A stretch of DNA of 48,958 nt. Source: Dehalococcoidia bacterium (lineage in GTDB: Bacteria > Chloroflexota > Dehalococcoidia > SM23-28-2 > WHTN01). The DNA lies in the NCBI GenBank assembly GCA_009377715.1, contig WHTN01000007.1, positions 1-48,958 of the forward strand, in the 5' to 3' direction. A program made the translations under genes and the position numbers. The notes below the pieces were generated by a model. It did not search any database and was not told the DNA's origin. It saw only the letters and a program-made list of their open reading frames with translations. This document shows, in pieces, positions 1-48,958 of the stretch (positions within the stretch are counted from its first letter, which is position 1; each line of letters opens with the position of its first letter).

Positions 1-222
1 TAAGATCCCTTGGGGTATCTCGGTACTCGGATCCTGTTTGTCAGCGACAGCAGGCGGGAGCACGTGGACATCGCCGTCGAATGTTCCGGGTGTGACTGGA
101 TCGCTAACGAAGGGCTCAGGTTGCTGCGCTTGCGCCTGGAAAGTCTCATCAGTAAAAAATAAGGCGCAGCTGAGGAAGAGCACGACTAGGCCGATTTGAC
201 TGGGGAAAGATCGCAGAGGCAT
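1..222 (-). CDS. Secreted protein of unknown function, N-terminal part
   Basis: The frame is open from an ATG at 222 (reading leftwards) to the window edge, giving 74 residues; the C-terminal part lies outside the window. A good ribosome binding site (AAGGAG) lies about eight bases upstream of the ATG. Residues 1-30 look like a signal peptide: a basic start (MPLRSF), a hydrophobic stretch around GLVVLFLSCALFF, then a polar AQAQQ region that suggests cleavage near residue 30. The visible mature part is proline- and acid-rich and resembles a linker more than a folded domain. I do not recognise the family. Export is well supported; function is open. Confidence 0.6.
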   Translation of the reverse strand, partial: MPLRSFPSQIGLVVLFLSCALFFTDETFQAQAQQPEPFVSDPVTPGTFDGDVHVLPPAVADKQDPSTEIPQGIL

Positions 223-629
223 TGATCCACTCCTTTTTCTTTTGGCGCGAGGTGCCTCTATAGGTCATTCCCGATGGGAGGACGAATATTGGCGGCACTA
301 TAGTCCTTCTTCAAAACTATCAGTAAGTAGAACGCAATTTTCCTCGAAATGTTACACGTGTTTACTGGTTATTCTAAAAATCCGTAATCTGAGACTTAGA
401 AGTTCCCTATTCGATGGGAACTTCACCGCACCCTCGCACATGAAAGTGGACGCGCGTATCGTCACCTCGTCCTCGCTGAATGTTGCGAGAACTGCAAAAG
501 AATTTACCGTTCGTTAACGAAATCGAGGAGGTGCACGTCTCGCGTCCGCCATAGATACGGAGGCCTAGTAGAGGGCGTTACCGCTAATATGCGAAACAAC
601 GCCCAATAGCAAGAATGGCGCTAACTTGA
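223..629. other. Intergenic region with two hairpins, no convincing gene
   Basis: About 400 bases lie between two minus-strand genes. A plus-strand open frame at 242-517 is composition-driven: it has no ribosome binding site and no recognisable protein pattern. The stretch is locally AT-rich and contains two inverted repeats: 399-407 paired with 416-424 (nine perfect pairs, 8-base loop), and 573-579 paired with 598-604. The second lies just past the stop codon of the 630-1313 gene and could act in 3'-end formation, but no T-run follows it. The promoter of the 1-222 gene should lie here. Confidence 0.4.
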
Positions 630-1313
630 TTAGTCTGTGACCACAAACGGGTCGGACAGGATGCTGACGGCCTCGCCCGACGAAGTTTCGAAAATGACCT
701 CTAAGCGATACGTGCCAGCACTAAGAGGGGCATCCAGGAGGCTGAACGGGACACCACCTTCTGACCAAAAAGAGTTTTCAAGGAGTATTCCTTGCGGTAC
801 CTCGGTCGCAAGCAATGGCGGGGCAGGCGACGCAGTGGGGATATTGCGCAAATCCTCGTCGAACGTACCAGCGCTGGACGGTCCGCCTGCGATGGGTTGG
901 GCGATCCCGATCAAGCCGGTGAGGGCACCGTTAGCGGCAATGAAGTAGGGCGAGAAGGCACCGGGCGCACGGCACTCCAGTTTGGCCCAGGCGCCGGCCT
1001 CCCACTGCCAGATTTTAGCGACAACGCATCGGCTTCGCTCGCCTGGAACCCGAATGGCCTCCTGGAGGTCATTGCGAATTGTCGCCTCGATCTCTTCGTT
1101 TATCTGATATTGCTGCTTATCCAACTCGATCCTGACCGCCGTCGGTGCACGCGTGCCTGATGTAGGTTCAGGAGAGCTGTTTACGTTCGGCGTCGCGACT
1201 GCTGTATTTGCGTCAGTAGGCCCGTCAGTTTCGCGCTCGATGTTGAAAGCAAACGAGCATGCGAAAACGGTTGCAATTGGTACCAGAGAGATGGCTAGTA
1301 GTAGCTGTCTCAT
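630..1313 (-). CDS. Putative lipoprotein with an Ig-like beta domain
   Basis: The protein begins MRQLLLAISLVPIATVFAC, a short basic start and hydrophobic segment ending in a lipobox-like VFAC, so the cysteine at residue 19 is probably lipidated after signal peptidase II cleavage. A Thr/Pro/Ser-rich linker follows (about residues 25-60), then a beta-rich domain. Its opening (IELDKQQYQINEEIEATIRN) resembles the Ig-like or BsuPI-like domains that bacteria place on surface lipoproteins. The frame extends upstream to 1373, but that extension (WYSGRWVCF) would disturb the signal peptide, so I place the start at 1313. The ribosome site there is poor (GGGGAAG directly before ATG). Surface location is an inference and the ligand is unknown. 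Confidence 0.6.
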   Translation of the reverse strand: MRQLLLAISLVPIATVFACSFAFNIERETDGPTDANTAVATPNVNSSPEPTSGTRAPTAVRIELDKQQYQINEEIEATIRNDLQEAIRVPGERSRCVVAKIWQWEAGAWAKLECRAPGAFSPYFIAANGALTGLIGIAQPIAGGPSSAGTFDEDLRNIPTASPAPPLLATEVPQGILLENSFWSEGGVPFSLLDAPLSAGTYRLEVIFETSSGEAVSILSDPFVVTD

Positions 1314-1762
1314 CTTCCCCAAAAAGCATACCCATCGCCCACTGTACCATATCACAAACATGCGGCGAATCATAGCCGTTCCAACAATTATGCGGTAGCG
1401 AGCGAGAAGTGGGCCGGCCAGGGAGTCCTAAATCTAGAGTGGGGATCCACGCCTGCTCCGCTCACTTTGTAGCAGACTCACCTCTGGAGAAAGCCCTTCG
1501 ACTTCGCTCTCGCTCAGGCGAGTCTGGAGAGTCGCACCGTCGCGACGCCGACCCTCGAACGCCTCGCGAATCGTAGCGGCGACCTTCAGGTCGCCACCTG
1601 TGGACTCATACCACGCGGGCCTGGCCCGCTCTGTCAGACGCGTGCCCCAGCCTTCAGGGCTGGAGTACGTGTTATCCGTTAATCCGTTCTCCTATCCGTT
1701 GACAGATCCTAGGGCAGCAAGCGGCGCCCCTACTTATTTGTCCCATCTGCGTATATGTGTGC
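1314..1762. other. Intergenic region filled with short palindromic repeats
   Basis: No credible gene is visible. The region holds several units of the dispersed repeats found elsewhere in the window: a diverged CCGCTCAC/CTTCGAC...CTCAGG unit (1455-1516), a CGGGCC/GGCCCG palindrome near 1615-1632, a CCAGCC/GGCTGG palindrome near 1648-1663, and a 35-base half-copy (1674-1708) of the large inverted repeat at 4019-4104. The right end abuts the aquaporin stop codon, so some of these could also act as transcription stops. Confidence 0.55.
1674..1708 (+). repeat. Half-copy of the 4019-4104 inverted repeat
   Basis: This segment matches the right arm of the 35-bp inverted repeat at 4070-4104 with a few differences. 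It shares the three-fold ATCCGYT motif and ends in the same TATCCGTTGACAGAT. No opposing arm lies nearby, so it is a single arm: either a decayed copy or the building block of the larger palindrome. Confidence 0.7.
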
Positions 1763-2473
1763 CTATCTGTGACTAATATCAAACCCTGTCCCGGCCTCAA
1801 CCGGCGACGGCGGAGAGCCAGCACGGACAAACCTATAAGCCAGTGCCCCTGCTAGGGCCCCTACCACCGGCCCGGCCCAGTACACCCAGTGGTCCGTCCA
1901 GGTGCCACTCGCCAGTGCCGGCCCGAGCGAACGGGCCGGGTTCATCGACGCACCGGCTATAGGCCCGGCGAACGTAGCCGCGAGCGCCACATAGCCGCCG
2001 ATGGCGATAGCCGCCGCCTGCCCGACCGCCCTTACATCTGTGGCCACCGCCATGATTACGAACATGAGGAAGAAGGTGATGACGATCTCAAGTCCCAGCG
2101 CTTGCATCGCCCTATCCGAGGGCACCGTCGCGCCAAGGTTTACGACGTCTTCGAACAGCAGAAGCAGGACCGCGCTAGCCGTGACCGCACCCGCTAATTG
2201 CGAAACGACGTAGGCGGGCACCTGCGGCCACGGGAATTGCCGCGCGACCGCGAAAGCGATGGTGACGGCCGGATTGATGTGGCAGCCCGAGATATGGCCA
2301 ATGGCGTAGATGGCAGCCATAACCGCTAGGCCGAAGCTTAAGCCGATGCCGAGGCTAGAAACGCCCCCACCAGATACATCGTCGATAACGACCGCCCCAG
2401 TGCCGGCGAAGACGAGCAAGAACGTGCCGAGAAATTCGGCCGCGTAGCAGCGGGCTTTCACGTCGAAACGCAT
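1763..2473 (-). CDS. Aquaporin / glycerol facilitator (MIP family)
   Basis: This 236-residue integral membrane channel has the two hallmark Asn-Pro-Ala loops: CHINPAVT in the first half and SMNPARS in the second. Six hydrophobic segments surround them, as the fold requires, and an early glutamate (AAEFLGTF) is typical of the first helix. The arginine after the second NPA (NPARS) is the selectivity-filter arginine. The length is normal for the family. Water or a small neutral solute is the likely substrate; sequence alone does not separate aquaporin from aquaglyceroporin here. The start follows the stop of the GNAT reading frame by three bases, so the gene is probably the third of an operon with the deoxyhypusine-synthase-like gene and the acetyltransferase. 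Confidence 0.93.
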   Translation of the reverse strand: MRFDVKARCYAAEFLGTFLLVFAGTGAVVIDDVSGGGVSSLGIGLSFGLAVMAAIYAIGHISGCHINPAVTIAFAVARQFPWPQVPAYVVSQLAGAVTASAVLLLLFEDVVNLGATVPSDRAMQALGLEIVITFFLMFVIMAVATDVRAVGQAAAIAIGGYVALAATFAGPIAGASMNPARSLGPALASGTWTDHWVYWAGPVVGALAGALAYRFVRAGSPPSPVEAGTGFDISHR

Positions 2474-2476
2474 CGA

Positions 2477-2957
2477 TTACTGTCCTGACTCTGGGAAGGC
2501 GATCTGCATGTACGTAACGCCTGCGCCCGGCGGCGCGAAGCCCGCTCTCTCGTAAACTGGCTTTCCCATCTCCGTAGCCCGAAGCCATACGCGTCGTATG
2601 CCTTTAGCCTTAGCAGCTGCAGTCATTTCGCTGACTAAACTAAAGGCGATCCCTCGCCTCCGCCACTCCGGTACTGTGTACATATTAGTTATGTAAGCTT
2701 CGATACCTATCGGGTTGCTGGCCGGCGGCCGCTCGATGAAGATCATTAACCCGGTGCCTGCAACAGTGCCCTCGGCCTCAGCTACCAGGACCATCGTGTC
2801 ATCACTCTCGATCTTACGCAGAAAATACTTCCGGCTGCCGTCCTCCAGAGCGGTTGCCTGCATCGTCCGTCAGGCCCTGTAATTCCCTTACAAACCCTAT
2901 CCACAGGCGTACCAGCGCCTCAACATCTTTGGTCTGCGCCCTACGAATAACGTACAC
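2477..2957 (-). pseudogene. GNAT N-acetyltransferase with a frameshift near 2862
   Basis: The intact frame (ATG at 2863, 128 residues) carries the acetyl-CoA-binding core of a GNAT enzyme: VPEWRRRGIAFSLV is motif A and PVYERAGF is the C-terminal signature. The usual N-terminal strand and helix are missing from it but are present directly upstream in another frame. From a GTG at 2957 one reads MYVIRRAQTKDVEALVRLW, a typical GNAT beginning. One extra base around GATGCAGGCAACC (about 2855-2866) separates the two parts. The GTG lies nine bases after the synthase stop codon, which supports the longer original gene. The truncated ORF could still be translated from 2863, but without part of the fold. 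Substrate unknown; a polyamine is a guess from context. Confidence 0.75.
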
Positions 2958-2966
2958 AGCGATGTG

Positions 2967-3932
2967 CTACTGGCCCAGGACGTAAGCGAAGATGAGAGGC
3001 GCGACGATCGTGGCGTCGGACTCGATGACGAAGCGAGGCGTATCGACCGACAGCTTACCCCAAGTGATCTTCTCGTTCGGCACGGCCCCGCTGTAAGATC
3101 CGTACGAGGTAGTGCTGTCGGAGATCTGGCAGAAGTATCCCCAGAGACGACACTCCTGGCGAAGGTCCTGCTGGATCAGCGGCACGACGCAGATGGGGAA
3201 GTCGCCAGCGATGCCACCTCCAATCTGGAAGAAGCCGATCGACTTATCGACGCTGTTAGCTTTATACCACTCCACCAGCGCGCCCATCTGCTCCAGGCCG
3301 GACTTCACGCAATTGTAATCGACGTCGCCTCGAATGGCGGCCGCGACGAACACGTTACCCAGCGTTGAGTCTTCCCAGCCGGGCGTGAACAGCGCTAACT
3401 TCCGTTCGCAAGCGGCGATCAGCCAGGAGTCCCGCGGGTCGATCTGGTGGAACTCTTCGAGCGCGCCGCTTTCGATCAGCTGGTACATGTACTCGTAGGG
3501 GAAATAGCGCTGGCCTTCGCTCGAAGCTTTACGCCACAGGGTTAGCATCTGTCGCTCAATGCGACGCATCGCTTCTTCCTCCGGGATACAGGTGTCCGTC
3601 ACACGGTTGAGCCCGGCGTTAAGCAGCGCCAGCTCCTCCGCATCGGAGAGATTGCGATAATTCGGGACGCGCTTGTAGTGGTCGTGGGCAACTAGGTTGA
3701 AGATGTCCTCTTCCAGATTGGCGCCCGTGCAGCATATACCGTGGATCTTCCCGTCTCGTATCATTTCGGCTAGCGAAAGGCCCAGTTCAGCCGTGCTCAT
3801 CGCGCCCGCGAGAGTCACGAACATCTTGCCGCGCTTTTCCAGATGGTCGACGTAGGCCTGAGCTGCATCGACTACCACGGCCGCGTTGAAGTGCCGGTAG
3901 TGCCGAGTGATGAAGTCTTTGACGGTCGGCAT
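2967..3932 (-). CDS. Deoxyhypusine synthase-like protein (possible homospermidine synthase)
   Basis: This protein of about 321 residues belongs to the deoxyhypusine synthase family. The C-terminal motif NEKITWGKLS contains the lysine (residue 293 from the chosen start) that in eukaryotic and archaeal enzymes forms the imine with the aminobutyl group taken from spermidine. FVTLAGAMSTAELG and ICCTGANLEEDIFN near the N-terminus are NAD-binding family motifs. Bacteria lack eIF5A, and characterised bacterial members transfer the aminobutyl group to small polyamines (homospermidine synthase activity), so that is the likely role. Two ATGs are in frame; AGGAGG at 3939-3944 is six bases from the second (3932) but touches the first (3938), so I chose 3932. 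The acetyltransferase and aquaporin follow on the same strand. Confidence 0.88.
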   Translation of the reverse strand: MPTVKDFITRHYRHFNAAVVVDAAQAYVDHLEKRGKMFVTLAGAMSTAELGLSLAEMIRDGKIHGICCTGANLEEDIFNLVAHDHYKRVPNYRNLSDAEELALLNAGLNRVTDTCIPEEEAMRRIERQMLTLWRKASSEGQRYFPYEYMYQLIESGALEEFHQIDPRDSWLIAACERKLALFTPGWEDSTLGNVFVAAAIRGDVDYNCVKSGLEQMGALVEWYKANSVDKSIGFFQIGGGIAGDFPICVVPLIQQDLRQECRLWGYFCQISDSTTSYGSYSGAVPNEKITWGKLSVDTPRFVIESDATIVAPLIFAYVLGQ

Positions 3933-4018
3933 ATGCATCCTCCTAAGCGGTTCTGGTGTGTGGTCACTTTAGCTGGAAATCGGCGCAAGGATCATAGCAT
4001 TAAGCGATAAGTTACGTA

Positions 4019-4104
4019 AATCTGTCAACGGATATTGAACGGATTAGCGGATGTAATGCTAGCGCCAATCATCCGCTAATCCGTTCAATATCCGTTGACA
4101 GATT
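4019..4104. repeat. Perfect 35-bp inverted repeat with a 16-base loop
   Basis: Positions 4019-4053 are the exact reverse complement of 4070-4104, separated by 16 bases. Each arm contains three spaced copies of an ATCCGYT heptamer. A single related arm occurs at 1674-1708. The element sits between the uppP stop codon and the promoter region of the deoxyhypusine-synthase-like gene. It could fold into a very stable hairpin and stop transcription from uppP, but its size, perfection and dispersed relative resemble a small non-autonomous repeat or mobile element. No target duplication or transposase is visible. Confidence 0.9.
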
Positions 4105-4132
4105 CCGCTCGCTCACCGCGAGCTTGATTCTC

Positions 4133-4182
4133 CGCCCACCCCGAGCCCTTCGGCAAGCTCAGGATGTACTTGTCGAGGGGCA
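4133..4182 (+). repeat. Dispersed repeat, family A (two units)
   Basis: The unit reads CACCCCGAGCCCTTCGGCAA followed by GCTCAGGATGTACTTGTCGA. The core CGAGC..TTCG.CAAGCTC is self-complementary and recurs at 8121, 13031, 13133, 31037, 31103 and 40436. It lies immediately after the uppP stop codon. Confidence 0.75.
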
Positions 4183-4191
4183 TAGCCGCCA

Positions 4192-5019
4192 CTAAAGTCC
4201 AAAGTACAACAACACGAACACCCCAGCCACCACCCGGTACATTACGAAGACCATATACCCTTGTCGCTGCAGCATCCGCAGCAGATAGTGGATCGCCAGC
4301 CAGCCGACTATCGCCGCGCTCGCTGCGCCGATAAATATAGTGGCGATATCGCCTCGCGGAATGCCATCGATGGCCGCTTCACTCAGCTTAAGAAACCCTG
4401 CGCCCAGAATAACGGGCGTAGCGAGCAAGAACGAAAAGCGCGCCGCCTCCTGGCGGGTGAAGCCCCGCCACAATCCGGCGGCTATAGTTATACCTGCGCG
4501 TGAGACGCCCGGCACCAGCGATACTGCCTGCGCGCAACCAATGAGTAGCGCATCGCGCCAGCCACTGTCGCCAACGCGGCGCTCTCCTCTTCCGATGCGT
4601 TCGGCCGCGTAGAGCGCCGCGGCGAAAACCAGAAGCATGACCCCGACAACTATCGGCGAACGCACCTCTTCCTCGACGTAGTCGTTGAGGATGAAGCCGA
4701 CTGCGCCTGCAGGTATAGAGCCGAGCGCCAAAAGAAGCAGCAACCGTCTGTTATAGACGGAGCGAGCATAATCGCCGGCCTCGCCCGAGGGCGAACCGAG
4801 CCAGCCGTCGCTCAGCATCATCAGCCACTCTCGCCAGAAGAACGTGAGCACGGCCAGCGTCGTCCCCAAGTGCAGCGCCACATCGAACGTCAGGTCGTTG
4901 CTGAAGTCCCAGCCGAACAGTTCGCGCGTGACGATCAGGTGGCCCGACGACGATATCGGCAGGAACTCTGTCAGCCCCTGCACGACGCCAAGCACTATCG
5001 CCTGTAAAATCTCCTCCAC
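4192..5019 (-). CDS. uppP: Undecaprenyl-diphosphatase UppP
   Basis: This 275-residue membrane enzyme removes a phosphate from undecaprenyl pyrophosphate, recycling the lipid carrier for cell-wall and polysaccharide synthesis. It has the family signatures: QGLTEFLPISSSGH near residue 15 (the first acidic and Ser/His active-site region), and LVPGVSRAGITIAAGL in the second half, whose arginine belongs to the catalytic site. About seven to eight hydrophobic segments follow the usual inverted-repeat topology, and the length is standard. It diverges from a PAP2-family gene at 5163, so two phosphatases of different fold that can act on the same lipid share one intergenic region. Confidence 0.95.
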   Translation of the reverse strand: MEEILQAIVLGVVQGLTEFLPISSSGHLIVTRELFGWDFSNDLTFDVALHLGTTLAVLTFFWREWLMMLSDGWLGSPSGEAGDYARSVYNRRLLLLLALGSIPAGAVGFILNDYVEEEVRSPIVVGVMLLVFAAALYAAERIGRGERRVGDSGWRDALLIGCAQAVSLVPGVSRAGITIAAGLWRGFTRQEAARFSFLLATPVILGAGFLKLSEAAIDGIPRGDIATIFIGAASAAIVGWLAIHYLLRMLQRQGYMVFVMYRVVAGVFVLLYFGL

Positions 5020-5162
5020 TCGCCCTTAAGCTCCTCGCCCTTCCATCCTCTCACACATAAATATGCCCGGGTCGGTCAACGCCTTCCCACCTGGGCATGC
5101 GAGAGTAGATTTTGGTGCTATTTAGAGGTCATTATAGCATTAGCAGACGTCAGAGTAAGCGC

Positions 5163-5837
5163 ATGTATCGGTTGAGCAGAGCCCAAGCTATCGTCATCAC
5201 CGCCTGGCTGATCGTATTAGCGGTGTTCTGCATCATGGCCGGCTTCGCCTTCATCGACGCCAACTTTCCGTTGGATCTGCGACTGACCTTGAGGATACAA
5301 GAGATCGATAACGCGGCTTTCGTGCGTGCCGTCGATTGGGCCGAAGATATGACCGACGGCCGTCTCCTTATCGCTGTCTACCTCACCGTCGCTGCAGCGC
5401 TATGGCTGTCATCGCACAGATTCGAAGTGCTTCTGCTTACGCTTACTGCGCTTGGACGCGTCGTTAACATGAGCGCCAAAGAGATCATCGAAAGGGCGCG
5501 TCCTACTGCAGAGTTTGTACTCGTCTCCGACCACGCCTCTGGTTTCGGTTTTCCTAGCGGTCATGCTCAAGGATCACTTCTCTTCTACGGCTTTCTCGTC
5601 TATCTCGCTGAAGTTACTATCGAATTCCGGCCTTTGCGCCGTCTAGTTCAAGCGATCTGCTTCGCTATCATCGTCCTCACCTGGATCGAACGGGTCTACG
5701 TCGGCGCCCACTGGCCCAGCGATGTCTTGGCGGGCGGCCTACTAGGAGCGGCTATCCTCATACCGATCGTGTGGCTGCACCAGCCTTACTTGTCGCGCCC
5801 TGATCGGAAAGGTGTCAGCGGCAACTTGACCCAATGA
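5163..5837 (+). CDS. PAP2-family membrane phosphatase
   Basis: The three phosphatidic-acid-phosphatase-2 motifs are present in order: KEIIERARP (KX6RP), FPSGHAQG (PSGH, with the histidine acid/base) and ERVYVGAHWPSD (the SRX5HX3D motif with Glu for Ser and the nucleophilic His). Five to six hydrophobic segments make it an integral membrane protein. The substrate is a lipid phosphate or pyrophosphate. With uppP directly opposite, a BcrC-like undecaprenyl-pyrophosphatase role is attractive, but phosphatidic acid or phosphatidylglycerophosphate is possible. The frame stays open to a TTG at 5112. I prefer the ATG at 5163 because it precedes the first basic and hydrophobic stretch, but neither start has a strong ribosome site. 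Confidence 0.87.
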   Translation: MYRLSRAQAIVITAWLIVLAVFCIMAGFAFIDANFPLDLRLTLRIQEIDNAAFVRAVDWAEDMTDGRLLIAVYLTVAAALWLSSHRFEVLLLTLTALGRVVNMSAKEIIERARPTAEFVLVSDHASGFGFPSGHAQGSLLFYGFLVYLAEVTIEFRPLRRLVQAICFAIIVLTWIERVYVGAHWPSDVLAGGLLGAAILIPIVWLHQPYLSRPDRKGVSGNLTQ

Positions 5838-5877
5838 GAACAAAAATTCTATTTTATTGACATGGAGGTGTAGTCAT

Positions 5878-6410
5878 ATGAGCGATGAGGAACTTGCCGC
5901 CCTCGAAGAAGAGTTAACCGCCGCCCGCACCGAGATCGACCGGCTTTCCGAGGCCGCCGCCGATGCTCACGCCCGCGCTTCGCAGATGGAAGCCACAACC
6001 GCCAACCTCAGGAAAGAGCTTGCGCAGTCCCAGAGCAATTTCGCCGTCAAAGACAGCGAGCTTACTTCCGCCAACGCTGACCTTGCATCCACACGTGCGG
6101 CAGAAGAATCGCTAAGAGGGGAGCTTGTCGAAGCGCAGGACCAGGCCAAATCTGCAGCCCTAAATACAAAGACGCCATTCTCGCCGCAGAGCCATCGCTC
6201 CCAGCCGATATGGTCTCCGGCGAAACGCTGACCGAGATAGAAGAGTCGCTCGCCCAAGCCCGTCAGACCGTAGCCCACGTACGCCAGCAGCTCGACGATC
6301 AAGCGCAAAACATCCGCGTTCCCACCGGCGCGCCACCTCGCCGCGCGCCCGACACTTCGAATCTCACGCCGATCGAGAAGATAAAGCTCGGCCTACAGCA
6401 GCATGACTAA
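5878..6410 (+). pseudogene. Coiled-coil protein, scaffold-like, broken by a -1 frameshift
   Basis: The ATG at 5878 has a strong ribosome site (GGAGGTG). The first part is a nearly continuous heptad-repeat coiled coil (EELAALEEELTAARTEIDRL onwards, about 95 residues). Near 6162 one base is missing. In the next frame the protein continues KYKDAILAAEPSLPADMVSG and runs to the stop at 6410, ending SNLTPIEKIKLGLQQHD. Position just upstream of the major capsid gene and the coiled-coil character fit a capsid scaffold or similar assembly protein, but this is inference from context. As written, the first frame stops at 6231 after a few out-of-frame residues, so the product is truncated. Confidence 0.7.
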
Positions 6411-6445
6411 CTCGTAGGGGCGGTCCGCGATCCGCCCCTATCCCT
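6411..6445. repeat. GTAGGGGCG-type palindrome
   Basis: GTAGGGGCGG is answered after seven bases by TCCGCCCCTA, giving a stable short hairpin directly after the scaffold-like gene. It shares its arms with the perfect palindrome at 29990-30017. Confidence 0.7.
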
Positions 6446-6576
6446 ATCGTGAGCGCGGCATATAGTTGTGCCATCTACCGCTTTCATTAATAGAACGTAT
6501 ATTCTAATCTAGACGCAGGACATAGCAAGAAACTAAATCGTACGGCGGATACAAGAAAGGAGGACGATTAAACAAC

Positions 6577-7469
6577 ATGGCCCTAACCCTTGCCGAAGCG
6601 GCCAAGCTCTCCAACGATACGCTCCTCGTAGGCGTCATTGAGACGGTCATCAAGGACTCGCCCGTCTTGCAATCGCTACCGTTCATCGAAGTACTCGGCA
6701 ACGGCCTCACCTACAACCGAGAGGCGGCCGCCCCTACCGCCGCCTTCTTCGACGTCGGCGACAGCTGGACGGAATCGACGCCCGCCCACCTTCGCCCAGA
6801 TCACAGCCCAGTTGAAGATCATGGGCGGCGATGCCGACATCGATAACTATTTGCTCTCTACCCGCTCTAACCTCCAGGATTTGGAAGCGGCAGTAGTCCA
6901 GCTCAAAGCGAAGGCTGTCCAGCAGTTGTTCGAGGACACCTTCATCAACGGCAACGCTACTACTAACCCTAAGTCCTACGACGGTGTCGACCGTCTCACC
7001 GACGCCGGTCAAACGATCAGTATGGGCACGAACGGCGCGACGCTAACGCTCGCCAAGCTTGATGAGTTGATCGACCTCATCAAAGGCGGCAAGCCCGACC
7101 TTCTTATCACGAGCAAGCGTACCCGGCGCACGCTAAACTCTCTGGCCCGCACCTCCGGCTCCTTCCTGGAGACCGACCGTAACGAGTTCGGCCAGATGGT
7201 GCAGTTCTACAACGGCATCCCAGTCGGCGTTTCCGACTACATCTCCGACGCTCAAACGGTCGGCACAAGCAATGACTGCTCCACCATCTACGCCATCCAA
7301 TTCGGGCGAAGGCGGCGTCGCCGGCCTCACCGCCCCGGGCGGCCTCCAGGTCGAACGCGTCGGCTCGCTAGAGACCAAGGATGCAACCCGCGTCCGCATC
7401 AAGTGGTACGCCAGTCTGGCACTCTTCAACGTCCTAAAACTCGCCAAGCTCATCGGCGTCCGGCCATAG
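6577..7469 (+). pseudogene. Phage major capsid protein, broken by two frameshifts
   Basis: A strong ribosome site (AAAGGAGG) precedes the ATG at 6577. Three frames joined end to end give a coherent capsid protein of about 295 residues. Part 1 ends FFDVGDSWTESTP. Part 2 runs from TFAQITAQLKIMGGDADIDN to YAIQFG. Part 3 runs EGGVAGLTAPGGLQVERVGS to the stop at 7469. The first break is a tandem duplication of GCCC at about 6780-6788 (+4); the second is one extra G in the run near 7305-7308 (+1). The pattern (an early LPFIEVLGNGLTYNRE stretch, a central helix-rich DLEAAVVQLKAKAVQQLFED, and a C-terminal GGLQVERVGSLETKDATRVRIKWY) is typical of HK97-fold-like phage capsid proteins. The gene as it stands cannot make a full subunit. 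Confidence 0.8.
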
Positions 7470-7483
7470 CGATTCGGATCTCT

Positions 7484-7533
7484 CTGCGGGTTAAAACCCG
7501 CAGCTTCATCTAGCTGCGGATTGAAATCCGCAG
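7484..7533. repeat. Pair of GCGGGTT/AACCCGC palindromes (family B)
   Basis: Two near-identical 20-base palindromes follow each other: CTGCGGGTTAAAACCCGCAG at 7484-7503 and CTGCGGATTGAAATCCGCAG at 7514-7533. The base changes in the second are compensatory, so the hairpin is preserved. A third copy is at 13179-13198 with a degenerate partner at 13211-13230. Here they fill the space between the broken capsid gene and the next gene. Confidence 0.85.
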
Positions 7534-7556
7534 AGGTTGCGAGGATAGAAACAGCA

Positions 7557-7955
7557 ATGGTAAACGTTCGCATCGATTCGCAAGGAGTGCCCAAAGGCCC
7601 TGTATACGAAGGGACGGCGCCGGTGCTGCATCGCAGCGCCATCTCCACACAGGACGCCGTCGATCCGACCACCGCCAGCCAGGGGCTGAACTACGCCGGC
7701 TACCGCAACCTACGGCTGGATATCGATACTACGGTGTCGGTTGGGCTGACGGCCCTCGAAGTGCAGCTGCTGGTCTGGAACGTTACCGCCAGCAAATACT
7801 TTCGCGGCGCTGAGCGCGAGTTCGGCGCCACCGAGCTTTCCGCCAACCCGAAGCCAGCGCTGGAGATAGAAGTGCGCGGAGCGATCGTCTTCCTGAAGAT
7901 CGTCTCGGCGACGGCCACCACCCTTTCAGTTTCCATTTACGCCAGTTTGAGTTAG
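7557..7955 (+). CDS. Phage structural protein of unknown role
   Basis: This 132-residue protein starts MVNVRIDSQGVPKGPVYEGT. It is beta-rich with alternating hydrophobic residues (LRLDIDTTVSVGLTALEVQLLVW, ALEIEVRGAIVFLKIVSATA). The frame extends upstream to a TTG at 7521 inside the palindromic repeat, so the ATG at 7557 after GAGGAT is the better start. It sits directly after the major capsid gene in a head-tail module. A small head-decoration or head-completion protein would fit the position, but I recognise no family. The gene is intact. Confidence 0.6.
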   Translation: MVNVRIDSQGVPKGPVYEGTAPVLHRSAISTQDAVDPTTASQGLNYAGYRNLRLDIDTTVSVGLTALEVQLLVWNVTASKYFRGAEREFGATELSANPKPALEIEVRGAIVFLKIVSATATTLSVSIYASLS

Positions 7956-7970
7956 GAGGCACGTTAAGCG

Positions 7971-8105
7971 ATGGTAAACCTTTCGTTCTACGCGATCTTA
8001 AGACCATCAGTATTCGTCCAACCAAAGGACATGAAGATGCGGCACTATTCACCGCTCGATCGGCTCACCATGAGCGGGCTGGACGTAGCGGTCCGCTCAT
8101 CCTGA
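7971..8105 (+). CDS. Small phage-module ORF, possibly truncated
   Basis: A 44-residue ORF beginning MVNLSFYAILRPSVFVQP follows AGGAGG at 7954-7959, with a somewhat long 11-base spacing. Its last codons (GTCCGCTCATCCTGA) lead straight into a dispersed family A repeat, so insertion of that repeat may have cut off a longer protein. It is on the same strand as, and evenly spaced between, two phage genes. No family is recognised. Confidence 0.45.
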   Translation: MVNLSFYAILRPSVFVQPKDMKMRHYSPLDRLTMSGLDVAVRSS

Positions 8106-8120
8106 TTAGCGGCGTGCAAT

Positions 8121-8169
8121 TCCGCTCACCCCGAGCCCTTCGACAAGCTCAGGACGTACTTTGTCGGGC
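8121..8169 (+). repeat. Dispersed repeat, family A
   Basis: The unit begins TCCGCTCACCCCGAGCCCTT and continues CGACAAGCTCAGGACGTACT, then TTGTCGG. It matches the copy at 4133-4182 closely and lies between two phage-module genes. Confidence 0.8.
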
Positions 8170-8205
8170 GATCATCTCGAACCCTAGATAAATGGAGGCG
8201 TTGGC

Positions 8206-9333
8206 TTGAGCAAGTTAAAGCTGTTAGGCGAAGGCGATAGCCCAACCGTCCACACGCACAGCGAGGCTGATGTCGCTGACGGCGCTGTCCTCGCCCGTAT
8301 CGCGGCTAGTGAAACTATAACCGGCGCTTGGGACTTTTCATCGGGAAAGATACGCCTGACCCAGGGCCTCGACGCCAACAAGCCCGGCAGCGGCAATAGC
8401 GAAGGGCACGTCTACTGGGCTACCGACAGCGATAAGCTCTACGTCTGGGACAGCACGGCATGGAAGGACGTCAGCTTCCGCGCCCACGCCGCCACACACG
8501 AGGCGAGTGGCAGCGATACAGTTACGGCCGCCCGCCTCAGAAGCGGCAACGATGCGGCCAAGCCCGGCTCCGGCAATGCGGAAGGCGACGTCTGGTGGGC
8601 GACCGACACCGACAGCCTCTACGTATGGGACGGCTCAGCCTGGAAAGCTATCGGAGCAAGCGATGGCAGTTCGGGCGGCCTCGTCAACCTGGCCCAGAAC
8701 GGCGGCTTCGAGGAGACGCATCTTCCGACAACCAATACGCCTTCCGGCTGGTCGCTGGAAGGCGCGCCTATCAGCGTCGCGCCTAGCACCGATGTTGCAG
8801 CGGACGCCGCCGGCGCCCGCTCTATCTTGGTCGACGGCGCCGCGACGAACCTGGACGTTAGCACTACTTCCACCTCTTGGGCAACAGTCTCCGGCACTTT
8901 TACCACGGACTCCGCTGGGACTGACGTTGTGCTAAAGGTGGTCGAATCTGTGCTCGGCACGGGCGTCCAGTTCGATGATGTGCTCGTGGTCGAAGGTGGC
9001 CCTGCTCCCTTCGCCCCTAATCCTTACGACTTCCTGTTGAAGGCGATCGATTCGCAAGACCTGACCACGAACCGCGATTTCGCCCGTCTTCGCCTGGAAA
9101 CGGGGCGTATCGAGATGACAGGAAACGGGACCGAAACACAAGCCGCGACGGCCACCTTCAGCCAGGCGTTCACTAAGTTCCTCGGCGCCGTGGCGACCTG
9201 CCAAGACTCGCGTTTCGTGACAGGAATCAACCTCTATGGCACCTCGAGCATAGAAATTCGCCTCCGGGATTACCAGGCAGCGACGTGGAGCAGCGTCGAA
9301 GAAGTATTCTGGCACGCCATAGGCGTGGACTAG
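8206..9333 (+). CDS. Phage tail fibre / receptor-binding-like protein
   Basis: This intact 375-residue protein starts at TTG (8206) after GGAGG. It contains two copies of a repeat of about 45 residues: LDANKPGSGNSEGHVYWATD...LYVWDSTAWKDV near residues 50-87, and NDAAKPGSGNAEGDVWWATD...LYVWDGSAWKAI near residues 108-148. Such units are common in phage fibres and adhesins. The next part, NLAQNGGFEETHLP to VQFDDVLVVEGG, resembles a carbohydrate-binding beta-sandwich domain (NGGFE opening, ATVSGTFTTDSAG centre, FDDV ending). The C-terminal third (NRDFARLRLETGRIEMTGNG onward) looks like a fibre tip. The likely role is contact with the host surface. Of the larger genes in the module it is one of the few that are undamaged. 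Confidence 0.72.
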   Translation: MSKLKLLGEGDSPTVHTHSEADVADGAVLARIAASETITGAWDFSSGKIRLTQGLDANKPGSGNSEGHVYWATDSDKLYVWDSTAWKDVSFRAHAATHEASGSDTVTAARLRSGNDAAKPGSGNAEGDVWWATDTDSLYVWDGSAWKAIGASDGSSGGLVNLAQNGGFEETHLPTTNTPSGWSLEGAPISVAPSTDVAADAAGARSILVDGAATNLDVSTTSTSWATVSGTFTTDSAGTDVVLKVVESVLGTGVQFDDVLVVEGGPAPFAPNPYDFLLKAIDSQDLTTNRDFARLRLETGRIEMTGNGTETQAATATFSQAFTKFLGAVATCQDSRFVTGINLYGTSSIEIRLRDYQAATWSSVEEVFWHAIGVD

Positions 9334-9350
9334 CCGTTTAGGAGGGCGAG

Positions 9351-9746
9351 ATGGCGATAACTTTCGTCGAGCAGATAAGCGGCCCGCCGGACGCACAAGG
9401 GCATACCCCCAAGATCTGGGCTACCGTCATGCCAGCCCTCAGCGGGTTGACGTTGTCTTTGCCGCAATGGACCTTCTTTTACGCCGGTAAACGGATCGAT
9501 CTCCCCACAACAACCATAGCGCTCATCGCCGACCCTGCTTACGCAACTAGCGTCCGACTGTATATAGTCCCAACTTCAGATGGAGTCGACAACTATCACT
9601 TGGACGAAACGGTCATGGATGGCATCCATCAGCCGGTAGTGCCCGAACGGTTCGCTGAAATAGGCCATATGCTGCTGCTTTGGGGCGCCGTTCCAGCAAG
9701 TGGCTCCGATCCAGAACTGTTATGTTTACGAAACGTGGAGGCGTAA
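9351..9746 (+). CDS. Phage-module protein of unknown role
   Basis: This intact 131-residue protein starts MAITFVEQISGPPDAQGHTP after a strong AGGAGGGCGAG ribosome site, 17 bases behind the fibre gene stop. It is probably a beta-structured accessory protein (LTLSLPQWTFFYAGKRIDLP, TTIALIADPAYATSVRLYIV). Position after the fibre gene suggests a fibre-associated or baseplate component; no family is recognised. Confidence 0.6.
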   Translation: MAITFVEQISGPPDAQGHTPKIWATVMPALSGLTLSLPQWTFFYAGKRIDLPTTTIALIADPAYATSVRLYIVPTSDGVDNYHLDETVMDGIHQPVVPERFAEIGHMLLLWGAVPASGSDPELLCLRNVEA

Positions 9747-9751
9747 TCTCT

Positions 9752-9913
9752 ATGAAAAAGACCAACGGGATATTAGACGGTCGAGAAGAGAAGCGTGCGC
9801 AGGCCAAACAGCGTTTGAGCGAAACCAAGGTCAGCGATCTGAACAGCGTGCCGCAGGTCCGCCAAGCGCTCGAGAAGGTGTTGGATTACCTGGACCTGCC
9901 ATACCAAACTTAG
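9752..9913 (+). CDS. Small helical phage-module protein
   Basis: A 53-residue, highly charged helical protein begins MKKTNGILDGREEKRAQAKQ and ends VLDYLDLPYQT. The ATG at 9752 follows GTGGAGG with seven to eight bases of spacing. It starts six bases after the stop of the preceding gene, which suggests translational coupling. No family is recognised. Confidence 0.6.
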   Translation: MKKTNGILDGREEKRAQAKQRLSETKVSDLNSVPQVRQALEKVLDYLDLPYQT

Positions 9914-9949
9914 TGTTCGAGATTCTGGACACTTCGTAAGGAGCGAGAG

Positions 9950-10567
9950 ATGAACCTCTCAGAGATGAGAAGCCGCGTCCGAAAAGACCTGCACGACGAA
10001 GACGCCGCGAACTACCGCTGGACGGATGCCGAACTCGATCGCCACATCGGCCGTGCCGTCCGCGAACTGAGCCTCGCCATACCTTTAGAAGCTAAGACGG
10101 CCCTTACCACGGGCCCGAACAGTAGAGAGCTATCCCTTACGGGCATAGCGGGCTTGATAGCAATCGAGGCTGTGGAGTACCCTACGGGCAAATACCCGCC
10201 CTCTTACGTTCAATTCTCGGTGTGGGCGGATACACTAGCCATGCTTGTGCAAGGCGCGCCTATCGGCGGCGATCCCGTCAACGTTTACTACGGCAAGATG
10301 CATACACTAGACGCCAACGGCTCCACCATACCGCCACAGCTAGAAGAGGTCGTAGCGACCGGAGCTGTGGCGTATGCGGCCCTAGAGTGGGCGAGCTTCG
10401 CAACGAATCGCGTAAATGTAGGCGGGCAGGACACCTGGCGAAATTACCTGACCTAGGGCCAGGAGAGGCTGGCCTCTTTTGCTCAAGCCCTCGCCAAGCA
10501 CAGCCGCCAAAACACCGTTCGGACGCACCGGCTTTACGCGCCGGCCGCGATCGACACGGAAGTGTAA
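9950..10567 (+). pseudogene. Head-tail connector-like phage protein with an in-frame amber stop
   Basis: The frame opens at ATG 9950 after AAGGAGCGAGAG and reads MNLSEMRSRVRKDLHDEDAA, a start typical of phage head-tail adaptor proteins, with helix-rich segments (RWTDAELDRHIGRAVRELSL). At 10454-10456 a TAG stop interrupts it, but the same frame continues without another stop for 36 residues (GQERLASFAQALAKHSRQNT onward) to TAA at 10565-10567. TAG here is one base from TGG, and tryptophan fits the context (NYLT-W-GQERL). The product would be cut from 205 to 168 residues. The shorter protein may still fold, so functional loss is not certain; the connector assignment rests on position and helical pattern. 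Confidence 0.62.
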
Positions 10568-10571
10568 GGCT

Positions 10572-12533
10572 TTGCGGACGTTACCCAGCGCCCTGCTGGC
10601 CGCTCAGCGCAGCCCAAGCGGTGCCCCGCACGTCAAGGTACAGATCCTCGACCGGATCGGCGGCGTCAGGCGGCTACGCTGGGAGCGGCTGTATACCGGC
10701 GCCGAACCGGACAACCATCACGCTCTAACTATGCCGGGCGATGGCTCGCTTATCGCGCTAGGGTGGCATCAGGCCAGCTGTATATCCAGCGAATGACTAC
10801 TCCCGGCCCCTCCAGCAACTTCGCCTCGTGGACGGCGCTCTCGTCTGTTGCTAACGCCAGCATCGCTGTCGCCAGCAGCGGAGCCAACGTGCTGCTCTTC
10901 TACGTCGACACTGATGGCGTAACGGTACGGCTGCGAGAGAGCAGTGACCACGGCACTACTTTCGCCGCCGCGACGACCATCGCTACTGCGGGCGCGAACG
11001 TCGAGTGGATGGCAGCCGCGCTCAAGAACGACGGCACGGCCCTCGTTATCTATTCGGCGGGAGCGGTTGTGCATACGGTAAAGCGCAACTCTGGCGTCTG
11101 GGGCAGCCCCGCGGCCTGGAGCAACAGTGTTGCCTCCATAACAGGGCTAGGCTGCGTTTACCAGAACGACTTCAACGTCGCGGTAGCCGGAACGGATGCT
11201 GTCGGCAACGCGAAGCTGTGGACGGCGATCTACGGAGATGGCTATTCGCAGGCGGTTGGGGCGTGGGCAACGCTCAGCGAACTAACGACCGCAAACGCCG
11301 GCTCGAACGTGAGCTTCCACGCGCCTTTCCTCGCCTATCCCGACGTTTTCCGTCTCTGTTTCGTCGAAAAGTACACCGGTACTGAAGCTTACTCACGGCC
11401 GTACTTCAGTTATTCGCCCGCTACAGCCGACTATGTGAACAACCTCTGGCGCGAGCCTTTCCCGCTTCTCGATCTGGCGAGCAGCTTCGGCTTATCGATA
11501 GCCTACGGTGGATCATATGCCTGGCTATCTTCGCCGAATGGCGTCTGGCGAGCGGCCCTCGATACGCCAGCGCTAGAAGTTACGGTGGATGTTACCGAGT
11601 TAGCCGCGGATGATAGGCCTGGCAGCGGGCGATTACGCTTAAGCCTTCATAACGGCGATGGCCGCTATCTTAACCTCGGGTTGGTGAGAACTCGGTCGTT
11701 CGCCTCGGGTCCGAAGTCCGAATAAGCCCGGCTACGCCACAAGTTCCGGCCCGCAAGTATCGGAAGGTCCGGCGTACTGGATCGAAAGCTACGAGCATAC
11801 GTCCGGCAACGGCGCTGCTAGTTTAACGATCATCTCCAACGACGGCTGGTCGCTTCTGGACAACTGGCGAGCCAGAAGGCAGTACGCCTGGGCCGAGGGC
11901 GAACGCAATATTTTCCAACTGCTGTCCTTCATCTTCGCAAGGGCGGGGCTCGAGTTTGCTAGCCTCAGCAGCAGCGCGACTATCGCTAACCTCTATCTCA
12001 GCTTTACCATCCACCCTGGCGAAAGAGGCGCCACTGCTGTCCAACGCTTATTAAGCATGGTCCCCGACGTCCTCTATTTTCGCGGCCACTTCGGGAATTT
12101 GAAAAACCCCTTAGCCTCGGAGGCAAGCTCGTACGCGGACAGCCATGCTATCACGCGCGGCAGTTATCGACTAGCTGCCCCAGAAGTGAACCGTGTTCAA
12201 GTGTTCGGCGATAGCCTGCTGGTTGAGGGCTTCGATTGGGACAGCATCACAGACGTATACGACCGCGTGACGCAGGTCGACGATCTGAATCTGGATACAG
12301 TAGCTAAGGGGCAAGAACGCTCATCGGCGATACTGCGTAAGGAGGAAATCAGGACGGTGTCCGGCGAGATAACGGTGACAGTCAACTGCGGCCAGGAACT
12401 CTATGACGTCATCGAAATTACAGACTCTGCTGCCGGCTTGAGCGCCGCGAAGGGGAGGGTCATGGGGATTTCGCTACGCTTCTCTCCGAAGAGTGGCTCA
12501 TACGAACAGCGTTTGTTGCTTGGCGCGCCTTGA
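10572..12533 (+). pseudogene. Large phage tail or baseplate protein broken by three -1 frameshifts
   Basis: A TTG at 10572 begins LRTLPSALLAAQRSPSGAPH. The protein is readable to 12533 if three single-base deletions are allowed. Near 10762 the frame changes from ...MPGDGSLI to ARVASGQLYIQRMTTP. Near 11685 it changes from GRYLNLG to GENSVVRLGSEVRISP. Near 11734 it changes to GYATSSGPQVSEGPAYWIES and then stays open to the stop. Restored length is about 650 residues. The first half has repeated beta-strand blocks like a propeller or fibre (SSVANASIAVASSGANVLLF; VASITGLGCVYQNDFNVAVA). The last part resembles baseplate or tail-hub proteins (VNRVQVFGDSLLVEGFDWDS). All three lesions have the same sign. 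Confidence 0.66.
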
Positions 12534-12542
12534 GATAAGAGG

Positions 12543-12752
12543 ATGATCAAACGAGGCGAACTGAAAAGCTTCAACTCAACGACCTATACGGCTTCGGTGC
12601 AGATGTCCGGCAGCCTGGCTGTCTGGCTCGATGGCATAGCGGTCGCGCGGAACATCGCCTCAGCCGAGATGGTGCCGGGCCGACGCTGCGCAGTCCTCTT
12701 CTTCTCGGATACCGACCCTAAAGACTCAGTGCTCGTCGCTGTCTATGTTTAG
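12543..12752 (+). CDS. Small phage-module protein, possibly OB-like
   Basis: A 69-residue protein begins MIKRGELKSFNSTTYTASVQ, ten bases after the tail gene stop. Its pattern (short beta strands, LAVWLDGIAVARNIASAEMVPGRR, then VLFFSDTDPKDSVLVAVY) resembles the small OB-type domains found in baseplate and spike proteins. The assignment is tentative; the gene itself is well placed and intact. Confidence 0.6.
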   Translation: MIKRGELKSFNSTTYTASVQMSGSLAVWLDGIAVARNIASAEMVPGRRCAVLFFSDTDPKDSVLVAVYV

Positions 12753-12762
12753 GGGGTAGAAT

Positions 12763-12927
12763 ATGCCACAGAAGCCCAGGCCCATTGAACCGCGCATACC
12801 GCCCGACTCACGTCCGCCGGAGGGCAACCCTCCGCCACAGTTCAGCGACGTGCGGGAGAACCCGGAACTAGCGTTCGAGAAAGTCATCCGCGGCGGCGGT
12901 GCAATACCGGCGGTCTGGGAGGAGTAA
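12763..12927 (+). CDS. Small proline-rich phage-module protein
   Basis: The ATG at 12763 follows AGGGGGTAGAAT with good spacing. It encodes 54 residues, beginning MPQKPRPIEPRIPPDSRPPE and ending GGGAIPAVWEE, with TAA at 12925-12927. It is rich in proline and probably extended. It is the last gene of the phage block; dispersed palindromes start 18 bases downstream. No family is recognised. Confidence 0.55.
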   Translation: MPQKPRPIEPRIPPDSRPPEGNPPPQFSDVRENPELAFEKVIRGGGAIPAVWEE

Positions 12928-12944
12928 ACTTCCGAAGCGTATTT

Positions 12945-13000
12945 GTAGGGATAGACCTTTAGGTCTGTCCGAGCGGGCAGGTCTAAAGACCTGTCCCTAC
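12945..13000. repeat. 56-base nested palindrome
   Basis: The two outer 23-base arms (12945-12967 and 12978-13000) pair almost completely, with a few mismatches or G-T pairs that look compensatory. Each arm is also a small palindrome by itself (AGACCTTTAGGTCT and AGGTCTAAAGACCT). The loop is TCCGAGCGGG. The element can form either one long hairpin or two short ones. Confidence 0.8.
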
Positions 13001-13030
13001 CCTATGGGCTCATAAGGAGCAACGATCCGT

Positions 13031-13058
13031 TCCGCTCACTTTGAGCTTGTCGAGAGGT
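13031..13058 (+). repeat. Dispersed repeat, family A
   Basis: A short copy reading TCCGCTCACTTTGAGCTTGT then CGAGAGG. It lacks the second half seen at 4133 and 8121. Confidence 0.7.
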
Positions 13059-13097
13059 AATGTCTTCTACCCCAAGCTAAGCCGTGCAGAAGCGCGC

Positions 13098-13123
13098 ATA
13101 CCCCAGCATGAATGCTGGGGTAT
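13098..13123. repeat. 26-base palindrome
   Basis: ATACCCCAGCAT and ATGCTGGGGTAT are perfect reverse complements separated by GA. With only a two-base centre, this is better read as a DNA palindrome than as a comfortable RNA hairpin. Confidence 0.8.
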
Positions 13124-13132
13124 AAGAGTTAA

Positions 13133-13160
13133 TTCCGCTCACCCCGAGCTTGTCGAGGGA
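13133..13160 (+). repeat. Dispersed repeat, family A
   Basis: A short copy reading TTCCGCTCACCCCGAGCTTG then TCGAGGGA. Confidence 0.75.
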
Positions 13161-13178
13161 CGTCGTCTAGATAGCACC

Positions 13179-13230
13179 CTGCGGGTTGAAACCCGCAGCA
13201 ACTCTGAAGATGCAGGTTTTAACCGGCAGG
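13179..13230. repeat. Family B palindrome pair
   Basis: CTGCGGGTTGAAACCCGCAG at 13179-13198 is a palindrome closely matching 7484-7503. A degenerate partner (TGCAGGTTTTAACCGGCAGG) follows. The paired layout is the same as at 7484-7533, which suggests that the two-hairpin form is the unit that spreads. Confidence 0.8.
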
Positions 13231-13360
13231 TATTACTCCTTCTGCTGCTCGCCTGTCGTTAAGCGACTCGCTGAGGCGAAGTCTACTTCAAAATGGATTT
13301 GCATCCGGACAAGCGCCATTAGTACCAAAGCTCGCACCCTGTGTTAAGATCGCGGATGGT

Positions 13361-14548
13361 ATGCGTTGGGTAACAATCGTCCGTTTCTCAGAGGTGGGCC
13401 TCAAGGGCAAAAACAGGGGCAACATGATCGGTCGTCTCGGCCAGAACATCCGTGACGCTCTAAGAGGTTTTGCGAAGGTTTCCCCTTACCATGACCGCGT
13501 TTTTGTTCCCCTGCCCGATATAGACGTCTGGCCCCTGGTATCGGAACGCCTGCGTTGGATCCCAGGCATCCGCAACTACTCGCTCGCCTTGCGCTCCCCG
13601 CCGGACTTGGAAGCCATTCACTCTTCCTTCTTGCAGCTCATCCCCGATGGAGGGTGGCAGACCTTCCGCATAGTCGCCCACCGAGCCGATAAAAGCTTCC
13701 CGCATACTTCGCAAGAAGTTGAAGAGCGGCTCGGGGCTATCGTCAAAGAGAAGACCGGCGGCCATGTCCGCCTATCTAAAGACGCAGACCTTAGCCTTTA
13801 CGTGGAGATACGGCCGGACGGCGCCTACTGCTACACCGAGCGTATCGATGGGCCGGGCGGCCTGCCGGTCGGTGTCAGCGGCCGTGTGGTCTCGCTTATA
13901 TCCGGCGGCATCGATTCGCCCGTCGCCTCGTACATGATGATGCGACGCGGCTGTCAGGTTAACTTCGTTCACTTCCACGCCTACCCGTACCTAGATTCCA
14001 GCACGATCGACAAGGCTAAAGTCCTCGTTCAGCGCCTGTCGCGCATCCAAGGGCCGAGCCGCCTGCATCTAGTGCCGCTGGGTGAGATCCAGCGACAGAT
14101 CGTGGTAGCAGCGCCCGAGCCGCTTCGAGTCGTCCTCTATCGCCGGTTCATGATGCGCATCGCGGAGGCCCTCGCGAATCGGGATGGCGCCTTGGCGCTC
14201 GTAACTGGCGATAGCCTAGGCCAAGTCGCATCGCAAACGCTTCGAAACCTTTCGGTCATCCAGGACGCGGCCACATTACCCATCCTGCGCCCCCTTATCG
14301 GCACGAACAAGGAAGACATCACGAGAGAGGCTGAAGTTCTGGGGACCTATCAAACGTCAATAGAGCCAGACCAGGACTGCTGCCAGCTATTCGTGCCACG
14401 CCATCCAGCTACCGGCGCCACATTGCAGCAAGTGCTCGCAGCCGAGGCAGCCCTTGATGTCCCGGCGCTCGTCGAGCAGGGGCTGGCCGGCGCGGAGACG
14501 CTCGCCTACCAATGGCCTGCCAGCCATAATGAAGTAATGGTGGGCTGA
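13361..14548 (+). CDS. thiI: tRNA 4-thiouridine synthase ThiI
   Basis: This 395-residue cytoplasmic enzyme adenylates U8 of tRNA and inserts sulfur. The N-terminal region (RFSEVGLKGKNRGNMIGRLG) is the ferredoxin-like domain, followed by the THUMP RNA-binding domain (about residues 60-165). The ATP-pyrophosphatase loop VVSLISGGIDSPVASYMMMR is unmistakable, with the partner motif VTGDSLGQVASQTLRNL later. The protein ends soon after CCQLFVPRHPATG, so the C-terminal rhodanese domain of the E. coli enzyme is absent, as in the shorter ThiI of many bacteria. Sulfur must then come directly from a cysteine desulfurase. The NUDIX-like gene starts 11 bases downstream. Confidence 0.95.
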   Translation: MRWVTIVRFSEVGLKGKNRGNMIGRLGQNIRDALRGFAKVSPYHDRVFVPLPDIDVWPLVSERLRWIPGIRNYSLALRSPPDLEAIHSSFLQLIPDGGWQTFRIVAHRADKSFPHTSQEVEERLGAIVKEKTGGHVRLSKDADLSLYVEIRPDGAYCYTERIDGPGGLPVGVSGRVVSLISGGIDSPVASYMMMRRGCQVNFVHFHAYPYLDSSTIDKAKVLVQRLSRIQGPSRLHLVPLGEIQRQIVVAAPEPLRVVLYRRFMMRIAEALANRDGALALVTGDSLGQVASQTLRNLSVIQDAATLPILRPLIGTNKEDITREAEVLGTYQTSIEPDQDCCQLFVPRHPATGATLQQVLAAEAALDVPALVEQGLAGAETLAYQWPASHNEVMVG

Positions 14549-14559
14549 TCGATCTGATA

Positions 14560-14991
14560 GTGAAACCCCTTAAAGAGTCTATAGCCGCCGTCATCCCTCA
14601 CCAAGATATAGACGGCCGCATACTTATGGTGCGACGGCCGCAGACAGCGGACGAGGAGTTGCCAGGCATCTGGGGCCTACCAGCCGCTTCGCTGAAGCAG
14701 GGTGAAACCGATCGTGACGCCATTCAGCGGATCGGTCGGCAAAAATTAGGCTGCGAACTTACTTTTCTACGCATGATCGCTCAAGGTCGGCTGCAAACGC
14801 CCGAATATAGCTTGGAGATGCGTCTTCACCAGGCGCAACTAAATGGCGAACCGCAACTCCCATCCACCGTCGATGAGAATGTTACCCTGTACACAGAGTG
14901 GCGATGGGGCAAGCCGGAGGAATTAAGCGATAGTGCTGCGAAGGGTTCGCTCTGTTGCCAGCTAGCTGTAGAGTTCTTCGGACAGACGTAG
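14560..14991 (+). CDS. NUDIX-fold protein with a degenerate catalytic box
   Basis: The 143-residue protein has NUDIX architecture: an initial ESIAAVIPHQDIDGRILMVR strand pair, GIWGLPAASLKQGETDRDAI, and then the helix where the REUXEEXGU motif should be. The box reads IQRIGRQKLG, so the catalytic glutamates are replaced (REXXEE appears as QRIGRQ). The N-terminal glycine and glutamate of the box (KQGET) remain. The protein is therefore likely to bind a nucleotide or act as a regulator rather than hydrolyse pyrophosphates. It starts at GTG, 11 bases after thiI and just ahead of ruvB on the same strand. Confidence 0.75.
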   Translation: MKPLKESIAAVIPHQDIDGRILMVRRPQTADEELPGIWGLPAASLKQGETDRDAIQRIGRQKLGCELTFLRMIAQGRLQTPEYSLEMRLHQAQLNGEPQLPSTVDENVTLYTEWRWGKPEELSDSAAKGSLCCQLAVEFFGQT

Positions 14992-15038
14992 ATCATACGT
15001 TCGACTTCAGCTTATAATTGCGCTTAGGAGACATGGGA

Positions 15039-16079
15039 TTGTCGGACAGGATCATATCTGCTAAGCCTCAAGCCGAGGACTCCGTTATTGAGGCTACCCT
15101 ACGTCCCAGCCGTATCGAAGAGTTCGTCGGGCAGGACAAAGTAAAGGAGAACCTCCGCATCGCCGTGCTCGCTGCCAAGCAGCGCGGCGAGACGCTTGAC
15201 CACACCCTGTTCTACGGCCCGCCGGGACTCGGCAAGACCACGCTGGCGCACATCATCGCCCACGAAATGGGCGGCAACTTGCGTATCTCCTCCGGGCCGG
15301 CCATCGAACGGCCGGGCGATCTGGCCGCTATAGTCACGAACTTACGCGAAGGCGACGTGCTGTTCATCGACGAGTGTCACCGGTTGCCACGTCCGGCCGA
15401 AGAGTTGATGTATCCAGTTATGGAGGACTTCTCCCTCGACATCATGATCGGCAAAGGACCGGGAGCGCGCAGCGTCCGCCTCGCCGTCCCTCATTTCACC
15501 TTAATAGGCGCCACCACCCGCTATGCGATGTTAAGCTCTCCCTTGAGAGACCGCTTCGGCTCGGTATACCGTCTCGACTTCTACGATGCAGGCGCGTTAG
15601 CCACGATTATCCGGCGTAACGCCAGCATTCTGCGCGTAGACATCGACCTCGAAGGGGCGCAAGAGATAGCCGGCCGCTCCCGGGGCACACCGCGCGTGGC
15701 TAACCGGCTGCTAAGGAGAGTCAGGGACTACGCGCAAGTGATGGGGGACGGGGTCATCACAGTGGAGGTGGCACGGGACGCTCTCTCAAGCCTGGCCGTG
15801 GATGAGCTGGGCCTTGACGAACTCGATCACAAGGTGCTGCGCACCATAGTGGAGAAGTTCGACGGCGGCCCTGTCGGCCTCGACACGATCGCCGCCAGCA
15901 TCGCCGAAGAGCCAGATACGATCATGGACGTCTACGAGCCGTTTTTAATGCAACTTGGCTTTTTGCAACGCACGCCCCGCGGCCGCATCGCTACGAGACG
16001 TGCCTATGAGCATCTAGACTTGCCGTACTCTGAGTCCTCCTCGCTGCAAACCACGCTTTGGGATGCTCCACAACAATAA
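15039..16079 (+). CDS. ruvB: Holliday junction branch-migration ATPase RuvB
   Basis: RuvB is the hexameric AAA+ motor that, with RuvA, moves Holliday junctions during recombination repair. Visible are [20 protein letters not shown], the Walker [21 protein letters not shown], a Walker B ending DECH (usually DEIH), sensor 1 [20 protein letters not shown] with the arginine finger, and the C-terminal winged helix ([34 protein letters not shown]). Length and order are standard. The frame stays open to 15018 and an ATG lies at 15033. The AGGAG at 15026-15030 is best spaced for the TTG at 15039, and translation from there gives [11 protein letters not shown], the usual RuvB start. ruvA and ruvC are not in this window. 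Confidence 0.95.
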
Positions 16080-16408
16080 TAAAGACCTCTTAATCTCACT
16101 GAACACATTTCCCCCATCGGCTTCATTCCCTTTCCGAATTCGCCCCAATACAATCGCAAGCTATCGGCCGCAAGTCTGTCACAAAATATTCTATTTGAAC
16201 GTCTTAATAAATTAGGGTGTTTAAGATCACTCCAAAAGCTACGGGGTAGAGAAGAATAAATACTTTAAATAAACAAACAGAAATTGTTAATCTATGCGCT
16301 AAAAGAAGCGTTTCTAAGGAAGAGAGACGATTGATAACGAAGGTATCGCTCACTTCTCTCGAAACTGAATGATAGCTACTATCTGTAAAGTTCTAGAATT
16401 GAGAAGCA
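16080..16408. other. AT-rich intergenic region
   Basis: About 330 bases between ruvB and the signal peptidase gene hold no open frame I would support. The composition is markedly more AT-rich than the surroundings, especially 16180-16300, with several A/T runs. A weak inverted repeat (GAGAGACGATTG ... CACTTCTCTC, about 16322-16359) precedes the next gene. The promoter for 16409 probably lies here; I see no convincing -35/-10 pair. Locally low GC may indicate acquired or unconstrained sequence. Confidence 0.4.
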
Positions 16409-17434
16409 ATGACGGCATACGACAGAACGCTACCGACTAAACGAACGAGGGTCTCACCGCGCCGGGTCGCAAGATGGCTGATCCTCACCGCGTGGTTTTT
16501 AATCCTGACGGCCTGCACTGTGACCTCAAGTTTAGTCGTGGCGGCGGTTGGGCCTGAACTATTCGGCTACAACTCATATATCATTTCCGGACCTAGCATG
16601 GAGCCCGCCATCCGGGCGGGTTCCGTAGCCGTAACCCGCCCGACGCGCGTCGAAGCCTTAGAAGTCGGTGACATCATAACCTTCCGCCAACCGGAAAGCG
16701 CAAGCACAAATGTCACGCATCGCATCGTCGCAATCAACACCCAGGATGATCAACGGGTCTTCGTAACGAGGGGTGACGCTAACGACAACGCCGATACAGA
16801 GCAGGCGCGCCTACAAGGCGAGGTGGACCGGTTAGTATACGATGTGCCGTACGCCGGCTATATCGTAAATTTCGCGCGTAGCCGTGCTGGCGTCATCTCA
16901 CTTTTGGTGGTGCCGGCGGTCATGTTGTTGAGCCTCGAACTAAGGTCTCTTAAGAAAAAGGCAGACGCCTCACAAAAGTCTCCGGATGACGAAGAGCCTC
17001 CCGACAATAAGGAGCCCGAGGAAAAAGAAGAAACGGCAGAGCCAGAAAATCGCATTGACGAGGCGCTCGCCCTACCGCCTGCATACAGCACCGTGCAAGT
17101 CGTAAGCGCTACAGAAATCGAACCAGGAAAAGATGACACGCACCGCCTAGAAGACATGTTGGTCCAGATGCGGGAGCGCCTCGACGACCTGTCTGAGCGC
17201 GTTGAATCGCAACAGGCGCGGCAACTCACCGCTAAACCGCCGAGAATCGTGCGCCGGCCCCGTCAGCGGCTATCGCGAAAAGCGCTTATCGACGAGATGC
17301 GGCTGTTGCGCCAAGCGCTGTCCGAACTTACCAAAGGTATCCAGCAGTTTTCGACGCAGGTTTCCTCTCGTCCTGCCGGCCACGACAACCCTGCGTCTGC
17401 GGATAGCCCCCCGGAACAAACGCCCAAGCAATAG
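16409..17434 (+). CDS. Signal peptidase I, SipW/ER type, with a coiled-coil tail
   Basis: This membrane protease removes signal peptides from exported proteins. An N-terminal membrane helix (about residues 22-48) precedes YIISGPSMEPAIRAG, where Ser63 is the nucleophile. The general base is His104 in NVTHRIVA, not the lysine of the usual bacterial enzyme, which places it in the SipW/archaeal/eukaryotic ER subgroup. RGDANDNADTEQ is the conserved C-terminal box. A second hydrophobic helix (GVISLLVVPAVMLLSLEL, about residue 165) follows. The final 150 residues are unusual for the family: acidic (DDEEPPDNKEPEEKEETAEP), then a predicted coiled coil (LEDMLVQMRERLDDLSERVE). SipW enzymes usually serve particular substrates, but none is encoded nearby. 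Confidence 0.85.
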   Translation: MTAYDRTLPTKRTRVSPRRVARWLILTAWFLILTACTVTSSLVVAAVGPELFGYNSYIISGPSMEPAIRAGSVAVTRPTRVEALEVGDIITFRQPESASTNVTHRIVAINTQDDQRVFVTRGDANDNADTEQARLQGEVDRLVYDVPYAGYIVNFARSRAGVISLLVVPAVMLLSLELRSLKKKADASQKSPDDEEPPDNKEPEEKEETAEPENRIDEALALPPAYSTVQVVSATEIEPGKDDTHRLEDMLVQMRERLDDLSERVESQQARQLTAKPPRIVRRPRQRLSRKALIDEMRLLRQALSELTKGIQQFSTQVSSRPAGHDNPASADSPPEQTPKQ

Positions 17435-17614
17435 CCTTAGTCTCTCGATCGTACCGCAGTAATCCTCGCGGCGCTAGGCGGCGCCTCGACTGCAGGTATT
17501 GGCAGGCATCTGACCATTACAAGCCTTCGGCCTTCTCTGGGGCTTTCGGACAGTGTCACAACCCCCACCGATAGGCCAAGTGCTAACTATTCTTACTTCA
17601 ACAAAGGATTAACC

Positions 17615-18427
17615 TTGCCTGAGCTTCCCGATCTTGAAGCGATTCGAACGTTCTTCAACGCCCGAATCGTGGACATCCCCATAAAATCAGCTCAAGTACG
17701 CATCCCGATCGTCGTAAGAGCTTCGGGGGAAGAATTCTTTCAGACGCTGGCAGGAAACGCGTTCGAGCTACTGTATAGGCGAGGCAAATTCCTCGTTTTT
17801 CCGTTGGCGAGCGGTCATGCGCTGGTGGTTAATCTCATGCTCTCGGGCCGGTTCCGTTACGTCACGCCAAATGAACGAATGGCGGCGAAGACCTGCTACG
17901 TCATAACGCTGGAAGACGGCCACGAGGTGCGTTACATCGACGACAGACTGATGGGCAAGACCTATCTAGTGCGTCATGATGAGATGCAACAGGTGCCCCA
18001 ATGGGCGGAACTAGGCCCGGATATTTTAGACCCTGAGCTTACCAGAGAAGCTTTTCTTCAGCGCATAAGGCGCTACACCGGCCAGATCAAAAATGTCTTG
18101 CTGAACCAAAGCTTCATCGCCGGTATCGGCAACGCCTACGCCGATGAAGTCCTCTTCGCTGCGAGCATCCACCCTTATCGTAAGCGTACGAAGATTACGC
18201 CAGAAGAGCTGTCGCGTCTTTACGATGCTATCCATGAGGTGATGGCCTGGGCCAGCGCTATTGTCGCCGAGCGGCTGGAAAACGAACTGCTTCCTCGCGA
18301 CGAAATACGCTATTTTCTGCGAGTACACCAGCGCGGGGGACAGCCCTGCCCGAATTGCGGCTCGCCGATCACCCAGATCGGCGCTAACCAGCGCATCACT
18401 AACTTCTGTCGTCATTGCCAGCGTTAG
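17615..18427 (+). CDS. mutM: Formamidopyrimidine-DNA glycosylase (Fpg/Nei family)
   Basis: This 270-residue base-excision-repair enzyme removes oxidised purines such as 8-oxoguanine and nicks the DNA. It starts at TTG (17615), preceded by AAAGGA, and reads MPELPDLEAI. After removal of Met, Pro1 is the Schiff-base nucleophile and the following Glu is catalytic. YRRGKFLVF carries the conserved lysine (residue 58). The helix-two-turn-helix region is QIKNVLLNQSFIAGIGNAYA. The C-terminal zinc finger is complete: CPNCG...FCRHCQR. Fpg rather than Nei is favoured by family pattern but not proven; the LMLSGRF motif is present where Fpg intercalating residues lie. A terminator follows. Confidence 0.9.
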   Translation: MPELPDLEAIRTFFNARIVDIPIKSAQVRIPIVVRASGEEFFQTLAGNAFELLYRRGKFLVFPLASGHALVVNLMLSGRFRYVTPNERMAAKTCYVITLEDGHEVRYIDDRLMGKTYLVRHDEMQQVPQWAELGPDILDPELTREAFLQRIRRYTGQIKNVLLNQSFIAGIGNAYADEVLFAASIHPYRKRTKITPEELSRLYDAIHEVMAWASAIVAERLENELLPRDEIRYFLRVHQRGGQPCPNCGSPITQIGANQRITNFCRHCQR

Positions 18428-18473
18428 TTAAGCTTGTAAGGTTTTGCACTAATACCGTAAACTGTAACCAGTC

Positions 18474-18503
18474 GCAAAGAGGCTCTTAGCGAGCCTCTTT
18501 TGC
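18474..18503. terminator. Hairpin terminator after mutM
   Basis: GCAAAGAGGCTC (18474-18485) pairs with GAGCCTCTTTTGC (18491-18503) around a five-base loop. On the plus strand the stem ends in CTCTTTTGC, a weak T-run. It ends the mutM transcript and separates it from the moxR operon, whose ribosome site AGGAGG lies 15 bases further on. Confidence 0.75.
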
Positions 18504-18534
18504 GTACGTAAAGCAAAGGAGGGATGGGCGGCAG

Positions 18535-19524
18535 GTGGCACAAGACATCTCACAACTCAACGCCCGTATCCGGGAACAGAGCCGCTTCATCGAAGCCATC
18601 AAGGCCGAAATACACAAAGTTATCATCGGCCAGGAGTATCTTGTCGACCGCCTACTGGTGGGCATCCTTTGCCAGGGCCACATACTTATTGAAGGCGTGC
18701 CCGGCCTCGCCAAGACGCTTGCGGTAAAAACGCTCGCCGATGCCGTCGATGCCAGCTTCATTCGCATACAGTTTACGCCAGACCTCTTGCCCGCCGACAT
18801 CACCGGCACGCTCATGTACAACCCTCAGGATGGCGCGTTTGCGGTGCGCAAAGGGCCGATCTTCGCCAACATCGTCCTCGCCGACGAAATAAACCGCGCG
18901 CCGCCCAAAGTGCAATCGGCTTTGCTGGAGGCGATGCAAGAGCGACAGGTCACCATAGGTGGCACTACCTATCCGCTGGAAGATCCCTTCATGGTCCTCG
19001 CTACGCAGAACCCTATCGAACAAGAGGGTACATACCCCTTGCCGGAGGCCCAGCTAGACCGCTTTCTGCTGAAGGCCGTTATCAGCTACCCCTCCCGACT
19101 GGAGGAGCGACAGATCTTGGAGCAAAGCCTCGCCGGTATGTCAGCGGCTATAAACCAGGTGGTAAACATCGACGCGATCTTGATGGCCCGTCAGTCGGTC
19201 CAAGAAGTCTACATGGACGAAGCGATCAAGGACTATGTTGTTAACATCGTCCTGGCGACTCGTGAGCCAGACGGCTACCGGCTTAACGACCTCAAAAACC
19301 TAATCTCCTATGGCGCTTCGCCGCGTGCGACCGTATACCTTGCCCAGGCTGCCAGAGCATATGCTTTCGTACATGGCCGGGGATACGTATCGCCCGATGA
19401 CGTAAAGGCGATGGCTATTGACGTATTGCGCCACCGTATCGTGGTCACCTATGAGGCCGAGGCCGAGGAGATACCCAGCGAAGAGATCGTGAGACGGGTC
19501 TTACAGGGGGTAGAACTTCCTTGA
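18535..19524 (+). CDS. MoxR-family AAA+ ATPase (first operon)
   Basis: This 329-residue cytoplasmic AAA+ chaperone-like ATPase has Walker A in ILIEGVPGLAKTLAVKTL, Walker B in VLADEINRAPPKVQSALLEA, sensor 1 in VLATQNPIEQEGTYPLPEAQ and an arginine-finger region LDRFLLKAVISYPS. MoxR proteins act with vWA-domain partners encoded next to them to assemble or activate protein complexes, often at the membrane. The GTG start at 18535 follows AAAGGAGG. The gene leads an operon with DUF58, a BatD-like gene and two Bat-type vWA genes. The DUF58 start overlaps its stop by four bases. Confidence 0.93.
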   Translation: MAQDISQLNARIREQSRFIEAIKAEIHKVIIGQEYLVDRLLVGILCQGHILIEGVPGLAKTLAVKTLADAVDASFIRIQFTPDLLPADITGTLMYNPQDGAFAVRKGPIFANIVLADEINRAPPKVQSALLEAMQERQVTIGGTTYPLEDPFMVLATQNPIEQEGTYPLPEAQLDRFLLKAVISYPSRLEERQILEQSLAGMSAAINQVVNIDAILMARQSVQEVYMDEAIKDYVVNIVLATREPDGYRLNDLKNLISYGASPRATVYLAQAARAYAFVHGRGYVSPDDVKAMAIDVLRHRIVVTYEAEAEEIPSEEIVRRVLQGVELP

Positions 19525-20426
19525 CTCTTAAAGCCAGCAAAGACGTCAATGCAACCCTTCAAGAGCTTGTACGCAAGGTCCGCCGCATCGAGATCCGCTC
19601 TCGCCATCTCGTGAACGACGTGTTTCTCGGCGAATACCACAGCGTCTTTCGCGGCAGGGGCATCGAATTCTCAGAGGTGCGCGAATACGAGCCGAGCGAC
19701 GATATAAGGATCATCGATTGGAACGTAACAGCGCGCATGGGCTTCCCTTATGTAAAGAAATTCGTCGAAGAGAGAGAGCTTACGGTCTATCTAGTTGTAG
19801 ACGTGAGTGGCTCCTCCAGTTTCGGCACTACAGCGCAGACCAAACGTGAAGTAGCATCCGAGGTCTGCGCCCTTCTGGCCCTCTCCGCTATCCAAAGTAA
19901 CGACAGGGTCGGCCTGATCGCCTTCTCCGACCGTGTAGAGAAATTCCTACCTCCCCGTAAAGGGGTACGGCACGCACTTCGCCTGATCCGCGAAGTGCTC
20001 TCCCTGCAACCTCAGGGACGCGGAACCGATATGACCGCGGCTCTCGGACTGTTAAACAATATCGCCCGAAGACGGAGCATTGCTTTCCTCGTCTCCGACT
20101 TTTTGACCGAGGGTTATGTAGCAGCGCTACGCGTTGCTTCGCGCAGGCACGACCTTGTCGCCCTAGCCATCACCGACCCACGCGAGATGGAACTGCCGGC
20201 CGTCGGATTGCTGGAAGTAACCGACGCAGAAACCGGCGAGACCGTCGTCGTAGACACCCTCGACCGAAGCGTCAGGCAAGCCTATGCTGAATCCGCTCGC
20301 CGGCAGCGTGACGCGCGACAAAACCGCCTCAATTCGATAGGCGTAGATCAAGTAGAGATCGCTACCGACCGGTCCTACGTCCAACCATTACTGGCTTTCT
20401 TTCAGAAACGCTCTAGCCGGAGATAA
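19521..20426 (+). CDS. DUF58 protein with intact vWA metal site (first operon)
   Basis: This 301-residue protein carries the DUF58 signature VFRGRGIEFSEVREYEPSDD then IRIIDWNVTARMGFPYVKKF, followed by a von Willebrand A-type domain. The metal-ion-dependent adhesion motif is present (LVVDVSGSSSF, DXSXS form), and the threonine/aspartate positions follow (GRGTDMTAAL, FLVSDFLTEG). It has no signal peptide or membrane helix and is presumably a cytoplasmic partner of the MoxR ATPase. It begins at TTG overlapping the moxR stop by four bases, so translation is coupled. Confidence 0.9.
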   Translation: MTLKASKDVNATLQELVRKVRRIEIRSRHLVNDVFLGEYHSVFRGRGIEFSEVREYEPSDDIRIIDWNVTARMGFPYVKKFVEERELTVYLVVDVSGSSSFGTTAQTKREVASEVCALLALSAIQSNDRVGLIAFSDRVEKFLPPRKGVRHALRLIREVLSLQPQGRGTDMTAALGLLNNIARRRSIAFLVSDFLTEGYVAALRVASRRHDLVALAITDPREMELPAVGLLEVTDAETGETVVVDTLDRSVRQAYAESARRQRDARQNRLNSIGVDQVEIATDRSYVQPLLAFFQKRSSRR

Positions 20427-20430
20427 AATC

Positions 20431-21414
20431 GTGCGGTACTTGGCCGCCCTATTATCCTTAACCGTAGCCCTATCTGGTGCCACGGCGCTGGCCGCTCCCT
20501 CGCCACAAACGCCTCCCACAGTTGAATCTTTCGCCGATGTCGATCGGGTTACGGTCGGCGACCGCGTTAACTATACCGTTGTCGTCCGCCACCCCGCTGA
20601 TACAGAGGTCGAACTGCCACGGGCGGCTAGCCTCCTTGGCGACCTGGAGGTTATAGAAACGAGACCCCTGGCCATAGGCGACGATGCAGACGGCAGTAAA
20701 GTGACCCAACTCAACTATGTATTAGTTGCTTTCCGCACCGGGCCATTGACGATAACCCCACCAGTCATTCCGCTTACTCAAAGCAACGGCGTTCGGCAAG
20801 AGTTAACGGGCTCACCACTGCCTATCCAGGTAGATAGCGTCCTGCCTCCAGACCAACCTGCGACCGAACTCCGCGATCTGAAGCCGCAGATCGCGTTTCC
20901 TGAGGAATCGGCTGCATCTATCGCCCCTATTTTAATAGGCGTTGGCGTTGCGGCCGCGATCCTATTGGTGGCCGCCGTCTGGCTAAGACGCCGCTCACGC
21001 ATAAAGTCGGAGCCTGCGCCTGTCGACTTAATCTCCATCACGCCCGAGGAAACCGCCCGAGCTGAACTCGACCGCATTGCAGAACTAGGACTCGGAAGTC
21101 AGGGGCGCTATCGAGAGTACTATAGCAGCATCGCCGTCTGCATCCGCCACTATATTACCGAACGATACGGCTTCGCTGCGGTCGCTCTAACGACCCCCGA
21201 GTTAGAAGCGCGCATGGTAAGGCTGGGCCTCAACCGCTGGCAAGCGCGGTTAGTCGGCGGGCTTCTATCCGAATGCGACGACGTTGTTTATGCTCGCTAC
21301 ACACCGGCCCCTGAACGCGCCAAAGCGGTCTTAACGATGGCCTACGAGATCACCGAGATGGGCGCGCCGAGCAGGCTAACCCTTGTCGCGCCCGGCGAAG
21401 CGGGAAAGGTCTAG
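20431..21414 (+). CDS. BatD-like membrane-anchored protein
   Basis: A signal peptide (residues 1-22, LLSLTVALSGATALAAP) leads into an extracytoplasmic beta domain (TVESFADVDRVTVGDRVNYT to the LTITPPVIPLTQ strand, about residues 28-140). Such domains are found in BatD/oxygen-tolerance proteins. One membrane helix (IAPILIGVGVAAAILLVAAV) is near residue 175, followed by a helical cytoplasmic domain (YREYYSSIAVCIRHYITERY), also typical of this group. It starts at GTG four bases after the DUF58 stop and precedes the vWA genes. It probably forms the membrane platform of a Bat-type complex; the physiological role of such complexes is poorly defined. Confidence 0.78.
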   Translation: MRYLAALLSLTVALSGATALAAPSPQTPPTVESFADVDRVTVGDRVNYTVVVRHPADTEVELPRAASLLGDLEVIETRPLAIGDDADGSKVTQLNYVLVAFRTGPLTITPPVIPLTQSNGVRQELTGSPLPIQVDSVLPPDQPATELRDLKPQIAFPEESAASIAPILIGVGVAAAILLVAAVWLRRRSRIKSEPAPVDLISITPEETARAELDRIAELGLGSQGRYREYYSSIAVCIRHYITERYGFAAVALTTPELEARMVRLGLNRWQARLVGGLLSECDDVVYARYTPAPERAKAVLTMAYEITEMGAPSRLTLVAPGEAGKV

Positions 21415-21422
21415 CGACTACC

Positions 21423-22379
21423 GTGCATTTCGCCTCACCGATGCTCCTCTGGCTGCTCCTGCTGATACCTGTATTCGCGTTATGGCAATGGCGCTCGCAA
21501 AACGCGCGCCGAACTCCTTCGCTGACCCTCTCCTCATTAAGCATGCTTCAAGAAGCAAAGCCGACCTGGCGACTCCGCTTGAGGGGCATACCTTACGTGC
21601 TGCGACTCGGCGCTATCGCCCTGCTCATCGTAGCCGCCGCTAGGCCGCAGCAAGAGGATACGAGCGAAGTCGTGGAGAACGAAGGGATCGACATCTCTAT
21701 AACCCTGGATATCTCCGGCAGCATGTCGGACGGCCGCCTCGGCAGGCGTTCTAGCCTCGAAGTCGCCAAAGAAGTCGGCGCTTCGTTCGTCCGGGGACTG
21801 AGCAACGACCGCGTGGGGTTAGTAGTTTTTCAAGGCGATAGCCGCATTATGAGTCCCCTCACCTCGGACCACGACGCTATGGCCGAAATGATCGAGACAG
21901 TGCAAAACGGTCTGCTGCCGGAGGGCACTGCGATCGGGCTCGCGCTCAGCCAGTCGCTCAACCTGGTCCGAGAATCGCCGTCGAAAAGCCGCGCCGTCGT
22001 CCTGCTCACCGACGGCGAAAACAACGCCGGCGAAATCCAGCCACTAGAGGCCGCCAGGCTCGCCGAGACCCTACAAATACGCGTTTACACGGTCGGCATA
22101 ATCAATACACCCAGCGGCATTTCCGGCGGCGCGATTGCTGTAGACGAAGAGGCGATGAGACAGATCGCTGAGCTTACGGGAGCGCAATACTACCGCGCTA
22201 CCGACGCAGACGTGCTAGCCAACATCTACAACGAGATCGCCCTGCTCGAAAAAGCGCGCCTCTCTCCCGAAACGTTCACTTCTTACGATGAACTCGCAGT
22301 TCTATTCTTAGGGCCTGCGTTTGGCCTAATACTCCTAGAGTTTGTCACTACCACCAGCATCTGGCGGAGGATACCTTAG
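21423..22379 (+). CDS. BatA-like membrane vWA protein
   Basis: This 318-residue protein has an N-terminal helix (PMLLWLLLLIPVFALWQW), a second helix near residue 60 (VLRLGAIALLIVAAARPQ), then a vWA domain with a full metal motif (ISITLDISGSMSDGRLG), the threonine loop (LLPEGTAIGLALSQ) and aspartate (VVLLTDGENNAGE). A final helix near residue 295 (LAVLFLGPAFGLILLEFV) anchors the C-terminus. This topology is characteristic of BatA. The start is GTG; the next gene begins three bases after its stop. It is probably a surface-facing or membrane complex with its neighbours, driven by the MoxR ATPase. Confidence 0.85.
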   Translation: MHFASPMLLWLLLLIPVFALWQWRSQNARRTPSLTLSSLSMLQEAKPTWRLRLRGIPYVLRLGAIALLIVAAARPQQEDTSEVVENEGIDISITLDISGSMSDGRLGRRSSLEVAKEVGASFVRGLSNDRVGLVVFQGDSRIMSPLTSDHDAMAEMIETVQNGLLPEGTAIGLALSQSLNLVRESPSKSRAVVLLTDGENNAGEIQPLEAARLAETLQIRVYTVGIINTPSGISGGAIAVDEEAMRQIAELTGAQYYRATDADVLANIYNEIALLEKARLSPETFTSYDELAVLFLGPAFGLILLEFVTTTSIWRRIP

Positions 22380-22381
22380 CG

Positions 22382-24130
22382 ATGGACTTCGCTGTACCGA
22401 ATTTCTTATTGCTGCTGCTCGCTATACCTGCGATCGGTATCGTTTTCTTCCTTTTCGCTCGCTGGCAACGACGCGCTTTAAGAAATTTCGCCGGACTTCA
22501 GCGTCCAAGCCTGAGTTCCGTTCAAGCGCGACGTTATGTATGGCTCGCGCTCTTAGTCGTAGCCCTGGGCCTGATTGCCTTCGCTATCGCAAGGCCCCAG
22601 ATCGGCAGCGAGCCTACGTCCGTCCGCCGGCAAGGCATCGACCTCGTCATAGCCTTAGACATTTCTCAGAGCATGTTGGCCGAGGACGTCTCGCCAAACC
22701 GGTTGGAGGCGGCTAAGCGAGAGCTAGTCATCCTGCTCGAACGCCTCCAAGGGCATCGCGTCGGGCTGGTAATCTTCGCCGGCGAGGCGCTGATGCGGTT
22801 CCCCTTGACCTCGGATATCGGCGTAGCCCAGGAGCTGATAAGCGACCTCTCGACCGGTGATTTCCGTCTCGAGCAAGGCACGGCGATCGGCGAAGCGATA
22901 GCGCAATCGACCGAAGTCTTCACACGAGAGGAGACACCTAGCAAAGCGATACTGCTCGTCACTGACGGCGAAGACCAGGGCAGCGAGCCTATGGTCGCCG
23001 TGAACGTAGCGGTCGAACAGGGGATAAGGATCTATACAGTAGGTATCGGCAGCGCGGAAGGAACACAAATACCGGTCACCAATCCCCTGACTGGCCAGAG
23101 TGAAATTAAGATAGACCCCATAACCGGCCAGCCCGCAATAAGCCGCTTAGACGAACAGTTGCTCTCGCAAATGGGCGACACAGCCAACGGCCGCTATTTC
23201 GGCGTTGGCGCCGGCGATCTTTCGCTTACTGCCGTCGCGGACGAGATCGGTAGGCTTGCCAGGACTACCTTCGAAGTATCCGACGCCTCACGGCCGCTCG
23301 AACGTTTCCAGCCGTTTGTCCTGGTCGCCCTTGCGCTTTTAGCGGCTGAACTCCTGCTGCCACAAGGCGGGCTTTCCCCGCGGCGAGCAAAGCGACTGCT
23401 TATTCCCGCTACTGGCTTGATGGCGCTGATCGCGGTCGTGGCATGTGATAGCAGCCCATCGCCTTCGCTGAACCAGCAGGCAAACGAACGATATCAGCAA
23501 GGAGACTATGCTGGAGCGCTCGACCTGTACCGCGAGGCCCAAATCGAAAGGCCCGATCTTCTTGAGCTGCACTATAACGCTGGAAACGCTATACACCGCC
23601 TAGAGCAGTACGATCGCGCACTAGACGAAACGCGGCAAGCCCTGGTCAGCCCTGATTCCGGTTTACTCGCCCAGAGCTATTACAGCGTCGGCAACCATTA
23701 CTTTCGTCAGCAGCGGCTCGCCGATGCGCTGGAGGCCTATAAAAACGCGCTCGTCCAAGACCCCACTGACTTCGATGCGAAGTACAACCTCGAAGTGGTG
23801 CTCTCGCTGATGGAGCAGCCTTCCGGCGAACCGAGTCCGCCCCCAACAGGCAGCCCCGATGCTGGATCGCCGCCGCCGGACAGCGGGCAGCCGTCCGGCA
23901 ATCCCCAGCCTACGTCTTTGCCAGGGGAAGGACAGGGTCAGCCCGGCGATGGTGAAGGCGAGCCAAGTCGAGATGGATACTTGAGAACTCTGGAGGAGGC
24001 GCTAAGGGGCATCGAATCGGAGTTTGGCGTCGATGAAGCGCTACGGCTTCTCGATATCCTGGCGGAGCGGCCTATGGATCCCAGCCGGCAGGTTCCACCC
24101 GAAATAAGACCTACCTATCGTGACTGGTAG
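22382..24130 (+). CDS. BatB-type vWA protein fused to a TPR (BatC-like) domain
   Basis: This 582-residue protein has two N-terminal helices and a vWA domain with the motif VIALDISQSMLAEDVSPNRL, the threonine loop (EQGTAIGEAIAQS) and VTDGEDQGSEP, as in BatB. After a helix near residue 315 (FVLVALALLAAELLLP) comes another hydrophobic stretch ending in a lipobox-like VVACDSS. Then follow tetratricopeptide repeats (NERYQQGDYAGALDLYREAQ; SYYSVGNHYFRQQRLADALE; onward to FDAKYNLEVVLS) of the kind encoded separately as BatC in other bacteria. A Pro/Gly/Ser-rich tail of about 60 residues precedes a final helical piece. Its 3' end overlaps the oppositely oriented methyltransferase gene by 16 bases. Confidence 0.85.
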   Translation: MDFAVPNFLLLLLAIPAIGIVFFLFARWQRRALRNFAGLQRPSLSSVQARRYVWLALLVVALGLIAFAIARPQIGSEPTSVRRQGIDLVIALDISQSMLAEDVSPNRLEAAKRELVILLERLQGHRVGLVIFAGEALMRFPLTSDIGVAQELISDLSTGDFRLEQGTAIGEAIAQSTEVFTREETPSKAILLVTDGEDQGSEPMVAVNVAVEQGIRIYTVGIGSAEGTQIPVTNPLTGQSEIKIDPITGQPAISRLDEQLLSQMGDTANGRYFGVGAGDLSLTAVADEIGRLARTTFEVSDASRPLERFQPFVLVALALLAAELLLPQGGLSPRRAKRLLIPATGLMALIAVVACDSSPSPSLNQQANERYQQGDYAGALDLYREAQIERPDLLELHYNAGNAIHRLEQYDRALDETRQALVSPDSGLLAQSYYSVGNHYFRQQRLADALEAYKNALVQDPTDFDAKYNLEVVLSLMEQPSGEPSPPPTGSPDAGSPPPDSGQPSGNPQPTSLPGEGQGQPGDGEGEPSRDGYLRTLEEALRGIESEFGVDEALRLLDILAERPMDPSRQVPPEIRPTYRDW

Positions 24131-24621
24131 ACGCCTTCCAACTGCAAAAGCTTTCGTTTCAGATCTAAACCGCCACCATAGCCACCGAGCTTGCCATCCC
24201 AGGCGACAACCCGATGGCAAGGGACGATGATCGGCAAGGGATTGCGCTGCATCGCTAGGCCCACAGCGCGGGCAGCCCTCGGCAGCCCCACGCTGGCGGC
24301 CAGCCAGCCGTAGCTTCGGGTCTCGCCGCGCGGTATCTGCATGGTAGCGTCCCATACCTCGCGCAGAAATGGCGTCGCTGGGGGCGGGTCGAGTTCGACG
24401 GTAAAATCGACCGGCTCACCTAAAGCATAGCTCTGGAGCTGGTCCACCAAGTCTTTGGTTTCTTCTGATGAAGCGGGCTTAGCGACGTTCGCTAACGATA
24501 GTTGGACTTCGGCCTCCTCCGCTGTCGGCCGGGGCAATGAGAGGTACCTTAGGCCTGCGTCTGTGAGAGCAAGGCCTATCCAGCCGAGCGCCGTGTCTAC
24601 AATCTGTCCTCTTACTTCCAT
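24115..24621 (-). CDS. ogt: Methylated-DNA-[protein]-cysteine S-methyltransferase
   Basis: This 168-residue suicide repair protein transfers the alkyl group of O6-methylguanine to its own cysteine. The active-site motif is LPIIVPCHRVVAWDG with Cys135, preceded by the helix-turn-helix and arginine finger (LPRAARAVGLAMQRNPLP) and the conserved tyrosine region (IPRGETRSYGWLAASVGLP). The N-terminal domain is short and divergent, as usual. The start overlaps the end of the TgpA-like gene by ten bases, so it is co-transcribed with the second MoxR operon although its function is unrelated. The 3' end overlaps the Bat gene of the opposing operon. The symbol is assigned by activity; ogt and ada C-domain types are not distinguished. 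Confidence 0.93.
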   Translation of the reverse strand: MEVRGQIVDTALGWIGLALTDAGLRYLSLPRPTAEEAEVQLSLANVAKPASSEETKDLVDQLQSYALGEPVDFTVELDPPPATPFLREVWDATMQIPRGETRSYGWLAASVGLPRAARAVGLAMQRNPLPIIVPCHRVVAWDGKLGGYGGGLDLKRKLLQLEGVYQSR

Positions 24622-26951
24622 CTGAGTATCCTTGCTATGAGCTTATTGCGAAGTGGCTCCCAAACCTCTCTTAACCTTCTCTGTTCCTCAGTCTCCAGCG
24701 GGGCTTTCCCGAAGCGCGACCGGCCGTATTCATCCGCTAGCACGTTTGTATCGTCCACGTACGGCGCTAGTTTGGAGACATCCCGAATATATTCCTGCGG
24801 TGTTTGGTTCGGTTTCGGCTTGGCGCCCGCCCATGAGGCTAAACGCACCGTCTTTTCCCATATACGCTGGGGATACGGTAGCCCGGCGACACTCCGTTCC
24901 CAAGCGAAATATCCAGCCGCGCCCGCTAATGCGAAGGCGCTGAGAACTGCCAACGCGATCCACACGCCCATGGGCGTTCCGCCTTCGCCCTGCTCCGCTG
25001 CTACAGGCGCAGCCTCAGGGAATTCCGGGTCTTCGATCAACTCCTCACCGGGTAAAACATCATCAAAAGTCTCGGTAGTGCCCGCTGGTTCGACCTGCTC
25101 CGGGATCGTTGCGCCGCTTAACGCAGCTCTGTCCGGCGACGGATTGAACTGCACCCAACCGACACCCGGGAAGTACGCTTCCGACCACGCGTATGCGTGT
25201 CGGTCGCGCACAGTGTAACTGTCGTCAACCGGATCCTGCTCCTCAAGCACGAAACCGACAGCGAGGCGAGAAGGAATACCGAGCGAACGGAGCATAACGG
25301 TCATAGCCGAGGCATAGTAATCAAAAAAGCCCTGTCTCGACTCGAACAAGAAGTGGTCGACGGTGTCTCTGCCTACGGGCACATCGGGTACGTCCCGCGA
25401 GAAAGTGTAAATAGGCTGTCGCAAATAATTTTCGATAGCCAAGGCCGCATCGTACTCCGTCGCCGATCCCACCGTGACCTCTTGGGCGAGCTGTTGCACG
25501 CGCCCCGGCAATTCATCGGGCAACTGCATGTAGAGGTCTCTGACCCAAGAAGGGTAGACGTTCCCCGCCGTACGTAAGTCTGTAGGCGTAACGTTAGGCA
25601 ACGTCCCAACAATATTGTAAGTCGACCCCTCCTGCTGCGTTTCTCTGCTTTGAAGGGCAAGCCCATTCATAAATAGAGGCGCAACCTGATTGTCGTTCGA
25701 ACGGTTGGGGCTGTTCGACAACCGTAGAAGGTCGTATACAGAGGAGACCGACGAAGCCAACGGCTGGCCGATGCTGAACAGTACAGACCGCCGCGATCCG
25801 ATAACGGTTATTTCGGCTTCGACGGGTAAGCGTTTGCCCAGGCTAGCGTTACCTTCCAACTGCTGCTGCACGCTTACGGGGTCGGCCGCGCCTAGATCGA
25901 TACCTACTTTATCGCCCATCAGCCAACCGGCGGATGTGTACTCGTTATACGCTGCTCCATGCAAAAGCAGCAAGGAGGAGAGGGTCGTCTCATCCGTTTT
26001 TACGTCGAGCACGACTCTTTGGCGCTCCGGTAAACTGCCTTTAAACGGCAGGAAGTTCTCGAAACTGTGTATCGGCCTGATCTGCCGCGTCTGCACGTTC
26101 GTGAATAAGCGAGCGAAATCCGTGGAGTAGCCGTCAAACGGCCGCGTTACCTGGTCCCAGATACCGGTGAACGGCTTCGCTTCGCCCCCTACCGGCAGTA
26201 TCGAGGCCATTATAAGCATCGCCAGCGCCGCCCATGACGTCAGATGCAAGAAGGAAAGGCTGATAAATTCTGGGTACTGGATCCCTTCTGCCTTCCACTG
26301 TTGAAGCCTGCGCATCAAATTGACTCGCATGATGAGCATGAGCGATGAAAAAGCGAAAACGATAAAGAGAAAGCTAAAGTTCTCTTCCTGGAAGTAAAAG
26401 AAGTTCGCGAAGAGGCCGATACCAGCAGGGATTAGACCGATCCAAGCGTTGTTCCAGCGGAACACGCTCCAGGAGAAGAAATACGCCGCCAGCCAGGTGA
26501 GGCCGATAACGAGTATCACGAACGGCAGATTGTCGTCGCTGATCAACCCGTTAAACGCCACGTCGAAGAAGTGCTCCATCCGCAAATAGAGGTCGTCTAC
26601 TCTTCCACCAAAAGTGGAACCTTCCGTAATGGTGAGCGACTGCCAGAAGACGACCGCGGACCCAAGCACCAGAGCTATAAAGTGGGCCAGGAACTGGTTG
26701 ATCCTTGCTCGCGCTAGGAGCAGTCCAGTAGTAACGCCCAAGAAGCCGATAAGAGCAAGCGACGGCATAGTTTCGACCCAGTCCGCATTCTGGATCGATC
26801 CCGCGACCGCGAGGAAGACGAGCATCGTTATGCCATAAGTTAGCCAGTCCTCCCAGGCCGTAGCGCGAGCGCCCAGCCAGCCGAGAACCCCCTCAGGTCG
26901 GGGTTTAGCCGGTGCTTGTTGTTGAAAGCCTTGCCAATCGGTTGTCGCCAT
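24612..26951 (-). CDS. TgpA-like membrane transglutaminase homologue lacking the catalytic cysteine
   Basis: This 779-residue protein has about six N-terminal membrane helices (residues 35-260), a periplasmic transglutaminase-like domain (about 500-610), a Pro/Glu-rich linker, another helix (IALAVLSAFALAGAAGYFAW, about 675) and a C-terminal DUF4129-like cytoplasmic helical domain. In active members the nucleophile sits in a G-F-C-x-x-Y-A-S context. Here it reads RQGFFDYYASAM: Phe543 (TTT) replaces Cys (one base from TGT). His585 (DRHAYAWSEAYFPGVGW) is kept, and the third position reads FNPSP (Asn603) where Asp is usual. The frame is intact and the fold is well preserved, so this is probably a non-enzymatic homologue. 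It follows DUF58 by four bases. Confidence 0.88.
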   Translation of the reverse strand: MATTDWQGFQQQAPAKPRPEGVLGWLGARATAWEDWLTYGITMLVFLAVAGSIQNADWVETMPSLALIGFLGVTTGLLLARARINQFLAHFIALVLGSAVVFWQSLTITEGSTFGGRVDDLYLRMEHFFDVAFNGLISDDNLPFVILVIGLTWLAAYFFSWSVFRWNNAWIGLIPAGIGLFANFFYFQEENFSFLFIVFAFSSLMLIMRVNLMRRLQQWKAEGIQYPEFISLSFLHLTSWAALAMLIMASILPVGGEAKPFTGIWDQVTRPFDGYSTDFARLFTNVQTRQIRPIHSFENFLPFKGSLPERQRVVLDVKTDETTLSSLLLLHGAAYNEYTSAGWLMGDKVGIDLGAADPVSVQQQLEGNASLGKRLPVEAEITVIGSRRSVLFSIGQPLASSVSSVYDLLRLSNSPNRSNDNQVAPLFMNGLALQSRETQQEGSTYNIVGTLPNVTPTDLRTAGNVYPSWVRDLYMQLPDELPGRVQQLAQEVTVGSATEYDAALAIENYLRQPIYTFSRDVPDVPVGRDTVDHFLFESRQGFFDYYASAMTVMLRSLGIPSRLAVGFVLEEQDPVDDSYTVRDRHAYAWSEAYFPGVGWVQFNPSPDRAALSGATIPEQVEPAGTTETFDDVLPGEELIEDPEFPEAAPVAAEQGEGGTPMGVWIALAVLSAFALAGAAGYFAWERSVAGLPYPQRIWEKTVRLASWAGAKPKPNQTPQEYIRDVSKLAPYVDDTNVLADEYGRSRFGKAPLETEEQRRLREVWEPLRNKLIARILRWK

Positions 26952-26955
26952 ATTC

Positions 26956-28212
26956 TTACACCGTCGTAGAGTCTGATATCTGGCTCGCCGGGCTGAGCGC
27001 TGAGCCTATGTTATCTCCCTTGCGGACTAAATACGTTGTTATGTCGGCGGCTGCGAGCTGGCTGACGACCAGCAAGGAATTCGTGGAGGCGCCGAAACTG
27101 GATGGCTCCACGAGCACAACAGCGACCCGTACGCCGCGCTGCAACAGGCTTTGCAAAGTCAGAACCCACGATTCGTCCGTTGATGACGTTATCACGACTA
27201 GCGTAGTGTGCCGCCCGAAGCGCCTCTCTTCTGCCGCTATCAGTTGGTACAGGAGCGCGTCCCCTTTACCTTTGGCTAACGCCAGGCTTTCCAAAATCTG
27301 ATCGTAGTGCTCCTGGCTGCGCTCCGGCTCCAGGATGTCCAACCTTTCGCCGTATGACATATAACCTACTGCGCGGTTCGCGCCGATAAAGTAACGGACT
27401 ATCGAGGCTGCGACGCTAACGCCGTATTCCTCCGTGCTCTCCTCTTCAACGCCAGCCTGCACTTTCCCCTCTAAGTCGAGCATAATCCAGATATCGCTGG
27501 AAGGGTCGAGCTCAAATGTCTTCACCATCAGACGGTTCAGCCGGGCGGTGGATGGCCAGTGGATACGGTTGAAGCTGTCTCCGGGGACGTACTCGCGCAC
27601 ACCAGAGGCGTTCGGGGTCACATAATGCGTGCGACGACGGAAACGGCCTTCGCCCGGGAGGTTGGCAGGCGGCACCCAGAAGTTGGTGAGGTCTACAGGT
27701 AGCGGGTACACGAGCAGTCGATGGACCCGCCCATAACTGCGGCTAAAGTGGAAAAGCCCGAACGGGTCCCCGCTGGTGATCTTAAGCGGCCCGACCGTGT
27801 ATAGCCCGCGGCGTCGACACGGAATGGACGCTCGCCATTTGCTTCTGCCGTTAGCCGAGAGCGAGATCGCTCTGCTGGAATTGTGACCAGGAAGGTCAGA
27901 TGGGTCATCGACTTCAAGCCAGATTTTCGGCAAGGGCGAGAAGTTGCGGACTTCGATCTCCTCTTCCGCTATCTGCCCGACCTGAACGCGGTCAGCGCGC
28001 CAGTTCACATCTACGTCTATGCCTTTTAGGTTCAAACGTGCCCACACGTAGCTGATGGGTATAGCAGCGAGCAGTATGTACGAGAAGCGGAAGAAGACCC
28101 AAAAACCGGAAGCTAAAGCGAAAACTAACGACACTACGAAGAACGCCGTAATCGCGGTCAGGCTGAAGTTACGTTTGATGAATCGGTAAAGCCTCCGCGC
28201 GTTACGTAGCAT
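26956..28212 (-). CDS. DUF58 protein with degenerate vWA metal site (second operon)
   Basis: This 418-residue protein begins with two membrane helices (FSLTAITAFFVVSLVFALAS and FWVFFRFSYILLAAIPISYV). A beta domain follows (EEIEVRNFSPLPKIWLEVDD, RRGLYTVGPLKITSGDPFGL), then the DUF58 signature REYVPGDSFNRIHWPSTARL. The vWA-like segment reads IWIMLDLEGKVQAGVEEEST: the DXSXS metal motif has become DLEGK, so metal-dependent ligand binding is unlikely, unlike the DUF58 of the first operon. Gene order MoxR-DUF58-TgpA is the widespread arrangement for this subfamily. It starts at ATG 28212, 18 bases after the MoxR stop. Confidence 0.9.
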   Translation of the reverse strand: MLRNARRLYRFIKRNFSLTAITAFFVVSLVFALASGFWVFFRFSYILLAAIPISYVWARLNLKGIDVDVNWRADRVQVGQIAEEEIEVRNFSPLPKIWLEVDDPSDLPGHNSSRAISLSANGRSKWRASIPCRRRGLYTVGPLKITSGDPFGLFHFSRSYGRVHRLLVYPLPVDLTNFWVPPANLPGEGRFRRRTHYVTPNASGVREYVPGDSFNRIHWPSTARLNRLMVKTFELDPSSDIWIMLDLEGKVQAGVEEESTEEYGVSVAASIVRYFIGANRAVGYMSYGERLDILEPERSQEHYDQILESLALAKGKGDALLYQLIAAEERRFGRHTTLVVITSSTDESWVLTLQSLLQRGVRVAVVLVEPSSFGASTNSLLVVSQLAAADITTYLVRKGDNIGSALSPASQISDSTTV

Positions 28213-28230
28213 CGTCTTCCTTTGGCGTAC

Positions 28231-29190
28231 TTAACTCGGCTGCAAACGCGCCCTTGTCCCCGGCACAGGCACCTGATCGAGACATTCGGCTACGATGCTC
28301 GCCGCACTGATATTCTTAACTCTGGAAGCGGGGCTAATGATAATCCTATGCCCCAAAGTGCTGTAGGCTAAGGCCTTAACGTCATCGGGTAGAACGAAGT
28401 CCCTGCTATCAAGGAAAGCGCGCGCCTGCGCTGTACGGTAGAGCGCGAGTGAGCCTCGCGGCGATGCGCCCAGATACACAGCGGAATGGCGGCGCGTTGT
28501 TTCGACCAGCGATACGATGTACTGCTTGATTAACGGATCGACGTATATAGCTTTGACCGCGCGTTGCAAGCGCAAGATCTCGTTAGCGTCGGTAACCTGT
28601 TCGAGAGTATCCACGGGATGAACGTGCTGCTGCTGGTCCATAATCAGGACTTCATCGGTATTACTAGGGTAGCCCAAATGGATACGCATAATGAAACGGT
28701 CTAGCTGGGCTTCTGGTAGCGGGAACGTGCCTTCATACTCGATCGGGTTTTGGGTAGCCATCACCATAAAAGGCTGGGGCACAAGATGAGTCACGCCATC
28801 AACCGTTATCTGGCGCTCTTCCATAGCTTCAAGGAGGGCGGCCTGGGTCTTGGGCGTCGCTCTGTTTATCTCGTCGGAAAGCACGATTTGCGCTATGACA
28901 GGACCAGCCCGAAACTCGAAGTCCTCCGTCTTCTGGTTGTAGATGGAGACGCCTGTAATATCAGAGGGAAGCAGGTCTGGCGTGAACTGGATCCGCTTAA
29001 AAGTACAGCCGGTCGAACGGGCGATGCTCCTTGCGAGCATGGTTTTACCTACGCCTGGTACGTCTTCGATGAGCAAATGACCCTGGCACAACAGGGCGAT
29101 AATGGCGTCGCGCACTTCACTGCGCTTACCAACGATAACTTTTTCGACGTTTTCGATGATTCGTTCTGCTATGGCCTTGGGGTCCTGCAC
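28231..29190 (-). CDS. MoxR-family AAA+ ATPase (second operon)
   Basis: This 319-residue ATPase has Walker [21 protein letters not shown], Walker [21 protein letters not shown] and sensor 1 [20 protein letters not shown]. It is clearly a paralogue of the MoxR at 18535, sharing the [17 protein letters not shown] type segment, but its Walker A has the standard GVGKT rather than GLAKT. GTG at 29190 follows AGAGGAG with an eight-base gap. It heads the minus-strand operon MoxR-DUF58-TgpA-like-Ogt. Its likely partner is the DUF58/TgpA-like membrane pair. Confidence 0.93.
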
Positions 29191-29697
29191 GTACGCAACT
29201 CCTCTAAACTAATTACTCCAAAGAGCCACAAAAGGATTTCCGATAGTTGCCTAGCGGAAGATAGGGTGCTTTTTCAAGCATACCTGTTTAAACGCGCTTG
29301 TTCGTGATTATACCAACAATCGACAGGGAAGTTAAGCAATAAATTATAGCCTTGATTGTTGAAACCCCTGAGTAGGCGCCTATGGCGAACCGTCCCAGTC
29401 TCTATGTGTGACGATCTTCATCTTCCGAACTCCTCAGGACATTACCCCACCGCCCCCCATCGCTTTGACTCCAACGCTGCCTTCCATTAACCTAAATGTG
29501 TGGGGAGTAGCCGCTAGCGCCGCTCAATAAGGCGGCGCTGGGCGTTCGGTCGTCAGTACGAGGCGTTTATCGCCTCCGGCCGGCCACTAGCGAAGAGCTA
29601 AGGCGAGACCACGAAGAGACGTAATGTCTTTGAGTGGTCTCGCCTTCTTTGTATGCCCGAAGGCAGGCAATTCAGAATAAGGATGCGGAGGAACGGA
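29191..29697. other. 500-base gap with a run of hairpins
   Basis: The left part (29191-29350) holds the promoter region of the leftward MoxR operon and is AT-rich. From 29516 three inverted repeats follow one another toward the zinc-ribbon gene at 29698 (see the separate entry). No open frame here is convincing; a leftward extension through 28750-29307 on the plus strand is a shadow of moxR. Confidence 0.5.
29516..29646 (+). ncRNA. Candidate structured RNA or leader (three hairpins)
   Basis: Three stems follow in series: AGCGCCGC/GCGGCGCT (29516-29523 with 29532-29539), GAGGCG/CGCCTC (29560-29565 with 29571-29576) and a long one, AAGGCGAGACCAC/GTGGTCTCGCCTT (29600-29612 with 29634-29646), whose inner part also pairs (AAGAGAC/GTCTTTG). 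The last stem is followed by CTTTGT, a weak T-run on the plus strand. Either it is the terminator of a short RNA starting upstream, or the set is a leader of the zinc-ribbon gene 50 bases further on. No known riboswitch or RNA family was recognised. Confidence 0.4.
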
Positions 29698-29967
29698 ATG
29701 ATATGTCCTAGATGCAACGACCAGCTCAGTGAAAACCAGCGGGGAGGGATCCTCGTTGATGTATGCCCAAGATGCCGAGGTGTGACTGGACAGGGGAGAG
29801 TTTGAGAAGCTCGTCGAGAGAGAAAACGACTACTACCAAAACGACCGTTATAACAACGACCGTTACGGTGATGATGACGACGATGACGATTTCCTCGGGG
29901 GGCGAGGTGACAGGGCTGGACGTCAGCGCGCGGCTTCTTTGGCGGGCTAGGGGACCTGTTCGACTAG
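29698..29967 (+). pseudogene. TFIIB-type zinc-ribbon protein, broken by two frameshifts
   Basis: ATG at 29698 follows GGAGGAACGGA. It begins MICPRCNDQLSENQRGGILV then DVCPRCRGV, a CXXC...CXXC zinc ribbon of the zf-TFIIB type. The expected WLDRGE follows in another frame as LDRGEFEKLVERENDYYQND, so two bases are missing (or one inserted) near 29784. The frame then runs through an Asp-rich stretch (YGDDDDDDDFLGG). A second shift near 29929 restores the usual glycine/phenylalanine ending RGFFGGLGDLFD and the stop at 29965-29967. Without correction the first frame ends after about 38 residues. The family usually encodes small zinc-binding proteins of unclear role. A 28-base perfect palindrome begins 22 bases after the stop. 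Confidence 0.65.
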
Positions 29968-29989
29968 GACTTACAAAAATGTCATCGGT

Positions 29990-30017
29990 GTAGGGGCGCA
30001 CGGCCGTGCGCCCCTAC
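29990..30017. repeat. Perfect 28-bp palindrome
   Basis: The first half is GTAGGGGCGCACGG and the second half is its exact reverse complement, with no spacer. The arms share GTAGGGGCG with the hairpin at 6411-6445. It lies between a broken zinc-ribbon gene and the convergent prmA stop codon. Confidence 0.9.
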
Positions 30018-30099
30018 GAGACGCCGTTGCATTATCATTGGCGTTGAGCACACGGCGGTCCATGAATGCATCTAAAGCTCCGGCGCAGAACTGTTCGAC

Positions 30100-31017
30100 C
30101 TAGGCCCGCGACTTTGTTGCTTTACTCGCAAAAATAGCCCGCCAGTCGCCATCCGACACTGTGCGATCTATGGCGAGGCCGGCTTCCCTAAGTGAGCGTG
30201 CGACCGCGCCTTCGTTCTCGGCGATGAAGCCGCTTGCGATAAGCGTACCGCCATCTCTTAATGCTCTCGCTAATTCCGTCGCTAGGTCGCAAATGGCCAG
30301 CGCGCTGATGTTCGCAACTACCAGATCGTAGCCGCTATCTGGCGATTGCGTGGCCGGAGTGCCGCTCAGGCTGCCCTCTACGGCCTGCACGATGTCGGCC
30401 ACACCGTTGAGCTGGGCGTTCTCTCGTGTCGCTTGCACCGCCTGGGGTTCGATATCGAGTCCTAGTACAGATGCAGCGCCTAGTTTTGCCGCGGCGATCG
30501 CAAGTATCCCCGATCCTGTACCCACATCTAAGATTCGAAAGGCTGGCTTAACCGTCCCTTCGAGCGCTTCCAGACACAGTCGCGTCGTCGGATGCTGGCC
30601 GGTGCCGAAAGCGAGGCCGGGATCGAGGTGCAATACGATCTCGTCTTCGTGAGAATCGTAATCGCGCCATGTGGGCTGCACCACCAAGCGACGGCCAATA
30701 TGCAGCACGGGGAAGTACTCCCGCCAAGAGTAGGCCCAATCCTCTTCGGAGAATCGGCGGCTGCGGATGGTCAGCGGTTGCGTCGAAAAAAGCCGGCGCA
30801 GACGGCGGCGTAGCGCTGGCCAACCCTGAGCCGCCGATTCGGAAAAGTAGGCTTTAACGGTGAGTAGCGCATCGTAGTCAATTGCAAAGGTCTCTTGGCC
30901 GGGTGGGTAATTGATGGGTTCTTCCGTCACAACCCCACCGTCAGCATGCGGTTCTAACGCCGCTGCCACCGCCTCCGCATCGAGGCGGTGAGCCGCTATC
31001 TGGACTTCCAACCACAC
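30100..31017 (-). CDS. prmA: Ribosomal protein L11 methyltransferase PrmA
   Basis: This 305-residue cytoplasmic enzyme methylates lysines and the N-terminus of ribosomal protein L11. The class I methyltransferase core is clear: LAFGTGQHPTTRLCLEALEG, the SAM-binding FRILDVGTGSGILAIAAAKL, LGLDIEPQAVQATRENAQLN, and YDLVVANISALAICDLATEL, where NI in VANI matches the family's NIL/NPPY position. The N-terminal substrate domain begins with MWLEVQIAAHRLDAEAVAAA. The start is GTG at 31017. prmA often lies downstream of dnaJ, as here, but two family A repeats in the 143-base gap to dnaJ may contain a stop or weaken co-transcription. Confidence 0.93.
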   Translation of the reverse strand: MWLEVQIAAHRLDAEAVAAALEPHADGGVVTEEPINYPPGQETFAIDYDALLTVKAYFSESAAQGWPALRRRLRRLFSTQPLTIRSRRFSEEDWAYSWREYFPVLHIGRRLVVQPTWRDYDSHEDEIVLHLDPGLAFGTGQHPTTRLCLEALEGTVKPAFRILDVGTGSGILAIAAAKLGAASVLGLDIEPQAVQATRENAQLNGVADIVQAVEGSLSGTPATQSPDSGYDLVVANISALAICDLATELARALRDGGTLIASGFIAENEGAVARSLREAGLAIDRTVSDGDWRAIFASKATKSRA

Positions 31018-31036
31018 GGTATTTATTGAATCACAG

Positions 31037-31131
31037 CCCGCTCATGGTTCGACAAGTACATCCTGAGCCTACCGAAGGACTCACCCCCACGAGCGGATAA
31101 GGTTCCGCTCACCATGAGCTTGTCGAAGGGG
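31037..31131. repeat. Two opposed family A repeats
   Basis: A unit in reverse arrangement (TTCGACAAGTACATCCTGAG onward, 31037-31080) is followed by a forward unit (TTCCGCTCACCATGAGCTTG then TCGAAGGG, 31103-31131). They fill most of the dnaJ-prmA gap. Confidence 0.75.
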
Positions 31132-31160
31132 GTCCGTTTTTACAAAGGTGAGTATGGTTT

Positions 31161-32264
31161 TTAGCGCTTGATCTTACCGAGCACGCCCTTGCGGCCATCC
31201 GCCTGGGGCGGATCGAAAGAGCCGGCAAGCTCCTGGAGAAGTTTGCGCTGATAGTGGTTCAGCTTGGTGGGAACGGCAACTCGTACGACGACAAACTGGT
31301 CACCACGCCCCTGCGATCTGAGATGCGGAACGCCCTTATTTTTTAGCGTAAACACATGGCCGTTCTGCGTGCCTGACGCAATACGCACGGTGTGGGGGCC
31401 ATCGAGCGTTGGCACCTCTGCTTCGGAGCCTAACGCTGCTTGTGCGTAATTGATCTGCAGTTCGTAGATCACATTATCGCCGTCTCGCTCGAACAGCGAA
31501 TGGGACTCGACATTCAGGGCGACGTAAAGGTCGCCCGGCCCGCCGTTGTTGATGCCGGCGTCGCCTTCTCCCGCCAGGCGGATCTGCGAACCTTCGTCTA
31601 CGCCCGCCGGTATCTTCACTAGAAGGCGCCTCTCCCGACGCTCCAAGCCGACGCCATTGCAGCGGTCGCATGGGCTGCCTATAACTTCCCCCTCGCCGAG
31701 ACACTGCGGGCAGGCCGATACGTTGACGAACTGGCCGAAGAAGTTCTTCTGGACTCGCCGCACTTCCCCGGTGCCGTTGCAGCTGCTGCAGCGGCTGGGG
31801 AAAGTGCCGGGCTTGCTCCTCTGACCGTGGCACTCCGAGCAGGTCTCGCGGCGGGCGATCTCGATCTCTTTCTCGACGCCGAATGCGGCCTCTTCGAAGG
31901 TTATCGAAAGACCAGTACGCAGATCGGAGCCGCGCAGAGGCTGCCGGCGTTGGCGCCGCGTTGCGCCGCCGAAGAAAGTCTCGAAGATGTCGCCGAAGCC
32001 GCCGAAGTCGAAGCCCTGGAACGGGTTGCCAGCGCCGTTCTGCACGCCGGCGTGGCCGAAGTGGTCGTAGGCGTTGCGTCGCTCAGGGTCGGAGAGAATC
32101 TCGTACGCCTCGCTGATCTCCTTAAAGCGCTCTTCCGCCCCAACCTCCTGATTGCGGTCGGGGTGGTACTGCATCGCAAGCTTGCGGAAGGCGCGCTTGA
32201 TCTCCTCAGGGTTCGCACCCCGGACAACACCAAGTACATCGTAGTAGTCGCGTTTAGTAGTCAT
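31161..32264 (-). CDS. dnaJ: Chaperone DnaJ
   Basis: This 367-residue Hsp40 co-chaperone delivers substrates to DnaK and stimulates its ATPase. The J domain carries the HPD motif ([13 protein letters not shown]), followed by a Gly/Phe-rich region ([20 protein letters not shown]). The zinc-binding cysteine-rich domain has four CXXC pairs ([36 protein letters not shown]) and the C-terminal peptide-binding domains are complete. The first zinc repeat lacks its final glycine (HGQRS). The ATG at 32264 has no strong ribosome site. It is the fifth gene of the hrcA operon, 126 bases after dnaK and behind a hairpin that may attenuate its expression. Confidence 0.96.
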
Positions 32265-32336
32265 AGGTTTTAGGGGTTTTCAGCTTCTTCCAGCGCTAAT
32301 TGTATCAGATGGCCTGTACCCAATAGCAATAACCAA

Positions 32337-32370
32337 AAAGTATCCGAAAAGGTTACTTCCTGGATACTTT
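32337..32370 (-). terminator. Probable terminator or attenuator between dnaK and dnaJ
   Basis: Read on the minus strand, AAAGTATCC pairs with GGATACTTT (32370-32362 with 32345-32337) around a loop of about 16 bases. The second arm runs into TTTTT, as in an intrinsic terminator. It lies 21 bases after the dnaK stop codon, so part of the transcripts would end before dnaJ. Confidence 0.7.
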
Positions 32371-32390
32371 GGGATTATCACGTACGTCGC

Positions 32391-34274
<1,884 letters not shown>

Positions 34275-34316
34275 ACCCCTATCTACCTCCCCCGCAAACG
34301 CGGTTCATTATCGTAT

Positions 34317-34667
34317 TTATTGAGTTAGTGCCTTTAGTTTTTCTATTAATCGCCTGGCTTTATCAGCGCGAAACCGTACACCCTCAGCCGAAGCGAAATC
34401 CTCGTAAAAATTTGCGTGTAACGACTCAGCAGCATCGAACAGGTCATTAAAATCGTCATCTCCCGTTTCCTTGAAAAGCCTATCCATGGCAACACGCAAG
34501 TCTCTATGGCTATAATGACGCCACCTTCGCGCCGTAGCAACCGCTTTGATAGCGGTAGCAACGGCACCCCACAACTTCTCGGACGCCTGCGGATAATCGC
34601 CTTTCTCTAGGAGAGCTTCTGCGTCCTCTAAGTATTTGCCATTAAGCGACTTATACTTCTGGGCCAA
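34317..34667 (-). CDS. PaREP1/HEPN-like helical protein inside the heat-shock operon
   Basis: A small all-helical protein of about 117 residues carries the pattern of PaREP1/HEPN-like families: YLEDAEALLEKGDYPQASEK then LWGAVATAIKAVATARRWRH, the YSHRDLRVAMDRLF helix, and DAAESLHANFYEDFASAEGV. A putative RX4-6H segment (RRWRHYSHRD) sits where HEPN RNases keep their motif, but I cannot confirm catalytic use. The gene starts 20 bases after the grpE stop and ends 42 bases before dnaK, on the same strand. AGAGG upstream is better spaced for the TTG at 34667 than for the TTG at 34673. Role unknown; PaREP1-type proteins are best known from archaea. Confidence 0.7.
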   Translation of the reverse strand: MAQKYKSLNGKYLEDAEALLEKGDYPQASEKLWGAVATAIKAVATARRWRHYSHRDLRVAMDRLFKETGDDDFNDLFDAAESLHANFYEDFASAEGVRFRADKARRLIEKLKALTQ

Positions 34668-34687
34668 AGGCAATACCTCTGCTCTTG

Positions 34688-35245
34688 TTAACTTTCACCT
34701 GTAATCGGTGTCTCGCTCGATCCGCGCCCCTGCCCCACAACCACCATCGCCGGGCGGATGACGCGCTCGCCGAGTTTGTAGCCCTTCTGCACCTCGCCTA
34801 CCACCTTACCCTCTTCCCCCTCGGCGTGCATAACCGCCTCGTGGTAACGGGGGTCGAAAGGCTGGCCCTCGGTCTGGATCTGGCTAACGCCCGCGTTCTC
34901 CAATACAAGCTGGAGCTTGCGATGGATAAGCCGTATGCCATCGAACCAGGTAAGGCCTGAAAAGCTGACGTCCAGGCTCGAAAGGGCTCTCTCGAGGTCA
35001 TCCACGATCGGCAGGATGTTGATAATGAGGCTGGCGTTCGCTAAACGGCCGACATCCTCCCGCTCCTGCTCGATGCGGCGCTTGAAGTTTTGGAAATCAG
35101 CGGCAGTCCGTCGCCAGTTTTCCAGATATTGCTCGGCCTTCGCCTTCTCATCTTCGAACTGGGCCTTAAGATCGGTCTGACCCCGGTTTGGTTCAGGCTC
35201 GTTGCCTGCCGCCTCTTGGCCTAACGTATCTTGTTCATCCGTCAT
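34688..35245 (-). CDS. grpE: Nucleotide exchange factor GrpE
   Basis: GrpE (185 residues) releases ADP from DnaK and acts as a thermosensor of the chaperone cycle. After an acidic tail, a long coiled-coil helix (FEDEKAKAEQYLENWRRTAA then DFQNFKRRIEQEREDVGRLA) leads to the C-terminal beta domain (GVSQIQTEGQPFDPRYHEAV, VVGEVQKGYKLGERVIRPAM), which matches the family signature. The ATG at 35245 is preceded by AAAGGA and lies 12 bases from the hrcA stop. Confidence 0.96.
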   Translation of the reverse strand: MTDEQDTLGQEAAGNEPEPNRGQTDLKAQFEDEKAKAEQYLENWRRTAADFQNFKRRIEQEREDVGRLANASLIINILPIVDDLERALSSLDVSFSGLTWFDGIRLIHRKLQLVLENAGVSQIQTEGQPFDPRYHEAVMHAEGEEGKVVGEVQKGYKLGERVIRPAMVVVGQGRGSSETPITGES

Positions 35246-35257
35246 CTCATTAGTCCT

Positions 35258-36277
35258 TTAGCTGTAATAGTAAGCAGTAAGCTCGCTCAAAAGCGATGAC
35301 ATGTAGCGTACCATAGGGACCGCCCGGCCATACTGCATCCGCGTTGGGCCTAACACACCGACCACGCCGGTCGGGCCGCCCGCTACACCGTAACGGCTTA
35401 CAATCACGCTGAACGAGCTAAGCACGTCATCACTGTTCTCACCGCCGATGACCACCCGTACGCCTTCGCCTCCCGCCATCGTCACAAGAGGGATAGCCCT
35501 CGAAACGTTGTGCTCATCGAGAACGTCGAGAATCGCAAGCATTCGTTCCGGCTGTCGCAACTCGGGCTGGTTCAGCAAGTGCAAGAGGCCGTCCAGGTGG
35601 GGCGCGTCACTGATGGCTGCGTCTTCCTCTTCTAGTGTCGACGCTACCGCTAGTCGCGCTTGCTCCTCGACAGCAGAAAGCTCGGCCGGCAAACGGCTGA
35701 ATTCGAGAGCGGTCAACCCACCGAACATATTGTTGAGACGTTCCGCCATCGCATTTAACTCATCGGCAGAGTGCAGGTACGGCAACGGAAGCAGCTTTTC
35801 CCTAGTGTGCGCCTCTCTCAGCACTATGACGAGCAAAGCCAGGAAGTCGTGCACAGGTACTATGCTGAGCCAGCGCAGAGATGTTTTGGCGAGGCGCGGC
35901 GGCGTTACCATAGCAACGTTGCGCACGATTTGGGCAATGATAGCGGCCGTGAGATGGGGCCAAGCCTCCATAGCGTCGGCTTGCTCCAACTTGCGACGCA
36001 GGCTCAGCTTTTCCGACTCCGGTATATCCTCTTCCTCCATCAACAACTCGACGTAGTATCTATAACCATCGTCGGAAGGGATGCGCCCTGCTGATGTATG
36101 AGGATGAGTTATATACCCCTCCTCCTCCAACGCTGCCATTTCATTGCGGACAGTAGCGGCAGAGAGAAGTTGCGGGAGCAGTTGGGTGACAGCCTCTGAG
36201 CCCACCGGCGTAGCTTTTTTTATATATTCGCTTACAATCAGGCGCAAGACCTGCGCCCTCCTATCGGTGAGCGCCAT
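35258..36277 (-). CDS. hrcA: Heat-inducible transcription repressor HrcA
   Basis: This 339-residue repressor binds the CIRCE element ahead of its own operon; GroE-type chaperones normally keep it active, so heat stress relieves repression. The N-terminal winged helix is clear (RRAQVLRLIVSEYIKKATPV, LSAATVRNEMAALEEEGYIT with the recognition helix, then HPHTSAGRIPSDDGYRYYVE). The C-terminal sensing domain follows (VSRYGVAGGPTGVVGVLGPT, RMQYGRAVPMVRYMSSLLSE). Start at ATG 36277 behind GGGAGGGG. It is the first gene of the operon and is controlled by the CIRCE at 36317-36343. Confidence 0.97.
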   Translation of the reverse strand: MALTDRRAQVLRLIVSEYIKKATPVGSEAVTQLLPQLLSAATVRNEMAALEEEGYITHPHTSAGRIPSDDGYRYYVELLMEEEDIPESEKLSLRRKLEQADAMEAWPHLTAAIIAQIVRNVAMVTPPRLAKTSLRWLSIVPVHDFLALLVIVLREAHTREKLLPLPYLHSADELNAMAERLNNMFGGLTALEFSRLPAELSAVEEQARLAVASTLEEEDAAISDAPHLDGLLHLLNQPELRQPERMLAILDVLDEHNVSRAIPLVTMAGGEGVRVVIGGENSDDVLSSFSVIVSRYGVAGGPTGVVGVLGPTRMQYGRAVPMVRYMSSLLSELTAYYYS

Positions 36278-36316
36278 TCCCCTCCCAAACCTTCCAGACC
36301 AATCTTTTCACCTGAA

Positions 36317-36343
36317 TTAGCACTCTAAGCCTGAGAGTGCTAA
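36317..36343. promoter_or_regulatory. CIRCE operator (HrcA binding site)
   Basis: TTAGCACTC (36317-36325), a nine-base spacer and GAGTGCTAA (36335-36343) match the CIRCE consensus exactly. It lies just downstream of the hrcA promoter -10 and overlaps the expected transcription start, the usual place for HrcA repression. Confidence 0.97.
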
Positions 36344-36352
36344 TATGTGACT

Positions 36353-36381
36353 AATGTACCATCAGGAGCTTGCCCTGTCAA
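36353..36381 (-). promoter_or_regulatory. Sigma-70-type promoter of the hrcA operon
   Basis: On the minus strand the consensus -35 TTGACA (36381-36376) is followed, after 17 bases, by a -10 TACATT (36358-36353). The CIRCE element begins 10 bases past the -10. It is a strong housekeeping promoter held down by HrcA. Confidence 0.85.
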
Positions 36382-36420
36382 GGCGTACAGGCTTGCTAGG
36401 GCTTCGCAACGGCTGCTAGA

Positions 36421-37023
36421 ATGAACGCAAGGCTTCATGGCACCTTGAGAAGTATTGAAGTGAAGACCTCCGAAGATGCGCTGGTAGAGCGGGCGAAACA
36501 GGACCGCCAGGCGTTCAGCGAGTTGTACGAATCATACGCTCCACGCATATACAAATACATTTATCACCGTACGAACAACGCCGAAGAAGCGGAGGAGTTA
36601 ACTGCAACCGTCTTTCTAAGAGCGTTAAGTCATCTGGACTCCTACGAATTTCGCGGCCAGCCGTTCGGCACCTGGCTATTCACTATCGCCCACAACTTGC
36701 TGGTAAACTGGTATCGTGATCGCCAGCGAAGAGCGCCTACGGCTCTCCAGTTAGAGATCGATAGTCAAGATGTTACAGCTATCCTTACGACTGCCGAGGA
36801 TCTCGCCGCTGTTAAGCAAGTGATCTCCGCCCTGCCTGAAGACAGGCAACTGCTGATTTTTCTCAAATTCACTGAAGGCCTGTCCAATGCCGAGACCGGC
36901 CGTATCATGGGTCGCAGTGAAGGGGCGATCAAAAGCCTTCTTCACCGTACTATTCAGAGCCTTCGCGGCGAGATCGAAAGCGAACGTAAAGACGACGAAG
37001 TTATGGAGGAACGAAATGGCTAA
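36421..37023 (+). CDS. ECF-type RNA polymerase sigma factor
   Basis: This 200-residue sigma factor has region 2 (FSELYESYAPRIYKYIYHRT, EEAEELTATVFLRALSHLDS, the TWLFTIAHNLLVNWYRDRQR DNA-melting/-10 recognition helix) and region 4 (VISALPEDRQLLIFLKFTEG, NAETGRIMGRSEGAIKSLLH), without regions 1 and 3. An in-frame GTG at 36460 is an alternative start. The last codons overlap the ATG of a tiny membrane protein (AATGGCTAA). Unlike the sigma at 43568, it has no large anti-sigma next to it; the 40-residue membrane protein could be a minimal partner. It diverges from hrcA across a short shared intergenic region. Confidence 0.9.
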   Translation: MNARLHGTLRSIEVKTSEDALVERAKQDRQAFSELYESYAPRIYKYIYHRTNNAEEAEELTATVFLRALSHLDSYEFRGQPFGTWLFTIAHNLLVNWYRDRQRRAPTALQLEIDSQDVTAILTTAEDLAAVKQVISALPEDRQLLIFLKFTEGLSNAETGRIMGRSEGAIKSLLHRTIQSLRGEIESERKDDEVMEERNG

Positions 37024-37138
37024 AGTATTACGGGTCTTGGCAGTAATAGGGGCCGGTGTAGGAGCCGTATTGGCTTTCCTAAAGTTGCGCCGTAGCAAAC
37101 AAGACGAACCAGGAAGTAACCAACCGCCGGAAGCCTGA
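37016..37138 (+). CDS. Tiny single-helix membrane protein
   Basis: This 40-residue protein reads MAKVLRVLAVIGAGVGAVLA and continues FLKLRRSKQDEPGSNQPPEA. One membrane helix is followed by a basic cluster and a polar tail, so the C-terminus should face the cytoplasm. ATG at 37016 follows GGAGGAACG and overlaps the sigma factor stop by eight bases, indicating coupled translation. Function unknown; the coupling suggests a link to the sigma factor. Confidence 0.7.
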   Translation: MAKVLRVLAVIGAGVGAVLAFLKLRRSKQDEPGSNQPPEA

Positions 37139-37153
37139 AAGCTTAAGAGCGTT

Positions 37154-37959
37154 ATGTCTCTCTTTTGGCCCAAATTCCCCCACGTAGCCGTTGTGGAAAT
37201 GTGGGGCCCTATAGGCGGTGGCTCACGTACCGCGGAATACGGCCGCCTCTTCCGCTCTTTAACCGAGGACGCTACGGTAAAGGCGGTAGTGCTTGATATC
37301 GACTCGCCGGGAGGCTCGGCCACCGCCTCGGACTACCTGTATAAAGCCCTGGTACGCCTGGCCAAGAAGAAGCCGCTGATCGCTTTCGTGCGCGGCACGG
37401 CAGCTTCGGGCGGTTATCTGCTTGTGTGTGCGGCCACCCGTGTCATAGCGATCCCGAGCGCGCTTGTCGGGTCTATAGGTGTAATCGCGATCCGCCCCGT
37501 CCTACAAGACCTCTTAGACCGCATGGGCATCCAAGTCTTCGTACGCAAAACGGGGCCTTTCAAGGACATGTGGGCCTTCTACAGAAAACCGACCGACGAA
37601 GAGCAAGGGAAGATCCAGAAGCTTCTGGACGAGTTCCATGAACTATTCGTAAAAACGGTCGCCGAAGCAAGAGGGCTAGACCTCGCCAAGGTCAAAGCTA
37701 CGCCACCGGCGAAATATTTACGGCAAATCAAGCGCTGGAGATGGACCTACTGGACGACCTAGGCGATCTAGATAACGCCATCGACAAGGCGCTGGAACTC
37801 GGCAACGTCCCGCGAAGGGTCCAGTACACCCGGCCGAAGAGACCTCTAATCGATCGGCTGGCCTTCGGTGTTAGCGGTGCTCTGGTCAAGGCCATTACTC
37901 TCGAGGTAGAACGTCACCTCGCACCCGAGGTCCAATATCGCTTTAGCGGCAAAAAGTAA
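37154..37959 (+). pseudogene. S49-family signal peptide peptidase (SppA-like) with a frameshift
   Basis: The first frame encodes most of a short SppA-type protease: VKAVVLDIDSPGGSATASDY (oxyanion region), GTAASGGYLLVCAATRVIAI with the nucleophilic serine, SALVGSIGVIAIRPVLQDLL and KTGPFKDMWAFYRKPTDEEQ with the catalytic lysine. At about 37699 one base is missing: VKA should be followed by YATGEIFTANQALEMDLLDD, which is found in the next frame and runs to the stop at 37959 (VQYRFSGKK). Uncorrected, translation ends at 37762 with about 16 foreign residues. All catalytic residues precede the break, so partial activity is conceivable. No signal anchor is visible at the N-terminus. Confidence 0.8.
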
Positions 37960-38040
37960 GTTGACTCAGTACAGAGCGAAACCTAGAATGAATCAGGAAA
38001 TGCGGCGGGTTAAGGCTTCTGCCTATTCTAGGAGGGCGTC

Positions 38041-38478
38041 ATGGAGGATTATGGCCTGGACATCGATGAGGTTCGCCACGTCATCGCCACCGCCGATGTC
38101 ATGATCGTCCGCTTCGCCATCCTAGAGAAGCGGCTGCTCATGGACACTCGTTGCAACGATACCGAAGGCCCTCTATTGCGCCTCGTGAATCGCGCCGGCT
38201 CAGCCGAGGAGCGGTTTCGCCACCTAAAGCAGATCCGACCACGTTTCCAGCTACCCGACCGGATAATGTCGTTTATGTGGCCGCGGCAGATACAGACCTT
38301 CGAAGTGAGCGGCCTATGGCAGTCGATCGTCGATAGGGTCACCAACACCGGATTCCCGGGCATGCATGAGCAATGCGAAAAGGTATTTCTGGAGCTCTTA
38401 GGGGAAGAAAAGAAGGAGATCCTCGCCGCGATACGAGGCGATGAAGGCTATCAATCTCTATGGGAGCGTCCCCGGTAG
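38041..38478 (+). CDS. Conserved-looking protein of unknown function
   Basis: This 145-residue soluble protein starts after AGGAGGGCGTC and reads MEDYGLDIDEVRHVIATADV, then MIVRFAILEKRLLMDTRCND. It has mixed helices and strands, a RHLKQIRPRFQLPDRIMSFM segment and a C-terminal helical EKVFLELLGEEKKEILAAIR. No signal peptide, membrane helix or known motif is visible. It lies between the peptidase and threonine aldolase on the same strand. I do not recognise the family. Confidence 0.65.
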   Translation: MEDYGLDIDEVRHVIATADVMIVRFAILEKRLLMDTRCNDTEGPLLRLVNRAGSAEERFRHLKQIRPRFQLPDRIMSFMWPRQIQTFEVSGLWQSIVDRVTNTGFPGMHEQCEKVFLELLGEEKKEILAAIRGDEGYQSLWERPR

Positions 38479-38525
38479 ACACACGCTCACACTAGTCAAC
38501 GCTACTTAAGTAACTTAAGATCTCA

Positions 38526-39563
38526 GTGAAAATAATCGATCTTCGCAGCGACACTATTACTCTGCCCACCGAGGCTATGCGCCAGGCGATCGCCGCGGCC
38601 GACCTCGGCGATGACGTTTACGGAGAAGACCCTACCGTCAAGCGCTTAGAAGAGATGGCCGCGGCGCTGTTAGGAAAAGAAGCCGCCCTAATGACGGCGA
38701 GCGGCACTATGAGCAACCTTACCACCCTGCTGACCTTCTGCGGCCGTGGTGACGAAGCCATCGTTGGCAGCGAATCGCACATCGTCCATTACGAAGCGGG
38801 CGGAGCGTCGGCCCTAGGTGGGGTAGCCTATCGGACTGTGTTCAACGACAAGCGCGGCATGCTCGACCCCGAAGACGTAGAGTCAGCCATCCGCGGAAAC
38901 AGGCTGCACTTCCCGCCTACGGCGGTAGTTTGCATGGAGAACACCCACAACCGTTGCGGCGGCAGCGCTCTAACCACCGAAGATATGCGCTCCGTTGCAA
39001 ACGTGGCCCATGCACGCGGCGTACCGGTATATGTCGATGGCGCCCGTATCTTTAACGCTGCCGTTGCCCGAAACACACCCGTCGCTTCGCTGGTGGAAGA
39101 CATCGATGCGGTCAGCTTTAGCTTATGTAAAGGTCTTGCCGCTCCCGTTGGTTCCGTCCTCTGCGGCAGCGCGGACTTCATCGTTCGCGCTCGCAAGATA
39201 CGCCAGATGCTCGGAGGCGGTATGCGTCAGGCTGGGATCATCGCCGCGGCCGGCATCGTCGCGTTAGAGACTATGATCGACCGCCTCGCGGAAGACCACG
39301 CGAACGCAAGGGTACTAGCTAACGGCCTCTCGAACATACCAGGCGTCATTCTCGACCCCTCTACCGTCGAGACAAACATCGTTATTTTCGAGGTACAGGG
39401 TATCGACGCGGTTGAGTTCCAGGCTCGTCTGGCCGAAGCGGGCGTCCTCACCACCGACTCAGGCGCTGGGCGAATTCGCATGTTGACCCACTACGGCATT
39501 AGTCGCGCCGACGTTGAAGAAGCCGTCGAACACGTAAAAGCTGCTTTACAAGTTAAGGCCTAA
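38526..39563 (+). CDS. ltaE: Low-specificity L-threonine aldolase
   Basis: This 345-residue PLP enzyme cleaves threonine or allo-threonine to glycine and acetaldehyde. It begins IDLRSDTITLPTEAMRQAIA and DDVYGEDPTVKRLEEMAAAL, the usual aldolase opening. PLP-binding residues are visible: TASGTMSNLTTLL (phosphate region), VYVDGARIFNAAVA (Asp171, ring nitrogen) and SFSLCKGLAAPVGS, where Lys202 forms the internal aldimine. GMRQAGIIAAAGIVAL is also a family signature. The start is GTG at 38526. The symbol is assigned by family; stereospecificity cannot be read from the sequence. Confidence 0.92.
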   Translation: MKIIDLRSDTITLPTEAMRQAIAAADLGDDVYGEDPTVKRLEEMAAALLGKEAALMTASGTMSNLTTLLTFCGRGDEAIVGSESHIVHYEAGGASALGGVAYRTVFNDKRGMLDPEDVESAIRGNRLHFPPTAVVCMENTHNRCGGSALTTEDMRSVANVAHARGVPVYVDGARIFNAAVARNTPVASLVEDIDAVSFSLCKGLAAPVGSVLCGSADFIVRARKIRQMLGGGMRQAGIIAAAGIVALETMIDRLAEDHANARVLANGLSNIPGVILDPSTVETNIVIFEVQGIDAVEFQARLAEAGVLTTDSGAGRIRMLTHYGISRADVEEAVEHVKAALQVKA

Positions 39564-39580
39564 CTGGAAGACCGCTAGGA

Positions 39581-40318
39581 TTGGCTCAGCCGCACAAATA
39601 CCTCCTGGCCCTCTTAATAGCCACCGCCTTCAGCGTAATCGCTTGTTCTTCTTCCAAGGAAGATCCTCAGCCAAGAGGCCCGATCGTTACTCAAATCCCC
39701 TGGTCATCACAGGAGGAAGCCTCCTATAGTCTCATCGACGACGATGGCGCCGAGGTTGGGCAAGGCGTACTTACGATTCAGCGCGAAGGCGAACGCTTTC
39801 AGCTCTCGCAACGCTATACAAGCCCCACAAATACCGATGAAACGACAGCCATCGTGAATGCGACAACCTTCGCGCCAATCGAGATCGAACGGACGATCGA
39901 CGGCGAACGTGGCGAGTTACACACCGTAGTCAATTACTTGGGGGGCATCGCTGAGATAGTGCGCACCTCAGACGAAGACAATAGCAGCGAACAGATAAAC
40001 GTGCCTGAAAATGCCTATGACAACGCGTCTGCTCTGTTCCTCTGGCGAACGATACAGTTTAGCCAGGGCGCCAGGTCAGCTTATACGAACGCTTTAACTG
40101 CGGAGTTACAAAGGCCTAGTCTCATTGATGTGAGCTTACGTGTGACGGCAAGAGAGGAGATCACCGTCCCCGCCGGCACCTTCGATACCTGGCGGGTGGA
40201 AGTAACTTTAAGTGGCCAGAGGCAGTACGCCTGGTACGGTGCGGAGGGAACCCGTCCTCTTATCAAATACGACAACGGCCAGTACGTCTTCTTGCTACAG
40301 ACCTTAACTCCGCCTTAG
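39581..40318 (+). CDS. Lipoprotein, DUF3108-like
   Basis: The protein starts at TTG 39581 and has a lipoprotein signal (KYLLALLIATAFSVIACSSS) with the lipobox IAC, so Cys22 is probably lipidated. The mature 220 residues are beta-rich and repeat the theme of DUF3108-type periplasmic proteins: EASYSLIDDDGAEVGQGVLT, ATTFAPIEIERTIDGERGEL, then a strand with VPAGTFDTWRVEVTLSGQRQ and a final QYAWYGAEGTRPLIKYDNGQ. Function unknown; it is probably attached to the outer face of the cell membrane. Confidence 0.78.
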   Translation: MAQPHKYLLALLIATAFSVIACSSSKEDPQPRGPIVTQIPWSSQEEASYSLIDDDGAEVGQGVLTIQREGERFQLSQRYTSPTNTDETTAIVNATTFAPIEIERTIDGERGELHTVVNYLGGIAEIVRTSDEDNSSEQINVPENAYDNASALFLWRTIQFSQGARSAYTNALTAELQRPSLIDVSLRVTAREEITVPAGTFDTWRVEVTLSGQRQYAWYGAEGTRPLIKYDNGQYVFLLQTLTPP

Positions 40319-40370
40319 CAATCCTCCTACGGCGACAGCTTGTCGAACGGCGTAAATTAAGAACACTTTT

Positions 40371-40463
40371 ACGTCATTGCGAGCCGCCGAAGGCGGAGAA
40401 GCAATCTCTGCCCGTCTGCTACGCGGCTTCGCAACTCCGCTCACCCCGAGCCTGTCGAGGGGC
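40371..40463 (+). repeat. Two dispersed repeats after the lipoprotein gene
   Basis: A GTCATTGCGAGCCGCCGAAG...GAAGCAATCT element (40371-40407), a palindromic repeat type known from many bacterial genomes, is followed by a family A unit reading CTCCGCTCACCCCGAGCCTG then TCGAGGGGCATTG (40436-40463). They fill the gap between two convergent genes. Confidence 0.75.
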
Positions 40464-40504
40464 ATTGCTCGTCAACCACGTACCGTTTTGTTGGCAATCC
40501 CATC

Positions 40505-41044
40505 TTAGTTGCGCAGACCGCGCCAAAGGCACCCGATGCGACGGCCTTGCACTACGCTTTCGGCTTGTACCAAGCGATCGCGATAGGCCCCATCCTCGCG
40601 CCAGGCGCGAGCGTAGCCCTCCGCGATCATGAGGAAGTCGATAGAGATGCCGTCCTCACGAAAAACGTAGCGTAGGAGGCGGTCGGAACTATCTTTGTCT
40701 CGGTCGTCCTCTAACAGAAGGACTGTCTTGCCCACAAGCTCCTCGTTACGTTCTTTCGCCTCTTCGTAGCAAGGGTCACCTCTCTCAGGCGTATCAATGC
40801 CATAATAACGAATAGTACTAGGCTCGTTCCTTTGAGGCAGAAAAACCCTGATCGTATCGCCGTCCACCACCGAATCTACTGTGACCTTCGTTAACCGTTG
40901 AGGGTCCTCGTATACAATGGGCTCTAAAAGCGGATTAACAGCGTCTGGAGAGCGCCCCTCGCCTGTGCTGAGAAGCTGGAAGAAGACGACCAGACCAGCG
41001 AGAAGCACAAAGATTATCCAATATAAGGGCAAACTCCTTCTCAT
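40505..41044 (-). CDS. Membrane-anchored thermonuclease (SNase family)
   Basis: This 179-residue protein has an N-terminal membrane anchor or signal (YWIIFVLLAGLVVFFQLL) and a staphylococcal-nuclease-type OB fold. Active-site features are visible: VVDGDTIRVFL with the calcium-binding aspartates, IRYYGIDTPERGDPCYEEAK with the first arginine and the general-base glutamate, and SSDRLLRYVFREDG with the second arginine. It likely degrades DNA/RNA outside the membrane for nutrition or defence. Arg substitutions are not seen, so it should be active. Confidence 0.9.
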   Translation of the reverse strand: MRRSLPLYWIIFVLLAGLVVFFQLLSTGEGRSPDAVNPLLEPIVYEDPQRLTKVTVDSVVDGDTIRVFLPQRNEPSTIRYYGIDTPERGDPCYEEAKERNEELVGKTVLLLEDDRDKDSSDRLLRYVFREDGISIDFLMIAEGYARAWREDGAYRDRLVQAESVVQGRRIGCLWRGLRN

Positions 41045-41104
41045 CTCTTCCCTCTAATCATCATTATAGGATGATAGGCAAGGCAACGGAGACAGGAGGT
41101 CGAT

Positions 41105-41803
41105 ATGGTATCCGTTCTTATTATTGAAGCCAACGATGCGCTCGGCAAAGCGGCGAGCGATCACCTAGCGAGCAAAGGACACGACGTCGTATTAGTAAAC
41201 ACCGCTATCGATGCCCTTCGCGCTTTAAGAAACTTGCGGCCAGAGGCTATCGTATTCTCCGAGAACGGCGAGGATCTGCCTTTCGAAGAATTCTACGGCT
41301 GGCTACACAGTGATCCCGCCTACGAGTCCACAACGTTCTTTTGGTTGGCCTCAGCCACGACGACGGCTTTTGCCGAAGCAACGAAAGTGAATTATGAGAG
41401 ATGTGTCCTTTTGCGCAAACCGTTCCCCTGGCCGGAGTTGTCAAGACTGATCCGCGAAGCGACGACAAAGCTCACTTTCGGTTCCAGCAACCAGAGAACA
41501 GCTATCAAACTGAGCCGCGACGCTTATGAACTCCGTGGCGAAGCTGGCAGCGTGCTCCTGACACCCACCGAGTTTCGTTTAGCTGACTACCTCATGGAGC
41601 AAGTCGATAGGATAATTGGCACTGAAGAGCTTCTGCAACGGGTGTGGGGATACTATCCGAGAACCGGCAATCCTGAAGTTGTTCGCTCACACGTCAGGAA
41701 TCTTCGCCTCAAAATAAAGCGCGCTACCAGCAGCGATGAAATGATCCAAACGGTGCCCGGCCACGGCTACCGGCTGACGTTGACATCGAGAACATCGACG
41801 TAG
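41105..41803 (+). CDS. OmpR-type regulator with a pseudo-receiver domain
   Basis: The N-terminal 120 residues fold like a response-regulator receiver (VSVLIIEANDALGKAASDHL), but the phosphate-acceptor aspartate is absent: RPEAIVFSENGEDLP has Ser52 at that position, and of the acidic cluster only Glu8 remains (IIEAND). The switch lysine is kept (VLLRKPFPW). The C-terminal winged helix is a normal OmpR/PhoB domain (LLTPTEFRLADYLMEQVDRI, EELLQRVWGYYPRTGNPEVV, RSHVRNLRLKIKR, QTVPGHGYRLT). No histidine kinase is nearby. It is therefore probably controlled by a ligand, dimerisation or protein contact rather than by phosphorylation. AGGAGG precedes the start. Its 3' end overlaps the convergent anti-sigma gene by 37 bases. 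Confidence 0.88.
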   Translation: MVSVLIIEANDALGKAASDHLASKGHDVVLVNTAIDALRALRNLRPEAIVFSENGEDLPFEEFYGWLHSDPAYESTTFFWLASATTTAFAEATKVNYERCVLLRKPFPWPELSRLIREATTKLTFGSSNQRTAIKLSRDAYELRGEAGSVLLTPTEFRLADYLMEQVDRIIGTEELLQRVWGYYPRTGNPEVVRSHVRNLRLKIKRATSSDEMIQTVPGHGYRLTLTSRTST

Positions 41804-43575
41804 GCGGCCTCCCACGTCCCGTCGGTGCGCGCTGTCCCCCAAACCACCGCTCGCGCACCGACCGCTGGCGTTCCATTGATTTCCACATCGTCACTTAGGG
41901 CGAACGGGACTCCTACCACGATCAGTTGGCTAGCGCCAGACTGCTGTACCGGGCCTTGGAGCCTTAATAAGCCGGATGGGAAAGTGACGAGGTCACTTAC
42001 CGATAACTTACCCTCAGAAGAGATGCGGCCCGTTAGCAAAACGTGGCCACCTGCTACCGGCTGGTCCAGGTTTCGGCCTAACGTTACAGGCAGCCCACCC
42101 ACAGCCCAGCCGTCGCGCGTCTGTTCGATTATGCCTTCCAGTTTAATTACGCCTTGTTGGCCTTGCCCCCGAAGCACCACGATCTTCAAAGCTACTAACT
42201 CCTGGCCTTTTCTTTGCGCCTCGATCTGTACGCGTACTCCGATAGCATATGGCTGGGGGTGCGCATCTATAAACGCGCCGCTTATCAGGAATCGCTGCCC
42301 GGAAACAACCCAGTATTCGGCGCCTTTCTCCGTTTCGATATCGTCTATCGTCCCTTCAAAGATCAAACGTCTCTTAGCTTCTTCGACGGGGAATGACCGT
42401 ACGGTATCGATCTGGAACTGACCATTTGTAGATACCGTACCCAGCACTTCCACTAAGTGTCCTCTAGTCAAACGGCCGATTTGTACCGTCCGCTTCTCCA
42501 GATCTGCTTGCCAGCCACCCACTCGCAGCCGGTTATCGACTATGTTTTCGAGCGTCCCATGTAAGCTAAAGCGTAGCGACTCAGCCTGCTGTTCAACGCC
42601 CGAAACTGAGACCTTCAGGGCGCTAAGAACACCATCTTCACTGCGTGCCGCTGTAACCACCGCCTTTTGCCCAAGCCGCGGGCTGGTTAGCCCGAGCTCG
42701 ACCGTACCTTCTGGCACGTCCACCGTAGTGCCACCGATACGCATTTTGTCGTTCGTACAGCATTCTTCCACCGAGCCTTCTATCCGGACAACACCGCCAG
42801 CCACTTCTTCCGGCGATATGCGTGACGGGGCCGAGACCTCCGGCGTCGATGACTTTTCGCTGAGCTTGTGCAGGCCGTTGTAGCTCTCTGCCAAAGCCTC
42901 GGCGTACCGGACTTGCGAAGGGGCGGGGACTCTATTCCAGGCCACGACAAGAAGATCGCTCTGCTCTGAAAGAACGTCTTCGGCCCGCTCTTTGAGGTTC
43001 GCCGGCATGTCCGGCTCATCCAGCTTGCCAACCACATCCTCCGCGCGGCCTTGCAACTCGCCTAATACGTTCCCTTCTACGGACTTATCGTGGGCCATGA
43101 GCCAGCGGACTTCGCCCTGACGGCGTTCCAATTGGTCGAGCATAAGATCGAGTTGCTCGTCGTCATCGCCAAAAGTGAGCAGCAGCCGGGCATCTTCCAA
43201 TCGCAGCTTCATCGGGTATAGGGGACTGTCGGGTTGGCTCTGCGTGGCGGCATACGACGTAAAGCCGGTGCCAACAAGCAGAAGGAGGGCCAGCGAGGCA
43301 GCGGCTGCCAAAGGCTTTAATAAGAGGCCCCGACGGGACTGATGCCGGGCTTGCTTTAATTGGGCGGCGCGCGCCATGAACTGCTGCCGGCCGGCAAACT
43401 GACCGGCGGGATCCGGCAATGGCGGCCGGACTGACCTAACGGATGTAGCCGTTTCTAGAAGCGGTCGCAAGCGCGCAGCGTATTTCGGGTAGCGCGCCAA
43501 ACACTCGTCGAGCGGTGCTCCGCGGGCAATCACTTCCAGACACTCGTCGAGAACGGCCTCGAAATCTCTAGCCAT
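41767..43575 (-). CDS. DUF5667/DUF5666-type membrane anti-sigma protein
   Basis: A protein of about 602 residues starts at ATG 43575, overlapping the sigma gene stop by eight bases. The N-terminus (MARDFEAVLDECLEVIARGA, LDECLARYPKYAARLRPLLE) is a short helical sigma-binding-like segment. A membrane helix (LLKPLAAAASLALLLLVGTG, about residue 95) is followed by a helical DUF5667 domain (ATQSQPDSPLYPMKLRLEDA, LLTFGDDDEQLDLMLDQLER). The rest is a series of at least four small beta barrels of the DUF5666 type (GVVRIEGSVEECCTNDKMRI; LHGTLENIVDNRLRVGG; FEGTIDDIETEKGAEYWVVS; LEGIIEQTRDGWAVGGLPVT). The layout predicts an extracytoplasmic sensor that holds the neighbouring sigma factor. Confidence 0.85.
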   Translation of the reverse strand: MARDFEAVLDECLEVIARGAPLDECLARYPKYAARLRPLLETATSVRSVRPPLPDPAGQFAGRQQFMARAAQLKQARHQSRRGLLLKPLAAAASLALLLLVGTGFTSYAATQSQPDSPLYPMKLRLEDARLLLTFGDDDEQLDLMLDQLERRQGEVRWLMAHDKSVEGNVLGELQGRAEDVVGKLDEPDMPANLKERAEDVLSEQSDLLVVAWNRVPAPSQVRYAEALAESYNGLHKLSEKSSTPEVSAPSRISPEEVAGGVVRIEGSVEECCTNDKMRIGGTTVDVPEGTVELGLTSPRLGQKAVVTAARSEDGVLSALKVSVSGVEQQAESLRFSLHGTLENIVDNRLRVGGWQADLEKRTVQIGRLTRGHLVEVLGTVSTNGQFQIDTVRSFPVEEAKRRLIFEGTIDDIETEKGAEYWVVSGQRFLISGAFIDAHPQPYAIGVRVQIEAQRKGQELVALKIVVLRGQGQQGVIKLEGIIEQTRDGWAVGGLPVTLGRNLDQPVAGGHVLLTGRISSEGKLSVSDLVTFPSGLLRLQGPVQQSGASQLIVVGVPFALSDDVEINGTPAVGARAVVWGTARTDGTWEAAYVDVLDVNVSR

Positions 43576-44242
43576 CGCGTGCGTCTTCCTGCGCGAGTAT
43601 CTTGCGCAAAGCCACAAGCCCCCGGTGCTGAAGCGACTTGATCGCCGCTTCGCTGCGTCCAAGCGTCTTTGCAATGGCGGCGTTGTCGAGGCCTTGCATG
43701 AACTTAAGCGTGATGACCTCGCGCTGGTCGTCGCGCAGCTCCTTCAGAGCAACGCGCAGCCGCTCAGACTCCAGAAGAAGGTCGGCCATATCCTCGGGCG
43801 TTTCGCTACGGTCAGCGATCGTATCGATGAGTCCGACTTCGGGGCGACGTCGCTTACGACGATGGATATCGATAATGCGGTTCCGCGCTATGCGAAAGAC
43901 CCAGGCCTGAAAGGGGACGCCACGTGAGTGATAGTTTCGGATCGATTCCAAAACTTGGAGCAGGACGGCGGAGGCTAGGTCCTCGGCAGCATGGGTGTTG
44001 CCAAGTTGCATGTAGGCATAGGCGTATATTTTGGGATAGTAGGTCTCGTAGATTTCCGACAGCGCCGTAGGATCGTACTCCTGCGCGCGCAGGATAAGCC
44101 CCTCTTCTCCGCGAACGTGGGAATCAGTATCCACGCCAGAGCGGGCTGACCGTCTCGCCCTATCCGTGCTGCCTACTTCACCCAATGCAAACGCATCCGC
44201 GTTCACCCCATTCACGCTTTTCCCAACGCTGGGGCGAAACAA
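43568..44242 (-). CDS. ECF-type sigma factor paired with the anti-sigma gene
   Basis: This 224-residue sigma factor starts at TTG; the first 50 residues are polar and not part of the core, so translation may begin further in. Region 2 is ALSEIYETYYPKIYAYAYMQ, EDLASAVLLQVLESIRNYHS and FQAWVFRIARNRIIDIHRRK. Region 4 is LRDDQREVITLKFMQGLDNA then AIAKTLGRSEAAIKSLQHRG. It overlaps the anti-sigma ATG in GATGGCTAG, the same coupling seen at the other sigma gene. It probably responds to an envelope signal relayed by the partner. Confidence 0.92.
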   Translation of the reverse strand: MFRPSVGKSVNGVNADAFALGEVGSTDRARRSARSGVDTDSHVRGEEGLILRAQEYDPTALSEIYETYYPKIYAYAYMQLGNTHAAEDLASAVLLQVLESIRNYHSRGVPFQAWVFRIARNRIIDIHRRKRRRPEVGLIDTIADRSETPEDMADLLLESERLRVALKELRDDQREVITLKFMQGLDNAAIAKTLGRSEAAIKSLQHRGLVALRKILAQEDARDG

Positions 44243-44281
44243 AAGATTCGCGAACTTCAGCTACAGCCGATTCGTGTCGCC

Positions 44282-44485
44282 CTACTCTTCATCTTCCGGT
44301 ATGCCGAACAGACGCTGCCGGGCGGAATCGTAGCGCTCCTTGGCCCGCGCTTCGCGATTGAGCAAGCCTTTAAGCTGAGGAGGGTCGAGCCTTTCTCCCT
44401 GCAGCAGCACTCTATGTAGATCGAGGACCTGCTTCTGCCAGGCTTCGTAGGCTTCCTGGTATTCTTTTCTAGTGTCCTGAGCCAT
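44282..44485 (-). CDS. Small charged helical protein
   Basis: This 67-residue helical protein begins MAQDTRKEYQEAYEAWQKQV and ends RQRLFGIPEDEE. It lies 13 bases after the DUF1059-like gene and shortly before the sigma factor on the same strand. No motif or family is recognised. Confidence 0.6.
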   Translation of the reverse strand: MAQDTRKEYQEAYEAWQKQVLDLHRVLLQGERLDPPQLKGLLNREARAKERYDSARQRLFGIPEDEE

Positions 44486-44498
44486 CGAGTTTCGCTAC

Positions 44499-44699
44499 CT
44501 AAGTTTTGACTGTACGGACGCGCGATCGCATTTTGACCCAAAGCTCTGGGGGGAACGATATCATGCCGTGCATCGTCTCCGCATGCTCGGCGCATGCCGC
44601 TATTATCTCCTCTACGGATTCGCCCTCAGCTACGAAATCGCAGTCCACGCCTGCGTCGCGACAGGTCAACTGCACACGCTCTTTTCGCTCCTCGGCCAT
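44499..44699 (-). CDS. Small DUF1059-like protein
   Basis: This 66-residue protein has the pattern of DUF1059: LTCRDAGVDCDFVAEGESVE, EIIAACAEHAETMHGMISFP. Paired cysteines (CRDAGVDCDF) and an alpha-beta-alpha outline are typical. ATG at 44699 follows TTTTGGAGGCAGCAG. Function of the family is unknown. A good promoter lies just upstream. Confidence 0.75.
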   Translation of the reverse strand: MAEERKERVQLTCRDAGVDCDFVAEGESVEEIIAACAEHAETMHGMISFPPELWVKMRSRVRTVKT

Positions 44700-44729
44700 C
44701 TGCTGCCTCCAAAACGTTATGTCCCTTTA

Positions 44730-44758
44730 AGGATACAGATGTTACGTTGATTAGCCAA
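44730..44758 (-). promoter_or_regulatory. Promoter of the DUF1059-like gene
   Basis: On the minus strand -35 TTGGCT (44758-44753) and -10 TATCCT (44735-44730) are separated by 17 bases. The start codon is 30 bases past the -10, leaving room for the visible ribosome site. Confidence 0.6.
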
Positions 44759-44908
44759 CAGAACCAGCGAAGTAGGTGGGGTTTGTCAGAGGGACCAGTT
44801 GGAAACGGAAGAGGCAGAGCGCTGAACGAACGCCCCCGCCTGGCCGCCCTAGGAAGTACATGGATTTCCACAAGAAGCGATAATCTGGCGCTTTCTCGAG
44901 GAGGAAGC

Positions 44909-46474
44909 CTAGACCGGCGTCTCGGGTTGAGCCCCGGCTTTCGCCGGGTCTTCGGCGTTCCGCGTCCGCATCGGCATTTCCCTGAGAAACCAGGCCAGGG
45001 CAAAGGCGACGAGTCCGAAGGGGATGGCGATAAGGAACACTGGTTCGAGCGAGTGCGAAAAAGCCTCAACGACCCCCTGTAGGACGTCAGGCGGCAATAG
45101 CCGCAACTGCTCAGGGCTCGAGGTCAATTCGCCGGCGCTCACGCCGCTGAGACTTCCGGCAGGCACGAAACGCGGCAGGTTGTAGTCGAGCCGGTTCGCC
45201 AGCACAGAGCCGAAGACGGCAACGCCGAAAGCACCGCCCATTGAGCGGAAGAAGTTTACCCCCGCTGTAGCGGTGCCCATATCGCGGTAATCCACCGCAT
45301 TCTGCACGGCCAGGATTATTACCTGCATGACTAGCCCTAAGCCAACACCGAGAATGAGCATAAACAGAGACAACCAGATGAAGCTGGTGCCGGGTCCCAC
45401 GGTGGAAAGCAGGGCGAACCCTAAGGTCACGAGGCTCGTGCCCACGATAGGAAAGATGCGGTACTTCCCTGTTTGGCTGATGATCCGGCCGGAGATGATG
45501 GACATCGTAACCACCCCAACCATCAGAGGCAGCATCCGCAAGCCAGACTCCGTCGCAGAAACTCCCTTGACGACCTGGAAGAACAGTGGCAGGAACGAGA
45601 TCGCGCCGAACATGGCGAAGCCAAGGGCGAAGCCGATGCTGCTTGAGACGCTGAAGACGCGATCTTTGAACAGTCGCAGCGGCAGTATCGGCTCCGGAGC
45701 CCTGAGTTCCTGGATGACAAAGAAGGCCGTGAGAAGTGCACCACCGGCCAATAGCCCGATGATCGTCGCCGAGTCCCAGGCGTACTCGTTCCCGCCCCAG
45801 GTGGTCCCGAGCAGGATGCAGCTAACGCCGGCCACCATTAGCACGGCTCCCAGGTAGTCGATGCGGTGCTCGCGCCGCTCTACGGGCAAGCGCAGTACAC
45901 GCGAGGCTACGGCCAGTGCGAGCATTCCCAGTGGAAGGTTGATATAGAACACCCACCGCCAGCTAAGGTAATCGGTGAACAGGCCGCCCAGCAGAGGTCC
46001 AATGACGCTGGAGAGGGCAAAGACGACGCCCATAAAGCCAACGTAGCGACCGCGCTCACGGGGCGAAAGGATATCGCCGATGATCGCCTGGGATAGGGCC
46101 ATAAGGCCGCCGGCGCCCAGTCCCTGCACGCCACGAAAGATGATCAGCTGAATCAGGCTCTGGGCAGCGCCGGAGGCCGCGGAACCAATCAAGAAAGTCA
46201 GGATCGCGAATTGAAAGAGTCGCTTGCGTCCGTAGAGGTCGCTTAGCTTGCCGTAGAGAGGCACGGAAGCGGTGGCGGTCAGCAAATAAGCGGTGATCAC
46301 CCAGGAAATGTGCTCGAGGCCGCCGAGATCACCGACTATCGTAGGCAACGCTGTGCCAAGAATCGTCTGATCGAGCGCGGCAAGCAGCATGCTGAGCATG
46401 AGCGCGCTGAAGATGATGAGGATCTGTCGGTGGCTCAGTTCTGGCGGAACGTAGGTGCTATCCGTGGCGGCCAT
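44909..46474 (-). CDS. MFS multidrug exporter, DHA2 (EmrB/QacA) family
   Basis: This protein of about 521 residues has 14 predicted membrane helices. Motif A is LYGKLSDLYGRKRLFQFAIL and motif B is FRGVQGLGAGGLMALSQAII. LDQTILGTALPTIVGDLGG in the first helix is the DHA2 (14-helix) signature, and motif C falls in the fifth helix (GVVFALSSVIGPLLGGLFTD). It exports drugs or toxic compounds using the proton gradient. The frame is open to 46534, but GAGGAGACT points to the ATG at 46474 (MAATDSTYVPPELSHRQILI). A TetR gene lies in the opposite direction, with an operator between them. Confidence 0.92.
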   Translation of the reverse strand: MAATDSTYVPPELSHRQILIIFSALMLSMLLAALDQTILGTALPTIVGDLGGLEHISWVITAYLLTATASVPLYGKLSDLYGRKRLFQFAILTFLIGSAASGAAQSLIQLIIFRGVQGLGAGGLMALSQAIIGDILSPRERGRYVGFMGVVFALSSVIGPLLGGLFTDYLSWRWVFYINLPLGMLALAVASRVLRLPVERREHRIDYLGAVLMVAGVSCILLGTTWGGNEYAWDSATIIGLLAGGALLTAFFVIQELRAPEPILPLRLFKDRVFSVSSSIGFALGFAMFGAISFLPLFFQVVKGVSATESGLRMLPLMVGVVTMSIISGRIISQTGKYRIFPIVGTSLVTLGFALLSTVGPGTSFIWLSLFMLILGVGLGLVMQVIILAVQNAVDYRDMGTATAGVNFFRSMGGAFGVAVFGSVLANRLDYNLPRFVPAGSLSGVSAGELTSSPEQLRLLPPDVLQGVVEAFSHSLEPVFLIAIPFGLVAFALAWFLREMPMRTRNAEDPAKAGAQPETPV

Positions 46475-46722
46475 ATAGTCTCCTCGCAATCCAAGCCAAA
46501 CTGCCGTATCCGGCTCATCCTGAAGCCTCCTCAAGAACTAGCTCAGCCGCCGCGTCCCATCCTCGCCTTGAGGTCATTAACTAGGCTGTAGACGACAGGA
46601 TCACGATCAACGTAAGCAATGTAGAACTGAATAGGCCGACGATGACAGTCCTAACGAGATCGCTCGCTCTCAAGCGCCTTCGGTCAGCCCTTCGTTTCTC
46701 TATCTGAAGTCTGCTTCAGGAT

Positions 46723-46740
46723 GAACATGAATTCATGTTC
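46723..46740. promoter_or_regulatory. Perfect 18-bp palindrome, probable TetR operator
   Basis: GAACATGAATTCATGTTC is perfectly symmetric. It ends one base before the -35 of the tetR promoter, so a bound dimer would block RNA polymerase. Position and symmetry fit autoregulation by the adjacent TetR protein and control of the divergent exporter. Confidence 0.8.
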
Positions 46741-46769
46741 TTGTCAAGCTCACCGTCATACGCTATGCT
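46741..46769 (+). promoter_or_regulatory. tetR promoter (probably leaderless mRNA)
   Basis: TTGTCA (46741-46746), a 17-base spacer and TATGCT (46764-46769) form a good sigma-70-type promoter. Transcription should begin near 46776, three bases before the ATG at 46779, with no room for a ribosome site. Confidence 0.75.
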
Positions 46770-46778
46770 ATGCGCCAC

Positions 46779-47366
46779 ATGAACAGAGTTCAGCCACGTG
46801 AAGACGCCAAGCTAAACCGTCGGCGAATCGTAGACGCCGCGAGAGAAGTGTTCCGGGAGCGGGGCGTTGCCGCGGAGATGCGCGAGATCGCCGAGCGCTC
46901 CGGCCTTGCAGTAGGAACTATCTATAGGAACTATCCCAGCAAGGACGACCTGATCATTGCCCTCTTGGATGACGCTTTAGCGGATCTAACCGTCACTTCA
47001 GACGCAGGCAGCGAAATGGACGAGCTTCAATTACTTCTATCGAGGGCCATCGAATTGGCTGCACGGTATGGTTGGCTCATCGAGGCGTACCTCGGCCACC
47101 AGGTATCTGATCGCTGTCGCGAAGCAATGAAGCGTAAGTCTCTCGAGTTCGACCTTGCCAAGAAGTACCGAGTGCTGCTTAATCGAGGCATCGATACAGG
47201 GCAATTCCGCACGGGCATCGACGTTGAGCGGACAACGACTCTGCTGCTGGGCGTCAGCAGTCCTTGGGTATGCCAGCCACTCCTCGAGAAGGAGACGCCG
47301 GAAGAGATCGCGTCCAACGTTATACATGTCTTGCTCGCAGGCATCGACGGCAAAGTTCGCGGCTGA
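46779..47366 (+). CDS. TetR/AcrR-family transcriptional repressor
   Basis: This 195-residue regulator has an N-terminal helix-turn-helix domain (RRRIVDAAREVFRERGVAAE, MREIAERSGLAVGTIYRNYP, SKDDLIIALLDDALADL), the most conserved part of the family. The C-terminal two-thirds form the divergent ligand-binding helical domain (LLSRAIELAARYGWLIEAYL onward). The reading frame includes an ATG at 46770 inside the -10 region; the ATG at 46779 fits the promoter position. It is divergent from the MFS exporter and presumably represses it until a drug binds. Confidence 0.92.
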   Translation: MNRVQPREDAKLNRRRIVDAAREVFRERGVAAEMREIAERSGLAVGTIYRNYPSKDDLIIALLDDALADLTVTSDAGSEMDELQLLLSRAIELAARYGWLIEAYLGHQVSDRCREAMKRKSLEFDLAKKYRVLLNRGIDTGQFRTGIDVERTTTLLLGVSSPWVCQPLLEKETPEEIASNVIHVLLAGIDGKVRG

Positions 47367-47440
47367 CCAGTTAGTCGGGGCTGGTCAAAAGCACTTTAAT
47401 CCGAACGCCTCGGCAGCAAATCCCGGACAGCGTCACACAT

Positions 47441-47470
47441 TTGGCTCGCGAGCGAAGACGACGCTATAAT
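47441..47470 (+). promoter_or_regulatory. Promoter of the hydantoinase A-like gene
   Basis: TTGGCT (47441-47446), an 18-base spacer and a perfect TATAAT (47465-47470) precede the gene. The predicted start, near 47477, is only four bases before the ATG at 47481, which indicates another leaderless transcript. The alternative ATG at 47469 overlaps the -10 box and would be upstream of the RNA start. Confidence 0.7.
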
Positions 47471-47480
47471 GCGCGTAACT

Positions 47481-48958
47481 ATGGCCTCTACTAACGCGAC
47501 CTCGATCCTGGGCGTTGACGTTGGCGGCACCTTCACCGATTTTCTTCTCTGGGAGGACGGCCGTCTCCGAGTCTATAAGGTGCCCTCCGTGCCACAAGAC
47601 CCCGCCCAAGGGGTATTAAAGGGCCTCGAAGAGATGGGAGCGTCGCCGCAGGAAGTAGTACACGGCTCGACTATCGCTACCAACGCCTTGCTGGAGCGAC
47701 GTGGAGCCGTCACCGGCCTCATCACGACGAAAGGCTTTCGCGATGTCCTCGCCATCGGCCGGCAGACCCGCCCAAAACTGTACGACCTCTCGCCCCAGCG
47801 ACCGCCACCGCTCGTGCCCGACGAACTACGCCTCGAAGTAGCCGAACGCCTCGACCATATCGGCGCCGTTAAAACGGCGCTCGATACGTCTGCGGCAGAA
47901 GCTGCTATCGAGCAGCTTGTCAAGTCCGGGGTGGAATCGCTGGCGGTCTGTTTCCTCTTTTCGTTCATAAATCCGCAGCACGAGAGCGCGGTCGCGGAAG
48001 CGGCGCGCGGGCGAGGCCTCTTCGTATCGGCGTCACACGAGGTCCTGCCGGAATACCGAGAGTACGAACGCACCAGCACGACGGTCGTCAACGCTTACGT
48101 CTCGCCGGTCATGAGCCGCTACCTCACGCGCTTGGATGAGGCGCTGCAGGAGCGAAACATCCTACGGTTGCGCGTCATGCAATCTAACGGCGGCAGCATG
48201 AGCGCCCAAACGGCCGGTTCCATGGCCGTGAGGACGGTGCTCTCCGGGCCGGCGGGAGGCGTCGCGGGCGCTTTTGCTCTGGCGCAGCAGGCCGGCTACG
48301 ACCAGATCATCACATTCGACATGGGCGGCACCTCCACCGACGTCTCGCTCTGCCCAGGTCGCATCCTCGAACGGACGGATACCGACATCGGCGGCCTACC
48401 GGTCCGCACCCCGGCAGTCGACGTGCACACCATCGGCGCCGGTGGCGGCTCTATCGCCCGCATGGATGAAGGCGGCGCGTTAATGGTCGGCCCCGAGAGC
48501 GTCGGCGCCGACCCCGGCCCCGCCTGCTACGGCAATGCACTGATCCCGGCCGTCACCGACGCCCAGGTTCCGCTAGGCCGCATAGCGCCCGAGCACTTCC
48601 TGGGCGGCCGGATGACACTGCACAGCGAACGCTCCAAGGAGGCTCTGGCATCGCTGACTTCGAATTTCGGCGGCGACGTTATCCGCGCTGCGGCGAGTAT
48701 CGTTCGCGTGGCGAACGCGAACATGGAGCGCGCCGTACGCGTCATCTCCGTGGAACGCGGCTACGACCCCCGGCTCTTCACGCTCGTAGCCTTCGGCGGG
48801 GCCGGGCCGCTTCACGCCTGCGACCTTGCGACGTCGCTCGGCATCCCGCGCGTGCTCGTGCCGCCCTTCCCGGGCGTTCTGTCGGCGTTCGGCATGGTCG
48901 CCGCAGCGCCGACGCGCGACTTCTCGCAAGCGATCATGAGCAACGTGCCGGCCCAGCC
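47481..48958 (+). CDS. hyuA: Hydantoinase A / 5-oxoprolinase family protein (partial)
   Basis: The frame is open from ATG 47481 to the window edge, about 492 residues; the C-terminal part is missing. The N-terminus has [20 protein letters not shown], the first ATP-binding signature of the actin-like ATPase fold, then [20 protein letters not shown] and [20 protein letters not shown]. The second motif is [16 protein letters not shown], followed by the family's [20 protein letters not shown] and [35 protein letters not shown] is also typical. The enzyme would open hydantoins, 5-oxoproline or related rings, or carboxylate acetone or acetophenone, using ATP. A hyuB partner usually follows but lies outside the window. 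The symbol indicates family only. Confidence 0.92.

Follow-up and report, generated by a model that had tools for sequence, protein, structure and literature searches.

The window, a stretch of 48,958 nucleotides from a Dehalococcoidia bacterium, carries a phage-type module between the genes for a PAP2-type phosphatase (5163-5837) and thiI (13361-14548), with all genes of the module on the plus strand. Re-analysis reproduced the position, gene order and coordinates that a sequence-only reading had given for the module between the membrane phosphatase and thiI. That reading had counted eleven phage-type genes; the phage character stands but the number falls to ten, because the two large late ORFs form a single hub gene. 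The module opens with a scaffold-like coiled-coil gene (5878-6410), present as two frame pieces, which could be aligned with the intact 155-178-aa orthologues upstream of the major capsid protein (MCP) gene in relatives, one intact relative matching the PHROG head scaffolding family at 9e-5. The MCP gene itself (6577-7469) encodes an HK97-fold protein of the SU10/phrog_212 type (phrog_212, 6.2e-36; Pfam SU10_MCP), and its intact orthologues in relatives are 295 aa long, with 68-82% identity. Next come p132 (7557-7955), an intact and conserved 132-aa protein with 68% identity to its orthologue in the related genome G024; an intact fibre or carbohydrate-binding protein (8206-9333), which matches PHROG tail fiber at 2e-6 and, weakly, a Gp53-like C-terminus and CBM_4_9; an intact 131-aa protein (9351-9746), an ORF that had no match in family searches; and an intact small protein called just 5' of the adaptor (9722-9913), where relatives also have small genes. 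The SU10-type head-tail adaptor (9950-10546; Pfam PF24175, SU10_adaptor, 1.7e-10) is followed by a tail hub with a propeller-like N-terminal half (10572-12533), the gene's four frame pieces all matching a single intact orthologue of 650 aa, by an intact 69-aa spike protein (12543-12752) assigned to the OB fold from the predicted structure of an orthologue, and by a Pro-rich 54-aa ORF (12763-12927) that ends the module and has a similar 52-aa counterpart at the same place in one relative. The search against phage profiles that the sequence-only reading had called for gave family matches for the MCP and the adaptor; the phrog_212 matches stood at 6e-36 and 1e-14, that to Pfam SU10_adaptor at 1.7e-10, and, judged by these scores, MCP and adaptor are both secure family matches rather than chance.

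Across the 25 genomes of the order, we found the MCP in 17, the portal in 21, the terminase in 20 and the hub in 19, and each of the four was present in all seven high-quality genomes (at least 90% complete, low contamination), a set that includes the window's own genome with its broken copy. The MCP is usually intact and present once, and the order around it in relatives runs scaffold, MCP, 132-aa protein, fibre, adaptor, hub, spike; in one family (f4) a fusion of the spike domain with a fibre comes after the MCP. Terminase, HTH and portal genes are either nearby, set apart by host genes such as those for a phosphotriesterase and an HD-domain protein, or carried on separate contigs. Synteny is anchored by the host gene ruvB (15033-16079, plus strand, in the window), whose homologue is found 0.1-4.2 kb away from the module in four families (f1, f3, f4 and f5; loci L113, L115, L117, L120, L124 and L125). 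In a class-wide sample of 393 Dehalococcoidia genomes at least 85% complete, the MCP profile matched 167, nearly always in one copy, and the 58% with no match include some incomplete genomes. Named contigs with a match come from Dehalococcoidia, from unclassified Chloroflexota MAGs and from Tepidiforma, T. flava with its closed genome (NZ_CP115149.1) among them; Tepidiforma has its own class, Tepidiformia, at NCBI and shares the window's class in the genome collection used here. A phylum sample gave 60 matches in 399 genomes, some in other classes, and since the MCPs of related modules from other Chloroflexota classes do not group cleanly with the Dehalococcoidia clade, those modules may represent separate domestications.

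The module genes follow their hosts. Splits in common with the DnaK tree numbered 21 of 32 for the MCP, 17 of 27 for the portal, 13 of 18 for the hub and 15 of 18 for the large terminase (TerL), while 500 label shuffles produced at most 2-4; distance correlations with DnaK ranged from 0.63 to 0.76, and none of 5000 permutations reached values as high. Pairwise dN/dS was 0.01-0.19 for the MCP, 0.04-0.30 for the portal and 0.14-0.41 for the hub, and 0.09-0.22 for TerL, but about 0.64-0.70 in two Tepidiforma pairs. With values mostly below 0.3, the module proteins are under purifying selection. In the MCP tree, 164 sequences from Dehalococcoidia genomes and IMG/VR contigs form a single clade (support 0.992), whose sister is a divergent contiguous set in the genome G019 (L121) that is probably a phage; cultured-phage MCPs and two prophage-like copies from another genome (G108) fall outside it. 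Congruence with DnaK, synteny with ruvB and one copy per genome document vertical transmission and co-evolution with the host, as in gene transfer agents (GTAs). We are highly confident that the module has become a host trait by domestication and is no prophage. The sequence-only reading had suggested that, given intact orthologues at the same locus in related genomes, the module could be a domesticated particle system that this strain has lost, and this is borne out by intact copies at a ruvB-adjacent site in four families, host-congruent trees and purifying selection.

The same reading had also described the module as free of packaging genes, which is true of the window but not of the genome: another contig (G000:C103) carries an intact portal, a Cys4-HTH gene and a large terminase truncated by the loss of about 165 internal residues. 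The Cys4 HTH protein (C-x5-C-x2-C-x4-C) is found with the portal in 34 of 38 cases and could serve as a regulator. In the five TerL sequences compared, the RQxGKN (Walker A) and DEAQ motifs and the nuclease Asp are invariant. A 74-aa coiled-coil gene upstream of the terminase was considered as holin-like, a reading that family searches did not support. In the AlphaFold model of a hub orthologue (pLDDT 94), the C-terminal half matches Mu gp44, T4 gp27, VgrG and eCIS hubs, and the beta-rich N-terminal half has weak matches to a propeller-type lectin. The model of a spike orthologue (pLDDT 93) is an OB fold with the membrane-piercing protein P2 gpV as its best PDB match (E 2e-3), and non-phage OB folds score close to P2 gpV. 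Sequence searches of the PDB returned only weak sialidase-like matches for the hub and none for the MCP or p132, the latter also having none in family searches. TerL, portal, scaffold, MCP, adaptor, hub and spike together make up a set of tailed-phage-derived virion genes of the kind that defines GTAs. Within the gene contexts of compact clusters we recognised neither a tail tube nor a sheath nor a tape measure, and no head protease or lysis gene was identified; for want of a tail tube, tape measure, head protease and lysis gene, the particle may be incomplete.

We propose that intact relatives would build a small particle with an HK97-fold capsid assembled on a scaffold, a portal and an SU10-type adaptor, next to which a Mu gp44/T4 gp27-like hub would carry an OB-fold spike. 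Since the large terminase keeps its motor and nuclease residues, the particle most likely packages DNA, and this DNA is hardly an element's own genome, because the genes are vertically inherited host genes with no accompanying functions for replication or integration and, in Tepidiforma, lie scattered across about 200 kb. Host DNA would be packaged instead, and the particle would be released by some lysis step; we infer particle formation, packaging of host DNA and delivery to kin. The best reading, to which we assign a probability of about 0.65, is that of an old domesticated DNA-packaging particle of the GTA type in Dehalococcoidia, which decayed recently in the window genome and was lost elsewhere; its role is probably gene transfer. 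ComEC was present in 18 of 19 genomes, but most control genomes have it as well, which makes its presence uninformative. The alternative that survives best, which we regard as unlikely yet worth weighing, is a domesticated particle with another job: it might, for example, be a capsid, filled with DNA or empty, whose hub, spike and fibre serve to inject or kill relatives, or else a decoy or a compartment for storage. The resemblance of hub and spike to contractile injection systems and T6SS VgrG speaks for such a particle, and the variable fibre and the propeller suggest targeting, with no cargo known; on the other hand, the terminase motor and nuclease residues are invariant, the retained portal, scaffold and adaptor would be superfluous for a DNA-free killer, and the compact modules show no sheath or tube genes.

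In the window genome, the module is broken. Alignment to the intact G024 orthologues located one frameshift in the scaffold gene (near 6170), two in the MCP (near 6784 and 7305), a premature stop in the adaptor (10454-10456), beyond which homology continues up to residue 199 of 211, and three frame changes in the hub (near 10754, 11680 and 11727). These seven agree with the earlier count of at least seven inactivating lesions over four genes, and the fibre, p132, small proteins and spike have open frames, as had also been noted. Lesions number 7 per ~4.0 kb of module coding sequence versus 2 per ~51 kb in the other coding sequences of the same genome (the rest of the window plus a second contig; binomial P ~3e-7), and this clustering is far from chance. 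We think it probable that an old domesticated virion module is present in the window as a copy that became inactive recently. If the lesions were instead assembly errors, the module would be intact in the strain; the two background lesions are frameshifts that split the host genes sppA and pyrD in the same assembly, so any single module lesion could be such an error, and the MCP pieces of this genome (G000) still keep 69-80% identity to an intact orthologue. However, the difference in lesion density and the loss of ~165 residues from the terminase on the other contig make errors throughout improbable.

The arrangement of the genes in Tepidiforma bears on whether the module could act as a mobile element. 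Four Tepidiforma genomes have one open copy each of hub, portal and MCP, at distant positions: in the three that are closed and were measured, the module spans 187, 199 and 228 kb. Each dispersed gene sits among ordinary host genes whose neighbourhood is conserved between species. A span of 187-228 kb would lie far above what a small capsid could plausibly hold, its capacity being taken here as an assumption. Such a layout is workable for host genes, and a prophage or satellite that acts as one mobile unit cannot function in this way. Temperate prophages would be expected to be sporadic in distribution and variable in insertion site, with integrase or mobilisation genes accompanying the element; we found order-wide presence and, in four families, a ruvB-adjacent site, and in 14 genomes the tyrosine recombinase (PF00589) closest to a module gene was 42 kb to 1 Mb away. 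The sequence-only reading had named nearby terminase, portal and integrase genes as the mark of an ordinary prophage; portal and terminase are in the genome on another contig, and no integrase was present within 42 kb in the 14 genomes. Congruent trees could in principle also come from co-speciation, if a phage or satellite family confined to this lineage kept re-integrating at a single site, and 213 IMG/VR contigs encode the MCP and have therefore been called viral by the pipeline. Most of the retained contigs, however, are fragments of 4-8 kb that carry the same module, the module contexts inspected showed no recognisable replication genes, and module genes stand far apart, split among host genes, which makes such a family very improbable. 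If the GTA reading is true, many of these short "viral" contigs are host genes. An ordinary decaying prophage, inserted at the window site as a temperate phage and stripped of most genes (the "prophage core in decay" of the sequence-only reading), would fit the phage-type genes, the lesions, a window free of replication and integration genes and the true prophage-like sets with related MCPs nearby in the tree (L121, L361 and L362), but can be set aside as least probable given four families with intact orthologues, one copy each, at a shared chromosomal position, host-congruent trees, no integrase within 42 kb and dispersed yet intact genes in Tepidiforma.

Three GTA groups have been formally classified, from alphaproteobacteria and spirochaetes (PMC9662315). 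By the criteria of that paper, the virion genes of a GTA descend from tailed phages and pass vertically with the cellular genome, and its particles are unable to package all of the GTA's own genes, contain host DNA and transfer it between cells. Like RcGTA and the other alphaproteobacterial type I GTAs (Rhodogtaviriformidae; PMC9662315), the module has caudovirus-derived virion genes, vertical inheritance, genes spread over several host loci, and terminase and capsid under selection. It differs from them in phylum, in its SU10-type adaptor and phrog_212 capsid, and in being known from genes alone. RcGTA has a siphovirus-like tail with a tape measure and known host regulators, and neither has a counterpart seen in the Chloroflexota module. 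Brachyspira VSH-1/BhGTA and Bartonella BaGTA are likewise tailed phages domesticated independently and kept by a host lineage (PMC9662315); the module is set beside these in general terms, as genes alone. The nearest cultured-phage MCPs, at ~41% identity, belong to the siphoviruses Xanthomonas phage Xp15 and Streptomyces phage Rowa, which share the terminase-portal-MCP-adaptor order but also encode a tail terminator, a tail tube and a tape measure; for the portal, similarity to phages in the collection reaches only ~24%. The 650-aa hub and OB spike share their folds with Mu gp44, T4 gp27-gp5, P2 gpV and VgrG of phage, eCIS and T6SS, whereas here the hub lies beside capsid, portal and adaptor, shows no recognisable tube or sheath, and has a propeller-like N-terminal half. 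A tailocin or contractile injection system, the "tailocin-like" leftover of the earlier reading, is unlikely because capsid, scaffold, portal and terminase all belong to the conserved set, with no sheath or tube recognised in the gene contexts. Encapsulins also consist of a host-kept HK97-fold shell protein and are defined by dedicated loading of enzyme cargo (PMC8346489); this identity was rejected, as terminase, portal, scaffold, adaptor and hub are conserved alongside the shell. We would give even odds to the broader proposal of a class-wide, independently domesticated Chloroflexota GTA, distinct from the three recognised groups and among the oldest, whose minimal particle would combine an SU10-type capsid and adaptor with a hub and spike of contractile type and lack tail tube, sheath and tape measure alike, and whose genes would in some lineages have dissolved into the chromosome as individual host genes.

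No description of a GTA in Chloroflexota or Dehalococcoidia was found in the open-access literature, many subscription papers and bioRxiv being outside that scope, which suggests that a GTA-like DNA-packaging particle in this whole bacterial class has not previously been described. If kept across Dehalococcoidia, the particle would account for some of the gene exchange in this major lineage, most of which is uncultured. Among the carriers are six closed genomes from a single genus (f13 g58), probably Dehalogenimonas, of the organohalide respirers, with a compact HTH-portal-scaffold-MCP-adaptor-small membrane protein-hub-spike cluster. A genome of its sister genus (G032), presumably Dehalococcoides-like, keeps the HTH, terminase, small terminase and spike genes as a relic, its MCP gone and its portal and hub reduced to joined remnants; together with the decay in the window genome, this fits repeated loss of the particle system. 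The GTA reading is directly testable, because the cultured Tepidiforma flava, with its closed genome, has an intact module.

At L303, a locus with portal and terminase genes, a small four-cysteine HTH protein is encoded next to the portal (L303:11162-11503, minus strand). The conserved four-cysteine motif and a sigma-like HTH, adjoining the portal, are found in this protein and in 34 of the 38 related ORFs; the protein possibly regulates particle production in a redox- or zinc-dependent manner. Upstream of the terminase lie three small genes (L303:13059-14073, minus strand), a set likewise present in L125, where a relative carries the module near ruvB, and in L299. One of the three encodes a coiled coil, and since this closes with a hydrophobic stretch in L125, a holin role is conceivable; family support for that role was not found.

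G019 possesses a second, divergent set at L121 (G019:C12), in which terminase, portal, scaffold, major capsid protein (MCP), adaptor, and hub genes are contiguous and small phage-like genes lie upstream; this set may be the free phage to which the domesticated module is related. The Dehalococcoides-like closed genome G032 retains a module relic (L316; G032:C1:363500-383400), where the terminase genes are still open, the start of the portal is fused to the end of the hub, and the MCP gene is deleted. On an IMG/VR contig, ~8 kb of other sequence splits the MCP gene (L084:2012-9923).

Host genes sppA (window 37154-37959) and pyrD (L303:5944-6884) are each split by one frameshift, so lesions occur as a background in either the assembly or the genome. 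A dispersed, intergenic ~45-bp repeat of the CCCGAGCCCTTCGACAAGCTCAGG type occurs at window 8120-8165, 4131-4175, and 22 further genomic places, with copies mutually 82-95% alike. The gene at window 2967-3938 (minus strand) is presumably deoxyhypusine synthase-like, a resemblance recognized from its own sequence.
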